This document shows positions 1 to 64,000 of a stretch of 64,000 nucleotides of DNA, piece after piece (positions within the stretch are counted from its first letter, which is position 1; each line of letters begins with the position of its first letter). Source of the stretch: Actibacterium ureilyticum (GTDB taxonomy: Bacteria > Pseudomonadota > Alphaproteobacteria > Rhodobacterales > Rhodobacteraceae); assembly GCF_002285435.1 (NCBI RefSeq), contig NZ_NSBT01000037.1:434001-498000 (forward strand), read 5' to 3'. The position numbers and the translations under genes are program-made. Under the pieces are notes generated by a model. That model did no database searches. It was not told the DNA's origin and saw only the letters and a program-made list of their open reading frames with translations.

Positions 1-404
1 TGGCGATGCCGGTCTTCGTGCTGGCGCTGTACAATGCCGCGCAGATCAGCCGGTTCATGCGTGCGTCCATGCTGGACAACCTGGCGCAGGATTACGTCCG
101 CACCGCCCGCGCCAAGGGTATGAGCGAGAAGGTCGTCGTGCTGCTGCATGTGCTGCGCAATTCGATGATCCCGGTCGTGACCGTGATCGCGCTGGGGGTG
201 CCCACGATCTTTGGCGGGGCGATCATCACCGAACAGGTGTTCAAGGTGAACGGGCTGGGCCAGCTTCTGATCACCGCGATCTATGCCAATGACATCCCGA
301 TGGTGCAGACGCTGACCTTCATCTTTGCGGTGCTGATCGTGCTGTTCAACCTGATTGCCGACGTCCTGTACGGGATGCTGGACCCGAGGATCCGCTATGA
401 CTGA
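1..404 (+). CDS. ABC transporter permease, DppB/OppB type (3' part only)
   Basis: This is the C-terminal part of an inner-membrane permease of the peptide/nickel/opine ABC family; the gene begins before the window. The visible part contains the EAA-type cytoplasmic loop (AKGMSEKVVVLLHVLRNS) that docks on the ATPase, then hydrophobic segments and the family-typical ending YGMLDPRIRYD. It would pair with the next gene's product to form the membrane channel for an imported peptide or similar solute. The stop overlaps the next start by 8 bases, so the two are translationally coupled. Substrate cannot be read from this fragment. Family assignment is firm; the exact subfamily is not. Confidence 0.9.
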   Translation, partial: AMPVFVLALYNAAQISRFMRASMLDNLAQDYVRTARAKGMSEKVVVLLHVLRNSMIPVVTVIALGVPTIFGGAIITEQVFKVNGLGQLLITAIYANDIPMVQTLTFIFAVLIVLFNLIADVLYGMLDPRIRYD

Positions 405-1323
405 GCCGACCGCCGCCGCCCCCCTGTCCGACCCGGCCAACCGCCCGCCCCGCAACCAGTGGTGGGATGTGCTGGACCAGTTCCGCACCCATCGCGGCGC
501 GCTGATCGGGGCCATCGTGTTCATCGTAATGGTCGCCACCGTGCTGCTGGGGCCGTGGGTCTGGTCCATCGACCCCACCTATATCGATATTCGCGCCCGC
601 AATCAGGGGCCGACATTCGCCCATCCGCTGGGCACCGACCAGCTGGGTCGCGACATGCTGGCGCGCATGATGGCGGGCGGCAAGGTGTCCATCGCCGTGG
701 GCTTCACCGCGATGCTGCTCAGCCTGTTTCTGGGCACGCTGATCGGGTTGCTGGCGGGGTATTTCAAGAACCTCGACGGGCCGCTGATGCGGTTTACCGA
801 CCTGTTCCTGGCCCTGCCCCTGCTGCCGCTGCTGCTGGTCATGGTCATGCTGTTCCGCGAGGCGCTGTCGGCACGGTTCGGCCCCGAAACCGGGGTGTTC
901 ATCCTGATCGTGGTGGCCATCGGCATCACCAGCTGGATGCAGACCGCGCGGATCGTGCGGGGCGACGTTCTGGCGCTGAAGGAACGTGAGTTTGTGCTGG
1001 CGGCGCGGTCCATCGGCACGCCTTCGCGCCGGATGATCCTGCGCCATATCCTGCCCAATGTGATGTCGCCGGTCATGGTGTCTGCCACGCTGGGCATCGC
1101 CAATGCGATCATCACCGAAAGCGCGCTGTCCTTTCTGGGCCTGGGCTTTCCGCCCGATTTCCCGACCTGGGGGCGGCTGCTGTTCGACGCGGTCGATTAC
1201 CTGCAGCAATATCCCAGCCGGGTGATCTGGCCGGGGCTGGCGATCTCGCTGACGGTGCTGAGTGTCAATTACATGGGCGACGGGTTGCGCGATGCGCTGG
1301 ATCCGCGCATTCGGGGGCGCTGA
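397..1323 (+). CDS. ABC transporter permease, DppC/OppC type
   Basis: Second permease of a peptide-type ABC importer, 308 residues, the usual length. I start it at the ATG at 397, inside the end of the upstream permease; an upstream in-frame start at 355 would add residues that are a shadow of the DppB reading frame. The protein has an N-terminal cytoplasmic tail, one membrane helix near residue 40, the OppC-type segment HPLGTDQLGRDMLARMMAGG, further helices, and the EAA loop near residues 195-225 (LAARSIGTPSRRMILRHILP). It ends DALDPRIRGR as is typical. No ATPase gene follows within the window, so the ATPase and binding protein should lie upstream. Confidence 0.95.
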   Translation: MTEPTAAAPLSDPANRPPRNQWWDVLDQFRTHRGALIGAIVFIVMVATVLLGPWVWSIDPTYIDIRARNQGPTFAHPLGTDQLGRDMLARMMAGGKVSIAVGFTAMLLSLFLGTLIGLLAGYFKNLDGPLMRFTDLFLALPLLPLLLVMVMLFREALSARFGPETGVFILIVVAIGITSWMQTARIVRGDVLALKEREFVLAARSIGTPSRRMILRHILPNVMSPVMVSATLGIANAIITESALSFLGLGFPPDFPTWGRLLFDAVDYLQQYPSRVIWPGLAISLTVLSVNYMGDGLRDALDPRIRGR

Positions 1324-1481
1324 GCTTTCTTGGCCCGGCGGCGGCAAACCGCGCCGGTTCGGACCGCCACAGGGCGGCCAAGGCAAATAAAACCGAATAT
1401 ACGCCCGCCCCCCGCCCCGGCAGACCGTGACGCCGGGAATCCGGCCCCGGCCATATGGTTTTTCCGCAACCCGCCGGGCTG

Positions 1482-1514
1482 GCGGAATTATATTCCGCTT
1501 ATCAAATTATATTC
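1482..1514. promoter_or_regulatory. Candidate AT-rich operator upstream of the sulfur transporter
   Basis: A perfect 7-3-7 inverted repeat (gcggaat, tat, attccgc) lies at 1482-1498. The 10-mer aattatattc occurs at 1486-1495 and again at 1505-1514, 19 bases apart, which is about two helical turns. The site sits about 75-105 bases before the yeeE-like start in otherwise GC-rich DNA. Sulfur transporters of this family are often controlled by ArsR-type persulfide sensors (SqrR/BigR/YgaV) that bind AT-rich dyads; that such a protein binds here is inference, and no regulator gene is adjacent. Confidence 0.4.
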
Positions 1515-1586
1515 GGCCATTCACATGCTTGATTTCCTGAATAACAGCGGTATTTCGGACGAAATTCCCGCTGCCGGAGAAATCCC

Positions 1587-2651
1587 ATGTTCGAGAGCCT
1601 TGGTTTCGAAACCCTGACCGCCCCGCAAGCCGCCATCTGGTTCGGCCTGATGCTGGGCGTGGCCTTTGGTGCATTGGCCGAGGTGACGCGGTTCTGTTTC
1701 CGCCGGGGCATCGTGGGCCCCGCGGCCGAACGCCGCCCTGCTTTGGGCGTGTGGCTGACCGCGCTGGCCGCCGCCGTTCTGGGCACCCAAGGGGCCGTCG
1801 CCATGGGCTGGATCGGGTTTGACGATCACCGCTTCATGGCCGCCGATCTGCCCTGGCTGGCCCTGATCGTGGGCGGGCTGCTGTTCGGGGCGGGCATGGT
1901 CCTGACACGCGGCTGTGCCTCGCGCCTGACCGTGCTGGCAGGGTCGGGCAACCTGCGCGCGCTGTTGGTGCTGGTGGTCTTTGCCGTCACGGCGCACGCG
2001 ATGCTGAAGGGCGTTCTGGCCCCCATCCGCACCACGCTGGGCGCGGTAACGCTGGCGCTGGAAACCGTCGCCCTGCCCGCGCTGGCCGCGCCGGTGATCG
2101 CTCTGGCGGCGCTGATCTATGCCGCGCGCTCCGGTGCGCGGCCCCTGCTGTTGGGCGCGGCCGCTCTGCTGGGCTTGCTGGTGCCGCTGGGCTGGGTCGG
2201 GACGGGCTTTGTCCTCTATGACGATTTCGACCCGATTGCGCAGGAATCGCTGTCCTTCACCCTGCCCGCCGCCGAGACCCTGTTCTGGGCCGTGGCCGCA
2301 ACATCCATCCCCGCGAAGTTCGGCGTGGGCCTGCTGGGCGGTGTGATCGCCGGGGCGGCGGCGCTGTCGCTGATCAGCGGGCGCTTTCGCTGGCAAAGCT
2401 TCGAAAGCCCGCGCCAGACCGGCCGCTACCTGAGCGGCGCGGTGCTGATGGGGATCGGCGGCGTGCTGGCCGGTGGCTGCACCGTGGGCGCGGGCCTGTC
2501 GGGTGTGCCGACGCTGGCGGTGTCGACCATCCTGGCGCTGGTGGCCATTGCGGCGGGTGGCATCGCCACCGACCGGCTGCTGCGGATCAGTGAAACGAAT
2601 TCCGGATCCGCCGCACCATCAGCCAAACCAGCAGCACAACCGGCAGCGTGA
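1587..2651 (+). CDS. YeeE/YedE family sulfur (thiosulfate-type) transporter
   Basis: Polytopic inner-membrane protein of 354 residues made of two YeeE/YedE-like halves. It carries the three cysteine motifs that relay the sulfur anion in this family: TRFCFRRG (Cys37), TRGCASR (Cys110) and AGGCTVGAG (Cys298). The length and roughly nine hydrophobic segments fit the TsuA/YeeE group that takes up thiosulfate or other reduced sulfur. The start is supported by a ggaga motif a few bases upstream. The 3' end overlaps the convergent DUF3422 gene by 65 bases. An AT-rich palindrome upstream suggests regulation. The exact substrate is inferred from the family. Confidence 0.88.
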   Translation: MFESLGFETLTAPQAAIWFGLMLGVAFGALAEVTRFCFRRGIVGPAAERRPALGVWLTALAAAVLGTQGAVAMGWIGFDDHRFMAADLPWLALIVGGLLFGAGMVLTRGCASRLTVLAGSGNLRALLVLVVFAVTAHAMLKGVLAPIRTTLGAVTLALETVALPALAAPVIALAALIYAARSGARPLLLGAAALLGLLVPLGWVGTGFVLYDDFDPIAQESLSFTLPAAETLFWAVAATSIPAKFGVGLLGGVIAGAAALSLISGRFRWQSFESPRQTGRYLSGAVLMGIGGVLAGGCTVGAGLSGVPTLAVSTILALVAIAAGGIATDRLLRISETNSGSAAPSAKPAAQPAA

Positions 2652-3870
2652 TCAGCGCGGTCAGCTCGCCCTTGCTGACGCCCAGGATCTTGGTCAGCGG
2701 ATAGAACAGGTACGACGCCAGCGACACGGCGTAATAGCTGATCGCGACGACCGACAGACCCTCGACCGTGTGTTGCAGGCGCAATTGCAGATCGGCGCGC
2801 CGGTCCATGCTTTCCAGCAGCTTCTGGTTCTGGGCCGAGCGTGCCACATCGACCTGCGTCCGAAGCAGCTCGCCCGCGCGGGTGGCGCGTTCGATCATGC
2901 TGTTCAGCCGCGAGGTGGTGGATTTCACCACCCGCATCGACGGGTCAAACCGGCGCATCATGAACTCGCGGAAAGTCTGGCGCCCGCCAAAGCGTTCCTC
3001 GCGCAGGACCTCGATCCGCTGATGCACCAGCGCCTCATAGGCGCCGGTGGAGCTGAACCGGAACGCCGATTGCGCCAGCATGTCCTCCAGCTCGCCCGAG
3101 ATTTGCAGCAGCTCGTGCAGGGTCTCGTCCGCCGGGCGCTTTTCGGTGCCCATTTCGCCCACCAGCGACAGAAGCTTGCCGTCGATATCGCCCATCCGGC
3201 CCGACATGTTGCGCGCCCGTTCGAAGCCCAGCATCGACATCGCCTTGTAGATCTCGATCTCGCAGATCCGCTGGACCACCCGGCCGATCCGACGCCGCCC
3301 GGTGGTGGGCGCTACGAACAGGGCAAAGCGCATGTGGCCCGCGCTGTCGATCCGGAAATCCGAAGCCATGATCGCGCTGCGGTCCAGAACCCAGGAACAG
3401 GCCAGGCTTTCGGGCACAAACCAGTCCTGAAGGTGCTGCACGATTGCCTCGTCGCTTTCGCGCTGCTGTTCGATCCGGATCAGCGCCGATGTGATGCGCT
3501 GCCCCGGCAGCTCGGCCAGCCAGTCATCCGGGAAGACCTCGAACGCGCTGGGGTCAAAGGGCCGGTCGGCCACCCCATCGGCAAAGATCGTATAGGTCAC
3601 GAATTCGGTGTGGCATTCCCATTTCAGGTGATACCGCCCCAGCGCGCCGAAATAATGCGTGGCGTCGGGCTGGGGGTGCTGCGCGCCGAACCGATCCAGC
3701 AGGTCGATCAGATGCGCACGGTCCAGCGCCCGGTCCCGGCTGGCCGCATCATGGGGCTGCTTGATCGCCAGATAGGCGGCATGGCACGGCGCGCTGAGCG
3801 CCGCAAACGGGCGCGCGTGCAGCTCGTTGGCCAGCGCATAGCGCAGCGGATGATCGGTGATGGGCACCAT
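2587..3870 (-). CDS. DUF3422 family membrane-anchored protein
   Basis: A 427-residue protein recognisable as the DUF3422 family, widespread in proteobacteria and without a known function. It starts MVPITDHPLRYALANELHAR, a conserved opening of the family, has a long soluble central part (residues about 30-360) with charged, helical character, and ends with two membrane helices (about residues 370-390 and 405-422) before a basic tail RRIRNSFH. The last 65 bases overlap the end of the convergent sulfur transporter gene, so the two 3' ends are antisense to each other. I infer a membrane-tethered cytoplasmic protein. Confidence 0.9.
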   Translation of the reverse strand: MVPITDHPLRYALANELHARPFAALSAPCHAAYLAIKQPHDAASRDRALDRAHLIDLLDRFGAQHPQPDATHYFGALGRYHLKWECHTEFVTYTIFADGVADRPFDPSAFEVFPDDWLAELPGQRITSALIRIEQQRESDEAIVQHLQDWFVPESLACSWVLDRSAIMASDFRIDSAGHMRFALFVAPTTGRRRIGRVVQRICEIEIYKAMSMLGFERARNMSGRMGDIDGKLLSLVGEMGTEKRPADETLHELLQISGELEDMLAQSAFRFSSTGAYEALVHQRIEVLREERFGGRQTFREFMMRRFDPSMRVVKSTTSRLNSMIERATRAGELLRTQVDVARSAQNQKLLESMDRRADLQLRLQHTVEGLSVVAISYYAVSLASYLFYPLTKILGVSKGELTALITLPVVLLVWLMVRRIRNSFH

Positions 3871-3994
3871 GATCGCGTCTCCAGTTTATCCACATCCACC
3901 CTGTAGCGCCCAGCATGTAACGAAGAAAATCCATCCATACCAGACATTTATCGGCATACATCCGTGCACCGTTTGCCATGCCCCACATGCCGCC

Positions 3995-4020
3995 CGAAAT
4001 TTTTTCCGCCGCCGCGCGTA
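3995..4020 (+). promoter_or_regulatory. Possible ECF-type promoter for the EF-hand/sigma gene group
   Basis: A cgaaatt block at 3995-4001 followed after 15 bases by cgtagg (from about 4017) resembles the aac/aaat-type -35 and cgt-type -10 elements of ECF sigma factors. It lies about 50 bases before the EF-hand gene, the first gene of the group that encodes an ECF sigma. Autoregulation is common for such sigmas. The match is by eye only and ECF consensus is loose. Confidence 0.3.
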
Positions 4021-4071
4021 GGGACTGCCCGCCGCCTGCGTATCCCTGATATCGACAACAGATTGGAGCAC

Positions 4072-4485
4072 ATGATGCGACCGATACCAAGCCTGGCCCT
4101 GATCGCCCTGCTGAGCGCAGGCGCCGCCCAGGCCATGACCGAGGACACGTTTCACCGCCTGGATGCCGATGGCGATGGCGTGATCAGCCGCGAGGAATTC
4201 CTGGACCTGCGCCGGATGATGTTCGCCATGATCGACACCGACAGCAGCGGCACCCTGACCGATGCCGAAATCGCCGCCGCCCGCGAAAGCGCCAGCCGGA
4301 ACATCCAGATGCGCGCCGACAAGCGGATCTGGGATCAGGATGCCAATGGCGATGGCGAACTCAGCCTAGCGGAATACACCGCCCAGACGCGCGGGTTCGA
4401 CTTTGCCGACCGCAACGATGACGGCGCGCTGTCGCAGGACGAATTCAACCGCATCGCGCGGTTCCTGAAAAGCTTTCGTCCCTGA
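4072..4485 (+). CDS. Secreted four-EF-hand calcium-binding protein
   Basis: Short exported protein of 137 residues. Residues 1-21 are a signal peptide ending AQA. Four EF-hand loops follow: 31-42 (DADGDGVISREE), 55-66 (DTDSSGTLTDAE), 90-101 (DANGDGELSLAE) and 113-124 (DRNDDGALSQDE); all have the acidic positions 1, 3 or 5, Gly6 and Glu12 needed for calcium. I start at the ATG at 4072 because of the ggag at 4065; a longer reading frame upstream lacks a ribosome site. It probably senses or buffers Ca2+ in the periplasm and heads the group with the ECF sigma factor downstream. Confidence 0.92.
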   Translation: MMRPIPSLALIALLSAGAAQAMTEDTFHRLDADGDGVISREEFLDLRRMMFAMIDTDSSGTLTDAEIAAARESASRNIQMRADKRIWDQDANGDGELSLAEYTAQTRGFDFADRNDDGALSQDEFNRIARFLKSFRP

Positions 4486-4545
4486 TCGCCTGAACGACCC
4501 CAACCACTCCGGACCCTACTCTCCAACCCTTTGAAAGGACTTATC

Positions 4546-4848
4546 ATGACCATGCTGAAATATATCGCCCTGACCCTGCCGCTGGCCTTGGCACAGCCCG
4601 TGATGGCGCAAAGCGTCACGATCACCAATGGCAATGGCGGCACCGTCCAGAAGGATCGCAGCTGTGACCGCAGCAGCGGCGTGGCCAACTGTTCCACCAC
4701 CACGACCGGCACCAGTGCCAGCGGCCAGACCTATTCCAAAGAGCGGCTGCGCACGACCCAGGCCGGCAGCTCGACCACCACGGTGAACCGCACGGGCGCC
4801 GGCGGTCAGACCAACTCCCGCACCCGTTCGGTTCTGATCTCGCGCTGA
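4546..4848 (+). CDS. Small secreted Ser/Thr/Gly-rich protein, unknown function
   Basis: A 100-residue protein with an N-terminal signal peptide (about residues 1-22, ending VMAQ). The mature part is rich in Thr, Ser, Gly and Gln, with SVTITNGNGGTV near the start and one pair of cysteines (SCDRSSGVANCS) that could form a disulfide. The start at 4546 follows a gaaagga motif. It lies 60 bases after the EF-hand gene and before a hairpin, so it is probably cotranscribed with the EF-hand gene. I do not recognise a family; the composition suggests an unstructured or beta-rich surface or periplasmic protein. Confidence 0.75.
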   Translation: MTMLKYIALTLPLALAQPVMAQSVTITNGNGGTVQKDRSCDRSSGVANCSTTTTGTSASGQTYSKERLRTTQAGSSTTTVNRTGAGGQTNSRTRSVLISR

Positions 4849-4854
4849 CGTCCT

Positions 4855-4890
4855 GGTGCCGCCTGCCGCTTCTCTTTGGCGGGCGGCACC
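4855..4890 (+). terminator. Hairpin between small secreted protein and sigma factor
   Basis: Arms 4855-4867 (ggtgccgcctgcc) and 4878-4890 pair over 13 bases with one G-U, around a ten-base loop. The following attaggtttc has only a short T-run, so this is a weak terminator or attenuator that could lower sigma factor expression relative to the two upstream genes. Confidence 0.45.
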
Positions 4891-4914
4891 ATTAGGTTTC
4901 ACGACAATGGCTGG

Positions 4915-5505
4915 ATGCAAGGCGCGCGGGGAAACGTGACGGCGCAGGAACGGGCAGAGACGGCGCAGCGGCTGATGACGGCCCTGGCCCGGGGCGACCG
5001 GACGGCGCTGGCGCGTCTGATCGCGCTTTTTGGCGCGGGCGTGCGGGCCTATGCCGCCCAGGCGCTGGACAGCCCCGCCGATGCCGAGGATGTCGCGCAA
5101 GAGGTGTTTTTGCGGGTCTGGGCGCGGGCCGACCGCTATGATCCCACGCGCGGGGCGGTGTCGACCTGGATCTGGCGGATCGCGCTGAACCTGTGCATCG
5201 ACCGCAACCGCCGTGGCGGGGTGCGCCGGTTCCTGGGGCTGGAGGCCGCGCCGGAGCTGGCCGATGACGACCCCCGCCCCGAGGCCCGGGTCGACAGCCG
5301 GCAGCGCCTGGACCGTGTGCGCGGCCAGATCGCCCGCCTGCCCGCGCGGCAACGCCAGGCGATCCTGCTGCGGGCCAGCGCCGAGATGAGCACCGCGCAG
5401 ATCGCCGAGACCATGGGCATCGCCTCGGGCGCGGCGGAACAGCTTCTGGTACGGGCGCGCAAGACCCTGCGCCAGGCCATGGACCCCGGGGAGGAGACCG
5501 CATGA
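4915..5505 (+). CDS. RNA polymerase sigma factor, ECF (sigma-70 family)
   Basis: About 196 residues with the two-domain ECF architecture. Region 2 (roughly residues 20-90) contains DAEDVAQEVFLRVW and the RYDPTRGAVSTWIWRIALN core-binding and -10 recognition segment; region 4 (about 125-185) has LPARQRQAILLRASAEMS and a helix-turn-helix ending VRARKTLRQAM. The ATG at 4915 is a compromise: TTG at 4876 and GTG at 4936 are in frame, and no candidate has a strong ribosome site. The stop overlaps the next start (ATGA), so sigma and the membrane protein downstream are coupled, as expected for a sigma and its anti-sigma. Confidence 0.92.
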   Translation: MQGARGNVTAQERAETAQRLMTALARGDRTALARLIALFGAGVRAYAAQALDSPADAEDVAQEVFLRVWARADRYDPTRGAVSTWIWRIALNLCIDRNRRGGVRRFLGLEAAPELADDDPRPEARVDSRQRLDRVRGQIARLPARQRQAILLRASAEMSTAQIAETMGIASGAAEQLLVRARKTLRQAMDPGEETA

Positions 5506-5810
5506 CACGCAAGGATCGCAAGATGGAAGACGACGACGCCTTTGACCGCGCATTGACCGCGCTGCTGACGCCCGAGAGGGACACGGACACCGCCGAGATG
5601 TCGCGCGCCGTGCTCAGCCGGATCGCCGCGCGCACAACGCCGCGCCGCGCGCCCCTGGCCGAGGTGCTGACCGCCCCCGCCCCGCTGGGCGCGGGGTTTG
5701 CCGTGCTGCTGCTGGCGGCGGCGGGTGTGGGCTATGCGCTGGTGCCGGGGTGGGACGACCCGATGGGGCTGTTGATGATCGGCGATCTGCTGGTGACGGG
5801 GGGACTGTGA
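5502..5810 (+). CDS. Small one-helix membrane protein, probable anti-sigma factor
   Basis: A 102-residue protein with a charged cytoplasmic N-terminal part (about residues 1-62), one membrane helix (GAGFAVLLLAAAGVGYALV, about 65-84) and a short outer tail. It has no zinc-binding HxxxCxxC motif of the classical ZAS anti-sigmas. The position, overlapping the sigma stop by 4 bases and the next gene's start by 1 base (TGATG), is what suggests it sequesters the sigma factor at the membrane. The sequence alone does not prove this role. Confidence 0.78.
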   Translation: MTRKDRKMEDDDAFDRALTALLTPERDTDTAEMSRAVLSRIAARTTPRRAPLAEVLTAPAPLGAGFAVLLLAAAGVGYALVPGWDDPMGLLMIGDLLVTGGL

Positions 5811-6223
5811 TGGACACGCCGAAGAAACGCGACCGCGGGCGGATGGTGCTGATCGGGGTTCTGGCGCTGTCGCTGATGGGCAATGCGCTGACCCTGGGCG
5901 CGGTGCTGAAGCTGCGCGCGGTCCGGACCGAGCTGATCGGCCCCACCGCCGCCGCACCGGTCTTTCCCCGGGCCGAACGCCGGGCGCTGCGGGCGGCGCT
6001 GTCGGCGCGGGCCGACGATCTGCGGCCCCGGCTGCGGGCGCTGGTCGACGCGCGGGCCGATGTGGTGCGCGCGGGGCTTGCCCGGCCCTTTGACCGGGCT
6101 GCGGTCGACACCGCGATGGACGGGTTCCGCACCGAACTGGATGCCACGGTCGTGCTGTTGCAGACGGTCATCGGCGACAGCCTGCAGGCGCAGGCCGGAC
6201 AGGATGTGCCGCCCGGCGACTAG
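5810..6223 (+). CDS. Periplasmic heavy-metal-sensor-like protein (CpxP/Spy-related), membrane anchored
   Basis: A 137-residue protein: basic cytoplasmic start, one membrane helix at about residues 12-35 (MVLIGVLALSLMGNALTLGA), then a helical Arg/Ala-rich periplasmic domain of the type annotated as periplasmic heavy-metal sensor (PF13801-like). It is the third gene of a tightly overlapping trio after the sigma factor and the one-helix protein. I infer that it perceives a periplasmic signal such as metal or misfolded protein and relays it to the anti-sigma. The family match is by overall pattern; no metal-ligand Cys or His cluster is evident. Confidence 0.75.
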   Translation: MDTPKKRDRGRMVLIGVLALSLMGNALTLGAVLKLRAVRTELIGPTAAAPVFPRAERRALRAALSARADDLRPRLRALVDARADVVRAGLARPFDRAAVDTAMDGFRTELDATVVLLQTVIGDSLQAQAGQDVPPGD

Positions 6224-6226
6224 CCG

Positions 6227-6763
6227 TCAGCCGCGCCGCCGGGCAAGCTCGCGGTAAAGCGCCTCGCGCGTGACGCCCAGGCTGTGTGCCAGATCCTGTA
6301 TCTGCCCCCTGGGCGGCAGCGCCTCATTGTCGCTGAGCCAGGCATCCAGACGCTCGGCCACGGTGTTTAGCGACCGGATCTCGGACTGCATCCGGGCCGC
6401 CTGTAACGCGCGCGCCAATTGCGCGGCCCAGGCGCGCGCCGGACCGGTCGCGCCATGCACATGGTCCAGAAAGCGCGCCACCGGCAGCATCCGCAGCTGT
6501 GACCGGCCCCTGGCGGTGCCATCGCAATGATAGACGGCGGAATAGGCCGATGCCTCGGCCAGCACACCACCGGGACCGACGCGGGCCAGCATCAGGGGCG
6601 TTCCAGCCCGGGTGTGGCGGACCAGCGCGATCTGGCCGCCCGTGACCAGATACATCATCCGCACCGGATCGCCCGACCGGAAAACCGATTGCCCGGGCTC
6701 GAATGACTGCACCCGTCCGGTCCGGAATATCTGCGCGATCGCGTTCGGCATGATCGCAATCAT
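6227..6763 (-). CDS. Short Crp/Fnr-family transcriptional regulator
   Basis: A 178-residue regulator, shorter than the usual 220-240. The N-terminal part (about 15-100) is a cNMP-type beta-roll (SFEPGQSVFRSGDPVRMMYL). A helix follows, then a C-terminal helix-turn-helix with the recognition segment SLGVTREALYRELARRRG, at which the protein stops, so the usual beta-wing is missing. No Fnr-type cysteine cluster is present. It is divergent from a Spy-like gene with only 61 bases between, which suggests that it controls that gene. An alternative start four codons in exists; neither has a clear ribosome site. Confidence 0.88.
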   Translation of the reverse strand: MIAIMPNAIAQIFRTGRVQSFEPGQSVFRSGDPVRMMYLVTGGQIALVRHTRAGTPLMLARVGPGGVLAEASAYSAVYHCDGTARGRSQLRMLPVARFLDHVHGATGPARAWAAQLARALQAARMQSEIRSLNTVAERLDAWLSDNEALPPRGQIQDLAHSLGVTREALYRELARRRG

Positions 6764-6824
6764 ATGCCCGGCGCCCCCGCCCTGCTAGGTCCGTTTCCAG
6801 CGATCAGGACAGGAGGACGGGATC

Positions 6825-7412
6825 ATGCCCCCGAAACGCGCCGCGACCATTGCCGTGATCTGCGCCGTCATGCCAGCGCCCGCCCCGGCGCAAGAGCACC
6901 GCCACGGCCCCTATGCCGGGCTTGAGCAGCGCCAGATCAAAAGCCTGTCTGAACAGGACATCGCCGAGCTGCGCCGTGGCGGCGGTTGGGGTCTGGCCCT
7001 GCCGGCCGAGCTGAACGGCCTGCCGGGGCCAGCGCATCTGCTGGAACTGCGCGACGCGCTGGATCTGTCGACCGAACAGGTGCAAAGGATCACCGCCCTT
7101 CACGACGACATGCGCAAATCGGCCATTGTGGCGGGCGAACGGTTTATCGCCGCCGAGGCCGCGCTGAGCGCCGCGTTTACCGGTGACGCACCAGACGACG
7201 AGCAGCTGCGCGCCCTGATCGACGAGGCCGCCACGGCCCGCGCCGAGCTACGGTTCATCCACCTGTCGCGGCATCTGATCACCCCCGACATCCTCAGCCC
7301 GGACCAGATCAGCCGATACAACCAGCTGCGCGGCTATACCGACGCCCCCTGTGCCGAAGTGCCCCAAGGGCACGATCCCGATATGTGGCGGCGCCAAAAC
7401 GGGTGCGACTGA
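6825..7412 (+). CDS. Spy/CpxP-like periplasmic protein
   Basis: A 195-residue exported protein with a signal peptide ending near APAPAQ (about residue 22). The mature part is helical with two LTxxQ-like motifs, DLSTEQVQRI and ILSPDQISRY, which mark the Spy/CpxP family of periplasmic chaperone or metal-stress proteins, and a His-containing start (EHRHGPY). A good ribosome site (aggaggacggg) precedes the ATG. It sits divergently from the short Crp/Fnr regulator and just downstream of the ECF module, which contains another Spy-related protein. The C-terminal Cys pair (DAPCAEV, QNGCD) may form a disulfide. The metal or envelope stress role is inferred. Confidence 0.75.
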   Translation: MPPKRAATIAVICAVMPAPAPAQEHRHGPYAGLEQRQIKSLSEQDIAELRRGGGWGLALPAELNGLPGPAHLLELRDALDLSTEQVQRITALHDDMRKSAIVAGERFIAAEAALSAAFTGDAPDDEQLRALIDEAATARAELRFIHLSRHLITPDILSPDQISRYNQLRGYTDAPCAEVPQGHDPDMWRRQNGCD

Positions 7413-7435
7413 CGGCGGTATCTGCAGAAACGAAA

Positions 7436-7459
7436 TGGCCCCGCACGAAGGCGGGGCCA
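7436..7459 (-). terminator. Rho-independent terminator of pntAB
   Basis: Perfect 9-base arms (tggccccgc at 7436-7444, gcggggcca at 7451-7459) around a six-base loop lie between the convergent ends of the Spy-like gene and pntB. On the minus strand the stem is followed by tttcgttt, a T-rich tract, so it terminates pntB; it may also act weakly on the plus strand. Confidence 0.8.
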
Positions 7460-7483
7460 GATCGGTGTTTCGGGTGACGGCGA

Positions 7484-8926
7484 TCAGTCGATCATCGTCA
7501 GCAGCTTGTCCAGGCTGGCCTTTGCGTCGCCATAGAACATCCGCGTGTTTTCCTTGTAGAACAGCGGGTTTTCGATGCCCGAATACCCGGTGCCCTGCCC
7601 GCGTTTGGAGACGAAGACCTGCTTGGCCTTCCAGCATTCCAGCACCGGCATGCCGGCGATGGGGCTGTTGGGGTCTTCCTGGGCGGCGGGGTTCACGATG
7701 TCGTTCGAGCCGATGACGATCGCCACGTCGGTATCCGGGAAGTCCTCGTTGATCTCGTCCATCTCCAGCACGATGTCGTAAGGCACCTTGGCCTCGGCCA
7801 GCAGCACGTTCATGTGCCCGGGCAGACGGCCCGCAACCGGGTGGATGGCGAAACGCACGTTCTTGCCCTTGGCCCGCAGACGGCGGGTCAGCTCGGCCAC
7901 GTTCTGCTGCGCCTGTGCCACCGCCATGCCGTAGCCGGGGATGATGATGACGCTGTCGGCCTCGTCCAGCGCCGCGGCCACGCCGTCGGCCTCGATCGCG
8001 ATCTGCTCGCCCTCGACCTCCATCGCGGGGCCCGCGGTGCCGCCGAAGCCGCCCAGGATCACGCTGACGAAGCTGCGGTTCATCGCCTTGCACATGATGT
8101 AGGACAGGATCGCACCCGAGGAGCCCACAAGCGCGCCCACCACGATCAGCAGGTCATTGCCCAGGCTGAAACCGATGGCCGCCGCCGCCCAGCCGGAATA
8201 GCTGTTCAGCATCGACACCACCACCGGCATGTCGGCGCCGCCGATGCCCATGATCAGGTGATAGCCGATGAACAAAGCGGCCAGCGTCATCAGGAACAGA
8301 GGGAAGAACCCGCCCGAGTTGAAGTACCAGATCAGGCAGACCAGCGACAGGATCGCAGCACCTGCATTCAGCGCGTGGCCGCCCGGCAGCTTGGTCGCGG
8401 CCGAGGTCACCTTGCCCGACAGCTTGCCATAGGCAATGACCGACCCGGTAAAGGTGATGGCCCCGATGAAGATGCCCAGGAACAGCTCGACCCGCAGGAT
8501 GTTGATCTCGACCGGGGCCTTCTTGGCGATCAGCTGGCCGAAGCTGCCCAGCTCCTTGACCGCATCGGCGCCAGCGGCGACCGCCGCGGCGGCATTGCCG
8601 ATCTCGAAATGGGCGTTGAAGCCGACGAAGACCGCCGCCAGACCCACAAGCGCGTGCATGCCCGCGACCAGTTCCGGCATCTGGGTCATCTCGACCTTGG
8701 ATGCCAGCTGATAGCCGATGACGCCGCCGCCCGCGATCAGCACGATCGACAGCAGCCACAGGCCCGAACCGGGGCCGATCAGCGTGGCGAAGACCGCCAG
8801 CGCCATGCCGACAATGCCGTACCACACGGCGCGCTTGGCGCTTTCCTGGCCCGACAGGCCCCCCAGCGACAGGATGAACAGAACAGCCGCGACAACATAG
8901 GCGGCAGTGGTGAAACCGAATTCCAT
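7484..8926 (-). CDS. pntB: NAD(P) transhydrogenase, beta subunit
   Basis: Beta subunit of the proton-translocating nicotinamide nucleotide transhydrogenase, 480 residues, full length. It has about eight membrane helices in the first 260 residues and a cytoplasmic NADP(H)-binding domain III (about 290-480) with [15 protein letters not shown], the conserved [20 protein letters not shown] and [13 protein letters not shown]. With PntA it uses the proton gradient to reduce NADP+ with NADH. The ATG at 8926 follows aggaggccgg. It lies 13 bases after pntA, in one operon, and is closed by a terminator. Confidence 0.98.
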
Positions 8927-8939
8927 TTGCCCGGCCTCC

Positions 8940-10511
8940 TTAGGATTTCTGGAACATGGCGAGCATGCGCCGGGTGACGAGGAAGCCGCCGAAGATGTTG
9001 ATCCCGGCCATGAAGACGCTGAGCGCCGCCAGCAGGATCACCAGGAACGAGCCCGACCCGATCTGCATCAACGCGCCCAGGATGATGATCGACGAGATCG
9101 CGTTGGTCACGGCCATCAGCGGGGTGTGCAGGCTGTGGCTGACATTCCAGATCACCTGGAAGCCCACGAAGACCGCCAGCACGAAGACGATGAAATGCTG
9201 CATGAAGCTGGCCGGGGCCACCAGGCCCACGCCCAGCAGCAGCGCCGCGCCCACCGCCAGCAGGGTGACCTGCTGTTTGGTCTGCGCCTTGAACGCGGCC
9301 ACCTCGGCGGCGCGTTTTTCTTCGGGCGTCAGCTCCTTGACCTCGGCCTTGGGCTTGGCCGCGATGGCCTGCACCTTGGGCGGCGGCGGCGGGAAGGTGA
9401 TCTCGTGATCATAGGTCACGGTCGCGCCGCGGATCACGTCGTCTTCCATGTCGTGATTGATCTGGCCGTCCTTCTCGGGCGTCAGATCGGTCATCATGTG
9501 ACGGATGTTGGTCGCATAAAGCGTCGAGGACTGCGCCGCCATCCGGCTGGGGAAGTCGGTATAGCCGATGATCGTGACGCCGTTGTCGGTCACGATCTTC
9601 TCGTCCTTGACCGTCAGCTTGCAGTTGCCGCCCTTTTCAGCGGCCAGGTCGACGATGACAGAGCCGGGCTTCATGGCCTTGACCATGTCCTCGGTCCACA
9701 GCTCCGGCGCCTCGCGGTTGGGGATCAGCGCGGTGGTGATCACGATGTCCATCTCGGGCGCCAGTTCGCGGAACTTGGCCAGCTGCGCCTCGCGGAATTC
9801 GGGGCTGGAGACAGAGGCATAGCCGCCGGTGGCCGCGCCGTCCTGCTGTTCTTCCTCGAAATCCAGATAGACGAATTCGGCGCCCATGCTCTCGACCTGT
9901 TCGGCCACTTCGGGCCGCACGTCGAAGGCATAGGTGACCGCGCCCAGGCTGGTCGAGGTGCCGATCGCGGCAAGCCCGGCCACACCGGCGCCCACCACCA
10001 GAACCTTGGCCGGGGGCACCTTGCCCGCGGCCGTGATCTGGCCGGTGAAGAAGCGGCCGAAATTGTTGCCCGCCTCGATCACCGCGCGGTAGCCCGCGAT
10101 ATTGGCCATGGACGAAAGCGCGTCCATCTTCTGGGCGCGGGAGATACGCGGCACCATTTCCATGGCGATCACATTGGCGCCCTTGGACTTGGCCAGCTCC
10201 ATCCCCTCTTCGTTCCCGCCGGGATTGAAGAACGAGATCAGCGTCTGCCCCTCGCGCAGGCGCTTCATCTCGGTCGCGTCGGGCTGACGGACCTTGGTGA
10301 CGATGTCACACTCTTTCCACAGCGCGGCGGCGGTCTTGATGACCTCGACCCCGGCTTTTTCGTAATCCGCGTCAGAGAACCCGGCAAGCTGCCCGGCCTT
10401 TGTCTCGATCGCGCATTCATAGCCAAGCTTCTGAAGCTGCAGCGCAGAATCAGGGGTCATCGCAACGCGCGCTTCCCCCTCGAATGTTTCTTTCGGTGCC
10501 CCGATTTTCAC
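8940..10511 (-). CDS. pntA: NAD(P) transhydrogenase, alpha subunit
   Basis: Alpha subunit of proton-translocating transhydrogenase, 523 residues, with both the NAD(H)-binding alanine-dehydrogenase-like domain (about 1-380) and three to four C-terminal membrane helices (about 420-515) in one chain, as in E. coli. The nucleotide-binding segment [17 protein letters not shown] is clear. I start at the GTG at 10511 ([15 protein letters not shown] follows), preceded by an aggga ribosome site; a longer frame upstream overlaps the promoter and palindrome and has no family similarity. PntB follows directly. A palindrome over the -35 region suggests repression. Confidence 0.97.
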
Positions 10512-10568
10512 GTGTCGTTCCCTCTTTTTGCCCACAGGCCAAGTCGGCGGACGGCTTAGTTCCCGGAT

Positions 10569-10598
10569 CTCATAGCATTGAGTAATAATGTTACTCAA
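10569..10598 (-). promoter_or_regulatory. pntA promoter overlapped by a perfect palindrome
   Basis: On the minus strand a -35 box TTGAGT (10593-10598) and -10 box TATGAG (10569-10574) are separated by 18 bases. A perfect inverted repeat, arms ttgagtaa at 10578-10585 and ttactcaa at 10591-10598 with a five-base spacer, covers the -35 and the spacer, the usual place for a dimeric repressor (for example TetR or MarR type). The promoter boxes and dyad are seen; the repressor is unknown. Confidence 0.6.
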
Positions 10599-10636
10599 GC
10601 AAGTTGGCAGATTTCACTTTGTGTCAATTGGTCGTA

Positions 10637-11080
10637 TTAAAGCCAGCGCCGGACGCGGGCGCGATAGCGGTCGAATGCGGGACCAAAAGCGGCCTGAAGG
10701 CGCTGTTCCTCGGGACGGATAAACCGGTTTTGAATCAACCAGATAAAGCCCGGCACCAAAAGCAGCCCCGAAATCGCGCCCAGCCACAGGCACGCCCCCG
10801 TCAGGATCAGCGCATCGGCCAGATAGATGGGATTGCGCGTCAGCCGGTACAGCCCGGCGGTGATCATCGCGTCGGGTTGCCGCCCCGGAATGATGCTGGT
10901 GCGGTGGCGCGCGAACTGGATCGCGGCCAGAGCGGTCATCCAAAGCCCCACCGCGATCAGCCCCAGACCGGTAATGCGCATCCAGGGTCCGGCCCCGCCC
11001 AATGGCAGCCAGCGGACCTGTGCCCAGGCCAGAGCGATGAAAAGCGCCAGCCAGACAGGCGGCAGATCCAGTCGGCGCAT
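10637..11080 (-). CDS. Isoprenylcysteine carboxyl methyltransferase (ICMT)-like membrane protein
   Basis: A 147-residue membrane protein with about four helices. The C-terminal half shows the ICMT/phospholipid methyltransferase signature: RLTRNPIYLADALILTG, then RPEEQRLQAAFGPAFDRYRA ending in RRW, which forms the SAM-binding and active-site region. Bacterial members methylate lipids or small hydrophobic substrates; the substrate here is unknown. I chose the ATG at 11080 because a gaaggggg ribosome site precedes it; two upstream in-frame starts (11146, 11104) lack one. It is divergent from the GNAT gene and 125 bases upstream of pntA on the same strand. Confidence 0.82.
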   Translation of the reverse strand: MRRLDLPPVWLALFIALAWAQVRWLPLGGAGPWMRITGLGLIAVGLWMTALAAIQFARHRTSIIPGRQPDAMITAGLYRLTRNPIYLADALILTGACLWLGAISGLLLVPGFIWLIQNRFIRPEEQRLQAAFGPAFDRYRARVRRWL

Positions 11081-11186
11081 GATTGCCCCCTTCTTCGCGG
11101 TCATTGCCACGGCGACTGCGGGCCCTTTCGCCCGCCCGGCGGACAAGCTAGCCTGCGCGCGCCATCAGAACACCCCGGGCCGCGCA

Positions 11187-11684
11187 ATGACCCCAGCTTG
11201 GATTTCGACCCTTCGTCCGCCGACGCTGCGGCTGGCCCGTCCCGGTGACGGGGCGCCATGTTACGACGTGATGTATCGCGCTGTCCATCAGGGGGCGGTT
11301 GCGGCCTATTCCCCGGTCGAGCGTCAGGCCTGGATGCCCCACCCCACCGCGCCCAAGGGGTTTCAGGACCGCATCCTGGCGCAACATACGGTGGTGGCCT
11401 GCAAGCGTGGTGTGATCGGGTTCATGACGCTGGGCCATGACGGGCATCTGGACCTGGCCTATGTCGCGCCGGACTGGATGGGGCGCGGGGTCGGCGACCG
11501 GCTTTACACCGCGTTGCTGGATCACGCCGTTGCTCACGGCCTGTCGCCGCTCAGCACCGAGGCGAGCCTGCTGTTCCGCCCGTTCCTGGCGCGGCGGGGA
11601 TGGACGACCCAGGCGCGGCAATCGGTGATCCGCAACGGTGTGGCGATCACGAATTTCCGGATGCAACTGACGGGCCATGTTTGA
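11187..11684 (+). CDS. GNAT family N-acetyltransferase
   Basis: A 165-residue GNAT enzyme. The acetyl-CoA-binding motif A is visible as LAYVAPDWMGRGVGDRLYTA (V-x-x-x-x-x-G-x-G pattern), followed by DHAVAHGLSPLSTEASLLFR and the C-terminal strand RRGWTTQARQSV. It should acetylate an amine of a small molecule or protein; the sequence does not tell which. The ATG at 11187 begins MTPAWISTLRPPTLRLARP; the in-frame extension upstream is a shadow of the divergent ICMT-like gene. Confidence 0.85.
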   Translation: MTPAWISTLRPPTLRLARPGDGAPCYDVMYRAVHQGAVAAYSPVERQAWMPHPTAPKGFQDRILAQHTVVACKRGVIGFMTLGHDGHLDLAYVAPDWMGRGVGDRLYTALLDHAVAHGLSPLSTEASLLFRPFLARRGWTTQARQSVIRNGVAITNFRMQLTGHV

Positions 11685-12032
11685 ACCACATTCACCTGTC
11701 CTTTCGGGCAGGAACTGGCGGGTGCGATTTACCCGGTGTCAAAAAAACATCACAATGCGCGCGCGCAAGGAACGAAATCTCAACAAAAGCTGGCCCGTTT
11801 GATAACTTAGGGTTAAGGACGTCAAAGGTATATCTGTGCCTAATCAAAGTGAAGAATCGGGGCCCTGATGCGGGCTCCGGTGCATGCTGACCAACGTCGG
11901 GACCGGTCCTGTCTTCGGACAAGACCGCACGCGGTTACGGGCACGGGCGCCGGGGTACTATCTTGGTCTAATGTAAAAGCCAGGCGGGCAAGTGTATGTG
12001 TGCCACGCGGGCGAATGTTGGTGTGACGCGAA
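11685..12032. other. 348-base intergenic region with a UUCG-type hairpin
   Basis: No open frame here looks like a gene. The left part (11740-11850) is less GC-rich than its surroundings. At 11905-11926 arms ggtcctgtc and gacaagacc pair with one mismatch around a ttcg loop, a stable tetraloop form, about 105 bases before the start of the RTX/Hint gene. It has no T-run, so it is more likely a leader structure than a terminator. I see no convincing promoter boxes by eye. Confidence 0.35.
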
Positions 12033-14501
12033 ATGGCAACGATGGTATCGGGTCTTGGGGGCCCCGCAGGTTACGGTGAGAACGTTTTTTCTTCCTCCCC
12101 GAAAGCGGCAGGGGGGAATGACGACGGGTCCGTTGCGATCGACACAACATCCGTCTTCGGTCCGTCCGGCATCAATTTCTTCGGCACCGATTATACGACG
12201 ATCTACCTGAACTCGAACGGGGTGATCTCGTTCGGCGCGCCCGAGACCAGCTTTCAGACCCCCGACTATACCGCCGAGACCACCCCGAACATCGCGGTGT
12301 TCTGGGCCGATGTGAACATCAACTCGGGCGGCGAGATCTATTGGGACATCGACCCGGCGGCGGGTACGATCACCATGACCTGGTTGGACGTGGCGCCCTA
12401 TTCGGGGTCGGGCACGAACTCGTTCCAGGTCATCCTGACCGATACCGGCGGCGGCGGCTTTTCGGTCCAGTATATCTATGAGGATATTCAGTGGACCAAT
12501 GGCGGCGGCAATTCGGCGGCGGCCGGGGTCACCGATGGCGGGTCCTATGACTATACGCTCGAAGGGTCGGGCGACCCCGCGCAGCTGATCAACTATGACA
12601 CCAACGATTTCGACGGCGGCGACCCGGCGGGCAGCTTCGTGCTGGATTTCGCGGCCGGCGAACCGGTGATTCCCGATGGCACGGTCGAGGGGACATCGGG
12701 CGCCGATGTGATCGACGCCAGCTATGCCGGCGACCCCCAGGGCGAGGTCGTCGATGGCGGCGACGGCACAGGCGCCGCCGGGAACGAGGACGTGATCGAC
12801 GCCGGCGCGGGCGATGACACGGTCCTCTCCGGGGACGAGGCCGACACCGTCTATGGCGGCGCGGGCAATGACAGCATTGACGGCGGCGCGGGCAACGACC
12901 TGCTTTATGGCGAGGGTGACAGCGACATCATCACCGGCGGCGACGGCAACGACACGATCTATGGCGATTTCGAAACGCCGCCGCCCGCCGCCACGAACGA
13001 GAATCTGCACTGGGCCGATCAGGGCGCGGACGAATCCAGCCTGACCGCCGGGTTCACACAAAACACCGGCTCGATCGATGTCACCGTCGATTTCACCGAT
13101 GACGGCAATGCCGGTTCGGGCACCAACCCGGGGATCAGCGTCGAAAGCACGACGACGAACTATGTCGCCGGCGGCGAACCCTATGACCCGCAATCCTCGG
13201 CCCAGCTTTGGGGCGAAGGAACGGGCGACACCTCCACCACCAATGTCAGCTTCGCCGCCGCGAACGGTGTCGCGGTCGACGATCAGGTCGCGGACGTGTC
13301 GTTCCGGATCAACGACATCGATGCCGGGAACAATTCCTGGCTGGATGTTATTACCGTCAATGCCTTTGACATCGATGGCAACCCGGTGGCGGTGACGATC
13401 ACACCCGCTGGCGACGACACCGTATCAGGCAACACGATCACAGCCGGACCCAGCCCCAACAACTACAATCAAGCCGAAGGTTCTGCGCTGGTCGAGATTG
13501 CCGGGCCCGTCGCGTATTTCGAGGTGATCTATCAAAACGCCGGCACCTCGGGCCAGGCGATCACCGTAACGGATGTCCATTTCACCACGATCCCATTGAT
13601 TGAGGGGGACGATGTCATCGATGGCGGCATCGGCGCGGACGAGATCTTCGCCGGTGCCGGCGACGACACGATCACCGTGGCCGAAGGCGACACGGTCAGC
13701 GGCGGCGATGGCGACGATACGTTCCTGATCACCGACCTGGGCGAGGCCGGATCGGCCGCGATCAACATTGTCGGCGGCGAAGGCGACGAAACCGCCGGCG
13801 ACACGCTGGATTTCCAGGGCCTGATCAACCAGGACGCCGTGACGATCACAAATGCCGATGACAACGCGGGCGGGCTGAGTGGCTTTGCGACGCTGTCGGA
13901 CGGAACGGTCGTCAACTTCTCGGAAATCGAGACGCTGCTGATCTGCTTCACCGCGGGCACCGGCATTCTGACCCCGCAGGGACAGCGCCCGATCGAGGAT
14001 CTGCGCCCCGGCGATCTGGTCCTGACCGCCGATCACGGGTTGCAGCCGATCCGCTGGATCGGACAGCGCACGGTTCCGGCGCAGGGCAACATGGCGCCCG
14101 TCCTGATCCGCGAGGGCGTGTTCAACAATGCGCGGGATCTGCTGGTTTCGCCCCAGCACCGGATGCTGATCCAGGGCTATCAGGCGCAGCTGATCACCGG
14201 CCAGTCCGAGGTGTTTGCCACCGCCAAGCACCTGATCGACGGCACCAATGTGCTGCGCCACGCGGGCGGCACGGTCACCTATGTCCACCTGATGTTCGAC
14301 CGGCACGAGGTCATCTTTGCCGAAGGCGCCGCAACCGAAAGCTTCCATCCCGGTCAGGTCGGTCTGGACGCGGTTCTGGCCCCTGCGCGCGAGGAACTGT
14401 TCCGGATCTTTCCCGAATTGCGGTCGAATCCCAACGCCTATGGGCCGACCTCGCGCACCTGCCTGCGCCGGCCCGAGGCCCGCGCGCTGCTTGCGGCCTG
14501 A
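12033..14501 (+). CDS. Nidogen-like, RTX-repeat, Hint-domain surface protein
   Basis: An acidic 822-residue protein without an N-terminal signal peptide. Residues about 30-215 resemble a nidogen (NIDO) domain (INFFGTDYTTIYLNSNGVIS, NIAVFWADVN). Residues about 230-320 hold RTX calcium-binding nonapeptides (GGAGNDSIDGGAGNDLLYGE); a beta-rich region follows, and a second short RTX block lies at about 535-575. A C-terminal Hint domain begins at Cys638 (CFTAGTGILTPQG) and contains LVSPQHRMLIQG, as in autoprocessing Hint_2 proteins. RTX proteins are normally secreted by a type I system; none is encoded nearby. I infer a secreted or cell-surface adhesion-like protein that may self-cleave. The start ATG has a weak ribosome site. 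Confidence 0.88.
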   Translation: MATMVSGLGGPAGYGENVFSSSPKAAGGNDDGSVAIDTTSVFGPSGINFFGTDYTTIYLNSNGVISFGAPETSFQTPDYTAETTPNIAVFWADVNINSGGEIYWDIDPAAGTITMTWLDVAPYSGSGTNSFQVILTDTGGGGFSVQYIYEDIQWTNGGGNSAAAGVTDGGSYDYTLEGSGDPAQLINYDTNDFDGGDPAGSFVLDFAAGEPVIPDGTVEGTSGADVIDASYAGDPQGEVVDGGDGTGAAGNEDVIDAGAGDDTVLSGDEADTVYGGAGNDSIDGGAGNDLLYGEGDSDIITGGDGNDTIYGDFETPPPAATNENLHWADQGADESSLTAGFTQNTGSIDVTVDFTDDGNAGSGTNPGISVESTTTNYVAGGEPYDPQSSAQLWGEGTGDTSTTNVSFAAANGVAVDDQVADVSFRINDIDAGNNSWLDVITVNAFDIDGNPVAVTITPAGDDTVSGNTITAGPSPNNYNQAEGSALVEIAGPVAYFEVIYQNAGTSGQAITVTDVHFTTIPLIEGDDVIDGGIGADEIFAGAGDDTITVAEGDTVSGGDGDDTFLITDLGEAGSAAINIVGGEGDETAGDTLDFQGLINQDAVTITNADDNAGGLSGFATLSDGTVVNFSEIETLLICFTAGTGILTPQGQRPIEDLRPGDLVLTADHGLQPIRWIGQRTVPAQGNMAPVLIREGVFNNARDLLVSPQHRMLIQGYQAQLITGQSEVFATAKHLIDGTNVLRHAGGTVTYVHLMFDRHEVIFAEGAATESFHPGQVGLDAVLAPAREELFRIFPELRSNPNAYGPTSRTCLRRPEARALLAA

Positions 14502-14510
14502 GCCGAGCCG

Positions 14511-15287
14511 TCAGGCCGATCGGCGGATCTGCGGCCGGTCGCCCGCCGCCCAATCTCGCACCGCCTGTCCGAACGCCTCGAACAGCGGGCGCGACACCGG
14601 ATCGTTCGCGGCGCGGTATTCGGGGTGCCATTGCACCGACAGGGTGAAGCCCGGCGCATCCTGGATATAGATCGCCTCGGGCGTGTCATCGGGGGCCACC
14701 CCGTCGACCACCACCCGCGCGCCGGGCTTCTTGATCCCCTGCCCGTGCAGCGTGTTGGTCATCACCTCGCGCGCGCCGAACAGCCGGTGGAACGGGCCGC
14801 CTTCGGTAAAGCAGACCTTGTGGCGCAGCGCGAATTTCTCGGCCAGGGTGCCATCGGGGGGCATCCGGTGGTTCATCCGCCCCGGCAGATCGCGGATCTC
14901 GGGATAAAGCGTGCCGCCCATGGCGACGTTGACTTCCTGAAAGCCGCGGCAGATGCCCATGAACGGCTGGCCGCGTTCGACCAGCGCCCGGATCAGCGGC
15001 AGGGTGATCGCGTCGCGCGCCCGGTCGAAGGCGCCATGCGCCTCGGTCGCCTCTTCGCCGTATTCCTCGGGATGAACGTTCGGGCGCCCGCCGGTAAAGA
15101 CGAAGCCCGCGCACAGATCCAGAAGCTCGGGCACGGTGACGAAACGCGGATCCGACGGGATCAGGATGGGCATCGCGCCCACCACCTCGGCCACGGCTTC
15201 GGAATTCATCGTGCCGCCGGCATGGGCCGGGTATTCGTCATTGATCAGGTATTGGTTGCCGATGATACCGACTACTGGGCGCGTCAT
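14511..15287 (-). CDS. Class I glutamine amidotransferase-like hydrolase (peptidase C26, PuuD-like)
   Basis: A 258-residue cytoplasmic enzyme of the gamma-glutamyl-gamma-aminobutyrate hydrolase family. The nucleophile elbow MGICRGFQE contains Cys113, and the His-Glu pair is in SVQWHPEYRA. The opening MTRPVVGIIGNQYLINDEYP is typical. Relatives hydrolyse gamma-glutamyl-GABA in putrescine breakdown, but no puu genes are adjacent, so the substrate is uncertain. The ATG at 15287 follows gagcggaag; the in-frame extension to 15374 is not supported. The gene ends 9 bases from the convergent RTX/Hint gene. Confidence 0.9.
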   Translation of the reverse strand: MTRPVVGIIGNQYLINDEYPAHAGGTMNSEAVAEVVGAMPILIPSDPRFVTVPELLDLCAGFVFTGGRPNVHPEEYGEEATEAHGAFDRARDAITLPLIRALVERGQPFMGICRGFQEVNVAMGGTLYPEIRDLPGRMNHRMPPDGTLAEKFALRHKVCFTEGGPFHRLFGAREVMTNTLHGQGIKKPGARVVVDGVAPDDTPEAIYIQDAPGFTLSVQWHPEYRAANDPVSRPLFEAFGQAVRDWAAGDRPQIRRSA

Positions 15288-15404
15288 CTTCCGCTCTCTG
15301 TTCTGTCCTATTGCAAGAATATAGACTTTCAGACCCGCGGGTAAGAGGTCACCGCGCGCACATCGCCTGTGCACGCGGTTCTGGCGGCAAATTGTGCAAA
15401 GCGG

Positions 15405-15833
15405 TCACGCCTCGCCGGTGAAACCGGCCGCTTCGATGCCCGCCAGCGCGGCGGCGGCGTCATTGTCGGACGTGTCGCCCGTGACCCCGACCGCGCCGAT
15501 CACGACGCCCTTCTTGTCGCGCACCAGAACGCCGCCCGGCACCGGCACCACGCGCCCGCCGTAAACGCCATTCACCGCGGCCATGAAATAGGCCTGTCCC
15601 TCGGCCCGTGCCATCTGGGCCGCGCCGCCCATGCCCAGCATCACCGCGCCATAGGCCTTGGCCTCGGCGATCTTGAACCGGCCGGGGCTGGCGCCATCCT
15701 CGCGCTCGAACGCCAGCGGGTGGCCACCGGCATCCAGCACGATGGCCGACAGCGGTTTCAACTGCATTTCGTGGCCCTTTTCCAGCGCCTTGCGGATGAT
15801 GGTGCGCGCCTTGCGCAGGGTGATTTCTGCCAT
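15405..15833 (-). CDS. GlcG/HbpS family protein
   Basis: A 142-residue protein of the GlcG/HbpS (DUF336) family, with LSAIVLDAGGHPLAFEREDG, AYGAVMLGMGG, VPVPGGVLVRD and VIGAVGVTGDTSDNDAAAA. Relatives include GlcG of the E. coli glycolate operon and the haem-binding HbpS. It lies 14 bases downstream of the malate synthase G gene on the same strand, which repeats the glcG-glcB association and suggests a link to glyoxylate/glycolate use. Biochemical role remains unknown. The ATG at 15833 gives the family's normal length. Confidence 0.88.
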   Translation of the reverse strand: MAEITLRKARTIIRKALEKGHEMQLKPLSAIVLDAGGHPLAFEREDGASPGRFKIAEAKAYGAVMLGMGGAAQMARAEGQAYFMAAVNGVYGGRVVPVPGGVLVRDKKGVVIGAVGVTGDTSDNDAAAALAGIEAAGFTGEA

Positions 15834-15847
15834 GTCCGGAACCTTTC

Positions 15848-18007
15848 CTATCGGGTCGCCTTGGCCTGTTGACGCCGGGCATGCAGCACCGGCTCGGTAT
15901 AGCCCGAGGGTTGTTCTGCCCCGCGAAAGACCAGATCGCAAGCGGCCTGGAACGCCACCCCGTCGAAATCGGGCGCCATCGGGCGATAGGCCGGGTCGCC
16001 CGCGTTCTGGCGGTCCACCACCTGGGCCATGTCGCGCATCGCGGCCATCACCTGCCGCTCGCTCACCACCCCGTGATGCAGCCAGTTGGCCAGCGCCTGC
16101 GAGCTGATCCGGCAGGTCGCGCGATCCTCCATCAGGCCCACGTCATGGATATCGGGCACCTTGGAGCACCCCACCCCCTGATCGACCCAGCGCACCACAT
16201 AGCCCAGAATGCCCTGCGCGTTGTTGCGCAGCTCGGCCGTGACCTCGTCCGCAGACAGGTTGCGGCCATGGGGCAGCAGCGGCACGGTCAGCAGATCGGC
16301 CAGCGTACCGCGCGCGCCACCGGCGGCAATCGCGTCCTGGCGCGCCAGCACATCGACCGTGTGATAATGCGTGGCGTGCAGCGTCGCGGCGGTGGGCGAC
16401 GGCACCCAGGCACAGGTGGCGCCCGATTGCGGATGGCCGATCTTGGCCTTCAGCATATCGGCCATCAGGTCGGGCATGGCCCACATGCCCTTGCCGATCT
16501 GCGCCTTGCCCTTCAGCCCACAGGCCAGCCCGATATCGACATTGCGATCCTCATACGCCGCGATCCAGGGGGCCGATTTCATCTCGCCCTTGGGGATCAT
16601 CGGGCCGGCTTCCATCGCGGTGTGGATCTCGTCGCCCGTACGGTCCAGGAAGCCGGTATTGATAAAGGCCACGCGATGCTTCGCCACGCGGATACATTCA
16701 CGCAGGTTGGCGCTGGTGCGGCGTTCCTCGTCCATGATGCCCAGCTTGACGGTGTATTGCGGCAGGCCAAGCGCATCCTCGACAAAGCTGAAGATGCGGT
16801 TGGCAAAGGCGACCTCGTCCGGCCCGTGCATCTTGGGCTTGACCACATAGACCGACCCGGTGGCCGAGTTGCGCGCGCCGGTGGTCTTTTTCAGGTCATG
16901 CATGGCGATCAGGGTGGTGATCATGGCGTCCATCAGCCCCTCGAACGCCTCATGCCCGTCGCGGTCCAGGATTGCGGGGTTGGTCATCAGGTGGCCGACA
17001 TTCCGCACCAGCATCAGCGCCCTGCCCTTCACGTCGAAGGCGCTGCCGTCGGGCGCGGTAAAGCGGCGGTCGGGGTTCAGCGCGCGGGTGAAGGTGCGGT
17101 CGCCCTTGGTGACCTCTTCGGCCAGATCGCCTTTCATCAGGCCCAGCCAATTGCCATAGGCCAGCACCTTGTCCGAGCCATCGACACAGGCCACGGAATC
17201 CTCGCAATCCATGATCGCCGACAGGGCCGATTCCAGCCGGATATCGGAAATCCCCGCCGGGTCCTGTGCGCCCACATCGGTCGTGGGATCGATCACGATC
17301 TCGATCTTCAGATTGTTCTTTTGCAGCAGGACCGATTGCAATGTGGCGCCCGTGTCATGGCCCGCGAATTGCGACGGATCGGCCAGCCCGGTCTGCCCCA
17401 TCGGCCCGTCGACCAGCAGCATCCCGTCCTGCACGCTCAGCGCTTTCACATCGGCCCAGCTGCCGCCAGCCAGCGGCGCCACGGCGTCCAGATGCGCCTT
17501 GGCCCAGGCGATCACGCGCCCGCCGCGTTCGGGGTCATAGCCGCCGCCCGCGGGCAGATCGCCCAAGGCATCGGTGCCGTAAAGTGCGTCGTAAAGCGAG
17601 CCCCAGCGCGCGTTCGCGGCGTTCAGCGCATAGCGTGCATTGGTGATCGGCACGACCAATTGGGGCCCCGGTTGCGCGGCAATCTCGGGGTCGGTCGCGG
17701 CGGTCTCAATCGTGAAATCCGGACCTTCAGGCACCAGATAGCCGATCTCGCGCAGGAACGCCTCGGTCTCTGCCGGGCTGGGGGCCGTGCCCTTGCGCGC
17801 GGCGTACCAGGCATTGATCTGCTCTTGCAGCCCCTCGCGCCGGTCCAGCAGCGCCCGGTTTTCCGGCCCGAAATCGTGGATCAGCTCCGACAGCGCCTGC
17901 CAGAACCGCCCGGCGTCGATCCTCGTTCCGGGCAAGGCGCGGTCTTCGATGAACGCGACCAGCACCGGGTCAATCTGCAAACCAAACTTTTCGATACGGT
18001 CAGTCAT
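15848..18007 (-). CDS. glcB: Malate synthase G
   Basis: A 719-residue enzyme, the usual size for isoform G, that condenses glyoxylate with acetyl-CoA to malate in the cytoplasm. Recognisable segments include [20 protein letters not shown] at the start, [40 protein letters not shown] and IDRTGDE-like [14 protein letters not shown] with the metal- and glyoxylate-binding Arg, Glu and Asp regions of the TIM barrel. It is the first gene of a two-gene unit with the glcG-like gene. Divergent from pepN with a 167-base spacer. Confidence 0.98.
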
Positions 18008-18174
18008 CGCGCGCGTCCCTTTCCAGCAAGCCTGAGCGTGATCCCTAGCGAAGAAATCCGCATTGGTAAACTTTTTTTACCGGTTCACCCATTCCGCCAC
18101 CCCCTATGCCAGACCGCTTGCAGTCGCCGGGATTGCGGTTACTTCTTTTTATGGGAACTCAAAAGGAACATCCG

Positions 18175-20727
18175 ATGCAAGCGGCGCCCGAAACCATCTT
18201 CCTCAAGGATTACACGCAAGCGGCCTATCTGGTCGAGGATGTGCACCTGACCTTTCGGCTGGACCCATCGGCCACGCGGGTGCTGGCGCGCATCCGGTTT
18301 GCGCCGAACCCTGCGGTCGCGGATCGACGCTTCTTCCTGCACGGCGAACAATTGAAGCTGATCTCGGCCCGCATCGACGGCGCGCCCGTCGCCCCCGATG
18401 TGACCCAGACCGGCCTGACCTGCGACGTACCCGACGCGCCCTTTACGTGGGAGGCCGAGGTTCAGATCGACCCCGCCGCCAACACCGCGCTGGAGGGGCT
18501 TTACATGTCGAACGGCATGTATTGCACCCAGTGCGAGGCCGAGGGCTTCCGCAAGATCACCTTCTACCCCGACCGGCCCGATGTGATGGCCCCCTTCACC
18601 GTCCGGGTCGCGGGGGACCTGCCCGTCCTGCTTTCGAACGGCAACCCCACAGGCAGCGGCGACGGCTGGGCCGAATGGCACGATCCGTGGCCCAAACCGG
18701 CCTATCTGTTCGCGCTGGTGGCGGGCGATCTGCGCGCCACATCGGACAGCTTCACCACCATGTCGGGCAAAAAGGTTGATCTGAACATCTGGGTCCGTCC
18801 CGGCGACGAGGGCAAGACCGCATTCGCCATGGACGCGCTGAAACGGTCGATGAAATGGGACGAGGATGTCTATGGCCGCGAATACGATCTGGACGTGTTC
18901 AACATCGTCGCGGTCGACGATTTCAACATGGGCGCGATGGAAAACAAGGGGCTGAACATCTTCAACAGCTCGGCCGTTCTGTGTTCGCCCGAGACCAGCA
19001 CCGACGCCAATTTCGCCCGGATCGAGGCGATCATTGCGCATGAGTATTTCCACAATTGGACAGGAAACAGAATAACTTGCCGGGATTGGTTCCAGCTTTG
19101 CCTGAAGGAGGGGCTGACCGTGTTCCGCGATCAGCAATTCTCGGGCGACATGCGCGATCCGGCAGTCCAGCGGATCGAGGATGTGCTGGCCCTGCGCGCG
19201 CGGCAGTTCCGCGAGGATAACGGCCCGCTGGCCCATCCCGTGCGCCCCGACCGCTATGCCGAGATCAACAATTTCTATACCGCCACGGTCTATGAAAAGG
19301 GCGCCGAGCTGATCGGGATGTTGAAACGGCTGGTGGGGGATGACGGCTATGCCAAGGCGCTGGACCTATATTTCGACCGCCATGACGGCCAGGCCGCCAC
19401 GATCGAGGATTGGCTGAAGGTGTTCGAGGATGCCACCGGCCGCGATCTGACCCAGTTCAAGCGCTGGTACGAACAGGCGGGCACGCCACGCGTCACGGTC
19501 GCGGACGAGTTTAAGGACGGCACCTATACCCTTCATTTCAAACAGATAACCAACCCCACGCCGAACCAGGACGTGAAGGCGCCGCAGGTGATCCCGATTG
19601 CCGTGGGCCTGCTGGGCCGGAATGGCGACGAGGTGCTGCCAACCCAGGTGCTGGAGATGACCGAGGGCGCCCAGAGCTTCCATTTCGAGGGGCTGGCCAC
19701 CAAGCCCGTCCCGTCGATCCTGCGCGGGTTTTCCGCCCCGGTGATCCTGGAACGCGACCTCAGCGCCAGCGAGCGCGCCTTTCTGCTGGCCCATGACACG
19801 GACGCCTTCAACAAGTGGGAGGCCGGGCGCAGCCTGGCCAAGGATGTGCTGCTGCGGATGGTGACCGATGGCGTCGCGCCCGATCCCGATTATCTGGACG
19901 CGATCCGCACGGCGCTGCGCGATGATGGTCTGAACCCGGCCTTTCGCGCGCTGGTGCTGTCCCTGCCGGGCGAGGATGATCTGGCGCAGACCCTGTTCGA
20001 TCACGGGCTGACCCCGGACCCGGCGGCGATTCACGCCGCGCGGGAGGGGCTGCGCGACGCGCTGGCCGCGCATTTGGCCGCCGATCTGGCCCCGCTTTAC
20101 GACGCGATGGCCTGCCCCGGCCCGTTCCGCCCCGATGCGGTCGATGCGGGCAAGCGCAGCCTGCGGCTGGCGGCGCTGTCGCTGCTGACGCGGGTCGATG
20201 GCCCGGCCCGCGCACAGGCGCTGTACGACGCGGCCGACAACATGACCGAACAGCTGGGCGCGCTGTCCTGCCTGCTGGATGCGGGTGCAGGCGATGCCGC
20301 GTCACAGGCGTTCCGCGCGCAATGGCAGGGCGACCGGCTGGTGATGGACAAGTGGTTCGCGATGCAGGTCGTGCATGCCGCGCCCGAGACCGCCGCCGCG
20401 ACCGCCGAGCGCCTGACGACAGACGACGCCTTCGATTGGAAAAACCCCAATCGTTTCAGGTCGGTATTCGGCGCCCTTACCATGAACGCGGCGGGGTTCC
20501 ATCATGCCGATGGCGCGGGCTATGCCCTGTTGGCGGACTGGCTGATCCGGCTGGACGGCGCCAATCCGCAAACGGCGGCGCGCATGTCCACCGCGTTCGA
20601 AACTTGGCGCCGCTATGACGCCGACCGTCAGGAAATGATCCGCGCCGCCCTGCGCCGGATCGCCGATACCAAGGGGCTGAGCCGCGACATGTCGGAAATG
20701 GTGGGGCGCATGTTGGGCGGGGGCTGA
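18175..20727 (+). CDS. pepN: Aminopeptidase N
   Basis: An 850-residue zinc metallopeptidase of family M1, E. coli PepN type (870 residues). The substrate-anchoring GAMEN motif is at residues 253-257 and the zinc motif HEYFH at 289-293, with the third ligand Glu 18-19 residues later in LKEGLT. It removes N-terminal residues from peptides in the cytoplasm. I start at the ATG at 18175 (MQAAPETIFLKDYTQ), which has an aaaagga ribosome site; two in-frame ATGs upstream (18106, 18151) would add a tail without family similarity. Confidence 0.97.
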   Translation: MQAAPETIFLKDYTQAAYLVEDVHLTFRLDPSATRVLARIRFAPNPAVADRRFFLHGEQLKLISARIDGAPVAPDVTQTGLTCDVPDAPFTWEAEVQIDPAANTALEGLYMSNGMYCTQCEAEGFRKITFYPDRPDVMAPFTVRVAGDLPVLLSNGNPTGSGDGWAEWHDPWPKPAYLFALVAGDLRATSDSFTTMSGKKVDLNIWVRPGDEGKTAFAMDALKRSMKWDEDVYGREYDLDVFNIVAVDDFNMGAMENKGLNIFNSSAVLCSPETSTDANFARIEAIIAHEYFHNWTGNRITCRDWFQLCLKEGLTVFRDQQFSGDMRDPAVQRIEDVLALRARQFREDNGPLAHPVRPDRYAEINNFYTATVYEKGAELIGMLKRLVGDDGYAKALDLYFDRHDGQAATIEDWLKVFEDATGRDLTQFKRWYEQAGTPRVTVADEFKDGTYTLHFKQITNPTPNQDVKAPQVIPIAVGLLGRNGDEVLPTQVLEMTEGAQSFHFEGLATKPVPSILRGFSAPVILERDLSASERAFLLAHDTDAFNKWEAGRSLAKDVLLRMVTDGVAPDPDYLDAIRTALRDDGLNPAFRALVLSLPGEDDLAQTLFDHGLTPDPAAIHAAREGLRDALAAHLAADLAPLYDAMACPGPFRPDAVDAGKRSLRLAALSLLTRVDGPARAQALYDAADNMTEQLGALSCLLDAGAGDAASQAFRAQWQGDRLVMDKWFAMQVVHAAPETAAATAERLTTDDAFDWKNPNRFRSVFGALTMNAAGFHHADGAGYALLADWLIRLDGANPQTAARMSTAFETWRRYDADRQEMIRAALRRIADTKGLSRDMSEMVGRMLGGG

Positions 20728-20805
20728 GGGACGCTCGGCCAAGGCCCGCCGATCCCGGGGCGGATGCTGTCACGCCCCTGTCATTGATGTATGGTGACAA
20801 GAGCC

Positions 20806-21681
20806 ATGAAAGACCGAATCGACCCTCTGATCGAAGAGCGTGCGCCCTGGCTTTTCGAGGATCACGCCTGGAGCGCGCCGTCGCGCCATGTGTTGGACAA
20901 TCTGCTTGGCTACAAGCGCACCCTGGCCCTGGGCCAGGTGATCCGGGACCACCCCGCGCATGTGATCATGGATGAAATGGCGCGCCTTCTGGCGCAGGAT
21001 GTGGAACTGTCGGGGCTGGAGAACATCCCGCGATCCGGTCCCGCGCTGGTGGTGGCCAACCACCCCACCGGGATCGCCGACGGCATCATGCTGTGGAATG
21101 GCCTGCGCGAGATCCGGCCCGACATGTTCTTTTACGCCAATCACGACATCCTGCGCGTCCTGCCGCAGATGGAGGCGATGATTGCCCCGGTCGAATGGCG
21201 CAAGGAAAAGCGCAGCCACGGCAAGACGCGCGAAACCATGGCCTATACCCGCAAGGCGATGGAGGCCGGGCGGCTGGGGGTCATCTTCCCCTCGGGCCGG
21301 CTGGCGAAACGGCGGGGACTGAAGCTGCACGAGCGGCCCTGGATGGCCTCGGCCGCGATGATCGCGCGGAAATTCGACCTGCCGGTGGTGCCGATCAACA
21401 TCCGGGCGCGCAATTCGGTGCTGTTCTATCTGTTCGACCTGATCCACCCCACCCTGCGCGACATCACGCTGTTCTATGAAACGCTGAACAAGGATCGCCA
21501 GCCCTATCGGATGACAGTGGGCCAGCCGATTTCCGCCTCGGCCCTGCCCGCGAAATCCGAGGACGGGATCGAGATGCTGCGCGCCGCGACACTGGCGCTT
21601 GGCGGGCGCTATGCGCCCACGGTGTCGCTGGTCGACAACAGCCGCAAGCCCAGCTGGGTGCGGTCGATGCAGACCGGGTGA
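20806..21681 (+). CDS. Lysophospholipid acyltransferase-like protein (PlsC family)
   Basis: A 291-residue protein of the glycerolipid acyltransferase superfamily. The catalytic motif is NHPTGIADGIMLWNGL, an H-x5-D variant of the usual H-x4-D, and a substrate-binding motif FPSGRLAKRRG is present in place of FPEGT. A membrane-associated enzyme that acylates a glycerophosphate or other acceptor is expected; the substrate is uncertain. I use the ATG at 20806 (MKDRIDP) after aagag; an in-frame ATG at 20791 adds five residues and lacks a ribosome site. It ends one base before the convergent lipoprotein gene. Confidence 0.85.
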   Translation: MKDRIDPLIEERAPWLFEDHAWSAPSRHVLDNLLGYKRTLALGQVIRDHPAHVIMDEMARLLAQDVELSGLENIPRSGPALVVANHPTGIADGIMLWNGLREIRPDMFFYANHDILRVLPQMEAMIAPVEWRKEKRSHGKTRETMAYTRKAMEAGRLGVIFPSGRLAKRRGLKLHERPWMASAAMIARKFDLPVVPINIRARNSVLFYLFDLIHPTLRDITLFYETLNKDRQPYRMTVGQPISASALPAKSEDGIEMLRAATLALGGRYAPTVSLVDNSRKPSWVRSMQTG

Positions 21682-21682
21682 T

Positions 21683-22282
21683 TTACTGACAATAAGGTTG
21701 CTTGCGGGTCCAGCCGGCCATTTCCTTGCGCTTGGACGCCACGGCAAACGGCCCCCAATCGGCGGCCACACCGCCGCCGCCGCGCGCCACCACGCCGTCG
21801 CGGGTGACGGTGCGCGACCAGATGCGGATCGCGCAGGACAGGTTCGCCGGTCCCTTTTGCAGATCCTCGCCGGTGCGCGCCTGACAGCCATAGCCGCGCG
21901 CCGTCGCGGGCGAGATCTGTACCAGCCCGAACCAGCGCCCGCCGCCGCCCACGGCCTGAGGGTTCCAGGTGCTTTCGTGCTTGGCCAGCGCCGACAGCAG
22001 CCCGGTCCAGAACGCGCGCCGGTCCGCCGGTTCGGCATTGGCATAGCCCGGGCACCAGGCGTTGATATCGGCGGGCACGGTCTGGGCCAGAACGGCGCCA
22101 TGGGTCGACAGGGCGCGCATGCTGGCGCGGGTCCAAAGCTCGGCCTGGGGTTTGTGGTCCCAGCGCATGACGGGCTGTTCGCGGCGGGATTCCAGCGCGA
22201 CGGCCTGTTCCTGGCCACAAGCGCTGAGCAAAAGCCCCCCGATCAGGCACAGGGCAAGGCGATGGGAACGGGCGGATCGCAT
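21683..22282 (-). CDS. Lysozyme-like (transglycosylase SLT-type) lipoprotein
   Basis: A 199-residue exported lipoprotein: the signal peptide ends with the lipobox LLLSAC, giving Cys22 as the lipidated residue. The mature part holds a goose-lysozyme/SLT-like segment ALAKHESTWNPQAVGGGGRW followed by FGLVQISPATARGYGC, where the Glu of KHESTW fits the catalytic acid and FGLVQISP the substrate groove. It would cleave peptidoglycan at the periplasmic face. The ATG at 22282 has ggag seven bases before it. It ends almost back to back with the convergent acyltransferase gene. Confidence 0.85.
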   Translation of the reverse strand: MRSARSHRLALCLIGGLLLSACGQEQAVALESRREQPVMRWDHKPQAELWTRASMRALSTHGAVLAQTVPADINAWCPGYANAEPADRRAFWTGLLSALAKHESTWNPQAVGGGGRWFGLVQISPATARGYGCQARTGEDLQKGPANLSCAIRIWSRTVTRDGVVARGGGGVAADWGPFAVASKRKEMAGWTRKQPYCQ

Positions 22283-22481
22283 GTCAAAGCTCCGACTGGC
22301 GTGTCGATTCACCCTGCTGTGCGCGCGGGGTTTGCGCAAGCGCCCCGATGCCACCCCTGCCCCGATGGGCGGCGCACCGCGCATCGGCCCGCGCCGTTTG
22401 TGCCCCGCGCGGCCCAAATTCTGCCCGATTGCGCGGATAGCGACGGGTCAGATACGACTTCACAAAAAGGAAGCAGCGCTG

Positions 22482-23009
22482 ATGCCTATTCTCGCCGCCG
22501 TGATCGCCATTCCGGGGGCTGCCTATTTCTGGATGCACCGCGCCCGCAACGCGGCGGAAATGACCCAAGAGCTGGGCGGCATGGCCTCGGACGTGATGTC
22601 CGCCGCACGGCGGTTCGGGTTCCGCCGCCGCCACGACCAGCACCCGGTCGACAGCCTGGAGGACAGCCATGTCGCCATCGCGGGCGCGGCGCTGGCCTTT
22701 CTGGAAATCGGCGGCCTGCCCACGCGCGAACAGCACGACGCGCTGAACCGGTCGCTGCAATCGCATCTGGGCATTCCGATGAAATCGGCGGAAGAGGCGC
22801 TGATCCTGGGCCGCTGGCTGATAAACGAATGCGGCGGGGCCAGCGCCGCGCTGACCCGTCTGTCCAAACGGCTGAGCAAGCTGGACCGCAATAGTTTCGA
22901 ACCCCTGATGGCGGTGATGAAGGACGTGGCCGCCCATGCGGGGGGCGATCTGACCGATCTTCAACGCGACGCGCTGGCCGAAATCGCGCGGGTGTTCCGG
23001 ATCGGATAA
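22482..23009 (+). CDS. Uncharacterised membrane-anchored TerB-like protein
   Basis: A 175-residue protein with an N-terminal hydrophobic segment (MPILAAVIAIPGAAYFWM) that is probably a membrane anchor, a basic stretch (RRFGFRRRHDQH), and a helical domain at about 60-175. The domain pattern, with LEIGGLPTREQHDALNRSL, GGDLTDLQRDALAEIARVF and scattered acidic turns, resembles the TerB/DnaJ-associated helical fold, but this is a fold-level impression only. The ATG at 22482 follows aaaggaag. The next small gene starts 19 bases downstream and may be cotranscribed. Function unknown. Confidence 0.75.
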   Translation: MPILAAVIAIPGAAYFWMHRARNAAEMTQELGGMASDVMSAARRFGFRRRHDQHPVDSLEDSHVAIAGAALAFLEIGGLPTREQHDALNRSLQSHLGIPMKSAEEALILGRWLINECGGASAALTRLSKRLSKLDRNSFEPLMAVMKDVAAHAGGDLTDLQRDALAEIARVFRIG

Positions 23010-23028
23010 CTGGAACACTTTCGATTTG

Positions 23029-23238
23029 ATGAAGAAGCTCTTCATCACTTCGAAATTGGCGATAACTTGCGTTGCGAGCTTTGTCTATTTGGCAATGTTC
23101 GGCGACGTGCTTGAACCGGAACCGAGCGTCGCTTCAGCTATTGCGCTGGGAATTTGCGGGCTGTCATTCGGGTTGCTTCTTCACCTGCGACTTTACAGCT
23201 TCCTGCGGTGGGTTCTGGGCGAGCTGAAAGACGAATAG
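23029..23238 (+). CDS. Small two-helix membrane protein, unknown
   Basis: A 69-residue protein with two hydrophobic helices, about residues 8-26 and 36-60, and a short charged tail GELKDE. It has no strong ribosome site, and its base composition is less GC-rich than neighbouring genes, so it could be a recent acquisition or a marginal gene. It follows the TerB-like gene by 19 bases on the same strand. I recognise no family. Confidence 0.55.
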   Translation: MKKLFITSKLAITCVASFVYLAMFGDVLEPEPSVASAIALGICGLSFGLLLHLRLYSFLRWVLGELKDE

Positions 23239-23243
23239 CCCCC

Positions 23244-23579
23244 TTATTTGACCTTTGGTGGCAAATCCGGCGTCTGCGCCATCCCCCAATCGTAAAGCGC
23301 ATCCATGACCGGTGCCAGCGCACGGCCCTTGTCGGTCAGCGCGTATTCGGCCCGGGGCGGGTGGGTGGAATACATCGAGCGGACTAGGATGCCCGCCTCT
23401 TCCAGCTTTTTCAGGCGCGCCGACAGGGTGTTGGGCGAAAGTCCCAACTGATCTTGCAAATCACTGAACCGGCGGCTGCCCTCCAGAAAGAACTCGCGCA
23501 CGATCAGGAAAGACCACTGGTCGCCCATTTCGTTTGTAGCCCGCATGATCGGGCAATTCGCGCGTGTGATCGACCTCAT
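23244..23579 (-). CDS. HxlR-family transcriptional regulator
   Basis: A 111-residue winged-helix regulator of the HxlR/DUF24 family: Cys9 at the N-terminus (TRANCPIMRA), followed by MGDQWSFLIVREFFLEGSRR, then FSDLQDQLGLSPNTLSARLK and LVRSMYSTHPPRAEYALTDK. Family members are small homodimers that often sense electrophiles or oxidants through the N-terminal Cys. It is divergent from a membrane protein gene; the 92-base spacer contains a palindrome and an extra half-site that look like its operator. Confidence 0.93.
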   Translation of the reverse strand: MRSITRANCPIMRATNEMGDQWSFLIVREFFLEGSRRFSDLQDQLGLSPNTLSARLKKLEEAGILVRSMYSTHPPRAEYALTDKGRALAPVMDALYDWGMAQTPDLPPKVK

Positions 23580-23585
23580 ACCCTG

Positions 23586-23635
23586 AATATAGCCAAAAAA
23601 TCCGGAATGTGAACTTGCTATAATAAATATAGCTA
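23586..23635. promoter_or_regulatory. Candidate HxlR operator in the divergent promoter
   Basis: A perfect inverted repeat gctata-ataaa-tatagc occupies 23617-23633. A third half-site tatagc is at 23588-23593, and the longer aatatagc context repeats at 23586 and 23626, 40 bases apart. The region between the two divergent genes is AT-rich in a GC-rich genome. Binding by the adjacent HxlR protein and repression of both genes is inference. Confidence 0.6.
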
Positions 23636-23671
23636 CTACTCTAAGTGTATCTTTAACATCCGGAGGATCCC

Positions 23672-24406
23672 ATGTTCCACAATTTCATCCATGCCTATGT
23701 CCTGTTCTTCGCGGTGCTTTTGCCCGGGATTACCATTGGACTGGTGGCACTGAACGCCCAGGCTGCGGGGCTTGGCCCGTCGCGCGCGATCCGCGCTGTG
23801 ATCGTCACGGCAGGGGTCTTTGGCCTGTGGTATGCGGTGGCCAGCATGGTCACCCGGTCTGGCCTGATGATGCCGCCGCCCACCATCACCGATCCGCCCT
23901 ATGTCATGATGTTCATGCTTGGCGGCGCGGGTACGTTGTGGGCGCTGGCGCGGCTGACGGCCACAGGCCGGGCAATCAGCGATGAGGCCAGCCACGCGCA
24001 ACTGATCGGCTTCCAGATCCCGCGCATCATGGGGGGTGTGTTCCTGATCGGTTGGGCGCTGGGAGAGATCCCATGGCAATTCGCCCTGCCCGCAGGCCTG
24101 GGCGATATCTGGGCCGGGATCGCGGGATACACCGCGATGCGGGCCGCCGCGCGGGGCGACGCGGATGCCGAAGCGAAGATCCAGCGGGCCAACGTTATCG
24201 GGCTGGCCGATTTCGTGGTGGCGGTGCTGACCGGGCTGATGACGTCCGAGGGGTTCCTGCACCTGATGTCGCACGATGCGCCCAACATCATCAACGCCGA
24301 TCCGTTGGGTCTGTTTCCGGGCTTTTTCGTGGCGATTTTCCTGGCCTTTCACGCGGTGTCGCTATCGCGGCTGCGGCGGGGAAGCATTGCCGCGCAGCGG
24401 GCCTAG
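23672..24406 (+). CDS. Polytopic membrane protein, unknown, under HxlR control
   Basis: A 244-residue membrane protein with about seven hydrophobic segments and no recognisable catalytic motif. It begins MFHNFIHAYVLFFAVLLPG and has conserved-looking GEIPWQFALPAGLGDIWAGI and a LADFVVAVLTGLM segment. It is preceded by a good ribosome site (cggagga) and is divergent from the HxlR regulator, the usual arrangement of a regulator and its single target. I would expect a stress-induced or small-molecule-related membrane protein, but nothing in the sequence gives the substrate. Confidence 0.8.
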   Translation: MFHNFIHAYVLFFAVLLPGITIGLVALNAQAAGLGPSRAIRAVIVTAGVFGLWYAVASMVTRSGLMMPPPTITDPPYVMMFMLGGAGTLWALARLTATGRAISDEASHAQLIGFQIPRIMGGVFLIGWALGEIPWQFALPAGLGDIWAGIAGYTAMRAAARGDADAEAKIQRANVIGLADFVVAVLTGLMTSEGFLHLMSHDAPNIINADPLGLFPGFFVAIFLAFHAVSLSRLRRGSIAAQRA

Positions 24407-24412
24407 GATCGG

Positions 24413-24488
24413 GGGCAAGGGGCCTGTCGGTACCGGCCTTGTGGTCCAGGGAACAGGTCAAAGAAAAGCCGTCACAGGCCCCTTGCCC
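24413..24488. repeat. Perfect 15-base inverted repeat at convergent gene ends
   Basis: Arms gggcaaggggcctgt (24413-24427) and acaggccccttgccc (24474-24488) are exact reverse complements with a 46-base loop. The left arm is just after the membrane protein gene; the right arm encodes the last residues of the convergent glycosyltransferase. It may act as a shared terminator for both convergent transcripts, although neither side has a T-run. Confidence 0.6.
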
Positions 24489-25537
24489 GCCGCGATCCCC
24501 TGCGGCTCGTGTGGCGGGGCGGCAAGGTCGTCGGTGTTGCGCGCAGGGCGTGCCCGGCGGGCCAGCAGGTCATCAATCACCCCCTGCCAGGCGCGGGCGA
24601 AGTCGGCCTCGACCAGGCTCAGGGTGCCGCGTGGCGCGGGCGGTGGCGGGGCGTTCATCAGCTGCCGCAGCGCCCGGGCCCAATCCGCCACCGATCCCCC
24701 CGGCACCATGGCCACCCCCGGCCCGGCGTGATCGCTCAGGCCATCCACCGCCGCCAGCGCCAACGGGCGCCGCGCCGCCCGCGCCTCGAGCGCGACAAGG
24801 CCATAGGCCTCCCACCGCGAGGGCATGGCGACCGCATCGACCGAGGCCATGGCGCTGGCCGGTGTCTTGACCAGCCCGTGAAAGCCGATCCGGGCGTCCC
24901 CGGCGGCCATGGCGTGCAGCCGCGCGGCCTCGGGGCCCGCGCCGAACAGGGTCAACCGCGCCTGCGGGTCGGTGATCAGCCGAAAGGCCGGGATCAGGAT
25001 GTCGAAGCCCTTTTGCCGGTCGAGCCGCCCGATGGCGCCGATATGCCTGCCCCCGCCCGACGGGGGCCGCATGGCGCGAAAGGCCGACAGGTCGACGGCG
25101 GACCGGATCATCCGCAGCGCGCCGGGTGGCACCAGCCCCTGCGCCCGCAGCCAATCGGCCTGGGCGGGGCTGACGGCGACCACGGCGTCGAACTGGGCAT
25201 AACCGGTGCGCAGCATGGTCAGGAAGCGCCGCCGCGCGGGCACGTTCTGTGTCGCGAAAGCGGGGGTATAGCTGTGTTCGACATGCACCATCGGCATCCC
25301 CGCATGACGGTGCCGAAAAGCCACCAGCCGGAGCAGCCCGCGCCAGCCCAGCGCCAGGTGCGACACGGCGATATCGGCCTGAACCCGCGGCAGCGCCCCG
25401 CCGCGCGAGACCGAGCGGACAACATGGCATCCCCCGACGGCCAGGCGCGGGCAGCTGGCCAGATGGCCAAGCACCCGCATCACCCCGCCGGGCGTGGTGT
25501 CGTCGATCAGGTGCAGGATCGTGGGCAGGCGGGTCAT
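24458..25537 (-). CDS. Glycosyltransferase, GT4 (GT-B fold)
   Basis: A 359-residue GT-B enzyme, third gene of a glycosyltransferase operon. The N-terminal half begins TRLPTILHLIDDTTPGGVMR; the C-terminal nucleotide-sugar-binding half has GAIGRLDRQKGFDILIPAFR, TLFGAGPEAARLH and the E-x7-E-type motif SRWEAYGLVALEARA. It probably adds a sugar to a lipid-linked surface polysaccharide at the cytoplasmic membrane face. The start overlaps the upstream gene's stop (ATGA at 25534-25537), so translation is coupled; an in-frame extension upstream is rejected. Confidence 0.9.
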   Translation of the reverse strand: MTRLPTILHLIDDTTPGGVMRVLGHLASCPRLAVGGCHVVRSVSRGGALPRVQADIAVSHLALGWRGLLRLVAFRHRHAGMPMVHVEHSYTPAFATQNVPARRRFLTMLRTGYAQFDAVVAVSPAQADWLRAQGLVPPGALRMIRSAVDLSAFRAMRPPSGGGRHIGAIGRLDRQKGFDILIPAFRLITDPQARLTLFGAGPEAARLHAMAAGDARIGFHGLVKTPASAMASVDAVAMPSRWEAYGLVALEARAARRPLALAAVDGLSDHAGPGVAMVPGGSVADWARALRQLMNAPPPPAPRGTLSLVEADFARAWQGVIDDLLARRARPARNTDDLAAPPHEPQGIAAGKGPVTAFL

Positions 25538-26541
25538 GGCGTTCTTTCCGGCATGTGGCGGGCAGCCAGACGGCGCAGCGCCGCCGCCCAATCCAGCGGC
25601 GCGCGGCCGAACCGCTGCAACGCGCGGGCGGCCAGCCAGGTGGTCAGGGTCTTGAGCGGCTCCTCGACCAACGGCGCGCGCGAGGCCGCCAGCGCCTGCG
25701 CGGCCAGACGACAGGCCGCCGCCGCATCGCCATTGCGTACCGACCGACGCGCCAGATAGCGCAGCTGATAGGCCCGCGCGGCATCGGTATGGGTGGCAAA
25801 GAAGGCCGGCGCAAGCGGGCGCAGCTTGACCACCATCCGTTCCCAGGACTGCATCTGGCGGTCGGTATCGGCCGACAGCGCGTCACGGTGGATCCGGTAA
25901 CAGGTCAACAGCCCCGGCACGCCCTCGATCCGCCAGTCGGTGCACAGCGCGAAACGCAGCCAGCATTCGATATCCTCGGACTGGCGAAAGGTCTCGTCGA
26001 AGATCCAGTCGCGCTGGAATTCGATCCGGGGCCGCCAGGCGATCGCGTCCAGCGCGGCGCGGCGGAACACAGGGGCCGAGCCGTTGCCGACCGGGTTGCG
26101 CTTGAACACATGGCGCGGGGTGATCCCCGCCAAGCGGGGCCGTTGCGCGTGGCCCGTGGCGCGGCCCTGTGCGTCGATCAGAAGCGACCCCGAAAAGCTG
26201 AGCCCGACGGCGGGCGCGGTGGCGAAATGGGCGATATGGGTCTGCAGCTTGGCCGGGTGCCACAGGTCGTCTGCGTCGCAGAACCCGATATAGGCGCCGG
26301 TCGCCTGGGCGATGCCGCTGTTGCGCGCCCCCGCCAGGCCGCGATTGGGCTGCTTGACCAGCCGGATGCGCGGGTCGGCATCGGCGGCGTGGGCGACGAT
26401 CGCGGCGGTCTCGTCGGTCGAGCCGTCATCGACCACCACCACCTCGAGATCGCGGCAGGTCTGGCCCTGCAGCGACCGCAGCGTGTCCGGCAGGGTTGCG
26501 GCGGCGTTGAAGGCGGGAACGACGATGGAGGCAAGGGGCAT
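25534..26541 (-). CDS. Glycosyltransferase, GT2 family
   Basis: A 335-residue GT-A enzyme. The N-terminal domain has SIVVPAFNAAATLPDTLRSL, VVVVDDGSTDETAA and the nucleotide/metal-binding GFCDADDLWHPAKL; the likely catalytic acid lies in FRQSEDIECWLRF. The C-terminal hundred residues are Ala/Arg-rich and helical. A strong aggaggtccgga ribosome site overlaps the end of the upstream glycosyltransferase gene. It is paralogous to the next gene upstream; both probably extend the same surface glycan. Sugar and acceptor are not predictable. Confidence 0.92.
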   Translation of the reverse strand: MPLASIVVPAFNAAATLPDTLRSLQGQTCRDLEVVVVDDGSTDETAAIVAHAADADPRIRLVKQPNRGLAGARNSGIAQATGAYIGFCDADDLWHPAKLQTHIAHFATAPAVGLSFSGSLLIDAQGRATGHAQRPRLAGITPRHVFKRNPVGNGSAPVFRRAALDAIAWRPRIEFQRDWIFDETFRQSEDIECWLRFALCTDWRIEGVPGLLTCYRIHRDALSADTDRQMQSWERMVVKLRPLAPAFFATHTDAARAYQLRYLARRSVRNGDAAAACRLAAQALAASRAPLVEEPLKTLTTWLAARALQRFGRAPLDWAAALRRLAARHMPERTP

Positions 26542-26552
26542 TCCGGACCTCC

Positions 26553-27476
26553 TCAGTGGGAAAACAGGCTTCGCCGGACCGCCGCGGGCAACACCTGCGC
26601 CAACAGCGCGCCCAGCGCCGTCGCCGCCCCGCGCCGCGGCGGACAGAGAAACGACCGCGCATCGCGCGACAGGCCGCGACGGGTCATGTCCCAGGCGATC
26701 CGGGGCGCCAGGTTCAGTCGCAGCGCCCGCCGCGCGAGATAGCGGTAATGCAGCGCCTCTTCCGCCGGGCGGACGGTCACGCCAAAGCTCTGGGCGGTCA
26801 GCAGCGCGCGATCACGGGCCGCGATCATCGCCGTCAGGTCCGAGGACAGCCCGCTGCCCGAGGTGCGATAGCAGACATGCAGATGGTTCACGCCGCACAG
26901 CCGATAGCCCTGTCCGATCAGCCGGATCTGCCAATCCAGATCCTCGTTATGCAGCAGATCGGCGTCGAACCCGCCTGTCGCCTCGAACACCGCGCGCGCC
27001 ACGGTCAGGTTCGACAACGTGCAGACCGGGTTTTCGCCCAGCAGCATGCGGATGCTGATTTCGCCCTCGGGCACGGTCGACCTGGTGCGGATCTTGTGCG
27101 GCTGGTTCTGGAAAAAGCCGATCTGGCCGAACACGGCCTCGACCTCGCCCTCGGCGAACCGCTGGGCGACGCTGGTCAGCTTGCCGGGCGCCCAGACATC
27201 ATCGGCATCGCAAAACGCCACATAGGTGCCGCTGGCACAATCGATGGCGCCGAAATTCCGCGCCGCGCTGGGACCCTTGCCGGGGTTGGGCACCACACGG
27301 ATGCGGTGATCGGCCCGCGCAAAGCGCCGGGCCAGCGCCACCGTGCCGTCGGTCGAACCGTCGTCGACGACAATCGCCTCCCAGTCGCGGCAGGTCTGGA
27401 CCTGCACCCCGCGCAGGGTCTGGGTCAGGGTCTTTTCGGCGTTCAGGGCCGGGATGACGACGGAAAACTTGGTCAT
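26553..27476 (-). CDS. Glycosyltransferase, GT2 family (first gene of operon)
   Basis: A 307-residue GT-A enzyme with FSVVIPALNAEKTLTQTL, AIVVDDGSTDGTVALARR, the DxD-type AFCDADDVWAPGKL and a catalytic-region NEDLDWQIRL. It heads an operon of three glycosyltransferases. I start at the ATG at 27476; an in-frame extension to 27662 would run through the promoter region and has no GT similarity. The two GT2 proteins share the order of motifs and a positively charged helical C-terminus and may have arisen by duplication. Confidence 0.92.
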   Translation of the reverse strand: MTKFSVVIPALNAEKTLTQTLRGVQVQTCRDWEAIVVDDGSTDGTVALARRFARADHRIRVVPNPGKGPSAARNFGAIDCASGTYVAFCDADDVWAPGKLTSVAQRFAEGEVEAVFGQIGFFQNQPHKIRTRSTVPEGEISIRMLLGENPVCTLSNLTVARAVFEATGGFDADLLHNEDLDWQIRLIGQGYRLCGVNHLHVCYRTSGSGLSSDLTAMIAARDRALLTAQSFGVTVRPAEEALHYRYLARRALRLNLAPRIAWDMTRRGLSRDARSFLCPPRRGAATALGALLAQVLPAAVRRSLFSH

Positions 27477-27751
27477 GGGCGCGCTCTGTGCTGGTCGTGG
27501 GGAAAGATCGCGTCCACCGACCGGCCCGCGCGCCCGTTGCGGGCTGTCAGGGGGGCAAAAAGGATAGCTGGGGTGCGGGTCACTGTGGGTCTCCAATCTC
27601 TGACCCAGAGCTAGCCTGTCGGCCCCTGCCCTGTCGCCCGCGCGGCGGGACGGGCGAGGCACACATTGGGGGTGGGACCTATCCTGTCGACTAGGATCTC
27701 TATGCGCGCAGGCCCGGTGCCCTATCCCGCGCGGATGGCGGGACGTGCCGG
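27477..27751. other. 275-base spacer: glycosyltransferase operon leader and kinase 3' region
   Basis: No gene is apparent. A perfect 7-base inverted repeat (tcgcccg at 27634-27640, cgggcga at 27651-27657) could form a GC hairpin that ends the histidine kinase transcript, although no T-run follows. At 27677 the motif acctatcctgtcg occurs; similar acctatcc motifs are found in other spacers of this window. The promoter of the glycosyltransferase operon must lie here, but I cannot assign boxes with confidence. Confidence 0.4.
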
Positions 27752-30292
27752 TCAGGCGATCCGCGGCGCCGGGGCCTCGTGCCAGGCGACGCGGGCGTCG
27801 GCAATGGCGCGGGCCAGACGGTCGTGGTCGCCCGCCTCGGCCGCGGCCTCGACATGCAGCAGCGCGGTGCGCAGATCGGGCTGTCCGAAGGCGGCGGCGC
27901 TGCCCGCGATCTGGTGGCAGCGGTCGGCAATCGCCGCCATGTCGCCGGGCGCCCCGGCCAACCAGTCGAAAAGCGCGGCCGCCTCGGCCAGATAGCGGTC
28001 CTTGAGCGCGGCGATCGGGTCGGCGGGGGCCCGTGGCGGTGGCGGGGCTTTGGCGGCGGGGGCCGAAACCGGGGGCGTTGCCGGGGCGGCCGCATCCGGG
28101 CCGCAGAGCCGGTTCAGCAGCATCACCAGCTCGTCAGGGTCCAGCGGCTTGCCCAGAAAGGCCGACATCCCCCCCGACAGGAAGCGGTCCTTGGCCTCGG
28201 GCAGGACATTGGCGGAAAACGCCACGATGGGGATATCGGCGTTCGGTCCGCCCCCTTCGCGGATGGCGCGGGTCGCGGCCAGACCGTCCATGACCGGCAT
28301 GCGGATATCCATCAGCACCAGGTCGAACCGCTGGTGCTGGGCGATATCCACCGCCTGCAACCCGTTTTGCGCGGCGGTCACCTTGTGGCCCATGCCGCCC
28401 AGCAGATCCTGCGCCAGATGCAGGTTGATCTCGTTATCCTCGGCCACCAGGATCCGCAGCCCGCGCAGCGCAGCCGTGTCCGGCGCGTGGCTGTCGGTCG
28501 CGTCGGTGGCGCTGGCGGGCACGACCGGAATGCGGAACCAGAACACGCTGCCCTCGTCCAGGGTGCTTTCGACGCCGATCTCGCCGCCCATGGCGGTCAC
28601 GAAACGCTTGGCGATGCCCAGACCCAGCCCGGTGCCGCCCAGATCCGATTTGAGCGGCTTGGCGAGGGATTCGAAATCGTCGAAGACCCGCGAAAGATCG
28701 GCCTCGGCAATGCCGATCCCGGTGTCGATGATGCGGAACTCGACCGCCGCCGCGCCATCGGCGCCGACCTGTTCCAGCTCGATCGCGATCCGACCGTCGG
28801 TGGTGAACTTGATGGCGTTGCCCAGCAGGTTCAGGATCACCTGTTGCAGGCGCGAGGAATCCACCTCGACCCAGGTGGCGGGGGGGCCGGTCCAGCTCCA
28901 TTCCACGATATTGCCATGCGCTTCGGCCGCGCCCAGCTGGGAATCCACGATATCCTGCACAAGCCGCCCCAGATGCACCGCCTGGCCTTGGGTTTCGGTC
29001 ATCCCGCTTTCGAACCGCGCGATATCCAGAACCGCATCCACGTGCGACATCAGCAACTTGCCGGAGATCCCCATATGGCGCACGAAGCGTTCCTGTTCGC
29101 TGTCCAGCCGGGTCTTGCGCAGCAGCGACAGGTTGCCCAGAACCCCGTTCAGCGGCGTGCGGATCTCGTGCGTCATCATCGCCAGGAACTCGGCCTTGGC
29201 CTTTTCACCGGCCAACGCGCTGTCGCGTGCCTCGACCAGTTCGGCCTCGTCCTTTACCCGCTGCGAGATGTCGCGGAGGAAGCCGATGATGATCTGCCCG
29301 CTTTCGGTATCGGCCATTTCCAGCGCCAGCTCGACCGGGAAGACCTCGCCGTTCTTGCGCTGCGCTTCCAGTTCGACCCGGCCCATGCCCACCACATGAC
29401 GCTCGCCCGTCAGGGCAAAGCGGCGCATGCCCGCCTCGTGCGCATCGCGCAGATGGTCGGGGATCAGGATATCGCCGAGGGTCCTGCCGATCACATCCTC
29501 GCGCCGATAGCCGAAGATCCGTTCCGACACGCTGTTGAAATCCAGGATCCGCCCCTGCAGGTCCGACACAACCAGCGCATCCAGCGACGCTTCCAGGATC
29601 GTATCCATCCGCGACAGGGCCGAGGTGAGCTCTCGCCCGCGGCGCTTGGCGACCCGGCCCGCGATCTGGGCGTGGCGCATCAGGATGACCAGCGCGACGA
29701 CCAGCGTGGTGGTCAGAAAGGCCATGCGCAGCAGCGTGACCGCAATCGACCGGCGGCGCGCATCGGATTGCTCGGCAAAGACCAGCAGGCCGGAATTGGC
29801 GATCCGCCGCACATCGCCGCGCGATGCATCGGCCCCCTCGGCAAGCGTTTCCAGCCCCGCCCGCAGCGCGGCGGGGTCGCCATCGATCAGCGGGATCATC
29901 GCATCCAGGCGGGATTTCACCAGGTTCAGCGCGCTGCCGAATTCCGGCAGATCGCGCAGCGGCGCGTAAAGGGCGCCGGTCGAAAGGGTCGACATCCGGC
30001 TGTAGAAGATATCGAATTCGCGCCGCACCGCCTCGAGGTCGGGAACGTGATTTTCCCGCGCCAGGTCCAGCGCGTGCTGGAATTCCAGGAATTCGACCTC
30101 GGCCTGGGACAGGGTCCATTGCACATTGTCGGAATTGGCCGAGCTGAGCAGCCGCAGGTCGCGCACGATCTCGACCGCCAGAAACGCGATTGTGGCCACG
30201 CAAAGCGCGGCCACCAGCACAAGGATGACAGATCCCCGGCGCCTGAGATTTCGCAATCCGGACATGTCACGGTCTTCGGTTTCGGGCGACAT
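27752..30292 (-). CDS. Hybrid sensor histidine kinase (PAS, HisKA, ATPase, receiver, Hpt)
   Basis: An 846-residue membrane phosphorelay kinase. Membrane helices at about 21-42 and 186-206 flank a periplasmic helical domain (about 45-185). A PAS domain follows (about 228-345), then the H-box FLAMMTHEIRTPLNG (His375), an ATPase domain with GNAIKF and LGGTGLGLGI, a receiver domain (about 612-725; acidic AEDNEIN, phosphoacceptor Asp662 in LMDIRMPVMDG, and GKP), a Pro-rich linker and an Hpt domain with His793 in CHQIAGSAAAFG. All phosphotransfer residues are present. It starts 7 bases after a periplasmic molybdopterin-fold protein gene, which likely supplies its signal. The output regulator is not certain. 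Confidence 0.95.
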   Translation of the reverse strand: MSPETEDRDMSGLRNLRRRGSVILVLVAALCVATIAFLAVEIVRDLRLLSSANSDNVQWTLSQAEVEFLEFQHALDLARENHVPDLEAVRREFDIFYSRMSTLSTGALYAPLRDLPEFGSALNLVKSRLDAMIPLIDGDPAALRAGLETLAEGADASRGDVRRIANSGLLVFAEQSDARRRSIAVTLLRMAFLTTTLVVALVILMRHAQIAGRVAKRRGRELTSALSRMDTILEASLDALVVSDLQGRILDFNSVSERIFGYRREDVIGRTLGDILIPDHLRDAHEAGMRRFALTGERHVVGMGRVELEAQRKNGEVFPVELALEMADTESGQIIIGFLRDISQRVKDEAELVEARDSALAGEKAKAEFLAMMTHEIRTPLNGVLGNLSLLRKTRLDSEQERFVRHMGISGKLLMSHVDAVLDIARFESGMTETQGQAVHLGRLVQDIVDSQLGAAEAHGNIVEWSWTGPPATWVEVDSSRLQQVILNLLGNAIKFTTDGRIAIELEQVGADGAAAVEFRIIDTGIGIAEADLSRVFDDFESLAKPLKSDLGGTGLGLGIAKRFVTAMGGEIGVESTLDEGSVFWFRIPVVPASATDATDSHAPDTAALRGLRILVAEDNEINLHLAQDLLGGMGHKVTAAQNGLQAVDIAQHQRFDLVLMDIRMPVMDGLAATRAIREGGGPNADIPIVAFSANVLPEAKDRFLSGGMSAFLGKPLDPDELVMLLNRLCGPDAAAPATPPVSAPAAKAPPPPRAPADPIAALKDRYLAEAAALFDWLAGAPGDMAAIADRCHQIAGSAAAFGQPDLRTALLHVEAAAEAGDHDRLARAIADARVAWHEAPAPRIA

Positions 30293-30299
30293 CTGGGGC

Positions 30300-30818
30300 T
30301 TACTGCTTCACGTCGATCCTGTCGAGTTGCCAGATGCTGCGCGAATAGATCACCTCGGACCGGAACTTGTTGGACGCGGCATAGGGATAGATCACCCAAA
30401 GCGGCCCCTTTTCGCGGCGGTGCATGGCGTTGCCGTTCAGCGCATAGGCCACGATCGGCCCGTCATCGGTCGCGTCCGAGACCGGGATTTCCACCGCGTA
30501 ATCGTTGATCGCCACGGCAGCCAGCGTTTCGCCCTGGGCGCCCACATGCTCCAGCAGCGTGTTCAGGCGCACACCGACGAAGACCTGCTCGCCCTCGGTC
30601 CAGATCGTGTCGGTGACGATCTCGCTGGCATCCAGCGCCTGCAGCATCTCAAGGTCGAACTGCGCGGCGTCGGGGGCGTTGGTCTGGGTGATGTTTCCGG
30701 TAACAGTCAGAATGACCTCGCCCGTGGGGGCCGGCAGGCCTTCGGCCCGGGCCGCGTGTCCGGTCAGGGTCATCAGTGTCGCCATAACGGCAACACACAG
30801 GGTTTTCAGTCGGTACAT
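30300..30818 (-). CDS. Periplasmic molybdopterin-oxidoreductase-fold protein without cysteine
   Basis: A 172-residue exported protein (signal peptide about 1-25, ending AARA) resembling the sulfite-oxidase/Oxidoreductase_molyb domain: GEVILTVTGNI, FDLEMLQAL, VGVRLNTLLEHVGAQG, VAINDYAVEIP and KGPLWVIYPY. The mature chain contains no cysteine at all, so it lacks the residue that coordinates the molybdenum cofactor in active enzymes; I infer a ligand-binding or sensory role. A gaggagacgatc ribosome site precedes the ATG at 30818. It is directly upstream of the hybrid kinase in the same operon, which points to a sensor-partner role. Confidence 0.82.
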   Translation of the reverse strand: MYRLKTLCVAVMATLMTLTGHAARAEGLPAPTGEVILTVTGNITQTNAPDAAQFDLEMLQALDASEIVTDTIWTEGEQVFVGVRLNTLLEHVGAQGETLAAVAINDYAVEIPVSDATDDGPIVAYALNGNAMHRREKGPLWVIYPYAASNKFRSEVIYSRSIWQLDRIDVKQ

Positions 30819-30890
30819 GATCGTCTCCTCGATACGCAGGCACATCATAGGCCAAACCGGCGATCTTGGGCACGGGGTTTCGGGATGGGC

Positions 30891-30912
30891 ACCCTATCCG
30901 TTCGGATAGGGT
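30891..30912 (-). other. Stop-codon hairpin at the end of the frameshifted glycosyltransferase
   Basis: Arms accctatccg (30891-30900) and cggatagggt (30903-30912) are perfect reverse complements with a two-base centre, so about eight pairs can form around a six-base loop. The stem contains the TAG stop of the minus-strand gene. There is no T-run after it; it may mark a transcript end or a palindromic protein site. Confidence 0.4.
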
Positions 30913-31726
30913 CGCGCGGCGCGGGTGTTCGGGGCCGGGCTGGCACCGCGCCCCTGACGCCGCGCATGCAGGGCCGCGCGCACCATGAAGGCCACATTGC
31001 CCAGCAGATACCGGCGCGCCAGGCGGCGCGGCTCCATCGCCAGGCGCCAGACCCATTCCATCCGCGCCTTGCGCACCCAAAGCGGCGCGCGCCGGACCGT
31101 ACCGGCCAGGAAATCGAACAGCCCGCCCACGCCCAGGATCAGCCCCGCCGACAGGTGACGGGCATTGCGGTCGATCCACAGCTCTTGCAGCGGCGCACCC
31201 ATGGCCACCAGGACGATGTCGGCGCCCGAGCCGTTGATCGCCCGCAGCACAGCACCGGTATCGCGCGCACCGTCATAGCCGTCGCGGGTCCCGCAATCCG
31301 CAGGCCGGGGATCTTCCGCGCCAAAGCGCGCCCCGCCGCCGCCGCCGTGCCCGGCCGCGCCCCGAACAGATAGACCGATTTGCCCTGCGCCGCCGCTGCG
31401 CGCAGCAGCGCGGGGGTGAAATCGGTGCCGTTCAGGTTCTGCGTCAGCCCGCCCCCGGTCATCCGCGCCGCAAGCTCGATCCCGATCCCGTCGGGCAGCA
31501 CCGCATCGGCCCGCTCCAGCGCCGCGGCGTAACCGGCATTGCCCGCGCACAGGTTGGCGCAATGGGCGTTCAGGAAAAAGACCGTCCGCGCGCCACCGGC
31601 CAGCAGCCAGTCCGCCGTGCGCCGGGTGGATGCATCGACCACCGGCACCCCCATCACGCGGCGGGTGGGAATGGGCGGCGGGATGGCAAAGCGCTGTGCG
31701 AATGCGGTTGCGGGGTCGTGTTTCAT
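30894..31726 (-). pseudogene. WecG/TagA/CpsF-type glycosyltransferase, broken by one frameshift
   Basis: Two overlapping frames together encode one GT26 enzyme. The N-terminal part (from ATG 31726, with aaagg before it) reads MKHDPATAFAQRFAIPPP and includes TVFFLNAHCANLCAGN, VLPDGIGIELAARM and VYLFGARPGTAAAAGRALA. After KIPGLRIAG the frame is lost. The other frame continues with GYDGARDTGAVLRAIN, IVLVAMGAPLQELWI and FDFLAGTVRRAPLWVRKA. One base is missing near 31290 in a short C run; restoring it gives 277 residues, a normal length. Members transfer N-acetylmannosamine or similar sugars to lipid-linked intermediates. It is either a true mutation or an assembly error. Confidence 0.85.
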
Positions 31727-31872
31727 GTCGGGGCCTTTCGGGGTCGATCCTGTACCCCTATGGGTGCCCCGCCCCGCCGCCGCGGCGCAATTCCGCCAAC
31801 GGACAGCCCCGCGCCCATATCGCGCCATCCACGCCCCGCTGAGCACCCGGCGCGCCCGCCGGTCCCCTGCCG

Positions 31873-31888
31873 CTATACGGGCGTATAG
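31873..31888. promoter_or_regulatory. Perfect 16-base palindrome in the LuxR/TagA divergent region
   Basis: Arms ctatacg (31873-31879) and cgtatag (31882-31888) flank gg. It is about 100 bases before the LuxR-type regulator and 147 bases before the glycosyltransferase pseudogene, between the divergent starts. Size and symmetry fit a dimeric regulator site; which protein binds is unknown. Confidence 0.5.
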
Positions 31889-31986
31889 GCCGCCATGTCC
31901 GTTCGCGCGGCGCGATCGGGCCCACAGGCGCTTAACAAGTCAGGGATTAGCTGCTTAGATGGGACAACCGGATATGGTGAGTAGTG

Positions 31987-32601
31987 ATGAGAATTTTGAT
32001 TGCCGACGATCACGATCTGTTGCGCGATACGCTTGTGGCGTTCCTGGGGGCGGACGGGTCCATCGAAACGGCGGCCGCCGCCAGTTTCCCCGAAGCCTGT
32101 GACCAGATCCGCAGCGACGGTCCCTTCAACCTGGTGCTGCTGGATTTCAAGATGCCCGGCATGAACGGGCTGGACAGCCTGCGCGAGGCCATCGCGATGG
32201 AGGGCGGCCAGCGGGTCGCGCTGATCTCGGGCGAGGCCACGCGCGAGATCGCCGAACAGGCGCTGGAAATGGGCGCGGCGGGCTTCATCCCCAAGACGCT
32301 GCCGGCGAAATCGCTGGTCAACGCGGTGAAATTCATGGCTATGGGCGAACAATACGCGCCCATCGACTTCATGACCGCCCCAGAAGAGGCCGACGAGCAC
32401 CCGCTGGCCAAGCGCCTGACCCCGCGCGAGATGGACGTGCTGCGCGGGTTGTCGACGGGCAAGTCGAACAAGGAAATCGCCCGCGACCTGGATCTGACCG
32501 AACCGACGATCAAGCTGCACATGAAAACGCTCTATCGCAAGCTGGGGGTCAACAACCGCACCCAGGCCGCGATCACGGCGCGGGATTCGGGCCTGTTCTG
32601 A
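31987..32601 (+). CDS. Response regulator, NarL/FixJ type with LuxR HTH
   Basis: A 204-residue response regulator. The receiver (about 1-120) has the acidic pair in MRILIADDHDLLRDTL, phosphoacceptor Asp in LVLLDFKMPGMNGLDSL, and the conserved Lys in GFIPKTLPA. The LuxR HTH (about 140-200) reads LTPREMDVLRGLSTGKSNKE, then TIKLHMKTLYRKLGVNNRTQ. It is the nearest possible output for the hybrid kinase 4 kb away, though not cotranscribed with it. The ATG at 31987 is preferred over GTG at 31984. A palindrome lies upstream. Confidence 0.93.
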   Translation: MRILIADDHDLLRDTLVAFLGADGSIETAAAASFPEACDQIRSDGPFNLVLLDFKMPGMNGLDSLREAIAMEGGQRVALISGEATREIAEQALEMGAAGFIPKTLPAKSLVNAVKFMAMGEQYAPIDFMTAPEEADEHPLAKRLTPREMDVLRGLSTGKSNKEIARDLDLTEPTIKLHMKTLYRKLGVNNRTQAAITARDSGLF

Positions 32602-32621
32602 CGCGGGCGCAGGTGCTCGTT

Positions 32622-32652
32622 GGCGCGAAGCGGCTCTTGCCCCCTTCGCGCC
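32622..32652 (+). terminator. Hairpin after the LuxR-type regulator
   Basis: Perfect 9-base arms ggcgcgaag (32622-32630) and cttcgcgcc (32644-32652) around a 13-base loop lie between the regulator stop and gatB. No T-run follows, so termination strength is doubtful. Confidence 0.4.
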
Positions 32653-32694
32653 CCTGCCCTAGAACACGGATCAATCCCGTGAAGGACAGACACG

Positions 32695-34209
32695 ATGCTT
32701 GACCACCTTGCCTATGAAGCCCCCAAACCCAAAGTGATCGCAGGCGCCACCGGCGACTGGGAACTGGTCATCGGGTTGGAGGTGCACGCCCAGGTGGCCA
32801 GCAAGGCCAAGCTGTTTTCCGGCGCCTCGACCACCTTCGGGGCCGAGCCCAATTCCAACGTCGCCTTTGTGGACGCCGCCATGCCCGGCATGCTGCCCGT
32901 CATCAACGAGGGCTGCGTCGCGCTGGCGGTGAAAACCGGGCTAGGGCTGAAGGCGGAAATCAACCTGTTTTCGGCCTTTGACCGCAAGAACTATTTCTAT
33001 CCCGACCTGCCGCAGGGCTATCAGATTTCGCAGCTTTACCACCCGATTGTTGGCGAAGGCGAAGTGATCGTCGATATGGGCCCCGGCGTGGCCCGGCGGG
33101 TGCGGATCGAACGCATCCACCTGGAACAGGACGCGGGCAAGTCGATCCACGACATGGACCCGCATATGTCCTTTGTCGACCTGAACCGCACCGGCGTCGC
33201 GCTCATGGAAATCGTCAGCCGCCCCGACATCCGTGGCCCGGAAGAGGCCGCGGCCTATGTCGGCAAGCTGCGCCAGATCCTGCGTTACTTGGGCACCTGC
33301 GATGGCAACATGCAGAACGGCAACCTGCGCGCCGACGTGAACGTCAGCGTCTGCCGCCCGGGGGATTACGAGAAATACCAGGAGACCCAGGATTTCAGCC
33401 ATCTGGGCACGCGGTGCGAGATCAAGAACATGAACTCCATGCGGTTCATTCAGCAGGCCATCGAATACGAGGCCCGTCGCCAGATCGCGATCCTGGAAGA
33501 CGGCGGTTCGGTCGATCAGGAAACCCGCCTGTTCGACCCCGACAAGGGCGAAACCCGCACCATGCGCAGCAAGGAAGAGGCGCATGATTACCGCTATTTC
33601 CCCTGCCCCGACCTGCTGCCGCTGGAAATCGAACAGGGCTGGGTCGACGACATCGCCGCCACCCTGCCCGAGCTGCCGGACGAGAAAAAAGCGCGGTTCG
33701 TCAATGATTTCGGCATGACCGAATACGATGCCGACGTGCTGACCGCCGAGGCCGAAAACGCCGCCTATTTCGAAGCCGTGGCCGAAGGCCGCGACGGCAA
33801 GCTGGCCGCCAACTGGGTTATCAACGAGCTGTTCGGCCGCCTGAAACGGGAAGACCACGGCATCACCGAAAGCCCGGTCAACCCCGCGCAGTTGGGCGGC
33901 ATCCTGGACCTGATCGCCAAGGGCGACATCTCGGGCAAGATCGCCAAGGATTTGTTCGAGATCGTCTATACCGAAGGCGGCGACCCGGCCGAGATCGTGG
34001 AAGCGCGTGGCATGAAGCAGGTCACCGATACCGGCGCGATCGAGACCGCCGTCGAACAGGTGATCGCCGACAACCCCGCCCAGGTCGAAAAGGCCAAGCA
34101 GAACCCGAAACTGGCGGGCTGGTTCGTGGGTCAGGTGATGAAAGCCACCGGCGGCAAGGCCAACCCCAAGGCCGTCAACGAAATCGTGGCGGCGAAGCTG
34201 GGCCTTTAG
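32695..34209 (+). CDS. gatB: Aspartyl/glutamyl-tRNA amidotransferase subunit B
   Basis: A 504-residue GatB, full length, the tRNA-binding and kinase subunit of the GatCAB complex that converts misacylated Glu-tRNA(Gln) and Asp-tRNA(Asn) to the correct amides in the cytoplasm. It shows [57 protein letters not shown] and the C-terminal YqeY-like helical domain ([19 protein letters not shown]). gatA and gatC are not adjacent. A gaaggaca ribosome site precedes the ATG, and a strong terminator follows. Confidence 0.98.
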
Positions 34210-34233
34210 GGTCACCCACTTTCTGAATGGATC

Positions 34234-34270
34234 AAGGCGCGCAGGCCAACCCTGCGCGCCTTTGCTTTTG
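34234..34270 (+). terminator. Rho-independent terminator of gatB
   Basis: Perfect 12-base arms aaggcgcgcagg (34234-34245) and cctgcgcgcctt (34251-34262) around a five-base loop, followed by tgctttt. This is the clearest terminator in the window. Confidence 0.92.
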
Positions 34271-34351
34271 CTCGGGCGGGCGGGATGTGCTGTATTTTCG
34301 AGCCCGTCAGCGCTAGGATGCGGCATTTCATTGACGTTCGGGATTTTTCCA

Positions 34352-35389
34352 ATGGCCCATTCGGAACACACGCCGCTACAGGCGCTCAGCCTTAACCTGC
34401 AGGACATGATAGATGCCGTTGGCAGCGCGGACAGCGACATCAAAAGCCTGCAGCAACTGCTTGGGGATCTTAAGAAAACACTTGGGTACCCGGCCAAGAT
34501 GGAGGGCGATCTGACCAAGATCCACGGCCCCCTGACCACCGTTCAGAAACTGGCGAATGATATTTCGTTCCTGCCCGAGATCGGCCCGCCCGCAGGTGCG
34601 ATGGCCAGGGCCATTCACCCGTTCGTGCTGCCCAGCCCGCCCGGCGGTCTGATCGGCGAAGCGCGCAGTTTCCTGTCGCAGATCGACAAGGCGCTTGGCG
34701 ACCTCAAGGCCGGGCTGGATAGGATCAAGGCCCCTGTCGACACAGTTCAGGGCCAGTTCGACGCGGTTCTGGACAAGCTGCACGCGTTCAAGGCCGGGGT
34801 CGATGACCTGATACGCAGACACGGGCACGGGCGGCAGGTGAACAACTGCGCCCAGGCGCTGAACGCTATCATCGACACGGTGAAAATCGACCTGTCCAAG
34901 GCCATGGGCGCCATCGAAAGCCACCTGTCGGCGTTTTTCAAGGTCAGTTCGGCGATCGACGGGGCGCTGCAGGGCATCGGCAGTTTTCTCGGCGCCATCA
35001 ATGCCGTCGTGCAAGAGGTCACGACCTCCGCCGCCTTTCGCCAGATGAACACGGCGCTGCACAAGATCGACGCCCGGATCGACGAACTGCGGCACAAGTG
35101 GGATGTGATCGTCAAAGGCATCCTGCACAGCATGGGGCTGGACCTGAACGCGCTCGAAAACGGGATGGTGCGGTTCGAACATCGGATCGAACATTTCGTG
35201 ATGAAAAGCGTGAACGACACACTGCACCGGGCCGAAAGCGCCATCGCCAACGAATTGGAACACATCCCCGGCGTGGATCAGTTTGTATCCGGTCTGGAAA
35301 CGCTGCGTGATAGGGCCGATGAATTACGCCGGAAACTGGAAACCGGCCTGGGCGCGGAATGCACCCAGGTTCTGACCGCGGGCGGCTAA
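34352..35389 (+). CDS. Long helical protein of unknown function
   Basis: A 345-residue protein with no signal peptide and no family I recognise. Residues about 1-75 and 100-340 are almost entirely amphipathic helix with heptad-like spacing (for example IDKALGDLKAGLDRIKAPVD and VFVS-free LHKIDARIDELRHKWDVIVK), broken by a Pro/Gly-rich linker near 85-105 (LPSPPGG). One mildly hydrophobic helix occurs near 205-225 (ALQGIGSFLGAINAVVQEV). Only two cysteines are present. It stands alone after the gatB terminator. Coiled-coil scaffold, phasin-like surface protein or helical pore-former are all possible; none is supported by a motif. The start ATG at 34352 has no good ribosome site. Confidence 0.75.
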   Translation: MAHSEHTPLQALSLNLQDMIDAVGSADSDIKSLQQLLGDLKKTLGYPAKMEGDLTKIHGPLTTVQKLANDISFLPEIGPPAGAMARAIHPFVLPSPPGGLIGEARSFLSQIDKALGDLKAGLDRIKAPVDTVQGQFDAVLDKLHAFKAGVDDLIRRHGHGRQVNNCAQALNAIIDTVKIDLSKAMGAIESHLSAFFKVSSAIDGALQGIGSFLGAINAVVQEVTTSAAFRQMNTALHKIDARIDELRHKWDVIVKGILHSMGLDLNALENGMVRFEHRIEHFVMKSVNDTLHRAESAIANELEHIPGVDQFVSGLETLRDRADELRRKLETGLGAECTQVLTAGG

Positions 35390-35495
35390 GGGGCATTATG
35401 GCCCCGGCTTCTCTGCGCTGCGGCGATCTCTCTTGAAAATCACCCGCCCCGTTGCTAGCATCGCCAAGGTTTTGAAAAGTATGTTGGATTAACGG

Positions 35496-37502
35496 ATGGC
35501 GCGCTCTTTTTATCGTGCGGATATCGACGGTCTGCGCACCGTCGCGGTGTTGCCCGTTCTGTTCCACCATGCCGAGTTCTCCTGGATCAGCGGCGGCTAT
35601 ATCGGGGTCGATATCTTCTTTGTGATCAGCGGGTTTCTGATCACCTCGATCCTGATGACTGAAATCCGCGAGGGGCGGTTTTCGATCCTGAATTTCTACG
35701 AACGCCGCGCCCGTCGCATCCTGCCGGCCCTGTCGGCGGTTCTGGTATTCTGCATCCCCTTCGCGCTGGCGCTGATGACGCCCGAAGAGTTCAAGGATTT
35801 CTCGCAAAGCCTGATCGCGACGCTTCTGTTCGTGTCGAACGTCCTGTTCTGGCTGGAAACCGGCTATTTCCACCCCGATGCCGAGGAAAAGCCGCTGCTG
35901 CACACCTGGAGCCTGGCGATCGAGGAGCAGTATTACATTTTCCTGCCGGTCTTCCTGTTCCTGATGTGGCGATACCAGCGGCGCTATCTGCTGCTCAGCA
36001 TCGTGGCGATTGCGCTGGCCAGCCTGGCTTTCAGCGAATGGGCCTGGCGCAATATCCCGACCGCGAATTTCTATCTGATCTTCTCGCGCGCGTGGGAGCT
36101 GTTCGCAGGGTCGATCTGCGCGCTGATCGCGGCGAAGGTCGGTGCGGGCGGGCAGAATACCGGGCGGGCCAACCTGTTATCGCTGGCCGGTCTGGGGATG
36201 ATCGCCGTGGCGCTCTTCGGCTTTGAAGACGCGACGCCCTTTCCGTCGATTTTCGCGGTGCTGCCGGTGCTGGGCGTGGCGCTGATCCTGCTCTATTCCC
36301 GGCAAGGCTCGATCACCTTTGCACTGCTGTCGCTGGCGCCCATCGTGTTCATCGGCAAGATCAGCTACAGCCTGTATCTGTGGCACCAACCGCTTTTCGC
36401 CTTTGCCCGCATCCAATCGACCGGCGAGCTGACCGACACGATCTATCTGGTGCTGATCGGCGCGACCTTCGTGCTGGCGGTGCTGAGCTATTATTTCATC
36501 GAAACGCCCTTCCGCACGCCCAACCCGCGTCTGCTGGTGACGCGCCGGTCGGTGTTCCTTGGATCGGCGCTGGTCACGCTGGCCATCGGGGCCTTCGGTG
36601 CCTGGGGGCAGTTGACCAAGGGGCGCGAGACACTGTGGCTCGCCTATTCCGACCCGACCACGGTCAGGGTCTATCAGATGGTGAGATCGATCAAACAGGA
36701 CAAATACAACCTGATCGACGATGGCGATTGCCGGGTCATCGCGGGCGAGTTGGACGCGGCCTTGCAACAGCGCATCCGGGCGTGTCACGCAAAATACGGC
36801 CCCGGCATCCTGTTGATCGGCGACAGCATCGCGGGCGACCTGTTCGGCGCCGCCGTCACCAACAGCAACGCGCCCTTCCTGATCGGTCTGGGCAAGGGCG
36901 GCTGCACCTTCCACACCGAAGCGGACCGCCCCGAATGCCGCATCCAGGACTATCTTTCGTTCCTCGAAGCCGAACCGGGGCTGTTCCGCCTGGCGGTCTA
37001 TAACCAGCTGGGCACCTTCCTGCTGCTGAACGAGGACGGCGAGAGCGAGGGCGAGTATTTCGTCATCGACACCGACCCCGCCGTGGTCGGTCAATACACG
37101 ATCAACCAGCCCGCCCTGGCCAAGACCATCGCCGGCCTGACCCGGCTGGCCGATCTGGTCGACACCGTTTGGCTGGGCCCCCGGATCGAGCCGCAGATCG
37201 ACATGGGTTTCGTCCTGAAAAAGGGCTGCAATTTCGACTATACGCTGAAACAGGATCAAACGGCCCCGTTCCGGATGCTGGATGATGCGCTGTCACAGGC
37301 GGTGGCCAAGGCCGCCCATCCCCGCCTGTCCTATATGCCCGCCGAAGAGATGCTGCAGTTCGACGTGGGCCGGGATTTCATCACCTGCGATGCGTTCTAT
37401 TGGGCCGATGGCGTCCATTGGAGCGCGGCGGGCGAACGCCATTTCGGCGCCCGGCTGGGCCCGCTGTTCAACGATGCCTTTGCCCGCGCCCCGGCCCGCT
37501 AA
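35496..37502 (+). CDS. Acyltransferase family 3 protein fused to SGNH domain (OafA-like)
   Basis: A 668-residue membrane enzyme. The N-terminal Acyl_transf_3 part (about 1-350) has ten or so membrane helices, the opening YRADIDGLRTVAVLPVLFHH with a catalytic-type His, GGYIGVDIFFVISGFLI and LLHTWSLAIEEQYYIFLPV. The C-terminal periplasmic part (about 385-660) is SGNH-like with ILLIGDSIAGDLF (Ser of the GDS motif) and DGVHWSAAGERH (Asp and His). Such fusions O-acetylate surface polysaccharide or lipopolysaccharide sugars. It could modify the glycan built by the glycosyltransferases upstream, but the two loci are 8 kb apart. Confidence 0.93.
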   Translation: MARSFYRADIDGLRTVAVLPVLFHHAEFSWISGGYIGVDIFFVISGFLITSILMTEIREGRFSILNFYERRARRILPALSAVLVFCIPFALALMTPEEFKDFSQSLIATLLFVSNVLFWLETGYFHPDAEEKPLLHTWSLAIEEQYYIFLPVFLFLMWRYQRRYLLLSIVAIALASLAFSEWAWRNIPTANFYLIFSRAWELFAGSICALIAAKVGAGGQNTGRANLLSLAGLGMIAVALFGFEDATPFPSIFAVLPVLGVALILLYSRQGSITFALLSLAPIVFIGKISYSLYLWHQPLFAFARIQSTGELTDTIYLVLIGATFVLAVLSYYFIETPFRTPNPRLLVTRRSVFLGSALVTLAIGAFGAWGQLTKGRETLWLAYSDPTTVRVYQMVRSIKQDKYNLIDDGDCRVIAGELDAALQQRIRACHAKYGPGILLIGDSIAGDLFGAAVTNSNAPFLIGLGKGGCTFHTEADRPECRIQDYLSFLEAEPGLFRLAVYNQLGTFLLLNEDGESEGEYFVIDTDPAVVGQYTINQPALAKTIAGLTRLADLVDTVWLGPRIEPQIDMGFVLKKGCNFDYTLKQDQTAPFRMLDDALSQAVAKAAHPRLSYMPAEEMLQFDVGRDFITCDAFYWADGVHWSAAGERHFGARLGPLFNDAFARAPAR

Positions 37503-37520
37503 CCCAAGGCAAGCGACCTG

Positions 37521-37545
37521 TTGCGCCGCTGCCCCGCTGGCGCAA
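37521..37545 (+). terminator. Possible terminator after the acyltransferase gene
   Basis: Arms ttgcgcc (37521-37527) and ggcgcaa (37539-37545) pair perfectly around an 11-base loop. No T-run follows directly. A separate 10-base palindrome ggacatgtcc is at 37571-37580. Confidence 0.35.
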
Positions 37546-37625
37546 ATTGCGCAAGGGCGTACAGCTTTTTGGACATGTCCACCGCGAATCGGATAATGTG
37601 CAACTTCGCCAACCAGGGGGAAGCG

Positions 37626-38093
37626 ATGCCGCGTTTCGAGTACAAAGTCATTCCCGCGCCCGTCAAGGCCGCGCGGACCAAGGGCGTCAAGGGCACCGAC
37701 AACCGGTTCGCCCATGTCCTGATGGAACTGATGAACGAACAGGGCGCCGAGGGCTGGGAATATCAGCGCACCGACACCCTGCCCTGCGAGGAACGCAGCG
37801 GCCTGACCGGCAAGACCACGACTTTCCGCAACATGCTGGTCTTCCGCCGCAGCCTGGCCGATCCCGCCCCTGAAACCGCCGCTGTTCCGGCGACAGAGGC
37901 CCCGGCGGTCGACCCGAAACCCGAACCGGTCGTCGCACAGCGCACGCCCGAGGACATGGCCGCCGCGGCCGTCGCCTCGCTGACCGCCGACGCGCCCGAG
38001 GGCAAGGCCCCCGCCGTCGCCCGCCCCGCCGAAGGCAGCGCGCCCGATCTCGGACCCGCCAAGCGCCCCGGCGAAGACGTCGCCGCCGAATAG
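37626..38093 (+). CDS. DUF4177-domain protein
   Basis: A 155-residue cytoplasmic protein. The first 75 residues match the small DUF4177 domain (MPRFEYKVIPAP, then AHVLMELMNEQGAEGWEYQR and TTTFRNMLVFRRSL). The rest is a Pro/Ala/Glu-rich disordered tail (from about residue 80). The ATG at 37626 follows an aggggg ribosome site; the upstream in-frame extension is rejected. It ends three bases before the convergent bolA gene. Function unknown. Confidence 0.85.
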   Translation: MPRFEYKVIPAPVKAARTKGVKGTDNRFAHVLMELMNEQGAEGWEYQRTDTLPCEERSGLTGKTTTFRNMLVFRRSLADPAPETAAVPATEAPAVDPKPEPVVAQRTPEDMAAAAVASLTADAPEGKAPAVARPAEGSAPDLGPAKRPGEDVAAE

Positions 38094-38096
38094 CCG

Positions 38097-38354
38097 CTAG
38101 GCGTCCAGATCCAGCGCCAGCGCATGGATCCGCCCGATCAGATCGGCCCCCAGCGCCACATGCACGGCCCGATGCCGCGCGATCCGGCTTTGCCCCGCCA
38201 GCGCCGCGCTGCGCATCCGCACGCGGAAATGGCTCTCGCCGCCCTCCTGATAGCCCGCATGCCCGATGTGCATTTCGCTTTCATCCACGACCTCCAGCAG
38301 ATCGGGCGCAAAGGCCTGCTCAAGTTTTTGGCGTATTTCGTCCACAACGGCCAT
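38097..38354 (-). CDS. BolA family protein
   Basis: An 85-residue BolA-like protein: KLEQAFAPDLLEVVDESEMH, then GHAGYQEGGESHFRVRMRS and the helix ARHRAVHVALGADLIGRIHAL. The conserved His residues suit partnering with a monothiol glutaredoxin on a [2Fe-2S] cluster. The divergent DnaJ-like gene begins 75 bases away; this bolA-dnaJ-cobS-cobT neighbourhood recurs in Rhodobacterales, so it is probably the ancestral arrangement. Confidence 0.92.
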   Translation of the reverse strand: MAVVDEIRQKLEQAFAPDLLEVVDESEMHIGHAGYQEGGESHFRVRMRSAALAGQSRIARHRAVHVALGADLIGRIHALALDLDA

Positions 38355-38429
38355 TTTTCGTATCTCACCCCTTCAATCCTGATCCCAAAGGTCTAAACTC
38401 TCATGTCCGAGTCGGATAGGTGACGAATT

Positions 38430-39062
38430 ATGACGAAGAACGATCCCTTCGGATTCGACATTTCGGTGTCGGCTGACAAAAAGAAACGCACGCGTGGAAA
38501 ACGCGGCATGTCGGGGGCGTTCGAGACCTCGAAACGTGTGTGCGAACATCCCGGCTGTCAGGAGGCGGGCCAATACCGCGCGCCGAAATCGCCGGACCAC
38601 CTGGATGAGTTTCTGTGGTTCTGCAAGGACCACGTGCGCGAATACAATCTGAAATGGAATTTCTTCAACGGCAGCACGCCCGAGGAAATGGAAGAGCAGA
38701 TGGACAAGGACCGCGTCTGGGGACGCGAGACCAAGCCATTCGGCAAGCAATCCGAGGAACAGCGCGCCTGGGCCCGGCTGGGCGTCGACGACCCGCATCA
38801 GGTGCTGGGCGAAAACGCCACGCGCAACCCGGGAAAGTCGATCACCGGCACCCGCCGGCTGCCCCCCACCGAACGCAAGGCGCTGGATATCCTGGAAGCC
38901 AAGGATCACTGGACCAAGGCCGAGATCCGCAAACAGTACAAATCCCTGGTCAAGGACCTGCACCCCGACATGAATGGCGGCAATCGCCAGGACGAGGACC
39001 GCTTGCAGGAGGTCGTCTGGGCCTGGGATCAGATCAAGGACAGCCGCAGCTTCCAGAATTGA
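38430..39062 (+). CDS. DnaJ-domain protein
   Basis: A 210-residue protein with a C-terminal J-domain (about 148-208) containing the HPD tripeptide at residues 178-180 (KDLHPDMNGG), which stimulates an Hsp70. The N-terminal part has a putative metal-binding cluster: CEHPGCQEAGQYRAPKS with two Cys and FWFCKDHVREYN-like FLWFCKDHVREYN with Cys and His. There is no Gly/Phe-rich or classical zinc-finger region, so it is a specialised co-chaperone (type III). It lies between bolA and the cobaltochelatase genes. The start has a weak ribosome site. Confidence 0.9.
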   Translation: MTKNDPFGFDISVSADKKKRTRGKRGMSGAFETSKRVCEHPGCQEAGQYRAPKSPDHLDEFLWFCKDHVREYNLKWNFFNGSTPEEMEEQMDKDRVWGRETKPFGKQSEEQRAWARLGVDDPHQVLGENATRNPGKSITGTRRLPPTERKALDILEAKDHWTKAEIRKQYKSLVKDLHPDMNGGNRQDEDRLQEVVWAWDQIKDSRSFQN

Positions 39063-39067
39063 GCCGG

Positions 39068-39210
39068 GCGCCCCGTTCCGGGGCGCGATCTTTCATGCCT
39101 CCGGCGGGAGTATTTGACGAGCAATGAAAGGGGTCCCTTTCATCTTGCTCCAAATATCTCGGGGTTTGGGGCAGCGCCCCAATCACACCCATGTCTTGCG
39201 CCGCAGGCGC
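39068..39210. repeat. Modular palindromic intergenic element, copy 1
   Basis: Between the convergent DnaJ and msrB genes lie four hairpins: gcgccccg/cggggcgc (39068-39086), atgaaaggg/ccctttcat (39124-39143) nested in gagca/tgctc and gagtattt/aaatatctc, ttggggc/gccccaa (39166-39182), and gcgcc/ggcgc (39198-39210). The same order of modules (GC hairpin, ccgg-rich ggagtattt with caatgaa, then gggg-cagcgcccc) is found at 62847-62958. It probably ends both transcripts and belongs to a dispersed family. Confidence 0.75.
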
Positions 39211-39218
39211 GCCTTTGA

Positions 39219-39689
39219 TCAGGCGGCCACGAATTTCAGGCTGACGCCGTTGATGCAATGCCGCTTGCCGGTGGGTTCGGGCCCGTCGTCGAAGACATGG
39301 CCCAGATGCGATCCGCAGCGGCGGCAATGCAGCTCGGTGCGTACCACCAGCAACTTGCGGTCGGGTTTTGTGGCGACCGCGTTCGGCAGCGCCTGCCAGA
39401 AGCTGGGCCAGCCGGTACCGCTGTCATATTTGTGCCGCGAGGCATAGAGCGGCAGGTCGCAGCCCCGGCAAAGATACGTGCCCGCGTCATAAAGCTTGTC
39501 CAGCGGCGATGTCCCGGCGCGTTCGGTGCCCTCTTGCCGCATCACCTTGTATTCCAGCGGCGTCAGCATCGCGCGCCACTCTGCCTCGGTCCGGGTGATT
39601 TCGAACCCGGCGCCCGTGGCGCGGGTCAGGCCGGCGGCGGCGGCCCCGGCCAGGGCGGTTCCGGCGAACAGAAAGCTGCGGCGGTTCAT
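39219..39689 (-). CDS. msrB: Peptide-methionine (R)-S-oxide reductase, Tat-exported
   Basis: A 156-residue MsrB with an N-terminal twin-arginine signal (MNRRSFLFAGTALAG). It has the two zinc CxxC pairs at Cys74/Cys77 (CRGC) and Cys122/Cys125 (CRRC), the GTGWPSFW motif and the catalytic Cys145 in RHCINGVSL. It reduces methionine-R-sulfoxide in proteins; the Tat signal places it in the periplasm. The ATG at 39689 follows gaggtccgcc. It is divergent from cobS and probably a later arrival between dnaJ and cobS. Confidence 0.93.
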   Translation of the reverse strand: MNRRSFLFAGTALAGAAAAGLTRATGAGFEITRTEAEWRAMLTPLEYKVMRQEGTERAGTSPLDKLYDAGTYLCRGCDLPLYASRHKYDSGTGWPSFWQALPNAVATKPDRKLLVVRTELHCRRCGSHLGHVFDDGPEPTGKRHCINGVSLKFVAA

Positions 39690-39917
39690 GGCGGACCTCA
39701 CATCGATGTCAGATCATCGGTACTGCCCGCAAGGCGCCAAGTACAGGCAACGCACGGCAATGTGATGGCGCCGTGACCGGGCGCGGCGTCGTGGGGACCT
39801 ATCCGGCCCGACCTTGGTCGTAGGGCCGCAGTTTCTGGGATTGTCCCCTTGCAGCCCCGGGCGGAATGCTGCACCACTGACAAGGATAGGACAGACCCGA
39901 GTTGAAGGACGGCCAAG
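39690..39917. other. 228-base divergent spacer between msrB and cobS
   Basis: No gene is seen. It must hold the promoters for msrB and cobS. A 7-base inverted repeat ggcgcca/tggcgcc spans about 39735-39775, and acctatccggcccg is at 39797. I looked for the conserved cobalamin riboswitch core before cobS and did not see it. Confidence 0.35.
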
Positions 39918-40904
39918 ATGGCGGATGGCAAGATCGAATTGCAGGCAAAACCCACCGAAGAGATCTCGGTTCGCGAGGTTTTCGGGATCGACAGCGACAT
40001 GGTGGTCAAGGGCTTTGCCGAGCGGACCGATCGCGTGCCCGATCTGGACAGCACCTATAAATTCGATCCCGACACCACGCTGGCCATTCTGGCGGGTTTT
40101 TCCCACAACCGCCGCGTGATGATCCAGGGCTATCACGGCACCGGCAAATCGACCCATATCGAACAGGTCGCCAGCCGGTTGAACTGGCCCTGCGTGCGGG
40201 TGAACCTGGACAGCCATATCAGCCGGATCGACCTGATCGGCAAGGACGCGATCAAGCTGCGCGACGGCAAGCAGGTGACCGAGTTCCAGGAAGGCATCCT
40301 GCCCTGGGCGCTGCGCAACCCCACCGCGATCGTCTTCGACGAATACGATGCGGGCCGCGCCGATGTCATGTTCGTGATCCAGCGCGTGCTGGAGGTTGAC
40401 GGCAAGCTGACCCTGCTGGACCAGAATGAGGTGATCACCCCCCACCCGTATTTCCGGCTGTTCGCCACCGCAAACACCGTGGGTCTGGGCGACACCACCG
40501 GCCTTTATCACGGTACGCAACAGATCAACCAGGGCCAGATGGACCGCTGGTCGCTGGTGGCCACGCTGAACTACCTCAGCCACGACGCCGAAACCAATAT
40601 CGTGCTGGCCAAGAACCCGACCTATAACACCGAAAAGGGCCGCAAGATCATCAGCCAGATGGTCACCGTGGCCGATCTGAGCCGCACCGCGTTCATGAAT
40701 GGCGATCTGTCCACGGTGATGAGCCCCCGGACCGTGATTGCCTGGGCGCAGAATGCCGGGATCTTCCGCGATGTGGGCTATGCGTTCCGCCTGACCTTCC
40801 TCAACAAATGCGACGAGTTGGAGCGCCAGACGGTGGCCGAGTTCTATCAGCGCTGCTTTGACGAGGAACTGCCGGAAAGCGCTGCCAGCATGAGCCTGGG
40901 GTAA
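39918..40904 (+). CDS. cobS: Aerobic cobaltochelatase subunit CobS
   Basis: A 328-residue AAA+ ATPase subunit of the aerobic cobaltochelatase, which with CobT drives cobalt insertion by CobN into hydrogenobyrinate a,c-diamide in vitamin B12 synthesis. Walker A is GYHGTGKST (about residues 72-80), Walker [18 protein letters not shown], and [20 protein letters not shown] carries sensor-type residues. Length is normal. cobT, usually directly downstream, is displaced by 1.8 kb of unrelated small genes here. Confidence 0.97.
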
Positions 40905-40934
40905 ACGGGCCGTGCCGATCCGTCATCCGCAGGA

Positions 40935-41642
40935 ATGAGCGGCAGGCCGCTTCATATCGGCCTGATCGGCGGCATCGGCGTGGCCGCGACCGTTGTCTAT
41001 TACCAGCGCCTGACCCGGGCGGTTGCGGCGTTGGGTGGGCGGCTGGAGCTGACCATCGTGCATGCCGATGTGCAGGAACTGATCCGCAAAAATCTGGCCG
41101 ATGACCGGGCGGCGCAGGCCGCCGTTTATGCACCGCTGATCGACCGGCTGCGCGCGGCGGGCTGCGATTGCGCGGCGATCACCTCGCTGGGCGGGCATTT
41201 CTGTTTCGATGAAACCGTTGCGCTGTCGTCGCTGCCGCTTGTGTCGGCGGTCACGCCGCTGGATGCCTATTTCGCGGCGCAAGGGCTTGATTGCGTGGGC
41301 CTTCTGGGCACGCGCGTGGTGATGCGCACCCGGCTTTATGGCCAATTGACCCGCACCCGCGCCGTGGCGCTGGACGACCGGATCGAAACGCTGGGCCAGA
41401 CCTATCAGGACATGGCGGTGACCGGGACCTGTACGCCCGAACAGCGGGCGCTGTTTCTGGATGCGGGCGCGCGGATGGTCACGGACCACGGCGCGCAGGC
41501 CATTGTGCTGGCGGGGACCGATCTGAACCTGGCCTTCGACAGTCAAACCCCGGGATACAGGGTGATCGACGCGCTGGATGTGCATGTGGATATCCTGGCG
41601 CGATTGGCGGCGGGGCGGATCGGTCTGACGGATATCGAGTAA
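40935..41642 (+). CDS. Aspartate/glutamate racemase-superfamily protein lacking both cysteines
   Basis: A 235-residue protein with the fold signature of Asp/Glu/hydantoin racemases (LHIGLIGGIGVAATVVYYQR, then DRLRAAGCDCAAITSLGGHF and VGLLGTRVVMRTRLY). The usual catalytic cysteines of CNTxH and GCTE are absent: the positions read ITSLGGHF and LAGTDLNLAF. A conventional two-cysteine racemization is therefore unlikely; it may be an isomerase or a lyase variant. The start at 40935 has aggaa touching the ATG, an odd spacing. It lies 30 bases after cobS and may be cotranscribed with it. Confidence 0.8.
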   Translation: MSGRPLHIGLIGGIGVAATVVYYQRLTRAVAALGGRLELTIVHADVQELIRKNLADDRAAQAAVYAPLIDRLRAAGCDCAAITSLGGHFCFDETVALSSLPLVSAVTPLDAYFAAQGLDCVGLLGTRVVMRTRLYGQLTRTRAVALDDRIETLGQTYQDMAVTGTCTPEQRALFLDAGARMVTDHGAQAIVLAGTDLNLAFDSQTPGYRVIDALDVHVDILARLAAGRIGLTDIE

Positions 41643-41679
41643 AGCAAATGCCTGTGCATTGGGTATTTAATCAATATCT

Positions 41680-41693
41680 AATGTATATACATT
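41680..41693. promoter_or_regulatory. 14-base perfect palindrome in an AT-rich leader
   Basis: aatgtatatacatt is its own reverse complement and sits in a 90-base AT-rich spacer, just before a possible -35 (ttgact, 41698-41703), upstream of the first small secreted paralog. It resembles a dimeric repressor site. Confidence 0.45.
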
Positions 41694-41731
41694 TATCTTG
41701 ACTTAACCACAGCCTGTCATAACCTTGTGAC

Positions 41732-42145
41732 ATGACACACACAGTGACCCGCACCCTTTGCGGCATGGTCCTGTTGATTGTGACGACGCATGCCGCATCT
41801 GCCCTGCCCGGCTCGCCCCAGCAACGGGCCGAGATGTTCGCCACCTGCGCCGGGCGGCTACAGGCGATGGCGACCCGCCAGCGGGCCGACCGGGACCCGG
41901 ACGCCAACCAGACCGAACGCTTCAGCGCCGATTTCCTGATGCTGCTAGAGGCGACCCTGCCCGCCGCGATTGCCGATGGCCTGACGCCGCAACAGGCGGT
42001 GACCTGGCGGTCCAGCGGCTGGGTCGAGGTCGCCTATCTGCTGGCCGACCGGTATTACAGCCACGATCCAACACGCATCGACCGCGCGACGCAGCGCCTG
42101 TCAGAGCGGCTGTCGCATTGCCGGGACCTGATCCTGCCGGGGTGA
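41732..42145 (+). CDS. Small secreted protein, first of two paralogs
   Basis: A 137-residue exported protein (signal peptide to about residue 24, THAASA). The mature part starts with QQRAEMFATCAGRLQAMATR, has a central helical region with a conserved Trp-containing stretch, and ends LSERLSHCRDLILPG, so the two cysteines are well placed for a disulfide. Its neighbour at 42211 shares this plan (CAGRL near the start, C-x2-LIL near the end), which shows duplication. I recognise no family. There is no ribosome site of note, and a short hairpin (tgtcat 41715-41720, atgaca 41732-41737) includes the start codon. Confidence 0.72.
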   Translation: MTHTVTRTLCGMVLLIVTTHAASALPGSPQQRAEMFATCAGRLQAMATRQRADRDPDANQTERFSADFLMLLEATLPAAIADGLTPQQAVTWRSSGWVEVAYLLADRYYSHDPTRIDRATQRLSERLSHCRDLILPG

Positions 42146-42186
42146 GGGTTTTTTTATTTCGGCGTATTATTAATCCTATTTTTGCC

Positions 42187-42213
42187 ATTATCGCCCTTAT
42201 AATGGGCGATATG
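42187..42213 (+). promoter_or_regulatory. Hairpin covering ribosome site and start codon
   Basis: Arms atcgccc (42190-42196) and gggcgat (42204-42210) pair perfectly around ttataat; with a one-base bulge the stem extends to cat (42186-42188) pairing with the ATG at 42211-42213. The only G-rich stretch that could serve as ribosome site is in the stem. This form could make translation of the second paralog temperature- or ligand-dependent; the structure is seen, the function is inferred. Confidence 0.5.
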
Positions 42214-42612
42214 AAAACTTTGATCCTGTGCATCCTGCTTCTGATGCCGCTTGGCGGACATGCGGGGGGCCTGCCGGCCTCGGCCGCAGAGCGTTTGCGG
42301 GTCTTTGCCGATTGCGCCGGGCGGCTGTCGGCACTGGAGGAACAGCAGCGCCTGTTCGATGGCGCCGCGTCGGAACGGACGGCCCGGCTGAAAACCGTTT
42401 TCGACGATCTGATCACCGCGACCCTGCCCGATGCGCGACAGACCGGCATTTCGGGGCGTACCGCCCTGCATTGGCAGGTCAGCGCCAAGCTGGCACAGGC
42501 GGCGCTGCTGCAATCGGCGGTGTTCGGCGACCGGCCCGCCCGCTCGGCGCGGGACCGCGCGCTGGCCGACCGGTATCTGGCCAGCTGTCACCGCCTGATC
42601 CTGGGCGTGTGA
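42211..42612 (+). CDS. Small secreted protein, second of two paralogs
   Basis: A 133-residue exported protein (signal peptide about 1-18, MPLGGHA) paralogous to the preceding gene: it has RLRVFADCAGRLSALEEQQR near the start and DRYLASCHRLILGV at the end, matching the Cys, Leu and Arg pattern of the first copy. It is predicted helical and periplasmic. The ATG at 42202 (MGDM) is an alternative start three codons upstream. Both starts sit in a hairpin. The 65 bases before it are AT-rich with a T-run. Function unknown. Confidence 0.72.
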   Translation: MKTLILCILLLMPLGGHAGGLPASAAERLRVFADCAGRLSALEEQQRLFDGAASERTARLKTVFDDLITATLPDARQTGISGRTALHWQVSAKLAQAALLQSAVFGDRPARSARDRALADRYLASCHRLILGV

Positions 42613-42691
42613 TTTCAGACCTTCGGCCTATGGCCAAGCGGAGCCGGACCCTCTAGGTTGCGGGTCAGGGTAATCGCAGGTCCGCAGGCGC

Positions 42692-44566
42692 ATGAAACAA
42701 TCCGACAATCCGGCAGATCCGTTCAAGAAGGCATTGGCCGAGGCCACCAAGGTCATGGCCGACGATCCGGAGCTGAGCGTCAACTATTCCGTCGATCCGC
42801 CGGGCATGAATGACGACACCGTCCGCCTGCCGCAGGTCAGCCGCCGGATGACCCGGGACGAGGTGCTGCTGGCGCGCGGCACGGCGGATGCCTTTGCCCT
42901 GCGGCGCCGGTTTCACGATGCCAAGCTGCACCAGCGCTATGCCCCTGCGGGCGACATGGCGCGGGACCTGTACGAGGCGATGGAATCGGCCCGGTGCGAG
43001 GCCGTGGGCGCCCGCCACATGCCCGGCACCGCAGGCAATATCGACACGATGATCGCCGCCGATGCCGAACGGCGCGGCTTTGCCCAGATCACCGCTGCCT
43101 CGGACGCGCCCTTGGCGACGGCTGCGGGGTATCTGATCCGGCATCTGGCCACGGGCCGCGACCTGCCCGGGGGCGCGCAGAACGTGATGGAGCTGTGGCG
43201 CGGGTTCATCGAGGAACAGGCCGGCGGCACGCTGGAGGGGCTGGAAGACACGCTGAACGATCAGGCGGCCTTTGCCAGGTTCGCTCGCCAGGTGATCGAC
43301 GATCTGGGCTATGGCGACCAGCTGGGCGAGGATCCCGACAGCGAGGAAGACGACAGCACCGAGGAAAGCCAGGAAGAGCAGGACGACGATCAGCCCGACA
43401 GCACCGGCAGCGATGACGAGGACAGCTCGGACGATGCCGATGCCAGCCCCGAGCAGGACCAGGAGCAATCCCAGGACATGGCCGAGGCGCAGGTCAGCAT
43501 GGATGATCTGGCCGATCAGGAAATGTCCGAGGAAACCGAGCTGCCCGAGGGCGACGCGCCGCTGGAGCCGCCCCCGCCCCCGCCGCATTCCGATGCCGAT
43601 CCGAATTACGTGGTTTTCGCGACCGAGTTCGACGAAGAGGTCCGGGCCGAGGATCTGGCCGAACCGGCGGAGCTGGAGCGGCTGCGGGCCTATCTCGATC
43701 AGCAGCTCGAGCCGCTGAAGGGCGCGGTAAGCCGTCTGGCCAACAAGCTGCAGCGCCGGTTGCAGGCACAGCAGAACCGCAGCTGGGAATTCGACCTTGA
43801 GGAAGGCATCTTGGATGCGGGCCGTCTGGCGCGGGTCGTGGCCAACCCCACCACGCCCCTGAGCTTCAAGGTCGAGAAGGATACCGAGTTTCGCGACACG
43901 GTGGTGACGCTGTTGCTGGACAATTCCGGCTCGATGCGCGGGCGGCCGATTTCGATCGCGGCGATCTGCGCCGATGTTCTGGCCCGCACGCTGGAGCGCT
44001 GCAGCGTCAAGGTCGAAATCCTGGGCTTTACCACCCGCGCCTGGAAGGGCGGGCAGAGCCGCGAGAAATGGCTGGCCGAGGGGCGCGCGCAGCAGCCCGG
44101 GCGCCTGAACGACCTGCGCCATATCATCTATAAGCCCGCCGATGCGCCGATGCGGCGGACGCGCAGCAATCTGGGCCTGATGATGAAAGAGGGGCTTTTG
44201 AAGGAAAACATCGATGGCGAGGCTCTGGAATGGGCGCATCGCCGCATGGTCGGCCGCCCCGAGGCGCGCAAGATCCTGATGGTGATTTCCGATGGTGCGC
44301 CGGTGGATGACAGCACCCTGTCGGTGAATCCCGCGAATTACCTGGAAAAGCACCTGCGCGACGTAATCGCCATGGTCGAGAAGAAGAAGGCGGTCGAGCT
44401 GATCGCCATCGGTATCGGCCATGACGTGACCCGCTATTACGACCGGGCGGTGACGATCACGGATGTGGAGCAGCTGGCGGGCGCGATGACCGAACAACTG
44501 GCCAGCCTGTTCGACAGCGATCCGCGCGCACGGGCGCGGGTGATGGGGATCAAGAAGGCCTCGTGA
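42692..44566 (+). CDS. cobT: Aerobic cobaltochelatase subunit CobT
   Basis: A 624-residue subunit of the aerobic cobaltochelatase that forms a ring complex with CobS. The N-terminal helical region (about 1-210) is followed by a very acidic stretch (about 210-300, rich in Asp, Glu and Ser) and a C-terminal von Willebrand A domain with the metal-binding MIDAS DNSGSM at Asp410 and the conserved [12 protein letters not shown]. Length is usual. The gene is separated from cobS by the racemase-like gene and the two small secreted paralogs. Confidence 0.97.
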
Positions 44567-44595
44567 TCCATGCGCCTTCGGGCGACGTTTGCGCA

Positions 44596-44640
44596 TGGAC
44601 TTTCTTGCCTTCGGCGAGGATATTTTCGCCAAGAAGAATG
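44596..44640. repeat. Partial copy of the dispersed intergenic element (fragment)
   Basis: The stretch tttcttgccttcggcgagga followed by tattttcgccaagaagaatg, between cobT and the aminopeptidase, resembles the central module of the element at 39095-39130 and 62840-62890 (tttcttgc, c-t-ccgg, g-atattt, a-aatga). It provides the sequence just before the ggagg ribosome site of the next gene. Confidence 0.4.
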
Positions 44641-44651
44641 GAGGCCCGCCC

Positions 44652-46478
44652 ATGTTCCAGACATTCGACAGCCCGACCTCGCCCACGACCGGGGCGCCGC
44701 GCGTTGCGGAGTTGCGCGCGCAGATGGCAGCGGCGGGGCTGGATGGGTTCCTGGTGCCGCGTGCGGACATGTTCCAGGGCGAATATGTGGCCGATTGCGA
44801 TGCGCGGCTGGCCTGGCTGACGGGGTTTACCGGCTCGGCCGGGTTTGCTGCCGTGTTGGCGGGGCGCGCGGGTGTGTTCATCGATGGCCGCTATCGCGTG
44901 CAGGTCAAGGCGCAGGTCGATCTGCAGGAGTTCACGCCGGTCGACTGGCCCGAGACCAAGCTGGCCGATTGGCTGAAAGAGGCGCTGCCCGATGGCGGTG
45001 TGGTGGGGTTCGATCCCTGGCTGCATACGGTACGCGAGGTCGAGGCGCTGGAACAGGCGCTGGCGGGCAGCGGGATCACCTTGCAGCGCAGCGCCAACCT
45101 GGTCGATGCGATCTGGGCGGACCGGCCCGCGCGCCCGCGCAACCCGGTGCGGGTTCAGCCCGACGATCTGGCCGGGGAAGCGCATGCCGCGAAACGCCGC
45201 CGGCTGGCCGCCGGGCTGGCGGCGGCGGGCCGCCGGAGGGCGATCCTGACCCAGCCGGATTCGATCTGTTGGCTGCTGAACATCCGTGGCGCCGATATCC
45301 CGCGCAACCCGGTTGTACAGGCGATGGCGGTTCTGGACTGGACCGATCAGGTGCAGCTTTTCACCGATGCGCCGCTGGAGGACGATCTGCGGGCGCATCT
45401 GGGCCCCGAGGTGTCGACCCATCCGCTGGACCGGCTGCTGGATCACCTGTCCGAGGCCGAGCAGCGTACGTTCCAGATCGACCCGGCCACCTGTCCGGTG
45501 GCGATTCTGGACCATCTGGCGGCGCTGGGATCGGATGACGGCAAGGGCATCGGTGTCACCCGGGGTGACGATCCCTGCGCGTTGCCCAAAGCCTGCAAGA
45601 ACGCGGTCGAGATCGCGGGGGCCCGCGCGGCGCATCTGCGTGACGGGGCGGCGATGTGCGAATTCCTGGCCTGGCTGGACCTGACGGCACCGGGTGGCGA
45701 TCTGACCGAGATCGACGTGGTGACCGAGCTGGAGGTCTGTCGCCGCGCCACCAATGCGTTGCAGGAGATCAGCTTCGACACCATCGCGGGCGCCGGTCCC
45801 AATGGCGCCATCGTGCATTACCGGGTGACGCAGGACACCAACCGCCGCGTGACCCCCGGCACGCTGCTGCTGGTGGACAGCGGCGGGCAGTATCTGGACG
45901 GCACCACCGACATTACCCGCACCATCGCCGTCGGCGCCCCCCCGCCCGAGGCGGCCGAGTGTTTCACCCGCGTGCTGAAGGGAATGATCAAGATCTCGAT
46001 GGCGCGGTTCCCCAAGGGGATCGCGGGGCGCGATCTGGATGCGCTGGCGCGCTATAACCTGTGGCTGGCGGGGCAGGATTACGATCATGGCACGGGCCAC
46101 GGCGTGGGGTCCTATCTGTCGGTGCATGAGGGGCCGCAGCGCCTTTCGCGGGTGTCGGATGTGCCGCTGCAACCGGGCATGATCCTGTCGAACGAGCCGG
46201 GCTATTACCGCGAAGGGGCCTTTGGCATCCGGATCGAGAACCTGATCGTGGTCGAACCGGCGCCGGATCTGCCGGGGGGCGACACGGGCCGCGCGATGCT
46301 GCAATTCGAAACGCTGACCTTTGTGCCCATCGACCAGCGGCTGATCCTGCCAGAGCTGCTGAATGTCGACGAACTGGCCTGGCTGAACGCCTATCACGCC
46401 GAGGTGGCCGAGAAGATCGGGCCGCGCCTGTCGGCGGGGGCGCGCGACTGGCTGCGGGCGGCGACCGCGCCCTTGTGA
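44652..46478 (+). CDS. Xaa-Pro aminopeptidase P family protein (M24)
   Basis: A 608-residue M24 metallopeptidase of the long, three-domain type (two creatinase-like N-terminal domains and a pita-bread catalytic domain). Metal ligands are visible as two Asp in DSGGQYLDGTTDITRT, His in HGTGHGVGSYLSVHEG, Glu in LSNEPGYYREG and Glu in RIENLIVV. It removes an N-terminal residue preceding proline. The ATG at 44652 follows ggagg at the right distance; upstream in-frame ATG at 44595 would translate the repeat fragment. Confidence 0.95.
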   Translation: MFQTFDSPTSPTTGAPRVAELRAQMAAAGLDGFLVPRADMFQGEYVADCDARLAWLTGFTGSAGFAAVLAGRAGVFIDGRYRVQVKAQVDLQEFTPVDWPETKLADWLKEALPDGGVVGFDPWLHTVREVEALEQALAGSGITLQRSANLVDAIWADRPARPRNPVRVQPDDLAGEAHAAKRRRLAAGLAAAGRRRAILTQPDSICWLLNIRGADIPRNPVVQAMAVLDWTDQVQLFTDAPLEDDLRAHLGPEVSTHPLDRLLDHLSEAEQRTFQIDPATCPVAILDHLAALGSDDGKGIGVTRGDDPCALPKACKNAVEIAGARAAHLRDGAAMCEFLAWLDLTAPGGDLTEIDVVTELEVCRRATNALQEISFDTIAGAGPNGAIVHYRVTQDTNRRVTPGTLLLVDSGGQYLDGTTDITRTIAVGAPPPEAAECFTRVLKGMIKISMARFPKGIAGRDLDALARYNLWLAGQDYDHGTGHGVGSYLSVHEGPQRLSRVSDVPLQPGMILSNEPGYYREGAFGIRIENLIVVEPAPDLPGGDTGRAMLQFETLTFVPIDQRLILPELLNVDELAWLNAYHAEVAEKIGPRLSAGARDWLRAATAPL

Positions 46479-46562
46479 CCCTTGGGCGCAGGGGACGAAC
46501 CGACATGGTAATGTCACATCAGGAACGCTAGTATCCGCCGGCAACGGAAGGGGAGACGACAA

Positions 46563-46907
46563 ATGACAGGCAACATCACCATGCGCAAGGCGGACGGTGT
46601 CTGGGTTGTGCGCGCCGGTGGCGCGGTTCTGGGCGAAAGCCGGGACGCGATCGAATTGAGCGAAGGCGACCTGCCGCCGGTGATCTATTTCCCCCGTGAC
46701 GACATCGCGATGGCGTTTCTGGATGAAAGCGCCACCCGCACCACATGCCCGCACAAGGGCGAGGCCTCGTATTTCTCGATCCAGACCAAGAGCGAGACGC
46801 TGAACGACGCGGCGTGGTCCTATGAGGATCCGATCGCGGGGGCCGAGCGGATCAAGGGGCATCTGGCCTTTTACACCAGCGGCAAGGTGGCGGTCGAACA
46901 GCTGTAA
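46563..46907 (+). CDS. DUF427 family protein
   Basis: A 114-residue protein of the DUF427 family, a small beta-rich fold: [51 protein letters not shown] and [20 protein letters not shown] with [13 protein letters not shown] at the end. The conserved CPHKG motif is present. Found widely and of unknown biochemical role. A good ggggaga ribosome site precedes it. It ends ten bases from the convergent ClC gene. Confidence 0.93.
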
Positions 46908-46917
46908 CCAACGGGGA

Positions 46918-48654
46918 TCAGGAATGTTCCTCGGCCGCGGTTTCGGCCAGCGCGCGTGAAAACGCGCGCAGCGCATCCACATGGAACAGCGCGCCCACCA
47001 GAACCGGATCGCCGCCCTCGGCGGTCCGGCTGATCACCGGAATGAACCGGTGGCCCCATTCGTCGAATGTCGGCATCACATCTTCCAGCGTGGCGGACTG
47101 GCGCACCATGATGCCCTGATCCATCATCGACCGACAGGCCTCTTCCGAGGCCGCGCGGGGATGTTGCAGGTTGCGCATCAGCCCACCGGCCGAATATTGC
47201 GCCAGCAGGTAAACCTGTGGCCCCTTGGCCATGTGGATGCCGCGCTTTTCCAGCTGTGTCAGGAAGAACGAGCGGTCGACCAGCCGGCTGGCAATCGCGG
47301 TCGACAGCGACACCGCCACCATCACCGCCAGCCCGGTCTGCCAGTCGCCGGTCAGTTCGAAAACGATCAGCGTGGTCGAGATCGGCGCGCCCAGCACGGC
47401 GGCGGCCACCGCCCCCATTCCCGCCAGCGCATAGATGGTTTCCGACCCAGACACATGCGGGAAGATCGCGGTGGCCACGATGCCAAAGGCCAGCCCCAGC
47501 AGCGCCCCCATCATCAACGAGGGCGAGAAGATGCCGCCGCCCATGCGGCCCGCCATGGTGATCGCCACCGCCACGGCCTTGAGCACCGCGAAGACCACCA
47601 GCTCGTGCAGCCCCAGCGCCCCGGTCAGCGCCGCAGATGTGGTTTCATAACCCACGCCGATGATGTGCGGAAACCCGATGGCCAGCGCGCCCAGCATCAG
47701 CCCCGAGATGCCCGGGCGCAGCCAGCGGGGCATGCCGGTCGCGGCCTCGACCCGGTTGCCGACCCCTTCGGCCAGGAAAACCGCGCGCATCAGGGCAACC
47801 GCGACAAAGCCCGACAGTATGCCCAGCAACAGAAAGGCCGGCAATTCGACATAGAAGACCAGCGAGCCCTCGGCCGGCAGGGTGAATTCCGTTACATTGC
47901 CGAACTCCAGCCGGTTGATCACCGTGCCCGCCACGCTGGCGATCACGATGGGGGCAAAGGCATGGACGGCAAAGTGGCGCAGCACGACTTCCAGCGCGAA
48001 GAGCGCCCCGGCAATCGGCGCGTTGAACGAGGCCGAAACCGCCGCCGCCACCGCGCAACCCAACAGGTCGCGCCCGGTCAGCCCGTCGGCATGGATGCGG
48101 TCCGACACCCAGGTCGACACCACGGCGGCCAGGTGCACCACCGGCCCCTCGCGCCCGGTCGAGCCGCCGGAGGACAGCGTGATCAGCGAAGCCAGCGCCG
48201 AGGCCAGCCCGGCCTTGGTTTCCACCCGCCCGTTGTTCAGCGCCGATCCCTCGATCACATCGGCCACCGACCGCACCCGGGCGTCCGGCGTGAACCGGTG
48301 CAGGATCTGCCCCACCACCAGCCCGCCGATCACCGGCGTGATCAGCACCAGATACCAGGGCAGCGTTTCGGCGAAACTGTGCAACAGGCGCGGGTCGGCC
48401 ACGCCATAGATCGTGCTTTCCAGCGCCTCGATCGCCTTGCGGAACCCCAGCGCGACAAAGCCCGCGACAACCCCGATCAACAGGGCGATGAACCAGAATT
48501 GCAGCTGTGACGGACCGGCCTCTTTCAACAGGGCCCAGTTGTCAGCGATCCGCGTGCGGGCGTCGTTCATCCCGTTGCGCATCAGATCTGAAAACTGCTG
48601 GTTCACGCCGGTTTCGTTCCCTGCATCCGGGGTGCCACGATCCCGGGAACGCAC
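46918..48654 (-). CDS. ClC-family chloride channel/antiporter with CBS region
   Basis: A 578-residue ClC protein. The selectivity motif SSGGSTGREGPVVHL contains the gating Glu169, as in H+/Cl- exchangers of the ClcA type. Roughly ten to eleven membrane segments span residues 50-450 (AGMGAVAAAVLGAPISTTLI is another conserved segment). A cytoplasmic CBS region (about 490-570) follows and may bind nucleotides. I use the GTG at 48654 because aaggga lies seven bases before it; ATGs at 48582 and 48570 are alternatives without a ribosome site. Confidence 0.94.
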   Translation of the reverse strand: MRSRDRGTPDAGNETGVNQQFSDLMRNGMNDARTRIADNWALLKEAGPSQLQFWFIALLIGVVAGFVALGFRKAIEALESTIYGVADPRLLHSFAETLPWYLVLITPVIGGLVVGQILHRFTPDARVRSVADVIEGSALNNGRVETKAGLASALASLITLSSGGSTGREGPVVHLAAVVSTWVSDRIHADGLTGRDLLGCAVAAAVSASFNAPIAGALFALEVVLRHFAVHAFAPIVIASVAGTVINRLEFGNVTEFTLPAEGSLVFYVELPAFLLLGILSGFVAVALMRAVFLAEGVGNRVEAATGMPRWLRPGISGLMLGALAIGFPHIIGVGYETTSAALTGALGLHELVVFAVLKAVAVAITMAGRMGGGIFSPSLMMGALLGLAFGIVATAIFPHVSGSETIYALAGMGAVAAAVLGAPISTTLIVFELTGDWQTGLAVMVAVSLSTAIASRLVDRSFFLTQLEKRGIHMAKGPQVYLLAQYSAGGLMRNLQHPRAASEEACRSMMDQGIMVRQSATLEDVMPTFDEWGHRFIPVISRTAEGGDPVLVGALFHVDALRAFSRALAETAAEEHS

Positions 48655-48719
48655 CCCAATTTCCCTTATATCTTTTGTTCTTAGGGCAATTCGCCCAACG
48701 CTCCAACCCCTGTGGCGGC

Positions 48720-50369
48720 TTAACCCGCCAAGAGCGCGCGCGCGGCCTCGCGGGCGGCGTCGGTGACCGTGTCGCCCGCCAGCATGCGCGCAATTTCATC
48801 GATCCGCGCATCGGCGTCCAGCGCGGTGACCTGCGACAGGGTCACACCGCCCTTGACCCGTTTGGCCACGCGCCAGTGATGCGCGCCGCGTGCTGCGACC
48901 TGTGGCGCGTGGGTCACCACCAGCACCTGCGCGCCATCGGCCAGGGCGGCCAGGCGGCGGCCCACCGCATCGGCGGTCGCGCCCCCCACCCCGCGGTCTA
49001 TCTCGTCGAAGATCATCGTCAGCCCGGTATCGCCGCCGGTCAAACAGACCTTGAGCGCCAGCAGGAACCGGCTGAGCTCCCCGCCCGAGGCGATCTTGTT
49101 CAGCGGTCCCGCCGGGGCGCCGGGATTGGTGGCCACGGTGAAGGTGACGGCATCCTGCCCCTCGGGGCCCGGCTCGGCCTCGGTGATCCGGGTGGTAAAG
49201 ACCGCGCGTTCCATCTTCAGCGGGGCCAGTTCGCCGGCCATGGACTTGTCCAGCTTGCGGGCGGATTTGCGCCGCGCCTCGGTCAGGGCGTCGGCCGCCG
49301 TGGCATAGGCCGCTTCGGCCCCCGACAGCGCCTTTTGCAGCCCCGCAATATCACCCGCCCCGGCATCCAGCGCCGCCAGCTTGTCGCGCAGCCCATCGGC
49401 AAACCCGCCCAGATCGTCGGGCAGAACCCCGTGTTTGCGCGACAGGCCGCGAATGGCGAAAAGCCGTTCCTCGACCAGTTCCAGCTCGGCGGGATCGAAG
49501 CTCAGCGCGTCCAGGAACCGTTCGACGCCCTGCTGCGCCTCGCCCAGTTCGGCCAGGGTGCGGCCCAGGGCCTCTATCGGGGCTTCCAGCGCGCCATCCG
49601 CGCTTTCGGCAGCGTCCTCCAGCCAGCGCTGCGCGTCGCCGATCATCCCCTCGGCCCCATCCGACCCCAGCGCGGCAAAGGCACGGGTGATATCCTCGCG
49701 GATGCGGTCGGCGCCCTGCATCATGCGGCGCTTTGTGTCCAGCTCGGCCTCTTCGCCCGGCTGCGGGTCCAGCTTGTCCAGCTCGCCCACCGCATGGCGC
49801 AGGAATTCCTCTTCGTCGCGTATCTCGGCCAGGCGCGCCTCGGCCCCCGCCAGTGCCGCACGCGCATCGGCCACCGCGCGCCAGGCGGTGCGGGTCGCGG
49901 TGACCTTGGCGGCAAGCCCGCCGAAATCGTCCAGCAACAACCGGTGGCCGCGCGGGTTCAAAAGACCGCGATCATCCTGCTGGCCCTGCAATTCCACCAG
50001 CGTGTCGGACAGGGCGCGCAGCACCTCGCCGCTGACCCGGCGGTCGTTGACCCAGGCCGTCTTGCGCCCGTCGGCGGTGTTCACCCGGCGCAGGATCAGC
50101 TCGTCCTCGACCGGCAGCCCGGCCTCGTCCAGAACAGCGCGGGCCGGGTGGCCTTGGGGCAGGTCGAACACCGCCTGAACCTCGCCCTGTTCGGCGCCCG
50201 CGCGCACCAGTTCGGCGCGGCCCCGCCAGCCCAGCACGAACCCCAGCGAGTCCAACAGAATGGATTTGCCCGCCCCGGTTTCCCCGGTCAGCACGTTCAG
50301 ACCCGGCTGGAAGTCCAAAACCAGCCGGTCGATGATCAGCATGTCCCGAATATCCAGCGCGCGCAGCAT
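48720..50369 (-). CDS. recN: DNA repair protein RecN
   Basis: A 549-residue SMC-like ATPase. Walker A is GETGAGKSILLDSLGFVLG near residue 30; a long coiled-coil middle (about 150-380) is split by a hinge-like region; the C-terminal signature SGGELSRFLLALKVCL and Walker B TMIFDEIDRGVGGATAD are present. RecN helps double-strand break repair. The stop codon lies in a small hairpin (tggcgg/ccgcca). It is last in the murB-to-recN row and about 30 bases after bamD; in many Rhodobacterales recN follows bamD. Confidence 0.97.
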   Translation of the reverse strand: MLRALDIRDMLIIDRLVLDFQPGLNVLTGETGAGKSILLDSLGFVLGWRGRAELVRAGAEQGEVQAVFDLPQGHPARAVLDEAGLPVEDELILRRVNTADGRKTAWVNDRRVSGEVLRALSDTLVELQGQQDDRGLLNPRGHRLLLDDFGGLAAKVTATRTAWRAVADARAALAGAEARLAEIRDEEEFLRHAVGELDKLDPQPGEEAELDTKRRMMQGADRIREDITRAFAALGSDGAEGMIGDAQRWLEDAAESADGALEAPIEALGRTLAELGEAQQGVERFLDALSFDPAELELVEERLFAIRGLSRKHGVLPDDLGGFADGLRDKLAALDAGAGDIAGLQKALSGAEAAYATAADALTEARRKSARKLDKSMAGELAPLKMERAVFTTRITEAEPGPEGQDAVTFTVATNPGAPAGPLNKIASGGELSRFLLALKVCLTGGDTGLTMIFDEIDRGVGGATADAVGRRLAALADGAQVLVVTHAPQVAARGAHHWRVAKRVKGGVTLSQVTALDADARIDEIARMLAGDTVTDAAREAARALLAG

Positions 50370-50401
50370 GGACCGCCCCCGGTTCTACCCCGCGGCCCGC
50401 A

Positions 50402-51247
50402 TCACAGCCATTCGCCCTTGACCATCTGGCGATAGACCGTCCGCAGCCAGCTTGTGCCCTTGGCCTCGGGCGCCAGCCCCTGCCCGGTCAGCAGTTCGAA
50501 GGCATCCTGATACCAATCGGTCGACTGGAAATTGTGCCCCAGAATCGCCCCGGCGGTCTGTGCCTCGTCGGTCAGGCCCAGCGACAGGTACCCCTCGATC
50601 AGACGATACAGCGCCTCGGCGGTGTGGGTCGTGGTCTGGAAATCCTCGACCACCACGCGGAACCGGTTGATCGCCGCCGCGTAATGCCCGCGTTTCAGGT
50701 AATAGCGCCCGATCTCCATCTCTTTCGCGGCCAGGTGGTTGAAGGCCAGGTCGAATTTCAGGATCGAGCTTTGGGTGTATTCGCTGTCGGGATAGCGTTC
50801 GATGACCGTCCGCAGCGCCTGCAACGCCTGGAACGTCAGGCCCTGGTCGCGCCCCACCAGATCGATCTGGTCGTAATAGCTGAGCGCCAGCAGATACTGC
50901 GCATAGGCCGCATCCTCGTCCGCCGGGTAAAAGTCGATATAGCGCTGCGCGCTGGTGCGGCTGTTTTCGTAATCCCGCGCGCGGTGATAGGAATAGGCCT
51001 GCATGATCAGCGCCCGCTTGGCCCATTCCGAATAGGGGTACAGCCGCTCGACCTCGCCAAACAGCTCGGCCGCGTCCTCGGCGTTGCGCTTGCGGCCGCC
51101 TTCCAGCTCGGCCTCGGCCTGGGCATAGATCTCTTCCGGGCCGAAACTTTCCAGCGGACGCTCGCGCGAGCCGCCACCACAGCCGGTCAAGGCCACAACC
51201 AAAAGCGCCGTTCCCAGAAGCTGAGTACGCGAACCGATCTTGCTCAT
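50402..51247 (-). CDS. bamD: Outer membrane assembly lipoprotein BamD
   Basis: A 281-residue lipoprotein: signal peptide with lipobox VALTGC (lipidated Cys23), followed by five TPR-like repeats, including EDAAELFGEVERLYPYSEWA, ARDYENSRTSAQRYIDFYPA and HYAAAINRFRVVVEDFQTTT. It is an essential part of the BAM complex that folds beta-barrel proteins into the outer membrane. It lies between lpxC and recN on the same strand. Confidence 0.96.
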   Translation of the reverse strand: MSKIGSRTQLLGTALLVVALTGCGGGSRERPLESFGPEEIYAQAEAELEGGRKRNAEDAAELFGEVERLYPYSEWAKRALIMQAYSYHRARDYENSRTSAQRYIDFYPADEDAAYAQYLLALSYYDQIDLVGRDQGLTFQALQALRTVIERYPDSEYTQSSILKFDLAFNHLAAKEMEIGRYYLKRGHYAAAINRFRVVVEDFQTTTHTAEALYRLIEGYLSLGLTDEAQTAGAILGHNFQSTDWYQDAFELLTGQGLAPEAKGTSWLRTVYRQMVKGEWL

Positions 51248-51363
51248 AAAGCGCCCTACCCCACGATTTCTTCCGCACGATCATTCGTCATGCCGCACAG
51301 TGCTGCGCTTGTCCTAGCACAGAAAAATCCGGTGCAAAACGCCTTTGAAAGGATTTCCGACGC

Positions 51364-52287
51364 TTACGCCGTCAGGGCCAGATCGGCATGGCGCAGGCCC
51401 GCACCGGGCAGCAAACGCGCCACATCCGCGTCGCAGGTGACGACGCGATAAGCCTCGGGGTTGGCAAAGAGCGCCCGCAGCAGTTTGTTGGTCAGCGCGT
51501 GGCCCGCGCGGTGGCCTTCGTACCGGCCCAGGATCGGCGCACCGGCCAGCGCCAGATCGCCCAGGGCGTCCAGCATCTTGTGGCGCACGGGTTCGTCCGC
51601 GTGGCGCAGCCCGCCACCGGATTCGACCAGATCGCCATCGAAGACAACCGCGTTCTCACCGGGCACACCGCCCAGAGCGAGGCCGTTTGCCTGCATCGTG
51701 TCGACATCGGCGCGACGGCAGAAGGTGCGGCTGTCGCTGAGTTCGCGCACGAAGGCACCGTTGGCCATGTTCAGGGTTTTCTGCTGGCGGCCGATCGCGG
51801 CCTCTTCGAAATCGATCTGGAAATCGATTTCCAGCGTGTCACCGGGGCTGAGCCGGGCCCAGGCCGCGCCTTCGCGCACCTCGACCGGTTTCAGGATGCG
51901 GATCGCCCGCGACGGTGCGTCCAGCATCTGAATGCCCGCGGCCAGAAAGGCGTCGACGAATTGCGCGGAACTGCCGTCCAGGATCGGAACCTCGGGGCCG
52001 TCGATCTCGATCAGCGCGTTCTGCAGGCCACAGCCCGCCAGCGCCGCCATAAGATGTTCGACAGTCGACACCGAAATTCCGGCCTCGTTCACCAGCTTGG
52101 TGCACAGCGGCGAGCGTTCGACACAATCCCACCGGGCGGGGATCAGGACATCGCCATCCGCCAGATCGGTCCGGCGGAACCAGATGCCGTATTCGGCCGA
52201 CGCGGGGTGCACGGTTGCGCAAACACGGGCGCCGGAATGCAATCCGACCCCCTTGAACGAGACTTTGTTTTTCAGCGTTGTCTGCAA
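51364..52287 (-). CDS. lpxC: UDP-3-O-acyl-N-acetylglucosamine deacetylase
   Basis: A 307-residue zinc deacetylase that commits UDP-acyl-GlcNAc to lipid A synthesis in the cytoplasm. It has VEHLMAALAGCGLQNALIEI with a zinc His, SGGGLRHADEPVRHKMLDAL with zinc His and Asp, and the GHRAGHALTNKLL motif with the catalytic His. The start must be the TTG at 52287 (QTTLKNKVSFKGVGLHSG follows): in-frame upstream there is a TAA after nine codons and no ATG or GTG. The ribosome site aggtgg is four bases away. The TTG start fits limited LpxC production. Confidence 0.97.
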   Translation of the reverse strand: MQTTLKNKVSFKGVGLHSGARVCATVHPASAEYGIWFRRTDLADGDVLIPARWDCVERSPLCTKLVNEAGISVSTVEHLMAALAGCGLQNALIEIDGPEVPILDGSSAQFVDAFLAAGIQMLDAPSRAIRILKPVEVREGAAWARLSPGDTLEIDFQIDFEEAAIGRQQKTLNMANGAFVRELSDSRTFCRRADVDTMQANGLALGGVPGENAVVFDGDLVESGGGLRHADEPVRHKMLDALGDLALAGAPILGRYEGHRAGHALTNKLLRALFANPEAYRVVTCDADVARLLPGAGLRHADLALTA

Positions 52288-52453
52288 TCGACCACCTGTT
52301 CGGCAACTTCCGGTTTACCCCGGCAGATCTGACCTAATCGGCGGGCGAAAAGACCTCAACTCAATCTTTGCAACGTCCTGAAACAATGCAACAAACGGGT
52401 CGGCGGGATATCGCCGCCCCATGAAGACACCCACCCTAACCCGCTGTTTCCAA

Positions 52454-52484
52454 ACGCAAAAAAGGCCGGAAAAACCGGCCTTTT
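52454..52484 (-). terminator. Rho-independent terminator of ftsZ
   Basis: Perfect 10-base arms aaaaggccgg (52460-52469) and ccggcctttt (52475-52484) with a five-base loop. On the minus strand the stem ends cctttttt, so it terminates ftsZ 24 bases after its stop; it separates ftsZ from lpxC. Confidence 0.9.
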
Positions 52485-52507
52485 CGCGTATTGCTGCTGT
52501 GCAGAAT

Positions 52508-54127
52508 TTAGTTCGCCTGACGCCGCAGGAAGGCCGGGATCTCGATCCGTTCCTGTTCGGGATCACTCTCCAGATCCTCGTCATAGGACTGCACCGGGGG
52601 CTGACGGCGCGCCGGTGCGGCGGGCTGTTCGGCCTGTTCGGGATGCGGGCTGCCGGCCATCCGGTTGATCAGCGAACCGATGCCGAACCGTGCCTTGTCG
52701 CCACCCGCAGCGGCGGCCGGGCGGGCACCCAGACCCGGGGCCTGGGGTGCGCCTGCGGCGGGGGCCTGCGGACGCGGTGCCTTGGACACGGCGGCCTGCA
52801 GACGCGCCATCGCCTCGGGCGAGGGCGTGCCGGGCGCCGGGGCGCGGGGCGCGACAAATCCTGCCTCGGCCTGCGTGTCGAAGCCGGGTTCGGGGCGCTG
52901 TGCCTCTTGCGGGCGATAGGCCGGCGGCGGCAGGTCGTCGTCCTGCTGGGCCGTCGGGGCCTGGAACCGGCGCTCGGCGGGTTGTTCGGTCTCCATCCGG
53001 CCGAACAGGCCCGGTTCGGGCTGCGGCTCGGGCGTGGTGGCGGCTGCCACGGCGGGCTGCTCGGGGTGCAGATCCTCGGCCACATGCTCGACCGCCTCTT
53101 CCGGCGATTGCAGCGGCTCGGCCAGCGACCGGCGCGGCACCGGGATGTCGGCGGCGCCAATGGCGGCGTCGATGCCGGTGGCCACGACGCTGACGCGCAT
53201 CGTGCCTTCCATCGCGGTGTCCAGCGTGCTGCCGACGATGATGTTGGCATCGGCGTCCACTTCCTCGCGGATGCGGTTGGCGGCCTCGTCCAGTTCGAAC
53301 AGGGTCAGGTCGTGGCTGCCGGTGATGTTGATCAGCACGCCCTTGGCGCCTTTCAGGCTGATCTCGTCCAGCAGCGGGTTGGCGATGGCCTTTTCGGCGG
53401 CCTGGATCGCGCGATCCTCGCCCGAGGCCTCGCCCGTGCCCATCATCGCCTTGCCCATCTCGTCCATCACGGCGCGCACATCGGCGAAGTCCAGGTTGAT
53501 CAGGCCCGGCCGCACCATCAGGTCGGTCACGCCCTTCACACCCTGGTACAGCACATCGTCTGCCATGCTGAACGCTTCGGTAAAGGTGGTCTTTTCATTC
53601 GCCAGCCGGAACAGGTTCTGGTTGGGGATGATGATCAGCGTATCGACGACCTTTTGCAGCGCGTCCACGCCATCCTCGGCCTGGCGCATCCGCTTGGCGC
53701 CCTCGAACTGAAAGGGCTTGGTCACCACGCCCACGGTCAGCACGCCCAGTTCGCGCGCCGCCTGTGCGATGATCGGGGCCGCGCCGGTGCCGGTGCCGCC
53801 GCCCATGCCGGCGGTGATGAAGCACATGTGCGAGCCCGCCAGGTGATCCACGATCTGCTCGATGGTTTCTTCCGCCGCCGCGGCACCGACCGACGGGCGC
53901 GCACCCGCGCCCAGCCCTTCGGTGACCTTGATGCCCATCTGGATCTTGGCCGGGGCATTGGATTGCTGCAGCGCCTGGGCATCGGTGTTCGCGGCCACGA
54001 ACTCCACCCCTTCCAGCTGCTTTTCAATCATGTTGTTGACGGCATTACCGCCAGCGCCACCCACCCCGAATACGGTGATCCGCGGTTTGAGCTCAGTATG
54101 CTCGGGCATCATAAGGTTCAATGTCAT
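52508..54127 (-). CDS. ftsZ: Cell division protein FtsZ
   Basis: A 539-residue FtsZ, longer than E. coli FtsZ, as is usual in this group. The GTPase core (about 1-320) has [17 protein letters not shown], the tubulin signature [10 protein letters not shown] and the T7 loop [12 protein letters not shown] long Pro/Ala/Gln-rich linker (about 330-525) precedes the conserved C-terminal peptide [12 protein letters not shown] that binds FtsA. I start at the ATG at 54127 ([16 protein letters not shown]), the conserved opening in relatives; an in-frame ATG at 54163 adds 12 residues ([12 protein letters not shown]) and is not excluded. Confidence 0.97.
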
Positions 54128-54307
54128 CGATCTGTCCGCCTGCTTGATCTTTATATCGGTCATTCCACGCCGCTCCGCGGGCAATTTCGCCCGATTCTAT
54201 CACCGAGGGCCAGCCCCGGACACCAAAAAAACGCCAAATGACCACAAAATATTGGACTGCTGCTGTGGTTATAAGCGGTATGTCGCCTAAAACACATCAT
54301 CTTGCGG
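54128..54307 (-). promoter_or_regulatory. ftsA-ftsZ spacer, likely ftsZ promoter region
   Basis: This 180-base spacer is less GC-rich than its surroundings, with accaca (54241-54246) and tgtggt (54264-54269) as an imperfectly placed stem and a T-run on the minus strand near 54225. It is long enough for an independent ftsZ promoter, which is common in alphaproteobacteria. I cannot point to boxes with confidence. Confidence 0.4.
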
Positions 54308-55642
54308 TCACCAGTTGTCCTTGAACCAACGCACCGCCCGTTTCAGCGACCGCGCCGGATACCGTTCCGCGGGAATATCGAAGTCCCACCATTCGTCTTG
54401 CGGGTGCGCCGCAAACAGGCACATCCCCACGACCGAGGCGAACCCCGCCCCCGTCGCCGCCTGCGGCAGCCCCTGCACGCGCAGCGGACGGCCCAGGCGC
54501 ACCTGCTGTCCCAGGATGCGGCTGGCCAGCCCGTCCAGGCCGGGGATCTGGCTGCCGCCGCCGGTCAGAACGATCTTCTGGCTGGGCAGATGGTCGAACC
54601 CCGCCGCGTCCAGACGGGCGCGCACGTCTTCCAGAATCTCTTCGACCCGGGGGCGCATGATCCCGATCAGCTCTGCCCGGCTGATCTGGCGCCGGTCGTG
54701 ATCGTAATCGCCGGTGTCGCCGCCGATCTCGATCATCTCGCGGTCATCCATGCCCGTGGCCACGACCCCGCCATAGAATGTCTTGATGCGTTCGGCGGTG
54801 GCCTGCGACACGCCCAGCCCCTTGGAAATGTCCTGGGTCACGTGATCGCCGCCCATGCGGAGGCTGTCGGCATAGATCATGTGTTTCTTGATGAAGATCG
54901 ACATGCCGGTCGCCCCGCCGCCCAGGTCGATACAGGCCGCGCCCAGCTCCTGTTCGTCCTCGACCAGCGCCGACAGCGCCGACACATAGGCCGAGCTGGC
55001 CACACCGGCCAGTTCCAGGTCGCAACGCTTGATGCAGTAAAGCAGGTTCTGCAGCGCCGTCGCCTCGACCGTCAGCAGGTGCATGTCGACCGCCAGCCGG
55101 TTGCCGATCTGGCCGCGCGGGTCAATCAGACCGGTGCGGTGGTCCAGCGCGAAATTGACCGGCTGGGCGTGCAGCACCTCGCGCCCTGCCCCGATATCGG
55201 GCATGTCGCAGGCGGCCATCACGCGCGCCACATCATGTTCGCTGACGGTGCTGTCCTCAAGCTCGACCGCGCCGTCCAGCCCATAGGACCGGGGCGCCGC
55301 GCCGCTGAGGCAGGCGATGACGTGATCGACCCGCACATTGGCCATCTTCTGTGCCGCCTGCACGGCGGTGCGGATGGCGCGCTCGGTCTCGTTCATCGCG
55401 CCGATCTCGCCGAAGCTGACCCCGCGCGAGCGTGTGGTTGCCGCCCCGATCACCCGGAACATCGACTGCCCGGCCAGGGAACCGATGCCCTCGGCCTCGG
55501 CAAAGCCATCGGGGCCGTCGAATTTCAGCACCAGACAGGCCACTTTCGACGTGCCGATATCCAGCACCGCCACAACCCCGCGATCCATCGCCTGTTTGCG
55601 GATGCGCCGCATGGCGCGTTGCGACTGGTAAAGGTCGGTCAT
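54308..55642 (-). CDS. ftsA: Cell division protein FtsA
   Basis: A 444-residue actin-like protein that tethers FtsZ filaments to the membrane. It shows the phosphate-binding VVAVLDIGTSKVACLVLKF, CIDLGGGATGMSIFI and the adenosine motif IVLTGGGSQIPGLDGLA. The C-terminus FDIPAERYPARSLKRAVRWF ends in an amphipathic membrane-targeting helix. Start overlaps the ftsQ stop by four bases (ATGA). Confidence 0.97.
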   Translation of the reverse strand: MTDLYQSQRAMRRIRKQAMDRGVVAVLDIGTSKVACLVLKFDGPDGFAEAEGIGSLAGQSMFRVIGAATTRSRGVSFGEIGAMNETERAIRTAVQAAQKMANVRVDHVIACLSGAAPRSYGLDGAVELEDSTVSEHDVARVMAACDMPDIGAGREVLHAQPVNFALDHRTGLIDPRGQIGNRLAVDMHLLTVEATALQNLLYCIKRCDLELAGVASSAYVSALSALVEDEQELGAACIDLGGGATGMSIFIKKHMIYADSLRMGGDHVTQDISKGLGVSQATAERIKTFYGGVVATGMDDREMIEIGGDTGDYDHDRRQISRAELIGIMRPRVEEILEDVRARLDAAGFDHLPSQKIVLTGGGSQIPGLDGLASRILGQQVRLGRPLRVQGLPQAATGAGFASVVGMCLFAAHPQDEWWDFDIPAERYPARSLKRAVRWFKDNW

Positions 55643-56517
55643 CCGTCACTATCCCTTGTTTCCAATTCCCTGATGCGCCGCAGCTCTTCCAGCGCGTCCG
55701 GCGCCATGCGCAGCGTCGGGCGGGCGCTGTTGCGCATGTCGATCGCGACCAGATCGCGGTCCAGCATTTCCTCGGCCTGGTCCAGCGCGATCACCCGGCG
55801 CAATGCCGCCACCGGGTCGCGCTCGGGCAGCAGAATGCGCTGATCGCGGTCCAGCACCACGTCCCAGCGCCGCTCGCCCATGCGCACAACGGCCAACAGC
55901 CGGTGCTTCAGCGGGCGCGCGACCTCGAACAGCTGCAATGCCTCGACCACTTGCGTTTCGGCCCCGTCGCCGATGATCAGCGGCAGATCGGGCCGCGCCG
56001 CGCGTGCCTCAAGCGGGGCCACCCGGTTGCCGCGTTCGTCCAGCAATTCCAGCCCCTGCCGCCCGCGCCAGACCACAGCCGGCATCCGCTCCCGGACCGA
56101 GATCTGAAGGATCCCGCCGGGGCGCACATGCACATCGGCCTTGGCCACCGCATCCAGCCCCGCAACCGTTTCGTGCAGCGCCGGCAGGTCCAGATCGAAG
56201 GAGCTGATCGGGAAATCCAGCGGCACGACCTCGCGGATATCCTCGGCCAGATCGTCCGAGGCCCCATCGATCGCCATCAGCTTGACCATGAATTCCGGCC
56301 GCGCCTCGATCGAGCTGCGCATGTCGGCAATCGCCAGCCCCAGCGCATCGCGCCGGTCGGTATCGCCCAGGTACCACATCACCGTGAAGATCAGCACAAA
56401 GGCCGGCAGCCCGGTGCGCAGCAGCTTGCGGAACAGCGGCGTCAGCCACAGCCGGTTCAGCCGATAGCTCAGGCGGCTGGGCGCGGGATCGCGGCGCGGC
56501 GGGGTCACCTGTTGCAT
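55639..56517 (-). CDS. ftsQ: Cell division protein FtsQ
   Basis: A 292-residue bitopic divisome protein: basic cytoplasmic start, one membrane helix (about 34-52, TGLPAFVLIFTVMWYLG), a POTRA domain (VKLMAIDGASDDLAEDIREV) and a beta-domain (RERMPAVVWRGRQGLELLDE and VEALQLFEVARPLKHRLLAV). It helps connect early and late divisome proteins in the periplasm. The start overlaps ddl by 13 bases, with a gagga ribosome site. Confidence 0.95.
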   Translation of the reverse strand: MQQVTPPRRDPAPSRLSYRLNRLWLTPLFRKLLRTGLPAFVLIFTVMWYLGDTDRRDALGLAIADMRSSIEARPEFMVKLMAIDGASDDLAEDIREVVPLDFPISSFDLDLPALHETVAGLDAVAKADVHVRPGGILQISVRERMPAVVWRGRQGLELLDERGNRVAPLEARAARPDLPLIIGDGAETQVVEALQLFEVARPLKHRLLAVVRMGERRWDVVLDRDQRILLPERDPVAALRRVIALDQAEEMLDRDLVAIDMRNSARPTLRMAPDALEELRRIRELETRDSDG

Positions 56518-57419
56518 GACGCGTCCTCTACCATCCAGGCGCAGAGCGCGGGGAAATCGTGCCCACAGATCGCGGCCTGTTCAGGCGCCAGCGATGTGGG
56601 GGTCATGCCGGGCTGGGTGTTGGTTTCCAGCAGGATCAGGCCATCCAGCCCCCGCGCCGCATCCCAGCGGAAATCGGTCCGCGACACGCCCCGGCAGCCC
56701 AGCGCCCGATGCGCCCGCAGGGCATAGTCCAGACAGGCCGCGAAAATCTCGTCGGGGATATCGGCGGGCACCACGTGGCGCGAGCCGCCCTCTTTGTACT
56801 TGGCGTCGTAATCGTACCAGCCATCGGTCAGGATATCGGTCACGGTCAGCGCCCGGTCGCCCATCACGGTCGTCGTCAGCTCGCGCCCCGGCACGAACTG
56901 TTCGACCATCACCACTTCGGGCATGTCCTCGGACAGCTGCGGCGGGCCATTCGCGGCCTCGTTCACCAGATAGACCCCGACGCTGGACCCCTCGTTATAC
57001 GGCTTGACCACATAGGGCGGCGTCATCACATGCGCCGCGCGCACCGCATCGCGCCCGGCCAGCACGCTGTCGGCCACCGGCAGCCCGGCGGCGCGAAAGG
57101 CGGTCTTGGTCCGCTCCTTGTCCATCGCCAGGGCCGAGGCCAGAACGCCGGAATGGGTATAGGGGATCCGCAGCCATTCCAGCATCCCCTGCACGCAGCC
57201 ATCCTCGCCCCAGCGGCCATGCAGGGCGTTGAACACGACATCGGGTTGGATTTCGATCAGGCGCGCGCACAGGTCCGGCCCCGCATCCACGGAAACCACG
57301 TCATACCCTGCCTGTCCCAACGCGGCGGCACATTCACGTCCCGAAGACAGCGACACCTCGCGCTCGGCCGAGGGTCCGCCCATCAGTACCACCACTTTGG
57401 GGGTTGCCCTGCTCGACAT
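56505..57419 (-). CDS. ddl: D-alanine--D-alanine ligase
   Basis: A 304-residue ATP-grasp ligase that forms D-Ala-D-Ala for the peptidoglycan precursor. It has VVVLMGGPSAEREVSLSSGR, VVFNALHGRWGEDGCVQGML, PYVVKPYNEGSSVGVYLVN with the ATP-binding Lys and Ser loop, and LILLETNTQPGMTPTSLAPE with metal-binding Glu and Asn. Length is normal. The ATG at 57419 follows ggcgggt; a GTG three codons upstream is an alternative. Operon order murB-ddl-ftsQ-ftsA is conserved. Confidence 0.96.
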   Translation of the reverse strand: MSSRATPKVVVLMGGPSAEREVSLSSGRECAAALGQAGYDVVSVDAGPDLCARLIEIQPDVVFNALHGRWGEDGCVQGMLEWLRIPYTHSGVLASALAMDKERTKTAFRAAGLPVADSVLAGRDAVRAAHVMTPPYVVKPYNEGSSVGVYLVNEAANGPPQLSEDMPEVVMVEQFVPGRELTTTVMGDRALTVTDILTDGWYDYDAKYKEGGSRHVVPADIPDEIFAACLDYALRAHRALGCRGVSRTDFRWDAARGLDGLILLETNTQPGMTPTSLAPEQAAICGHDFPALCAWMVEDASCNR

Positions 57420-57466
57420 ACCCGCCACTCATGTGCTTGCGGGACCTTTTGCGGCCCCATTTTTGA

Positions 57467-58396
57467 TTATTTCGACGCGTCTGCCTCTCCGACGCGCATG
57501 ATCTCCCATTCTAGACGTATTCCGCTGTTTTGGAAGACCTTATTTCGCACCTCTTCGCCCAAACCTTCCAGGTCGGCGGCGGTTGCAGTCCCGGTGTTGA
57601 TCAGGAAGTTCGAATGTTTCTCGGACATCTGCGCGCCGCCCAGCGTGGCACCACGCATGCCCGCGTCGTCGATGACCTTCCACGCCTTCAGATCATGCAC
57701 GTCATCGGCGCGGCCGGTCGAGCTGAACCCGGCGGGATTGCGAAAGGTCGATCCGGCGCTGCGGTCCTTGGTGGGTTGGGTCGCGTCGCGCTTGGCCAGC
57801 TGGTCGGCCATGCGCGCCTCCAGCACCTCCGGGTCGCCCGGCTCGCCTTGGAATGTCGCGCTGACTAGGACCCAGCCTTCGGGCAGGTCGGTCTGGCGAT
57901 AGCGGAACTTCAGGTCGTCCGCGGTCAGCGTTACAACGCGCCCGTCCCGCGTGATCGCGCGGGCCGAGACGAAATGATCGGCGGTATAGCTGCCGTAACA
58001 GCCTGCGTTCATGCGCACCGCCCCGCCGATTGCGCCGGGGATGGTCCGCAGAAAGGTCAGGTCAACGCCCGCCGCCGCCGCCTTGCGCGCCACATGCGCA
58101 TCCAGCGCCGCCGCACCGGCGGTCACACGGGTGCCGTCGATCTCGATCCCGTTGAAGCCCCGCCCCAGCCGGATCACCACCGCCCGCAAGCCCCCGTCCC
58201 GCACGATCAGGTTGCTGCCCACGCCCATGGGAAAGACCGGCACGCCGGGATCGAGCGCGGCCAAGAAATCGGCCAGATCCCCCTCATCCGCGGGCTGAAA
58301 GAGCCAATCGGCCGGCCCACCCACACGCAGCCAGGTCAGGTCGTTCAACGGACGATCCGGGGTCAGAACCCCACGGGGATTGGGCATATCTTTCAT
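57467..58396 (-). CDS. murB: UDP-N-acetylenolpyruvoylglucosamine reductase
   Basis: A 309-residue FAD enzyme that reduces UDP-GlcNAc-enolpyruvate to UDP-MurNAc. FAD-binding [34 protein letters not shown] and the catalytic Ser region [11 protein letters not shown] are present, as is [20 protein letters not shown]. It starts the visible division/envelope row. An alternate ATG three codons in (MPNPRGVL) is possible. A large nested inverted repeat lies just upstream. Confidence 0.96.
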
Positions 58397-58445
58397 AGGA
58401 GCTTGCTAGCGCGCGGGCGGCGGCGGGGCAATAGCCCAAGGCAAA

Positions 58446-58512
58446 GGGCAGCGCCCGAACCGAGGGGTGGGCGAAAAGCGCCCGCCCCGTGGGGGCGGTT
58501 CGGGCGCTGCCC
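58446..58512. repeat. Long nested inverted repeat upstream of murB
   Basis: Arms gggcagcgcccgaaccg (58446-58462) and its exact reverse complement (58496-58512), 17 bases each, enclose a second stem (ggggtgggcg and cgcccgcccc with one G-U, around aaaag). A further ccggcgatgccgccgggc follows. The shared gggcagcgccc and cgcccgaac words link it to the elements at 39166 and 62926-62958. It lies between murB and the convergent-facing end of the Ala-rich gene and could end the transcript of that gene. Confidence 0.75.
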
Positions 58513-58563
58513 GGCGATGCCGCCGGGCGAAGCGAGCCTTAGACTCGATCAACGATGGAAACA

Positions 58564-59793
58564 TCACTTCAGGTTCGGAAGCACCTCGCGCGCGAACTGT
58601 ATCAACTCCTGCCCCAAGGGCGTGGCCGACCCCGCTATGGCAATGGCTGCGGGCACGGCCCACTTGCCGACCCCTTTGCCCAGTTCCTTGCTGGCTTCCG
58701 ATACCATTAAATCAGCCTTGTGCGCACAATAACGCAGAATGGCTTCGGCTGCGGCGATCAACGCGCGCCCGGCACGCTCCAATCGGCCTGGTGAAGGTTT
58801 CGCCTCATCCAATGCCTCAATCGCTTCACGGGTCGCTGCGCCCAGCTCCTCGATGTCGCGGCCCAACGCAATGTCGTCCGCAATCATCTCCGGGGGCTGA
58901 TTGTGTCCGCGCGCTATGAACTGATCGTGCCCTGCTCTGGCTTCCTCCAACTGACTTTCAAGCGCGACAAGCGCGGAACGGAGGCGGTGTTTTTCTTCAA
59001 TGGCGTGGATTCGCTCTGCAACGACCTCTGGGCCGGCGTCCCAAATCGCAGCGTTCACTAACGCGATTTCTTCCAACACACGCCAATCCGGTTCTCGTCC
59101 AGCCAGCGCGTCATCATACCACTTGATCCAGAAGGACCAATCTTGGGGCACGCCCCCAGGTGCGGCTTCGTCTATACCCCCGTTTGGAAGGACGTTCTTT
59201 AGGTCAGCCCACAAAGTCTCAAAAGGATTTTTCTGATTTTGCCACAGCGGCTCTTGGGCCAGATTTCCAGATGCCGCCAAAACGACGGCGTCGGCAGCGG
59301 GGCTGACGGAGGAGCGGATCGCGGAGTTGAAGCGGGCGGCGTCGAGCGCGCTGGCACTGGCAGCGTGGGAGGTGTGGCGGACAGCGTCAGCGGCGGAGCG
59401 GACGGGGGCGTTGCCGGGATGGACAGCGGCGTGGGCGGCAACGGCAGCATGGGCGGAAGCATCTGAGCGGGCGGCGGCGAGAGCCTTGGAAGTGGCGAGG
59501 GTGGCGGCGGCGGCAGCGTGGGCGGAAGCGCTACTATCAGTGGTCAGCCTCTTAGCCGCTACCCCGGATATCAAAAGCGCACGCAATATCGGCAGCGCTG
59601 TCAAATCACGTTTGCGCAGCCGTGCATCACGCACGACCGGATCCCAGAAAACCGGCAAAACACGCATCGCTGAGCGCCACGCGATCCAAGCTGCCGCTTG
59701 CTGACGACTCAATCCTCCGGGGCCGTTTTTCTCCGGCCAGTCGTCCAAAAACGCCGTAAGATCCTCTGGCGACTTGATATTCGACGCATCCAT
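58564..59793 (-). CDS. Ala/Ser-rich protein with C-terminal helical domain, unknown
   Basis: A 409-residue protein that I cannot assign. The N-terminal part (about 1-90) has SPEDLTAFLDDWPEKN and QQAAAWIAWRSAMRVLPVFW, a compact domain. Residues about 90-190 are a low-complexity region of Ala, Ser, His and Asp with loosely periodic x-A-x-A-A (for example ASAHAAVAAHAAVHPGNAP). A conserved-looking middle (SFWIKWYDDALAGREPDWRV) and helical ARGHNQPPEMIADDIALGRD lead to a C-terminal segment (GKWAVPAAIAIAGSATPLGQ) that is mildly hydrophobic. The start is uncertain (59793, 59796 or 59823). Flanked by palindromic repeats. It may be an accessory gene. Confidence 0.72.
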   Translation of the reverse strand: MDASNIKSPEDLTAFLDDWPEKNGPGGLSRQQAAAWIAWRSAMRVLPVFWDPVVRDARLRKRDLTALPILRALLISGVAAKRLTTDSSASAHAAAAATLATSKALAAARSDASAHAAVAAHAAVHPGNAPVRSAADAVRHTSHAASASALDAARFNSAIRSSVSPAADAVVLAASGNLAQEPLWQNQKNPFETLWADLKNVLPNGGIDEAAPGGVPQDWSFWIKWYDDALAGREPDWRVLEEIALVNAAIWDAGPEVVAERIHAIEEKHRLRSALVALESQLEEARAGHDQFIARGHNQPPEMIADDIALGRDIEELGAATREAIEALDEAKPSPGRLERAGRALIAAAEAILRYCAHKADLMVSEASKELGKGVGKWAVPAAIAIAGSATPLGQELIQFAREVLPNLK

Positions 59794-59850
59794 CATATCC
59801 GCAACAGTTGCGCAGGCGCGCATCCATGACAAGCCCCGCGATCAACAGGC

Positions 59851-59876
59851 GTAGGGTGGGTTTTCCAACCCACCGC
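59851..59876 (-). repeat. gtagggtggg-type palindrome, possible terminator
   Basis: Arms ggtgggtt (59855-59862) and aacccacc (59867-59874) with loop ttcc, preceded by gta. This type of gtagggtgggt palindrome is, from general knowledge, dispersed in many proteobacterial genomes. It sits ten bases after the stop of the receiver-like gene (minus strand) and may end that transcript. Confidence 0.55.
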
Positions 59877-59885
59877 CCCCTCGGC

Positions 59886-60308
59886 TCAGGCGGGCACCCC
59901 CGCCCCCACCCGGCGCCGCGAGACGAAGACCGGCATCTCCGGCCGTACGGGCATTGGACAGGCGGCCATCGCGCATTTGGCGGCCAGCGCGGGGCGGCAG
60001 TCCTCTCCCACAAGCGCGCGCAGGGCGGGGATCAGGTCGAACAGCTCGTCCGTTTCCGCCCCTGCCCGGTCGGACAGGATCACGCAGGCCACGTCGGGGC
60101 GATAGAACTCGGCCGCCAGCGCCGCCGACAGGCTGCCGCGCCCGTCGATGCGGTCGCGCAGGATCAGCAGGCGTGTCTGGCCCAGCCGCAGATGGGCCAG
60201 CGCCTCGTCCACCGCAAAGGCGCAGGTCACGTCATAACCCGCCGCCCGCAGCTGATTGGCCAAAGCCGATTGAAAGACCGGATAATCGTCGAGGATCAGA
60301 ACCTGCAT
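59886..60308 (-). CDS. Receiver-like protein with degenerate phosphorylation site
   Basis: A 140-residue protein whose first 115 residues look like a CheY-type receiver: MQVLILDDYPVFQSALANQL with the acidic pair Asp7/Asp8, YDVTCAFAVDEALAHLRLG and CVILSDRAG. At the end of the third strand, where the phosphoacceptor Asp should follow LLIL, there is Arg51 (LLILRDRIDGRGS) with Asp52 next to it, and no conserved Lys-Pro is evident in the fifth strand. It is probably a pseudo-receiver. A short Pro/Arg tail follows. The start at 60308 follows aaagga by a long spacing. Confidence 0.72.
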   Translation of the reverse strand: MQVLILDDYPVFQSALANQLRAAGYDVTCAFAVDEALAHLRLGQTRLLILRDRIDGRGSLSAALAAEFYRPDVACVILSDRAGAETDELFDLIPALRALVGEDCRPALAAKCAMAACPMPVRPEMPVFVSRRRVGAGVPA

Positions 60309-60477
60309 GCGCCGCTTTCGTCCTTTCTGGCTGAATGTTCGCATTCCGTTCCCACCCTTACCGCGTGATTTCTTAAAATTTGCTGAAACAGCACAGGGTT
60401 TCGGCCCGCGCGCCGCGCCCCCTTGGCGGGACGCGGGCGGTGGCCTATAGCTGCGGCGGAACAAAGGAACAGCGATC

Positions 60478-61065
60478 ATGCGCACAGCCAGCATCAGCCG
60501 CAACACCGCCGAGACGCAGATCTCGGTCACCGTCAACCTGGACGGGACGGGCCAGTACGACAACCAGACCGGCGTGGGGTTCTTCGACCACATGCTGGAC
60601 CAGCTGGCGCGGCATTCGCTGATCGACATGGAAATCCGCGCCAAGGGCGATCTGCATATCGACGATCACCACACGGTCGAGGATACCGGCATCGCCCTGG
60701 GTCAGGCATTGGCGCAGGCTCTGGGCGACAAGACGGGCATCCGGCGCTATGGCGCGTGCCTGTTGCCGATGGACGATGCGCTGGTGCGTGCCGCGCTGGA
60801 TCTGTCGGCGCGGCCCTTCCTGGTGTGGAATGTCGAGCTGCCGACGCCCAAGATCGGCAGCTTCGATACCGAACTGGTGCGCGAGTTCTTTCAGGCGCTC
60901 AGCACCCATGGCGGCATCACCTTGCATGTGGACCAGATCCACGGGTTCAACAGCCACCACATTGCCGAGGCCGCGTTCAAGGCCGTGGCGCGCGCGCTGC
61001 GCGAGGCGGTCGAGACCGACCCGCGCAAGGCCGACGCGATCCCGTCGACCAAGGGCGCGCTGTAA
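60478..61065 (+). CDS. hisB: Imidazoleglycerol-phosphate dehydratase
   Basis: A 195-residue monofunctional HisB that dehydrates imidazole-glycerol phosphate in histidine synthesis. The manganese-binding His clusters are visible: [38 protein letters not shown] and [19 protein letters not shown]. No phosphatase domain, as usual outside enterobacteria. The ATG follows aaaggaac. It heads the his genes here. Confidence 0.98.
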
Positions 61066-61131
61066 CGCTTGCGCCTGTGCGCGGGCGGTGAAATGCGCTA
61101 GAACGGTCCCCATGCGTTAAAGGGGGCCGTC

Positions 61132-62145
61132 ATGCCCGATATTCGCCCGGCCGCACCGCCCGACATCCCCGCCATGTCCGACCTGCTGTTGCGGGCTGCG
61201 CACGCGCGCGCCGAACGCCAGCCCGGCCTGTGGCGGGTCGTTCCGGATGCCGATACGACGATTACCGCGACGCTCCTGGCGGCGTTGCAGGACAAGGCGC
61301 CATCCTTTCGTCAGCAATGGCTGGTGGCCGAAACCGGGGGCCGGATCGTCGGGCTGACGCACAGCATCCTGCTGCCAGTGCCGCCGATCTATGCCGGGCG
61401 CTGGGGCGCGCCGGGGTTGATCATGGAAAACAGCACCATAGCGCCCGACGCACCGCGCGGGCTGGCGCAACAGCTGCTGAAAGCGGCCGAGGACGACCTG
61501 CGGGCAGCAGGCGCGCAGCTGCTGATCGGCGCTGCGGCCACGGGCTGGCCATGGGCGGCGGAATATGCGGCGCGGGGCTATGCGCCGCTGACGCTCTATT
61601 ACGCCAGGGAAGGCCTGGCCGCAGAGCCGACCGATGCAACGGTGCGCCAGGCGGCAGAGGGCGACCTGCCCGGCATCGTCGCATCCAGCGCGCAGAACCG
61701 GAAGATCCTGTTCGATCTGGACCCATTCTGGGAGCCGCACATCGAGGCGGACCCAAGGTTCGAAAGCTGGATGCGGCGCAGCCTGACCCTGACGGATCGA
61801 GACATGTTCGTGTCCGCCCCGGGCGGGCGAATCTCGGGCTATGCCATCGCGCAACCGGCCACCGCGCTGCATGTGCCGGCGGGCCATGCGGCGGGCGGGC
61901 TCGGCTTCATCGATGATTACTTTCACACCGATTTCGCCGTACAGGACGGGCTGGAAAACGGCGCCGCCGGTGCGACCGCCCTTCTGCGCGCCGCCGAAGC
62001 CGCCCTGGCTGCCCGCGACAACAGCGCGGCGCTGGTCGTGTGCCCCGCAGCCTGGACCGCAAAACGCGCGCATCTGCAACAGGCCGGGTACAGCGCCGCG
62101 CTGAGCTGGCACATCAAGCGCCCGACACCCCCGCCACAGGCTTGA
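61132..62145 (+). CDS. GNAT N-acetyltransferase with two GNAT-like halves, inserted in his operon
   Basis: A 337-residue protein between hisB and hisH, with 66 bases before it and 53 after, so probably cotranscribed. The first half (about 1-165) has MENSTIAPDAPRGLAQQLLK and a motif-A-like VAETGGRIVGLTHSI; the second (about 170-335) has GRISGYAIAQPATALH, LGFIDDYFHTDF and a final strand AHLQQAGYSAALSWHIKR. The tandem GNAT arrangement suggests one active and one structural domain. Its connection with histidine synthesis is not established; a shared operon may be only positional. Confidence 0.82.
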   Translation: MPDIRPAAPPDIPAMSDLLLRAAHARAERQPGLWRVVPDADTTITATLLAALQDKAPSFRQQWLVAETGGRIVGLTHSILLPVPPIYAGRWGAPGLIMENSTIAPDAPRGLAQQLLKAAEDDLRAAGAQLLIGAAATGWPWAAEYAARGYAPLTLYYAREGLAAEPTDATVRQAAEGDLPGIVASSAQNRKILFDLDPFWEPHIEADPRFESWMRRSLTLTDRDMFVSAPGGRISGYAIAQPATALHVPAGHAAGGLGFIDDYFHTDFAVQDGLENGAAGATALLRAAEAALAARDNSAALVVCPAAWTAKRAHLQQAGYSAALSWHIKRPTPPPQA

Positions 62146-62198
62146 CCCCGCAGCCAATTCGGGCCAAGTCCGGACCGAACCACCAAAGGACGCAACCG

Positions 62199-62837
62199 AT
62201 GCTGACGGCGATCGTCGATTATGAATCCGGCAACCTGCATTCGGCCGAAAAGGCGTTTCAGCGGGTGGCGGCGGAAACCGGTGCGGGCACGGTCACCGTG
62301 ACCTCGGACCCCGATGTGGTGCGCCGGGCCGACCGGATCGTGCTGCCGGGCGACGGGGCCTTTCCCGCCTGCCGGCGCGAGCTCTTCGATCACCGTGGCC
62401 TGTTCGAGGCGATAGAAGAGGCCGTCATCACCGGCGGGCGCCCCTTTCTGGGCATCTGTATCGGGATGCAGATGATGGCCACGCGCGGGCTGGAATATTC
62501 CGAAACGCCCGGCTTCGACTGGATCGGCGGCACGGTGGACCGCATCCACCCCGCCGACCCGGCGCTGAAAGTGCCGCATATGGGCTGGAACGATCTGGTC
62601 ATCGACACACCGCACCCTGTCCTGTCAGGGCTGGATACGGGCGAGCATGCCTATTTCGTCCACTCCTATCACTTCCTGGTCGACGATCCTGCGCATCTGC
62701 TGGCCCATTGCGACTATGGCACCAAGATCACCGCCATCGTGGGGCGCGACACGATCGTCGGCACCCAGTTCCACCCGGAAAAGAGCCAGGCCGCGGGGCT
62801 GCGGCTGATCGGCAATTTCCTGACCTGGACGCCCTGA
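62199..62837 (+). CDS. hisH: Imidazole glycerol phosphate synthase subunit HisH
   Basis: A 212-residue glutaminase subunit that supplies ammonia to HisF. The nucleophile Cys is in RPFLGICIGMQMMATRGLE, and the His/Glu of the triad are in GTQFHPEKSQ. The start MLTAIVDYESGNLHSAEKAF is conserved; the ATG at 62199 follows aaagga. Longer in-frame readings are rejected. Confidence 0.97.
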   Translation: MLTAIVDYESGNLHSAEKAFQRVAAETGAGTVTVTSDPDVVRRADRIVLPGDGAFPACRRELFDHRGLFEAIEEAVITGGRPFLGICIGMQMMATRGLEYSETPGFDWIGGTVDRIHPADPALKVPHMGWNDLVIDTPHPVLSGLDTGEHAYFVHSYHFLVDDPAHLLAHCDYGTKITAIVGRDTIVGTQFHPEKSQAAGLRLIGNFLTWTP

Positions 62838-62846
62838 AGTTTTCTT

Positions 62847-62958
62847 GCGAGGCGCTGCCTCGCGCTCCGGAGTATTTATCGAACAATGAACGGCAAATTC
62901 ATTGCTCTTCAAATACTCCGGGGGAGTCGCCCGAACGGGCGACGGGGGCAGCGCCCCC
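62847..62958. repeat. Modular palindromic intergenic element, copy 2
   Basis: After hisH: gcgaggc/gcctcgc (62847-62863), ccggagtattt/aaatactccgg (62867-62877 and 62911-62921) enclosing caatgaa/ttcattg (62884-62890, 62898-62904), gtcgcccg/cgggcgac (62926-62943) and gggggc/gccccc (62944-62958). The module order matches copy 1 at 39068-39210. It lies between the convergent ends of hisH and the DUF2147 gene and likely ends both transcripts. Confidence 0.78.
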
Positions 62959-62968
62959 CTGGCAGAGG

Positions 62969-63352
62969 TTACTTCACCCGGCTCCAGGTCTGTTTCTTGC
63001 ACAGCGGCCCGACACAGCCTGACACGTTCAGCGTGTCGCCCGACAGCGCCATCTTCGATTTATAGACCTTGCCGGTCGAGGGCTGCCAGATCTTGCCGCC
63101 CGCGTATTTGCCGCCGCCTGCGGCCTGCATGTCCCAGACCAGCGGCTTGCCGATATTGGGCGATTTGTATTCGCCCTGCCCGTTGAAGGTACGCGCGATC
63201 TTGCCACAGATCGCCGGGCCGCAATTGGCAAATGTGATGTGGGCATAGGATCCGTCGTCGACCTGCGTCTTCCAGGTGCCCAGAACCGGATCGGCCATGG
63301 CCGGACCGGCCAGCGCCAGCGCGATGACCGCGCCTGCAATCGAAGCTTTCAT
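62969..63352 (-). CDS. DUF2147 family secreted protein
   Basis: A 127-residue exported protein: signal peptide about 1-20 (ALALAGPAMA), then a DUF2147 domain with DPVLGTWKTQVDDGSYAHIT, CGPAICGKIARTF, GKIWQPSTGKVYKSKMALSG and a C-terminal GCVGPLCKKQTWSRVK. The cysteines in pairs suggest disulfides. Lipocalin-like beta barrel is likely. The ATG at 63352 follows gggaggacgtc. It is antisense to the his operon between hisH and hisA. Confidence 0.9.
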   Translation of the reverse strand: MKASIAGAVIALALAGPAMADPVLGTWKTQVDDGSYAHITFANCGPAICGKIARTFNGQGEYKSPNIGKPLVWDMQAAGGGKYAGGKIWQPSTGKVYKSKMALSGDTLNVSGCVGPLCKKQTWSRVK

Positions 63353-63489
63353 GACGTCCTCCCTTTCGCGTCGGGTAAAGGGTGGCCCGCTGACCGCACG
63401 TCTGGCAAGCCTGACGTGGGGTCGCGGGGCCGTTGCATTCCCCGCCCATTGGTGCAACACAGCGCCGAACCAGCAGTCCGGAGGCCCCC

Positions 63490-64000
63490 ATGATCCTGTA
63501 CCCCGCCATCGACCTGAAAGACGGCCAATGCGTGCGCCTTTACAAGGGCGAGATGGATCAGGCGACCGTGTTCAACGACGATCCCGCCGCGCAGGCGCGC
63601 GCGTTCCAGGATGCGGGCTGCGAATGGCTGCATCTTGTCGATCTGAACGGCGCCTTTGCGGGCGCGCCGGTCAATGCCGCCGCGGTCGAGGGGATCCTGG
63701 CCGCCACATCCGTACCCGCGCAATTGGGCGGCGGTATCCGCGACATGGCGACCATCGAGGCCTGGCTGTCCAAGGGGTTGCAGCGCGTTATCCTGGGCAC
63801 CGTGGCGGTGGAAAACCCCGATCTGGTGCGTGAAGCGGCGCGCGCCTTTCCCGGCCATGTGGCTGTGGGCATCGACGCCCGCGACGGGCGCGTGGCGACC
63901 AAGGGCTGGGCCGAGGAAACCGATGTACTGGTCACCGACCTGGCGCGCAGCTTCGAGGACGCGGGCGTGGCCGCCATCATCTATACCGACATCAACCGCG
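63490..64000 (+). CDS. hisA: Phosphoribosylformimino-ATP isomerase HisA (5' part, cut by window end)
   Basis: The first 170 codons of HisA, which isomerises ProFAR in histidine synthesis. The opening [20 protein letters not shown] with the catalytic Asp8, [40 protein letters not shown] and [14 protein letters not shown] are TIM-barrel strands and phosphate-binding turns of the family. The gene continues past the window. It is separated from hisH by a convergent DUF2147 gene. Confidence 0.97.

Follow-up and report, generated by a model that had tools for sequence, protein, structure and literature searches.

What does a hybrid histidine kinase sense when its gene is coupled to one for a periplasmic protein with a molybdopterin-enzyme fold and no cysteine, and what does it control? 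This question arose from a 64,000-nucleotide stretch of the Actibacterium ureilyticum genome, called the window in this text, for which an original prediction made from the sequence alone had described such a pair. As comparison base we used about 150 related gene neighbourhoods. The first set consisted of 100 regions (L050-L149), hand-picked from score-ranked lists (13 + 87) with the aim of having one per genus; L061 was dropped since it has no PruR, so that 99/100 were used. The second set contained 59 loci, reduced to 53 by removing six that duplicated the first set; several are from Ruegeria species and are not independent. PruR-type matches occur in 187/292 genomes, a number in which weak matches, with E values as high as 1e-5 and possibly from SUOX enzymes, are included.

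A PruR-type protein and its partner kinase

The two genes lie on the same strand:

30300..30818, minus strand: pruR, PruR-type periplasmic pterin-binding protein with SUOX-type fold (phmmer, AlphaFold, Foldseek)
27752..30292, minus strand: hybrid histidine kinase (DTB type), 846 aa (Pfam, motif positions, periplasmic model)

The pruR ORF runs from 30818 to 30300 and encodes 172 aa, or 10 more if translation began at an in-frame ATG at 30848. The protein has the size (about 170 aa) and secretion signal expected of a PruR, the latter judged by eye from a hydrophobic N-terminus that ends in AARA/E. The sulfite-oxidase-like pattern noted originally was recovered as a match to Pfam PF00174 (Oxidored_molyb, 1.6e-07, residues 75–147), and the mature chain is indeed free of Cys, the only one being Cys8 within the N-terminal hydrophobic segment. 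Among solved structures, phmmer found 7kos (1.9e-36), 7rkb (8.9e-35), 7kp2 (5.7e-23) and 7kom (6.9e-19). The fold search that had been proposed for this protein, run with an AlphaFold model of pLDDT 96.2, led to Agrobacterium PruR (7kos, TM 0.95, 46% identity), and the best structural matches by both phmmer and Foldseek are the pterin-binding proteins 7kos/7rkb. PruR is a binder of reduced pterins, which in A. tumefaciens are contacted by Trp160, Tyr104 and Asn102 (PMC13259868). In a gapless phmmer alignment N102/Y104/W160 correspond to N105/Y107/W163 of the Actibacterium protein, and these pocket residues are highly conserved among aligned homologues (W163 100/100, Y107 99/100, N105 100/100). 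By sequence and fold, then, the 172-aa protein is a PruR-type pterin-binding protein; tetrahydromonapterin or a similar pterin is its presumed ligand, by analogy with relatives at 46% identity. The genome also encodes a PruA-like pteridine reductase (L042) with TGGAKRLG and YTIAK, which fit the PruA motifs TGX3RXG and YX3K given in PMC13259868.

We rejected the idea that Cys was lost in the Actibacterium protein alone while homologues kept it: the mature part is without Cys in 99/100 aligned PruR homologues, and the Cys of the single exception sits within an insertion. In an approximate profile alignment with the MsrP encoded by the same genome (E 0.0023), which begins at residue 70, directly after the Cys position, that position falls near PruR Thr69. 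Since the pair belongs to the PruR-DTB system introduced below, the absence of Cys is, judging from these alignments, a trait of the whole PruR family and not a peculiarity of the Actibacterium protein.

As originally described, the kinase starts 7 bp past the pruR stop (ATG at 30292) and carries all phospho-residues: His375 (HisKA), Asp662 (receiver) and His793 (Hpt). Its domain order is helical periplasmic domain, PAS (228–344), HisKA, HATPase, receiver and Hpt. Pfam matched PAS, HisKA, HATPase_c and Response_reg, the last three above the Pfam cut-offs, and reported no Hpt domain at E<=0.01; despite the missing match, the Hpt motif CHQIAGSAAAFG is present, and a profile built from the C-terminal segment of the kinase found an Hpt domain in 86/99 partner proteins. 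The periplasmic part contains a DcpA-type WX7E motif (W59-x7-E67). Across 95 aligned periplasmic domains the W is kept in 94 and an acidic residue at W+8 in 91 (72 E and 19 D). The domain was modelled as all-helical (pLDDT 94.5), and a fold search with it gave no match at E<=0.001, only weak likeness to NarQ-like and chemoreceptor-like helical bundles. Being conserved across the family, the PruR-kinase pattern is far beyond chance.

PruR-DTB, a PruR with a DcpA-TorS-BaeS-type kinase, was named in a 2026 review, with Ruegeria pomeroyi WP_011045932.1 as published example (PMC13259868). The gene pair is such a system and hence in itself not new. The proposal of an enzyme fold recruited as ligand sensor feeding a phosphorelay was right in outline, while the ligand class and the recruitment had already been published (PMC13259868).

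The response regulator and a candidate operator

Because the kinase ends in an Hpt domain, a separate receiver is required. A suitable gene lies outside the region covered by the original prediction, and palindromic sites were found around it:

31984..32601, plus strand: LuxR/NarL-type response regulator (REC-GerE), the proposed phosphorelay output (Pfam, relative loci); the start is possibly ATG 31987
30892..30911, no strand assigned: candidate operator CCCTATCCGTTCGGATAGGG, 23.6 bits, exact to consensus (matrix scan)
31871..31890, no strand assigned: operator-like palindrome CGCTATACGGGCGTATAGGC, 14.0 bits, between response regulator and WecG remnant (matrix scan)
27677..27696, no strand assigned: degenerate operator with one intact half-site, 15.9 bits, between kinase gene and GT1 (matrix scan)

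The neighbourhood comparison that had been suggested revealed a homologue of this regulator in 86/99 relative loci. It is divergent and upstream of pruR in 78/100 loci, whereas 13/100 have no such regulator nearby. The phospho-acceptor Asp is kept in 87/87 aligned regulators, and second copies of the system within one genome are also linked to a regulator (e.g. L050/L058, L051/L052).

A matrix learned solely from DNA upstream of the regulator (84 regions) yielded the consensus CCTATCC-N4-GGATAGG. In 43 loci this training DNA is the same intergenic region as that of pruR; EPS-type loci and the second set provide the fairer tests. In the window, the centre of the exact site lies 83 bp before the pruR ATG. 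A first-order Markov sequence of 2 Mb gave no site of at least 17 bits, and 1.87 Mb of DNA contained 148 sites, compared with a mean of 1.75 (maximum 5) for 20 column-shuffled matrices. When 29 EPS-type relatives and the window were scanned from -350 to +60 of gene starts (>=17 bits), the site was found at the promoters of pruR (29/30), Wzz (25/29), Wza (16/29) and Wzx (17/24). It was absent from all 137 operon-internal genes (GT2 0/52, GT4 0/26, Wzy 0/28, kinase 0/31) and present at 1/134 other genes. In the second set, the pruR promoter carries a site in 30/37 loci with an upstream regulator versus 1/16 without (p=3.6e-07), and its 15 EPS-type loci (of 53) have it at pruR in 14, at Wzz in 13 and at the kinase and GT2 in none. 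Outside the EPS-type loci, a site of 17 bits or more is present at only 37/69 pruR promoters. In the tree, one clade (45/84, support 0.99) holds all 30 EPS-type loci together with 15 non-EPS members.

In the Actibacterium genome (4.1 Mb), the motif occurs five times at <=1 mismatch, once before pruR and once in the Wza-Wzx promoter on contig C12. An exact copy lies directly 3' of a DUF302-like gene, with no obvious target. In 25 PruR-negative genomes, presence of the regulator does not track exact sites (2/8 with a site, 2/17 without); exact sites there are about as frequent as the control background, the reversed pattern matching in 12/292 genomes. The gene starts beside 15 exact sites, from 20 fetched regions, were mixed, and for several none passed the filter. 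Among them we noticed genes for a sugar transferase (L232), a mannose-1-phosphate guanylyltransferase (L244) and what we take to be a BapA-prefix-like adhesin (L237).

Does the palindrome belong to this regulator? PruR-DTB sensing could be real and the site the target of another protein, with the EPS genes a mere chromosomal neighbour. The genome does encode a second regulator of the same subfamily (58% identity) with its own nearby operator site, which could bind the same operators, and the association data do not separate the two; moreover, the site is kept at the pruR promoter in 4/13 loci without the regulator. When regulator residues were compared with half-site variants, HTH position 184 ranked second, and receiver positions scored alike, so these covariation scores are explained by ancestry. 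The link between regulator and palindrome is thus an association, confounded by shared ancestry, from which the locus regulator is the presumed DNA-binding protein. We nevertheless regard the other assignment as unlikely, given the linkage of the regulator to pruR in 86/99 loci (second system copies included), the way in which the pruR site follows it in the second set, and the separate receiver needed by the terminal Hpt.

Much less probable still is an RNA hairpin, an intrinsic terminator or a mobile palindromic repeat. The sequence is palindromic and G+C-bounded, the WecG remnant ends inside the site at 30892, and the copy at C30:498697 directly follows a stop codon. However, the sites lie between divergent genes (regulator-pruR and Wza-Wzx intergenic regions), are rare in the genome and accompany the starts of genes from particular families, and their arms vary without pairing (Watson-Crick 0.78 at positions 6/13, 0.79 at 5/14); the hairpin or terminator was rejected on the arm variation and the tie to gene starts. 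It is hardly credible that the periplasmic protein, instead of sensing, works as a molybdenum enzyme or is a degenerate one, despite the PF00174 match and a fold likeness to sulfite dehydrogenases of TM about 0.7: a working Moco enzyme was rejected given the lack of Cys (99/100 homologues) and PruR structures as best matches, and Cys-containing SUOX-family enzymes are encoded separately in the genome (L001, L002).

Glycan genes in the window and on contig C12

The original prediction suggested that the phosphorelay may control adjoining surface glycan genes. These are:

30894..31846, minus strand: WecG/TagA-type glycosyltransferase remnant (ORF list, Pfam, relatives)
26553..27476, minus strand: GT1, family 2 glycosyltransferase, the listed ORF reaching 27662 (Pfam; 29/99 relative loci)
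25534..26541, minus strand: GT2, family 2 glycosyltransferase (Pfam; 29/99 relative loci)
24458..25591, minus strand: GT3, family 4 glycosyltransferase (Pfam; 29/99 relative loci)

The WecG gene is broken over two reading frames and lacks the fused Bac_transf half found in relatives, and Wza, Wzx, Wzz and Wzy are missing from the glycan genes beside pruR. From its sequence, this group is a decayed remnant. The degenerate operator at 27677..27696, whose position corresponds by gene order to the Wza/Wzx divergent promoter of relatives, is read as a relic. An intact exopolysaccharide cluster is located on contig C12; it lacks regulator, pruR and kinase, but its Wza-Wzx promoter contains the palindrome. 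A glycan output thus survives in outline, with the C12 cluster rather than the neighbours as likely target, reached via the LuxR-type regulator. Because the local EPS genes are decayed and the intact copy still carries the operator, control in this genome is probably in trans.

The proposed circuit and known systems

Family, fold, domain order, gene order and the operator motif with its occurrence were established computationally. In the circuit that we propose around them, PruR is exported to the periplasm, where it would bind a small reduced pterin in its truncated molybdopterin pocket and dock on the kinase at its helical periplasmic domain, altering kinase activity. Phosphate would travel from His375 to Asp662 and His793, and the Hpt domain would pass it on to the LuxR-type regulator encoded nearby, at its receiver Asp; as a dimer, this regulator may bind the palindrome. 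It would control its own and the pruR promoter and, in EPS-linked relatives, also the EPS promoters (Wzz-Wzy, WecG-sugar transferase, Wza, Wzx-glycosyltransferases), by activation or repression. We consider this circuit as a whole, from pterin sensing to exopolysaccharide output, likely. With somewhat less assurance, we favor the view that in Rhodobacteraceae PruR-DTB is the input of a self-regulating phosphorelay that puts EPS under periplasmic pterin (redox) control, and that the sensor kept cross-replicon control after the cluster was moved or replaced.

Like the published PruR-DTB system (PMC13259868), the locus has a two-gene operon, with the fold and pocket of PruR in one product and, in the other, a DcpA-type periplasmic domain with WX7E and the order PAS-HisKA-HATPase-receiver. 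It differs from the published domain description by the C-terminal Hpt after the receiver, here and in 86/99 sampled partners. Kinase-coupled PruR systems are widespread, but no output is assigned to them in the review, whose main text nowhere uses the terms response regulator, LuxR, Hpt or phosphorelay (PMC13259868). Literature term searches joining pterin, exopolysaccharide and two-component systems returned nothing relevant among the entries listed. What our analysis adds to the known pair is a likely output, made up of the adjacent regulator, predicted operator and EPS promoters. Since the regulator is conserved, the operator defined and the target promoters few, this output is experimentally testable.

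Sulfite oxidase and MsrP (YedY, PF00174) share the fold (TM 0.59–0.70 by query length in Foldseek); unlike them, PruR is one small domain without the Moco-ligating Cys and without enzyme context. Of the NCBIfam families, TorS (TIGR02956) matches the kinase best (8.7e-98, 328.6 bits) and has the same His-Asp-His order, but the score does not reach the family cut-off (676.5 bits), and the periplasmic domain and partner protein are different. With PruR-DcpA of Agrobacterium tumefaciens, the system shares PruR, the periplasmic motif, a polysaccharide/biofilm output and a PruA-like reductase in the genome. DcpA works via c-di-GMP (GGDEF-EAL), whereas the Actibacterium partner has kinase domains in place of a GGDEF-EAL part (the genome has three GGDEF matches, none at the locus) and is proposed to act via a transcription factor. 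If this is true, polysaccharide control would have a second link to pterin signalling beside c-di-GMP, a transcriptional counterpart to PruR-DcpA.

A PruR-type protein and its partner kinase

The two genes of the sensor pair lie exactly where the original prediction had placed them, with the kinase ATG 7 bp past the pruR stop. The features of the window discussed here are:

12033-14498, plus strand: 822-aa Hint_2 + RTX + NIDO secreted protein (region noted 11694-14498)
24458-27476, minus strand: three glycosyltransferase genes, GT1-GT3
27752-30292, minus strand: hybrid histidine kinase
30300-30818, minus strand: pruR, encoding a 172-aa protein
30894-31846: WecG-type remnant, broken in two frames, without the Bac_transf half
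31984-32601, plus strand: LuxR-type response regulator

The 172-aa protein matches the Pfam family Oxidored_molyb (PF00174) over residues 75-147 (1.6e-07), and its closest solved structures are the pterin-binding 7kos/7kou (1.9e-36), 7rkb, 7kp2 and 7kom. Its AlphaFold model (mean pLDDT 96.2) agrees with 7kos at a TM score of 0.95 and 46% identity, compared with only about 0.6–0.7 for sulfite dehydrogenases and oxidases. A gapless alignment to 7kos equates Asn105, Tyr107 and Trp163 with Agrobacterium PruR residues Asn102, Tyr104 and Trp160, which have pocket roles according to a 2026 review (PMC13259868). Trp73, Asn105 and Trp163 are present in all 100 aligned homologues, and Tyr107 in 99. The sole Cys sits at position 8 in a signal-like segment, and the mature chain indeed has none, as had been noticed before. 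This absence is a trait of the family: 99 of the 100 homologues have no Cys in the mature part. When the protein is aligned by profile with the MsrP of this genome, the match starts right past the Cys position, which falls near Thr69, an approximate placement.

Pfam recognizes PAS, HisKA, HATPase_c and Response_reg domains in the kinase, and the predicted phospho-residues are in place (His375, Asp662, His793). The Hpt domain gave no Pfam match at the threshold used; its assignment is based on the motif and on a profile built from this segment, which recovers the domain in 86 of 99 partner proteins. The kinase also carries a WX7E motif (W59-x7-E67). Among 95 aligned periplasmic domains of partner proteins, the W is found in 94, followed at W+8 by E in 72 and D in 19. 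According to the review, PruR resides in the periplasm, has a preference for tetrahydromonapterin and no Moco cysteine, and docks on DcpA at its periplasmic portion. Given this description, the PruR match and the WX7E motif in the window kinase and the aligned partner domains, the pair belongs to the PruR-DTB systems (PruR with a DcpA-TorS-BaeS-type kinase). An SDR of the same genome (L042) contains the TGX3RXG and YX3K motifs of pteridine reductases.

Other partners were observed as well. PruR is paired in the same gene order with a GGDEF protein (L110) or a GGDEF-EAL protein (L114), so both output types occur. At L139, a receiver-PP2C-like protein (PP2C named by eye) takes the place of the kinase, and in two genomes (L125, L145) PruR has no membrane partner and is followed by a SelO-like gene (named by eye).

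A conserved regulator and an exopolysaccharide cluster

The comparison took in 100 regions, each some 19 kb long, that surround a match to PruR or to the kinase in the same gene order; 99 of them hold PruR. A homologue of the regulator was found in 86 of 99 relative loci. Counting the window, it is divergent to pruR within 500 bp in 43 loci, divergent with WecG or GalU in between in 33 and at longer distance in 2; it lies codirectionally upstream in 6 and downstream in 3, while 13 loci have no regulator above 150 bits. Its phospho-acceptor Asp is kept in 87/87. With an Hpt domain at its end, the kinase would be expected to pass phosphate to a receiver on another protein, and the regulator is the conserved candidate for this role. 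A second regulator of the subfamily in the same genome (58% identity; L158 8611-9443, about 1180610-1181442 on contig C30) lies next to ORFs of 1724 and 879 aa.

In 29 of 99 relatives, the module is embedded in a Wzx/Wzy-type exopolysaccharide (EPS) cluster. In these EPS-type loci, Wzy and Wzz lie on the far side of the regulator, pruR is preceded by a WecG-Bac_transf fusion and often by GalU, and past pruR come the kinase, Wza facing it, then Wzx and three glycosyltransferases. Pfam supports WecG, Bac_transf, Poly_export, Polysacc_synt and NTP_transferase; Wzy and Wzz, for which Pfam gave no match, take their names from position and length only. The window keeps only the regulator, the WecG remnant, pruR, the kinase and GT1-GT3. 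The surface glycan genes beside the pair are a remnant: WecG is broken, and the 64 kb hold no Wzy, Wzz, Wza or Wzx. Contig C12 of this genome carries an intact set, namely these four, the WecG-Bac_transf fusion and GT1-GT3 in the same order, and has neither the regulator nor pruR nor the kinase there. Another genome (G144) is likewise split, its EPS cluster on contig C43 (L235) also lacking the module.

A putative palindromic operator

Spaced-word enumeration upstream of the regulator in 84 loci yielded CTAT-N8-ATAG in 25, compared with a best count of 8 for any word in a shuffled set. It was refined to a 20-bp palindrome with the core CCTATCC-N4-GGATAGG, which scores above 7 bits against its matrix in 70 of the 84 loci. 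Sites of at least 17 bits number 148 in 1.87 Mb, against a mean of 1.75 (maximum 5) for 20 column-shuffled matrices. The pruR, Wzz and Wza/Wzx promoters of EPS-type loci had not entered the training, and sites are found there at pruR (29/30), Wzz (25/29), Wza (16/29) and Wzx (17/24), as well as at WecG (12/30), whose promoter is common with the regulator. GT2 (0/52), GT4 (0/26), Wzy (0/28) and the kinase (0/31) have none, other genes 1/134. In non-EPS loci, the counts are 37/69 for pruR and 17/868 for other genes.

Among 53 further loci from named genomes, 30 of the 37 that have an upstream regulator carry a site in the pruR promoter, compared with 1 of the 16 that lack one (Fisher 3.6e-07, inflated by genome relatedness). 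The 15 EPS-type loci among them have sites at pruR (14/15), Wzz (13/15), Wza and Wzx (6/15 each), and none at kinase (0/15), GT2 (0/15) or Wzy (0/13). The exact core is present in 77/187 PruR genomes versus 8/105 PruR-negative ones (p 2.2e-10, likewise inflated), compared with 8/187 and 4/105 for a reversed control pattern. In one genome with no PruR match (G177, L244), a stretch of 19 kb contains the regulator together with a ManC-like gene and six operator-like sites.

Putative operator sites in the window, followed by the five places in the whole genome that are within one mismatch of the core
27677-27696: degenerate site between kinase and GT1, 15.9 bits
30892-30911: perfect site before pruR, 23.6 bits
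31871-31890: perfect but weaker palindrome between regulator and WecG, 14.0 bits
Genome: pruR
Genome, C12: Wza-Wzx promoter, 20.9 bits
Genome, L158: 70 bp ahead of a 195-aa gene adjoining the second regulator
Genome, C30:498697 (L160 695-714, C30:498695), just past the window end: identical to the pruR operator, 7 bp past the stop of a DUF302-like ORF (named by eye)
Genome, C9:162409: between HemJ-like and Maf-like ORFs (named by eye)

In 2 Mb of first-order Markov null sequence, sites reaching 14 bits occur 1.5 times per Mb, and no site reaches 17. The site at 27677-27696 lies where relatives have the Wza/Wzx promoter and is read as a relic. The Wzz-WecG region of C12 holds a 16.5-bit site; none of the five sites lies near the genome's three other Wza-type genes. 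A 13.5-bit operator-like site is located about 330 bp ahead of the Hint_2 + RTX + NIDO protein gene, which is a possible further target.

A possible relay from pterin to exopolysaccharide

A pterin bound by PruR would act through the kinase and its Hpt domain on the LuxR-type regulator, which would recognize the palindrome and control EPS genes while feeding back on the module's own promoters. We consider this relay the best reading. The computations show the protein family, the order of genes and domains, and the motif; ligand, docking, phosphotransfer and DNA binding are inferred. Against it, the pruR site is still present in 4 of the 13 loci that lack a regulator, nearly half of the non-EPS loci fall below the site threshold, and the link between regulator and site was not seen among PruR-negative genomes. 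A paralogous second regulator could also share the operator.

Neither the main text of PMC13259868 nor the literature listings searched mention the regulator, the operator or the EPS targets, which may nonetheless be in print. The pair itself is already of a known type, with Ruegeria pomeroyi as the example of a PruR-DTB system in the review's main text.
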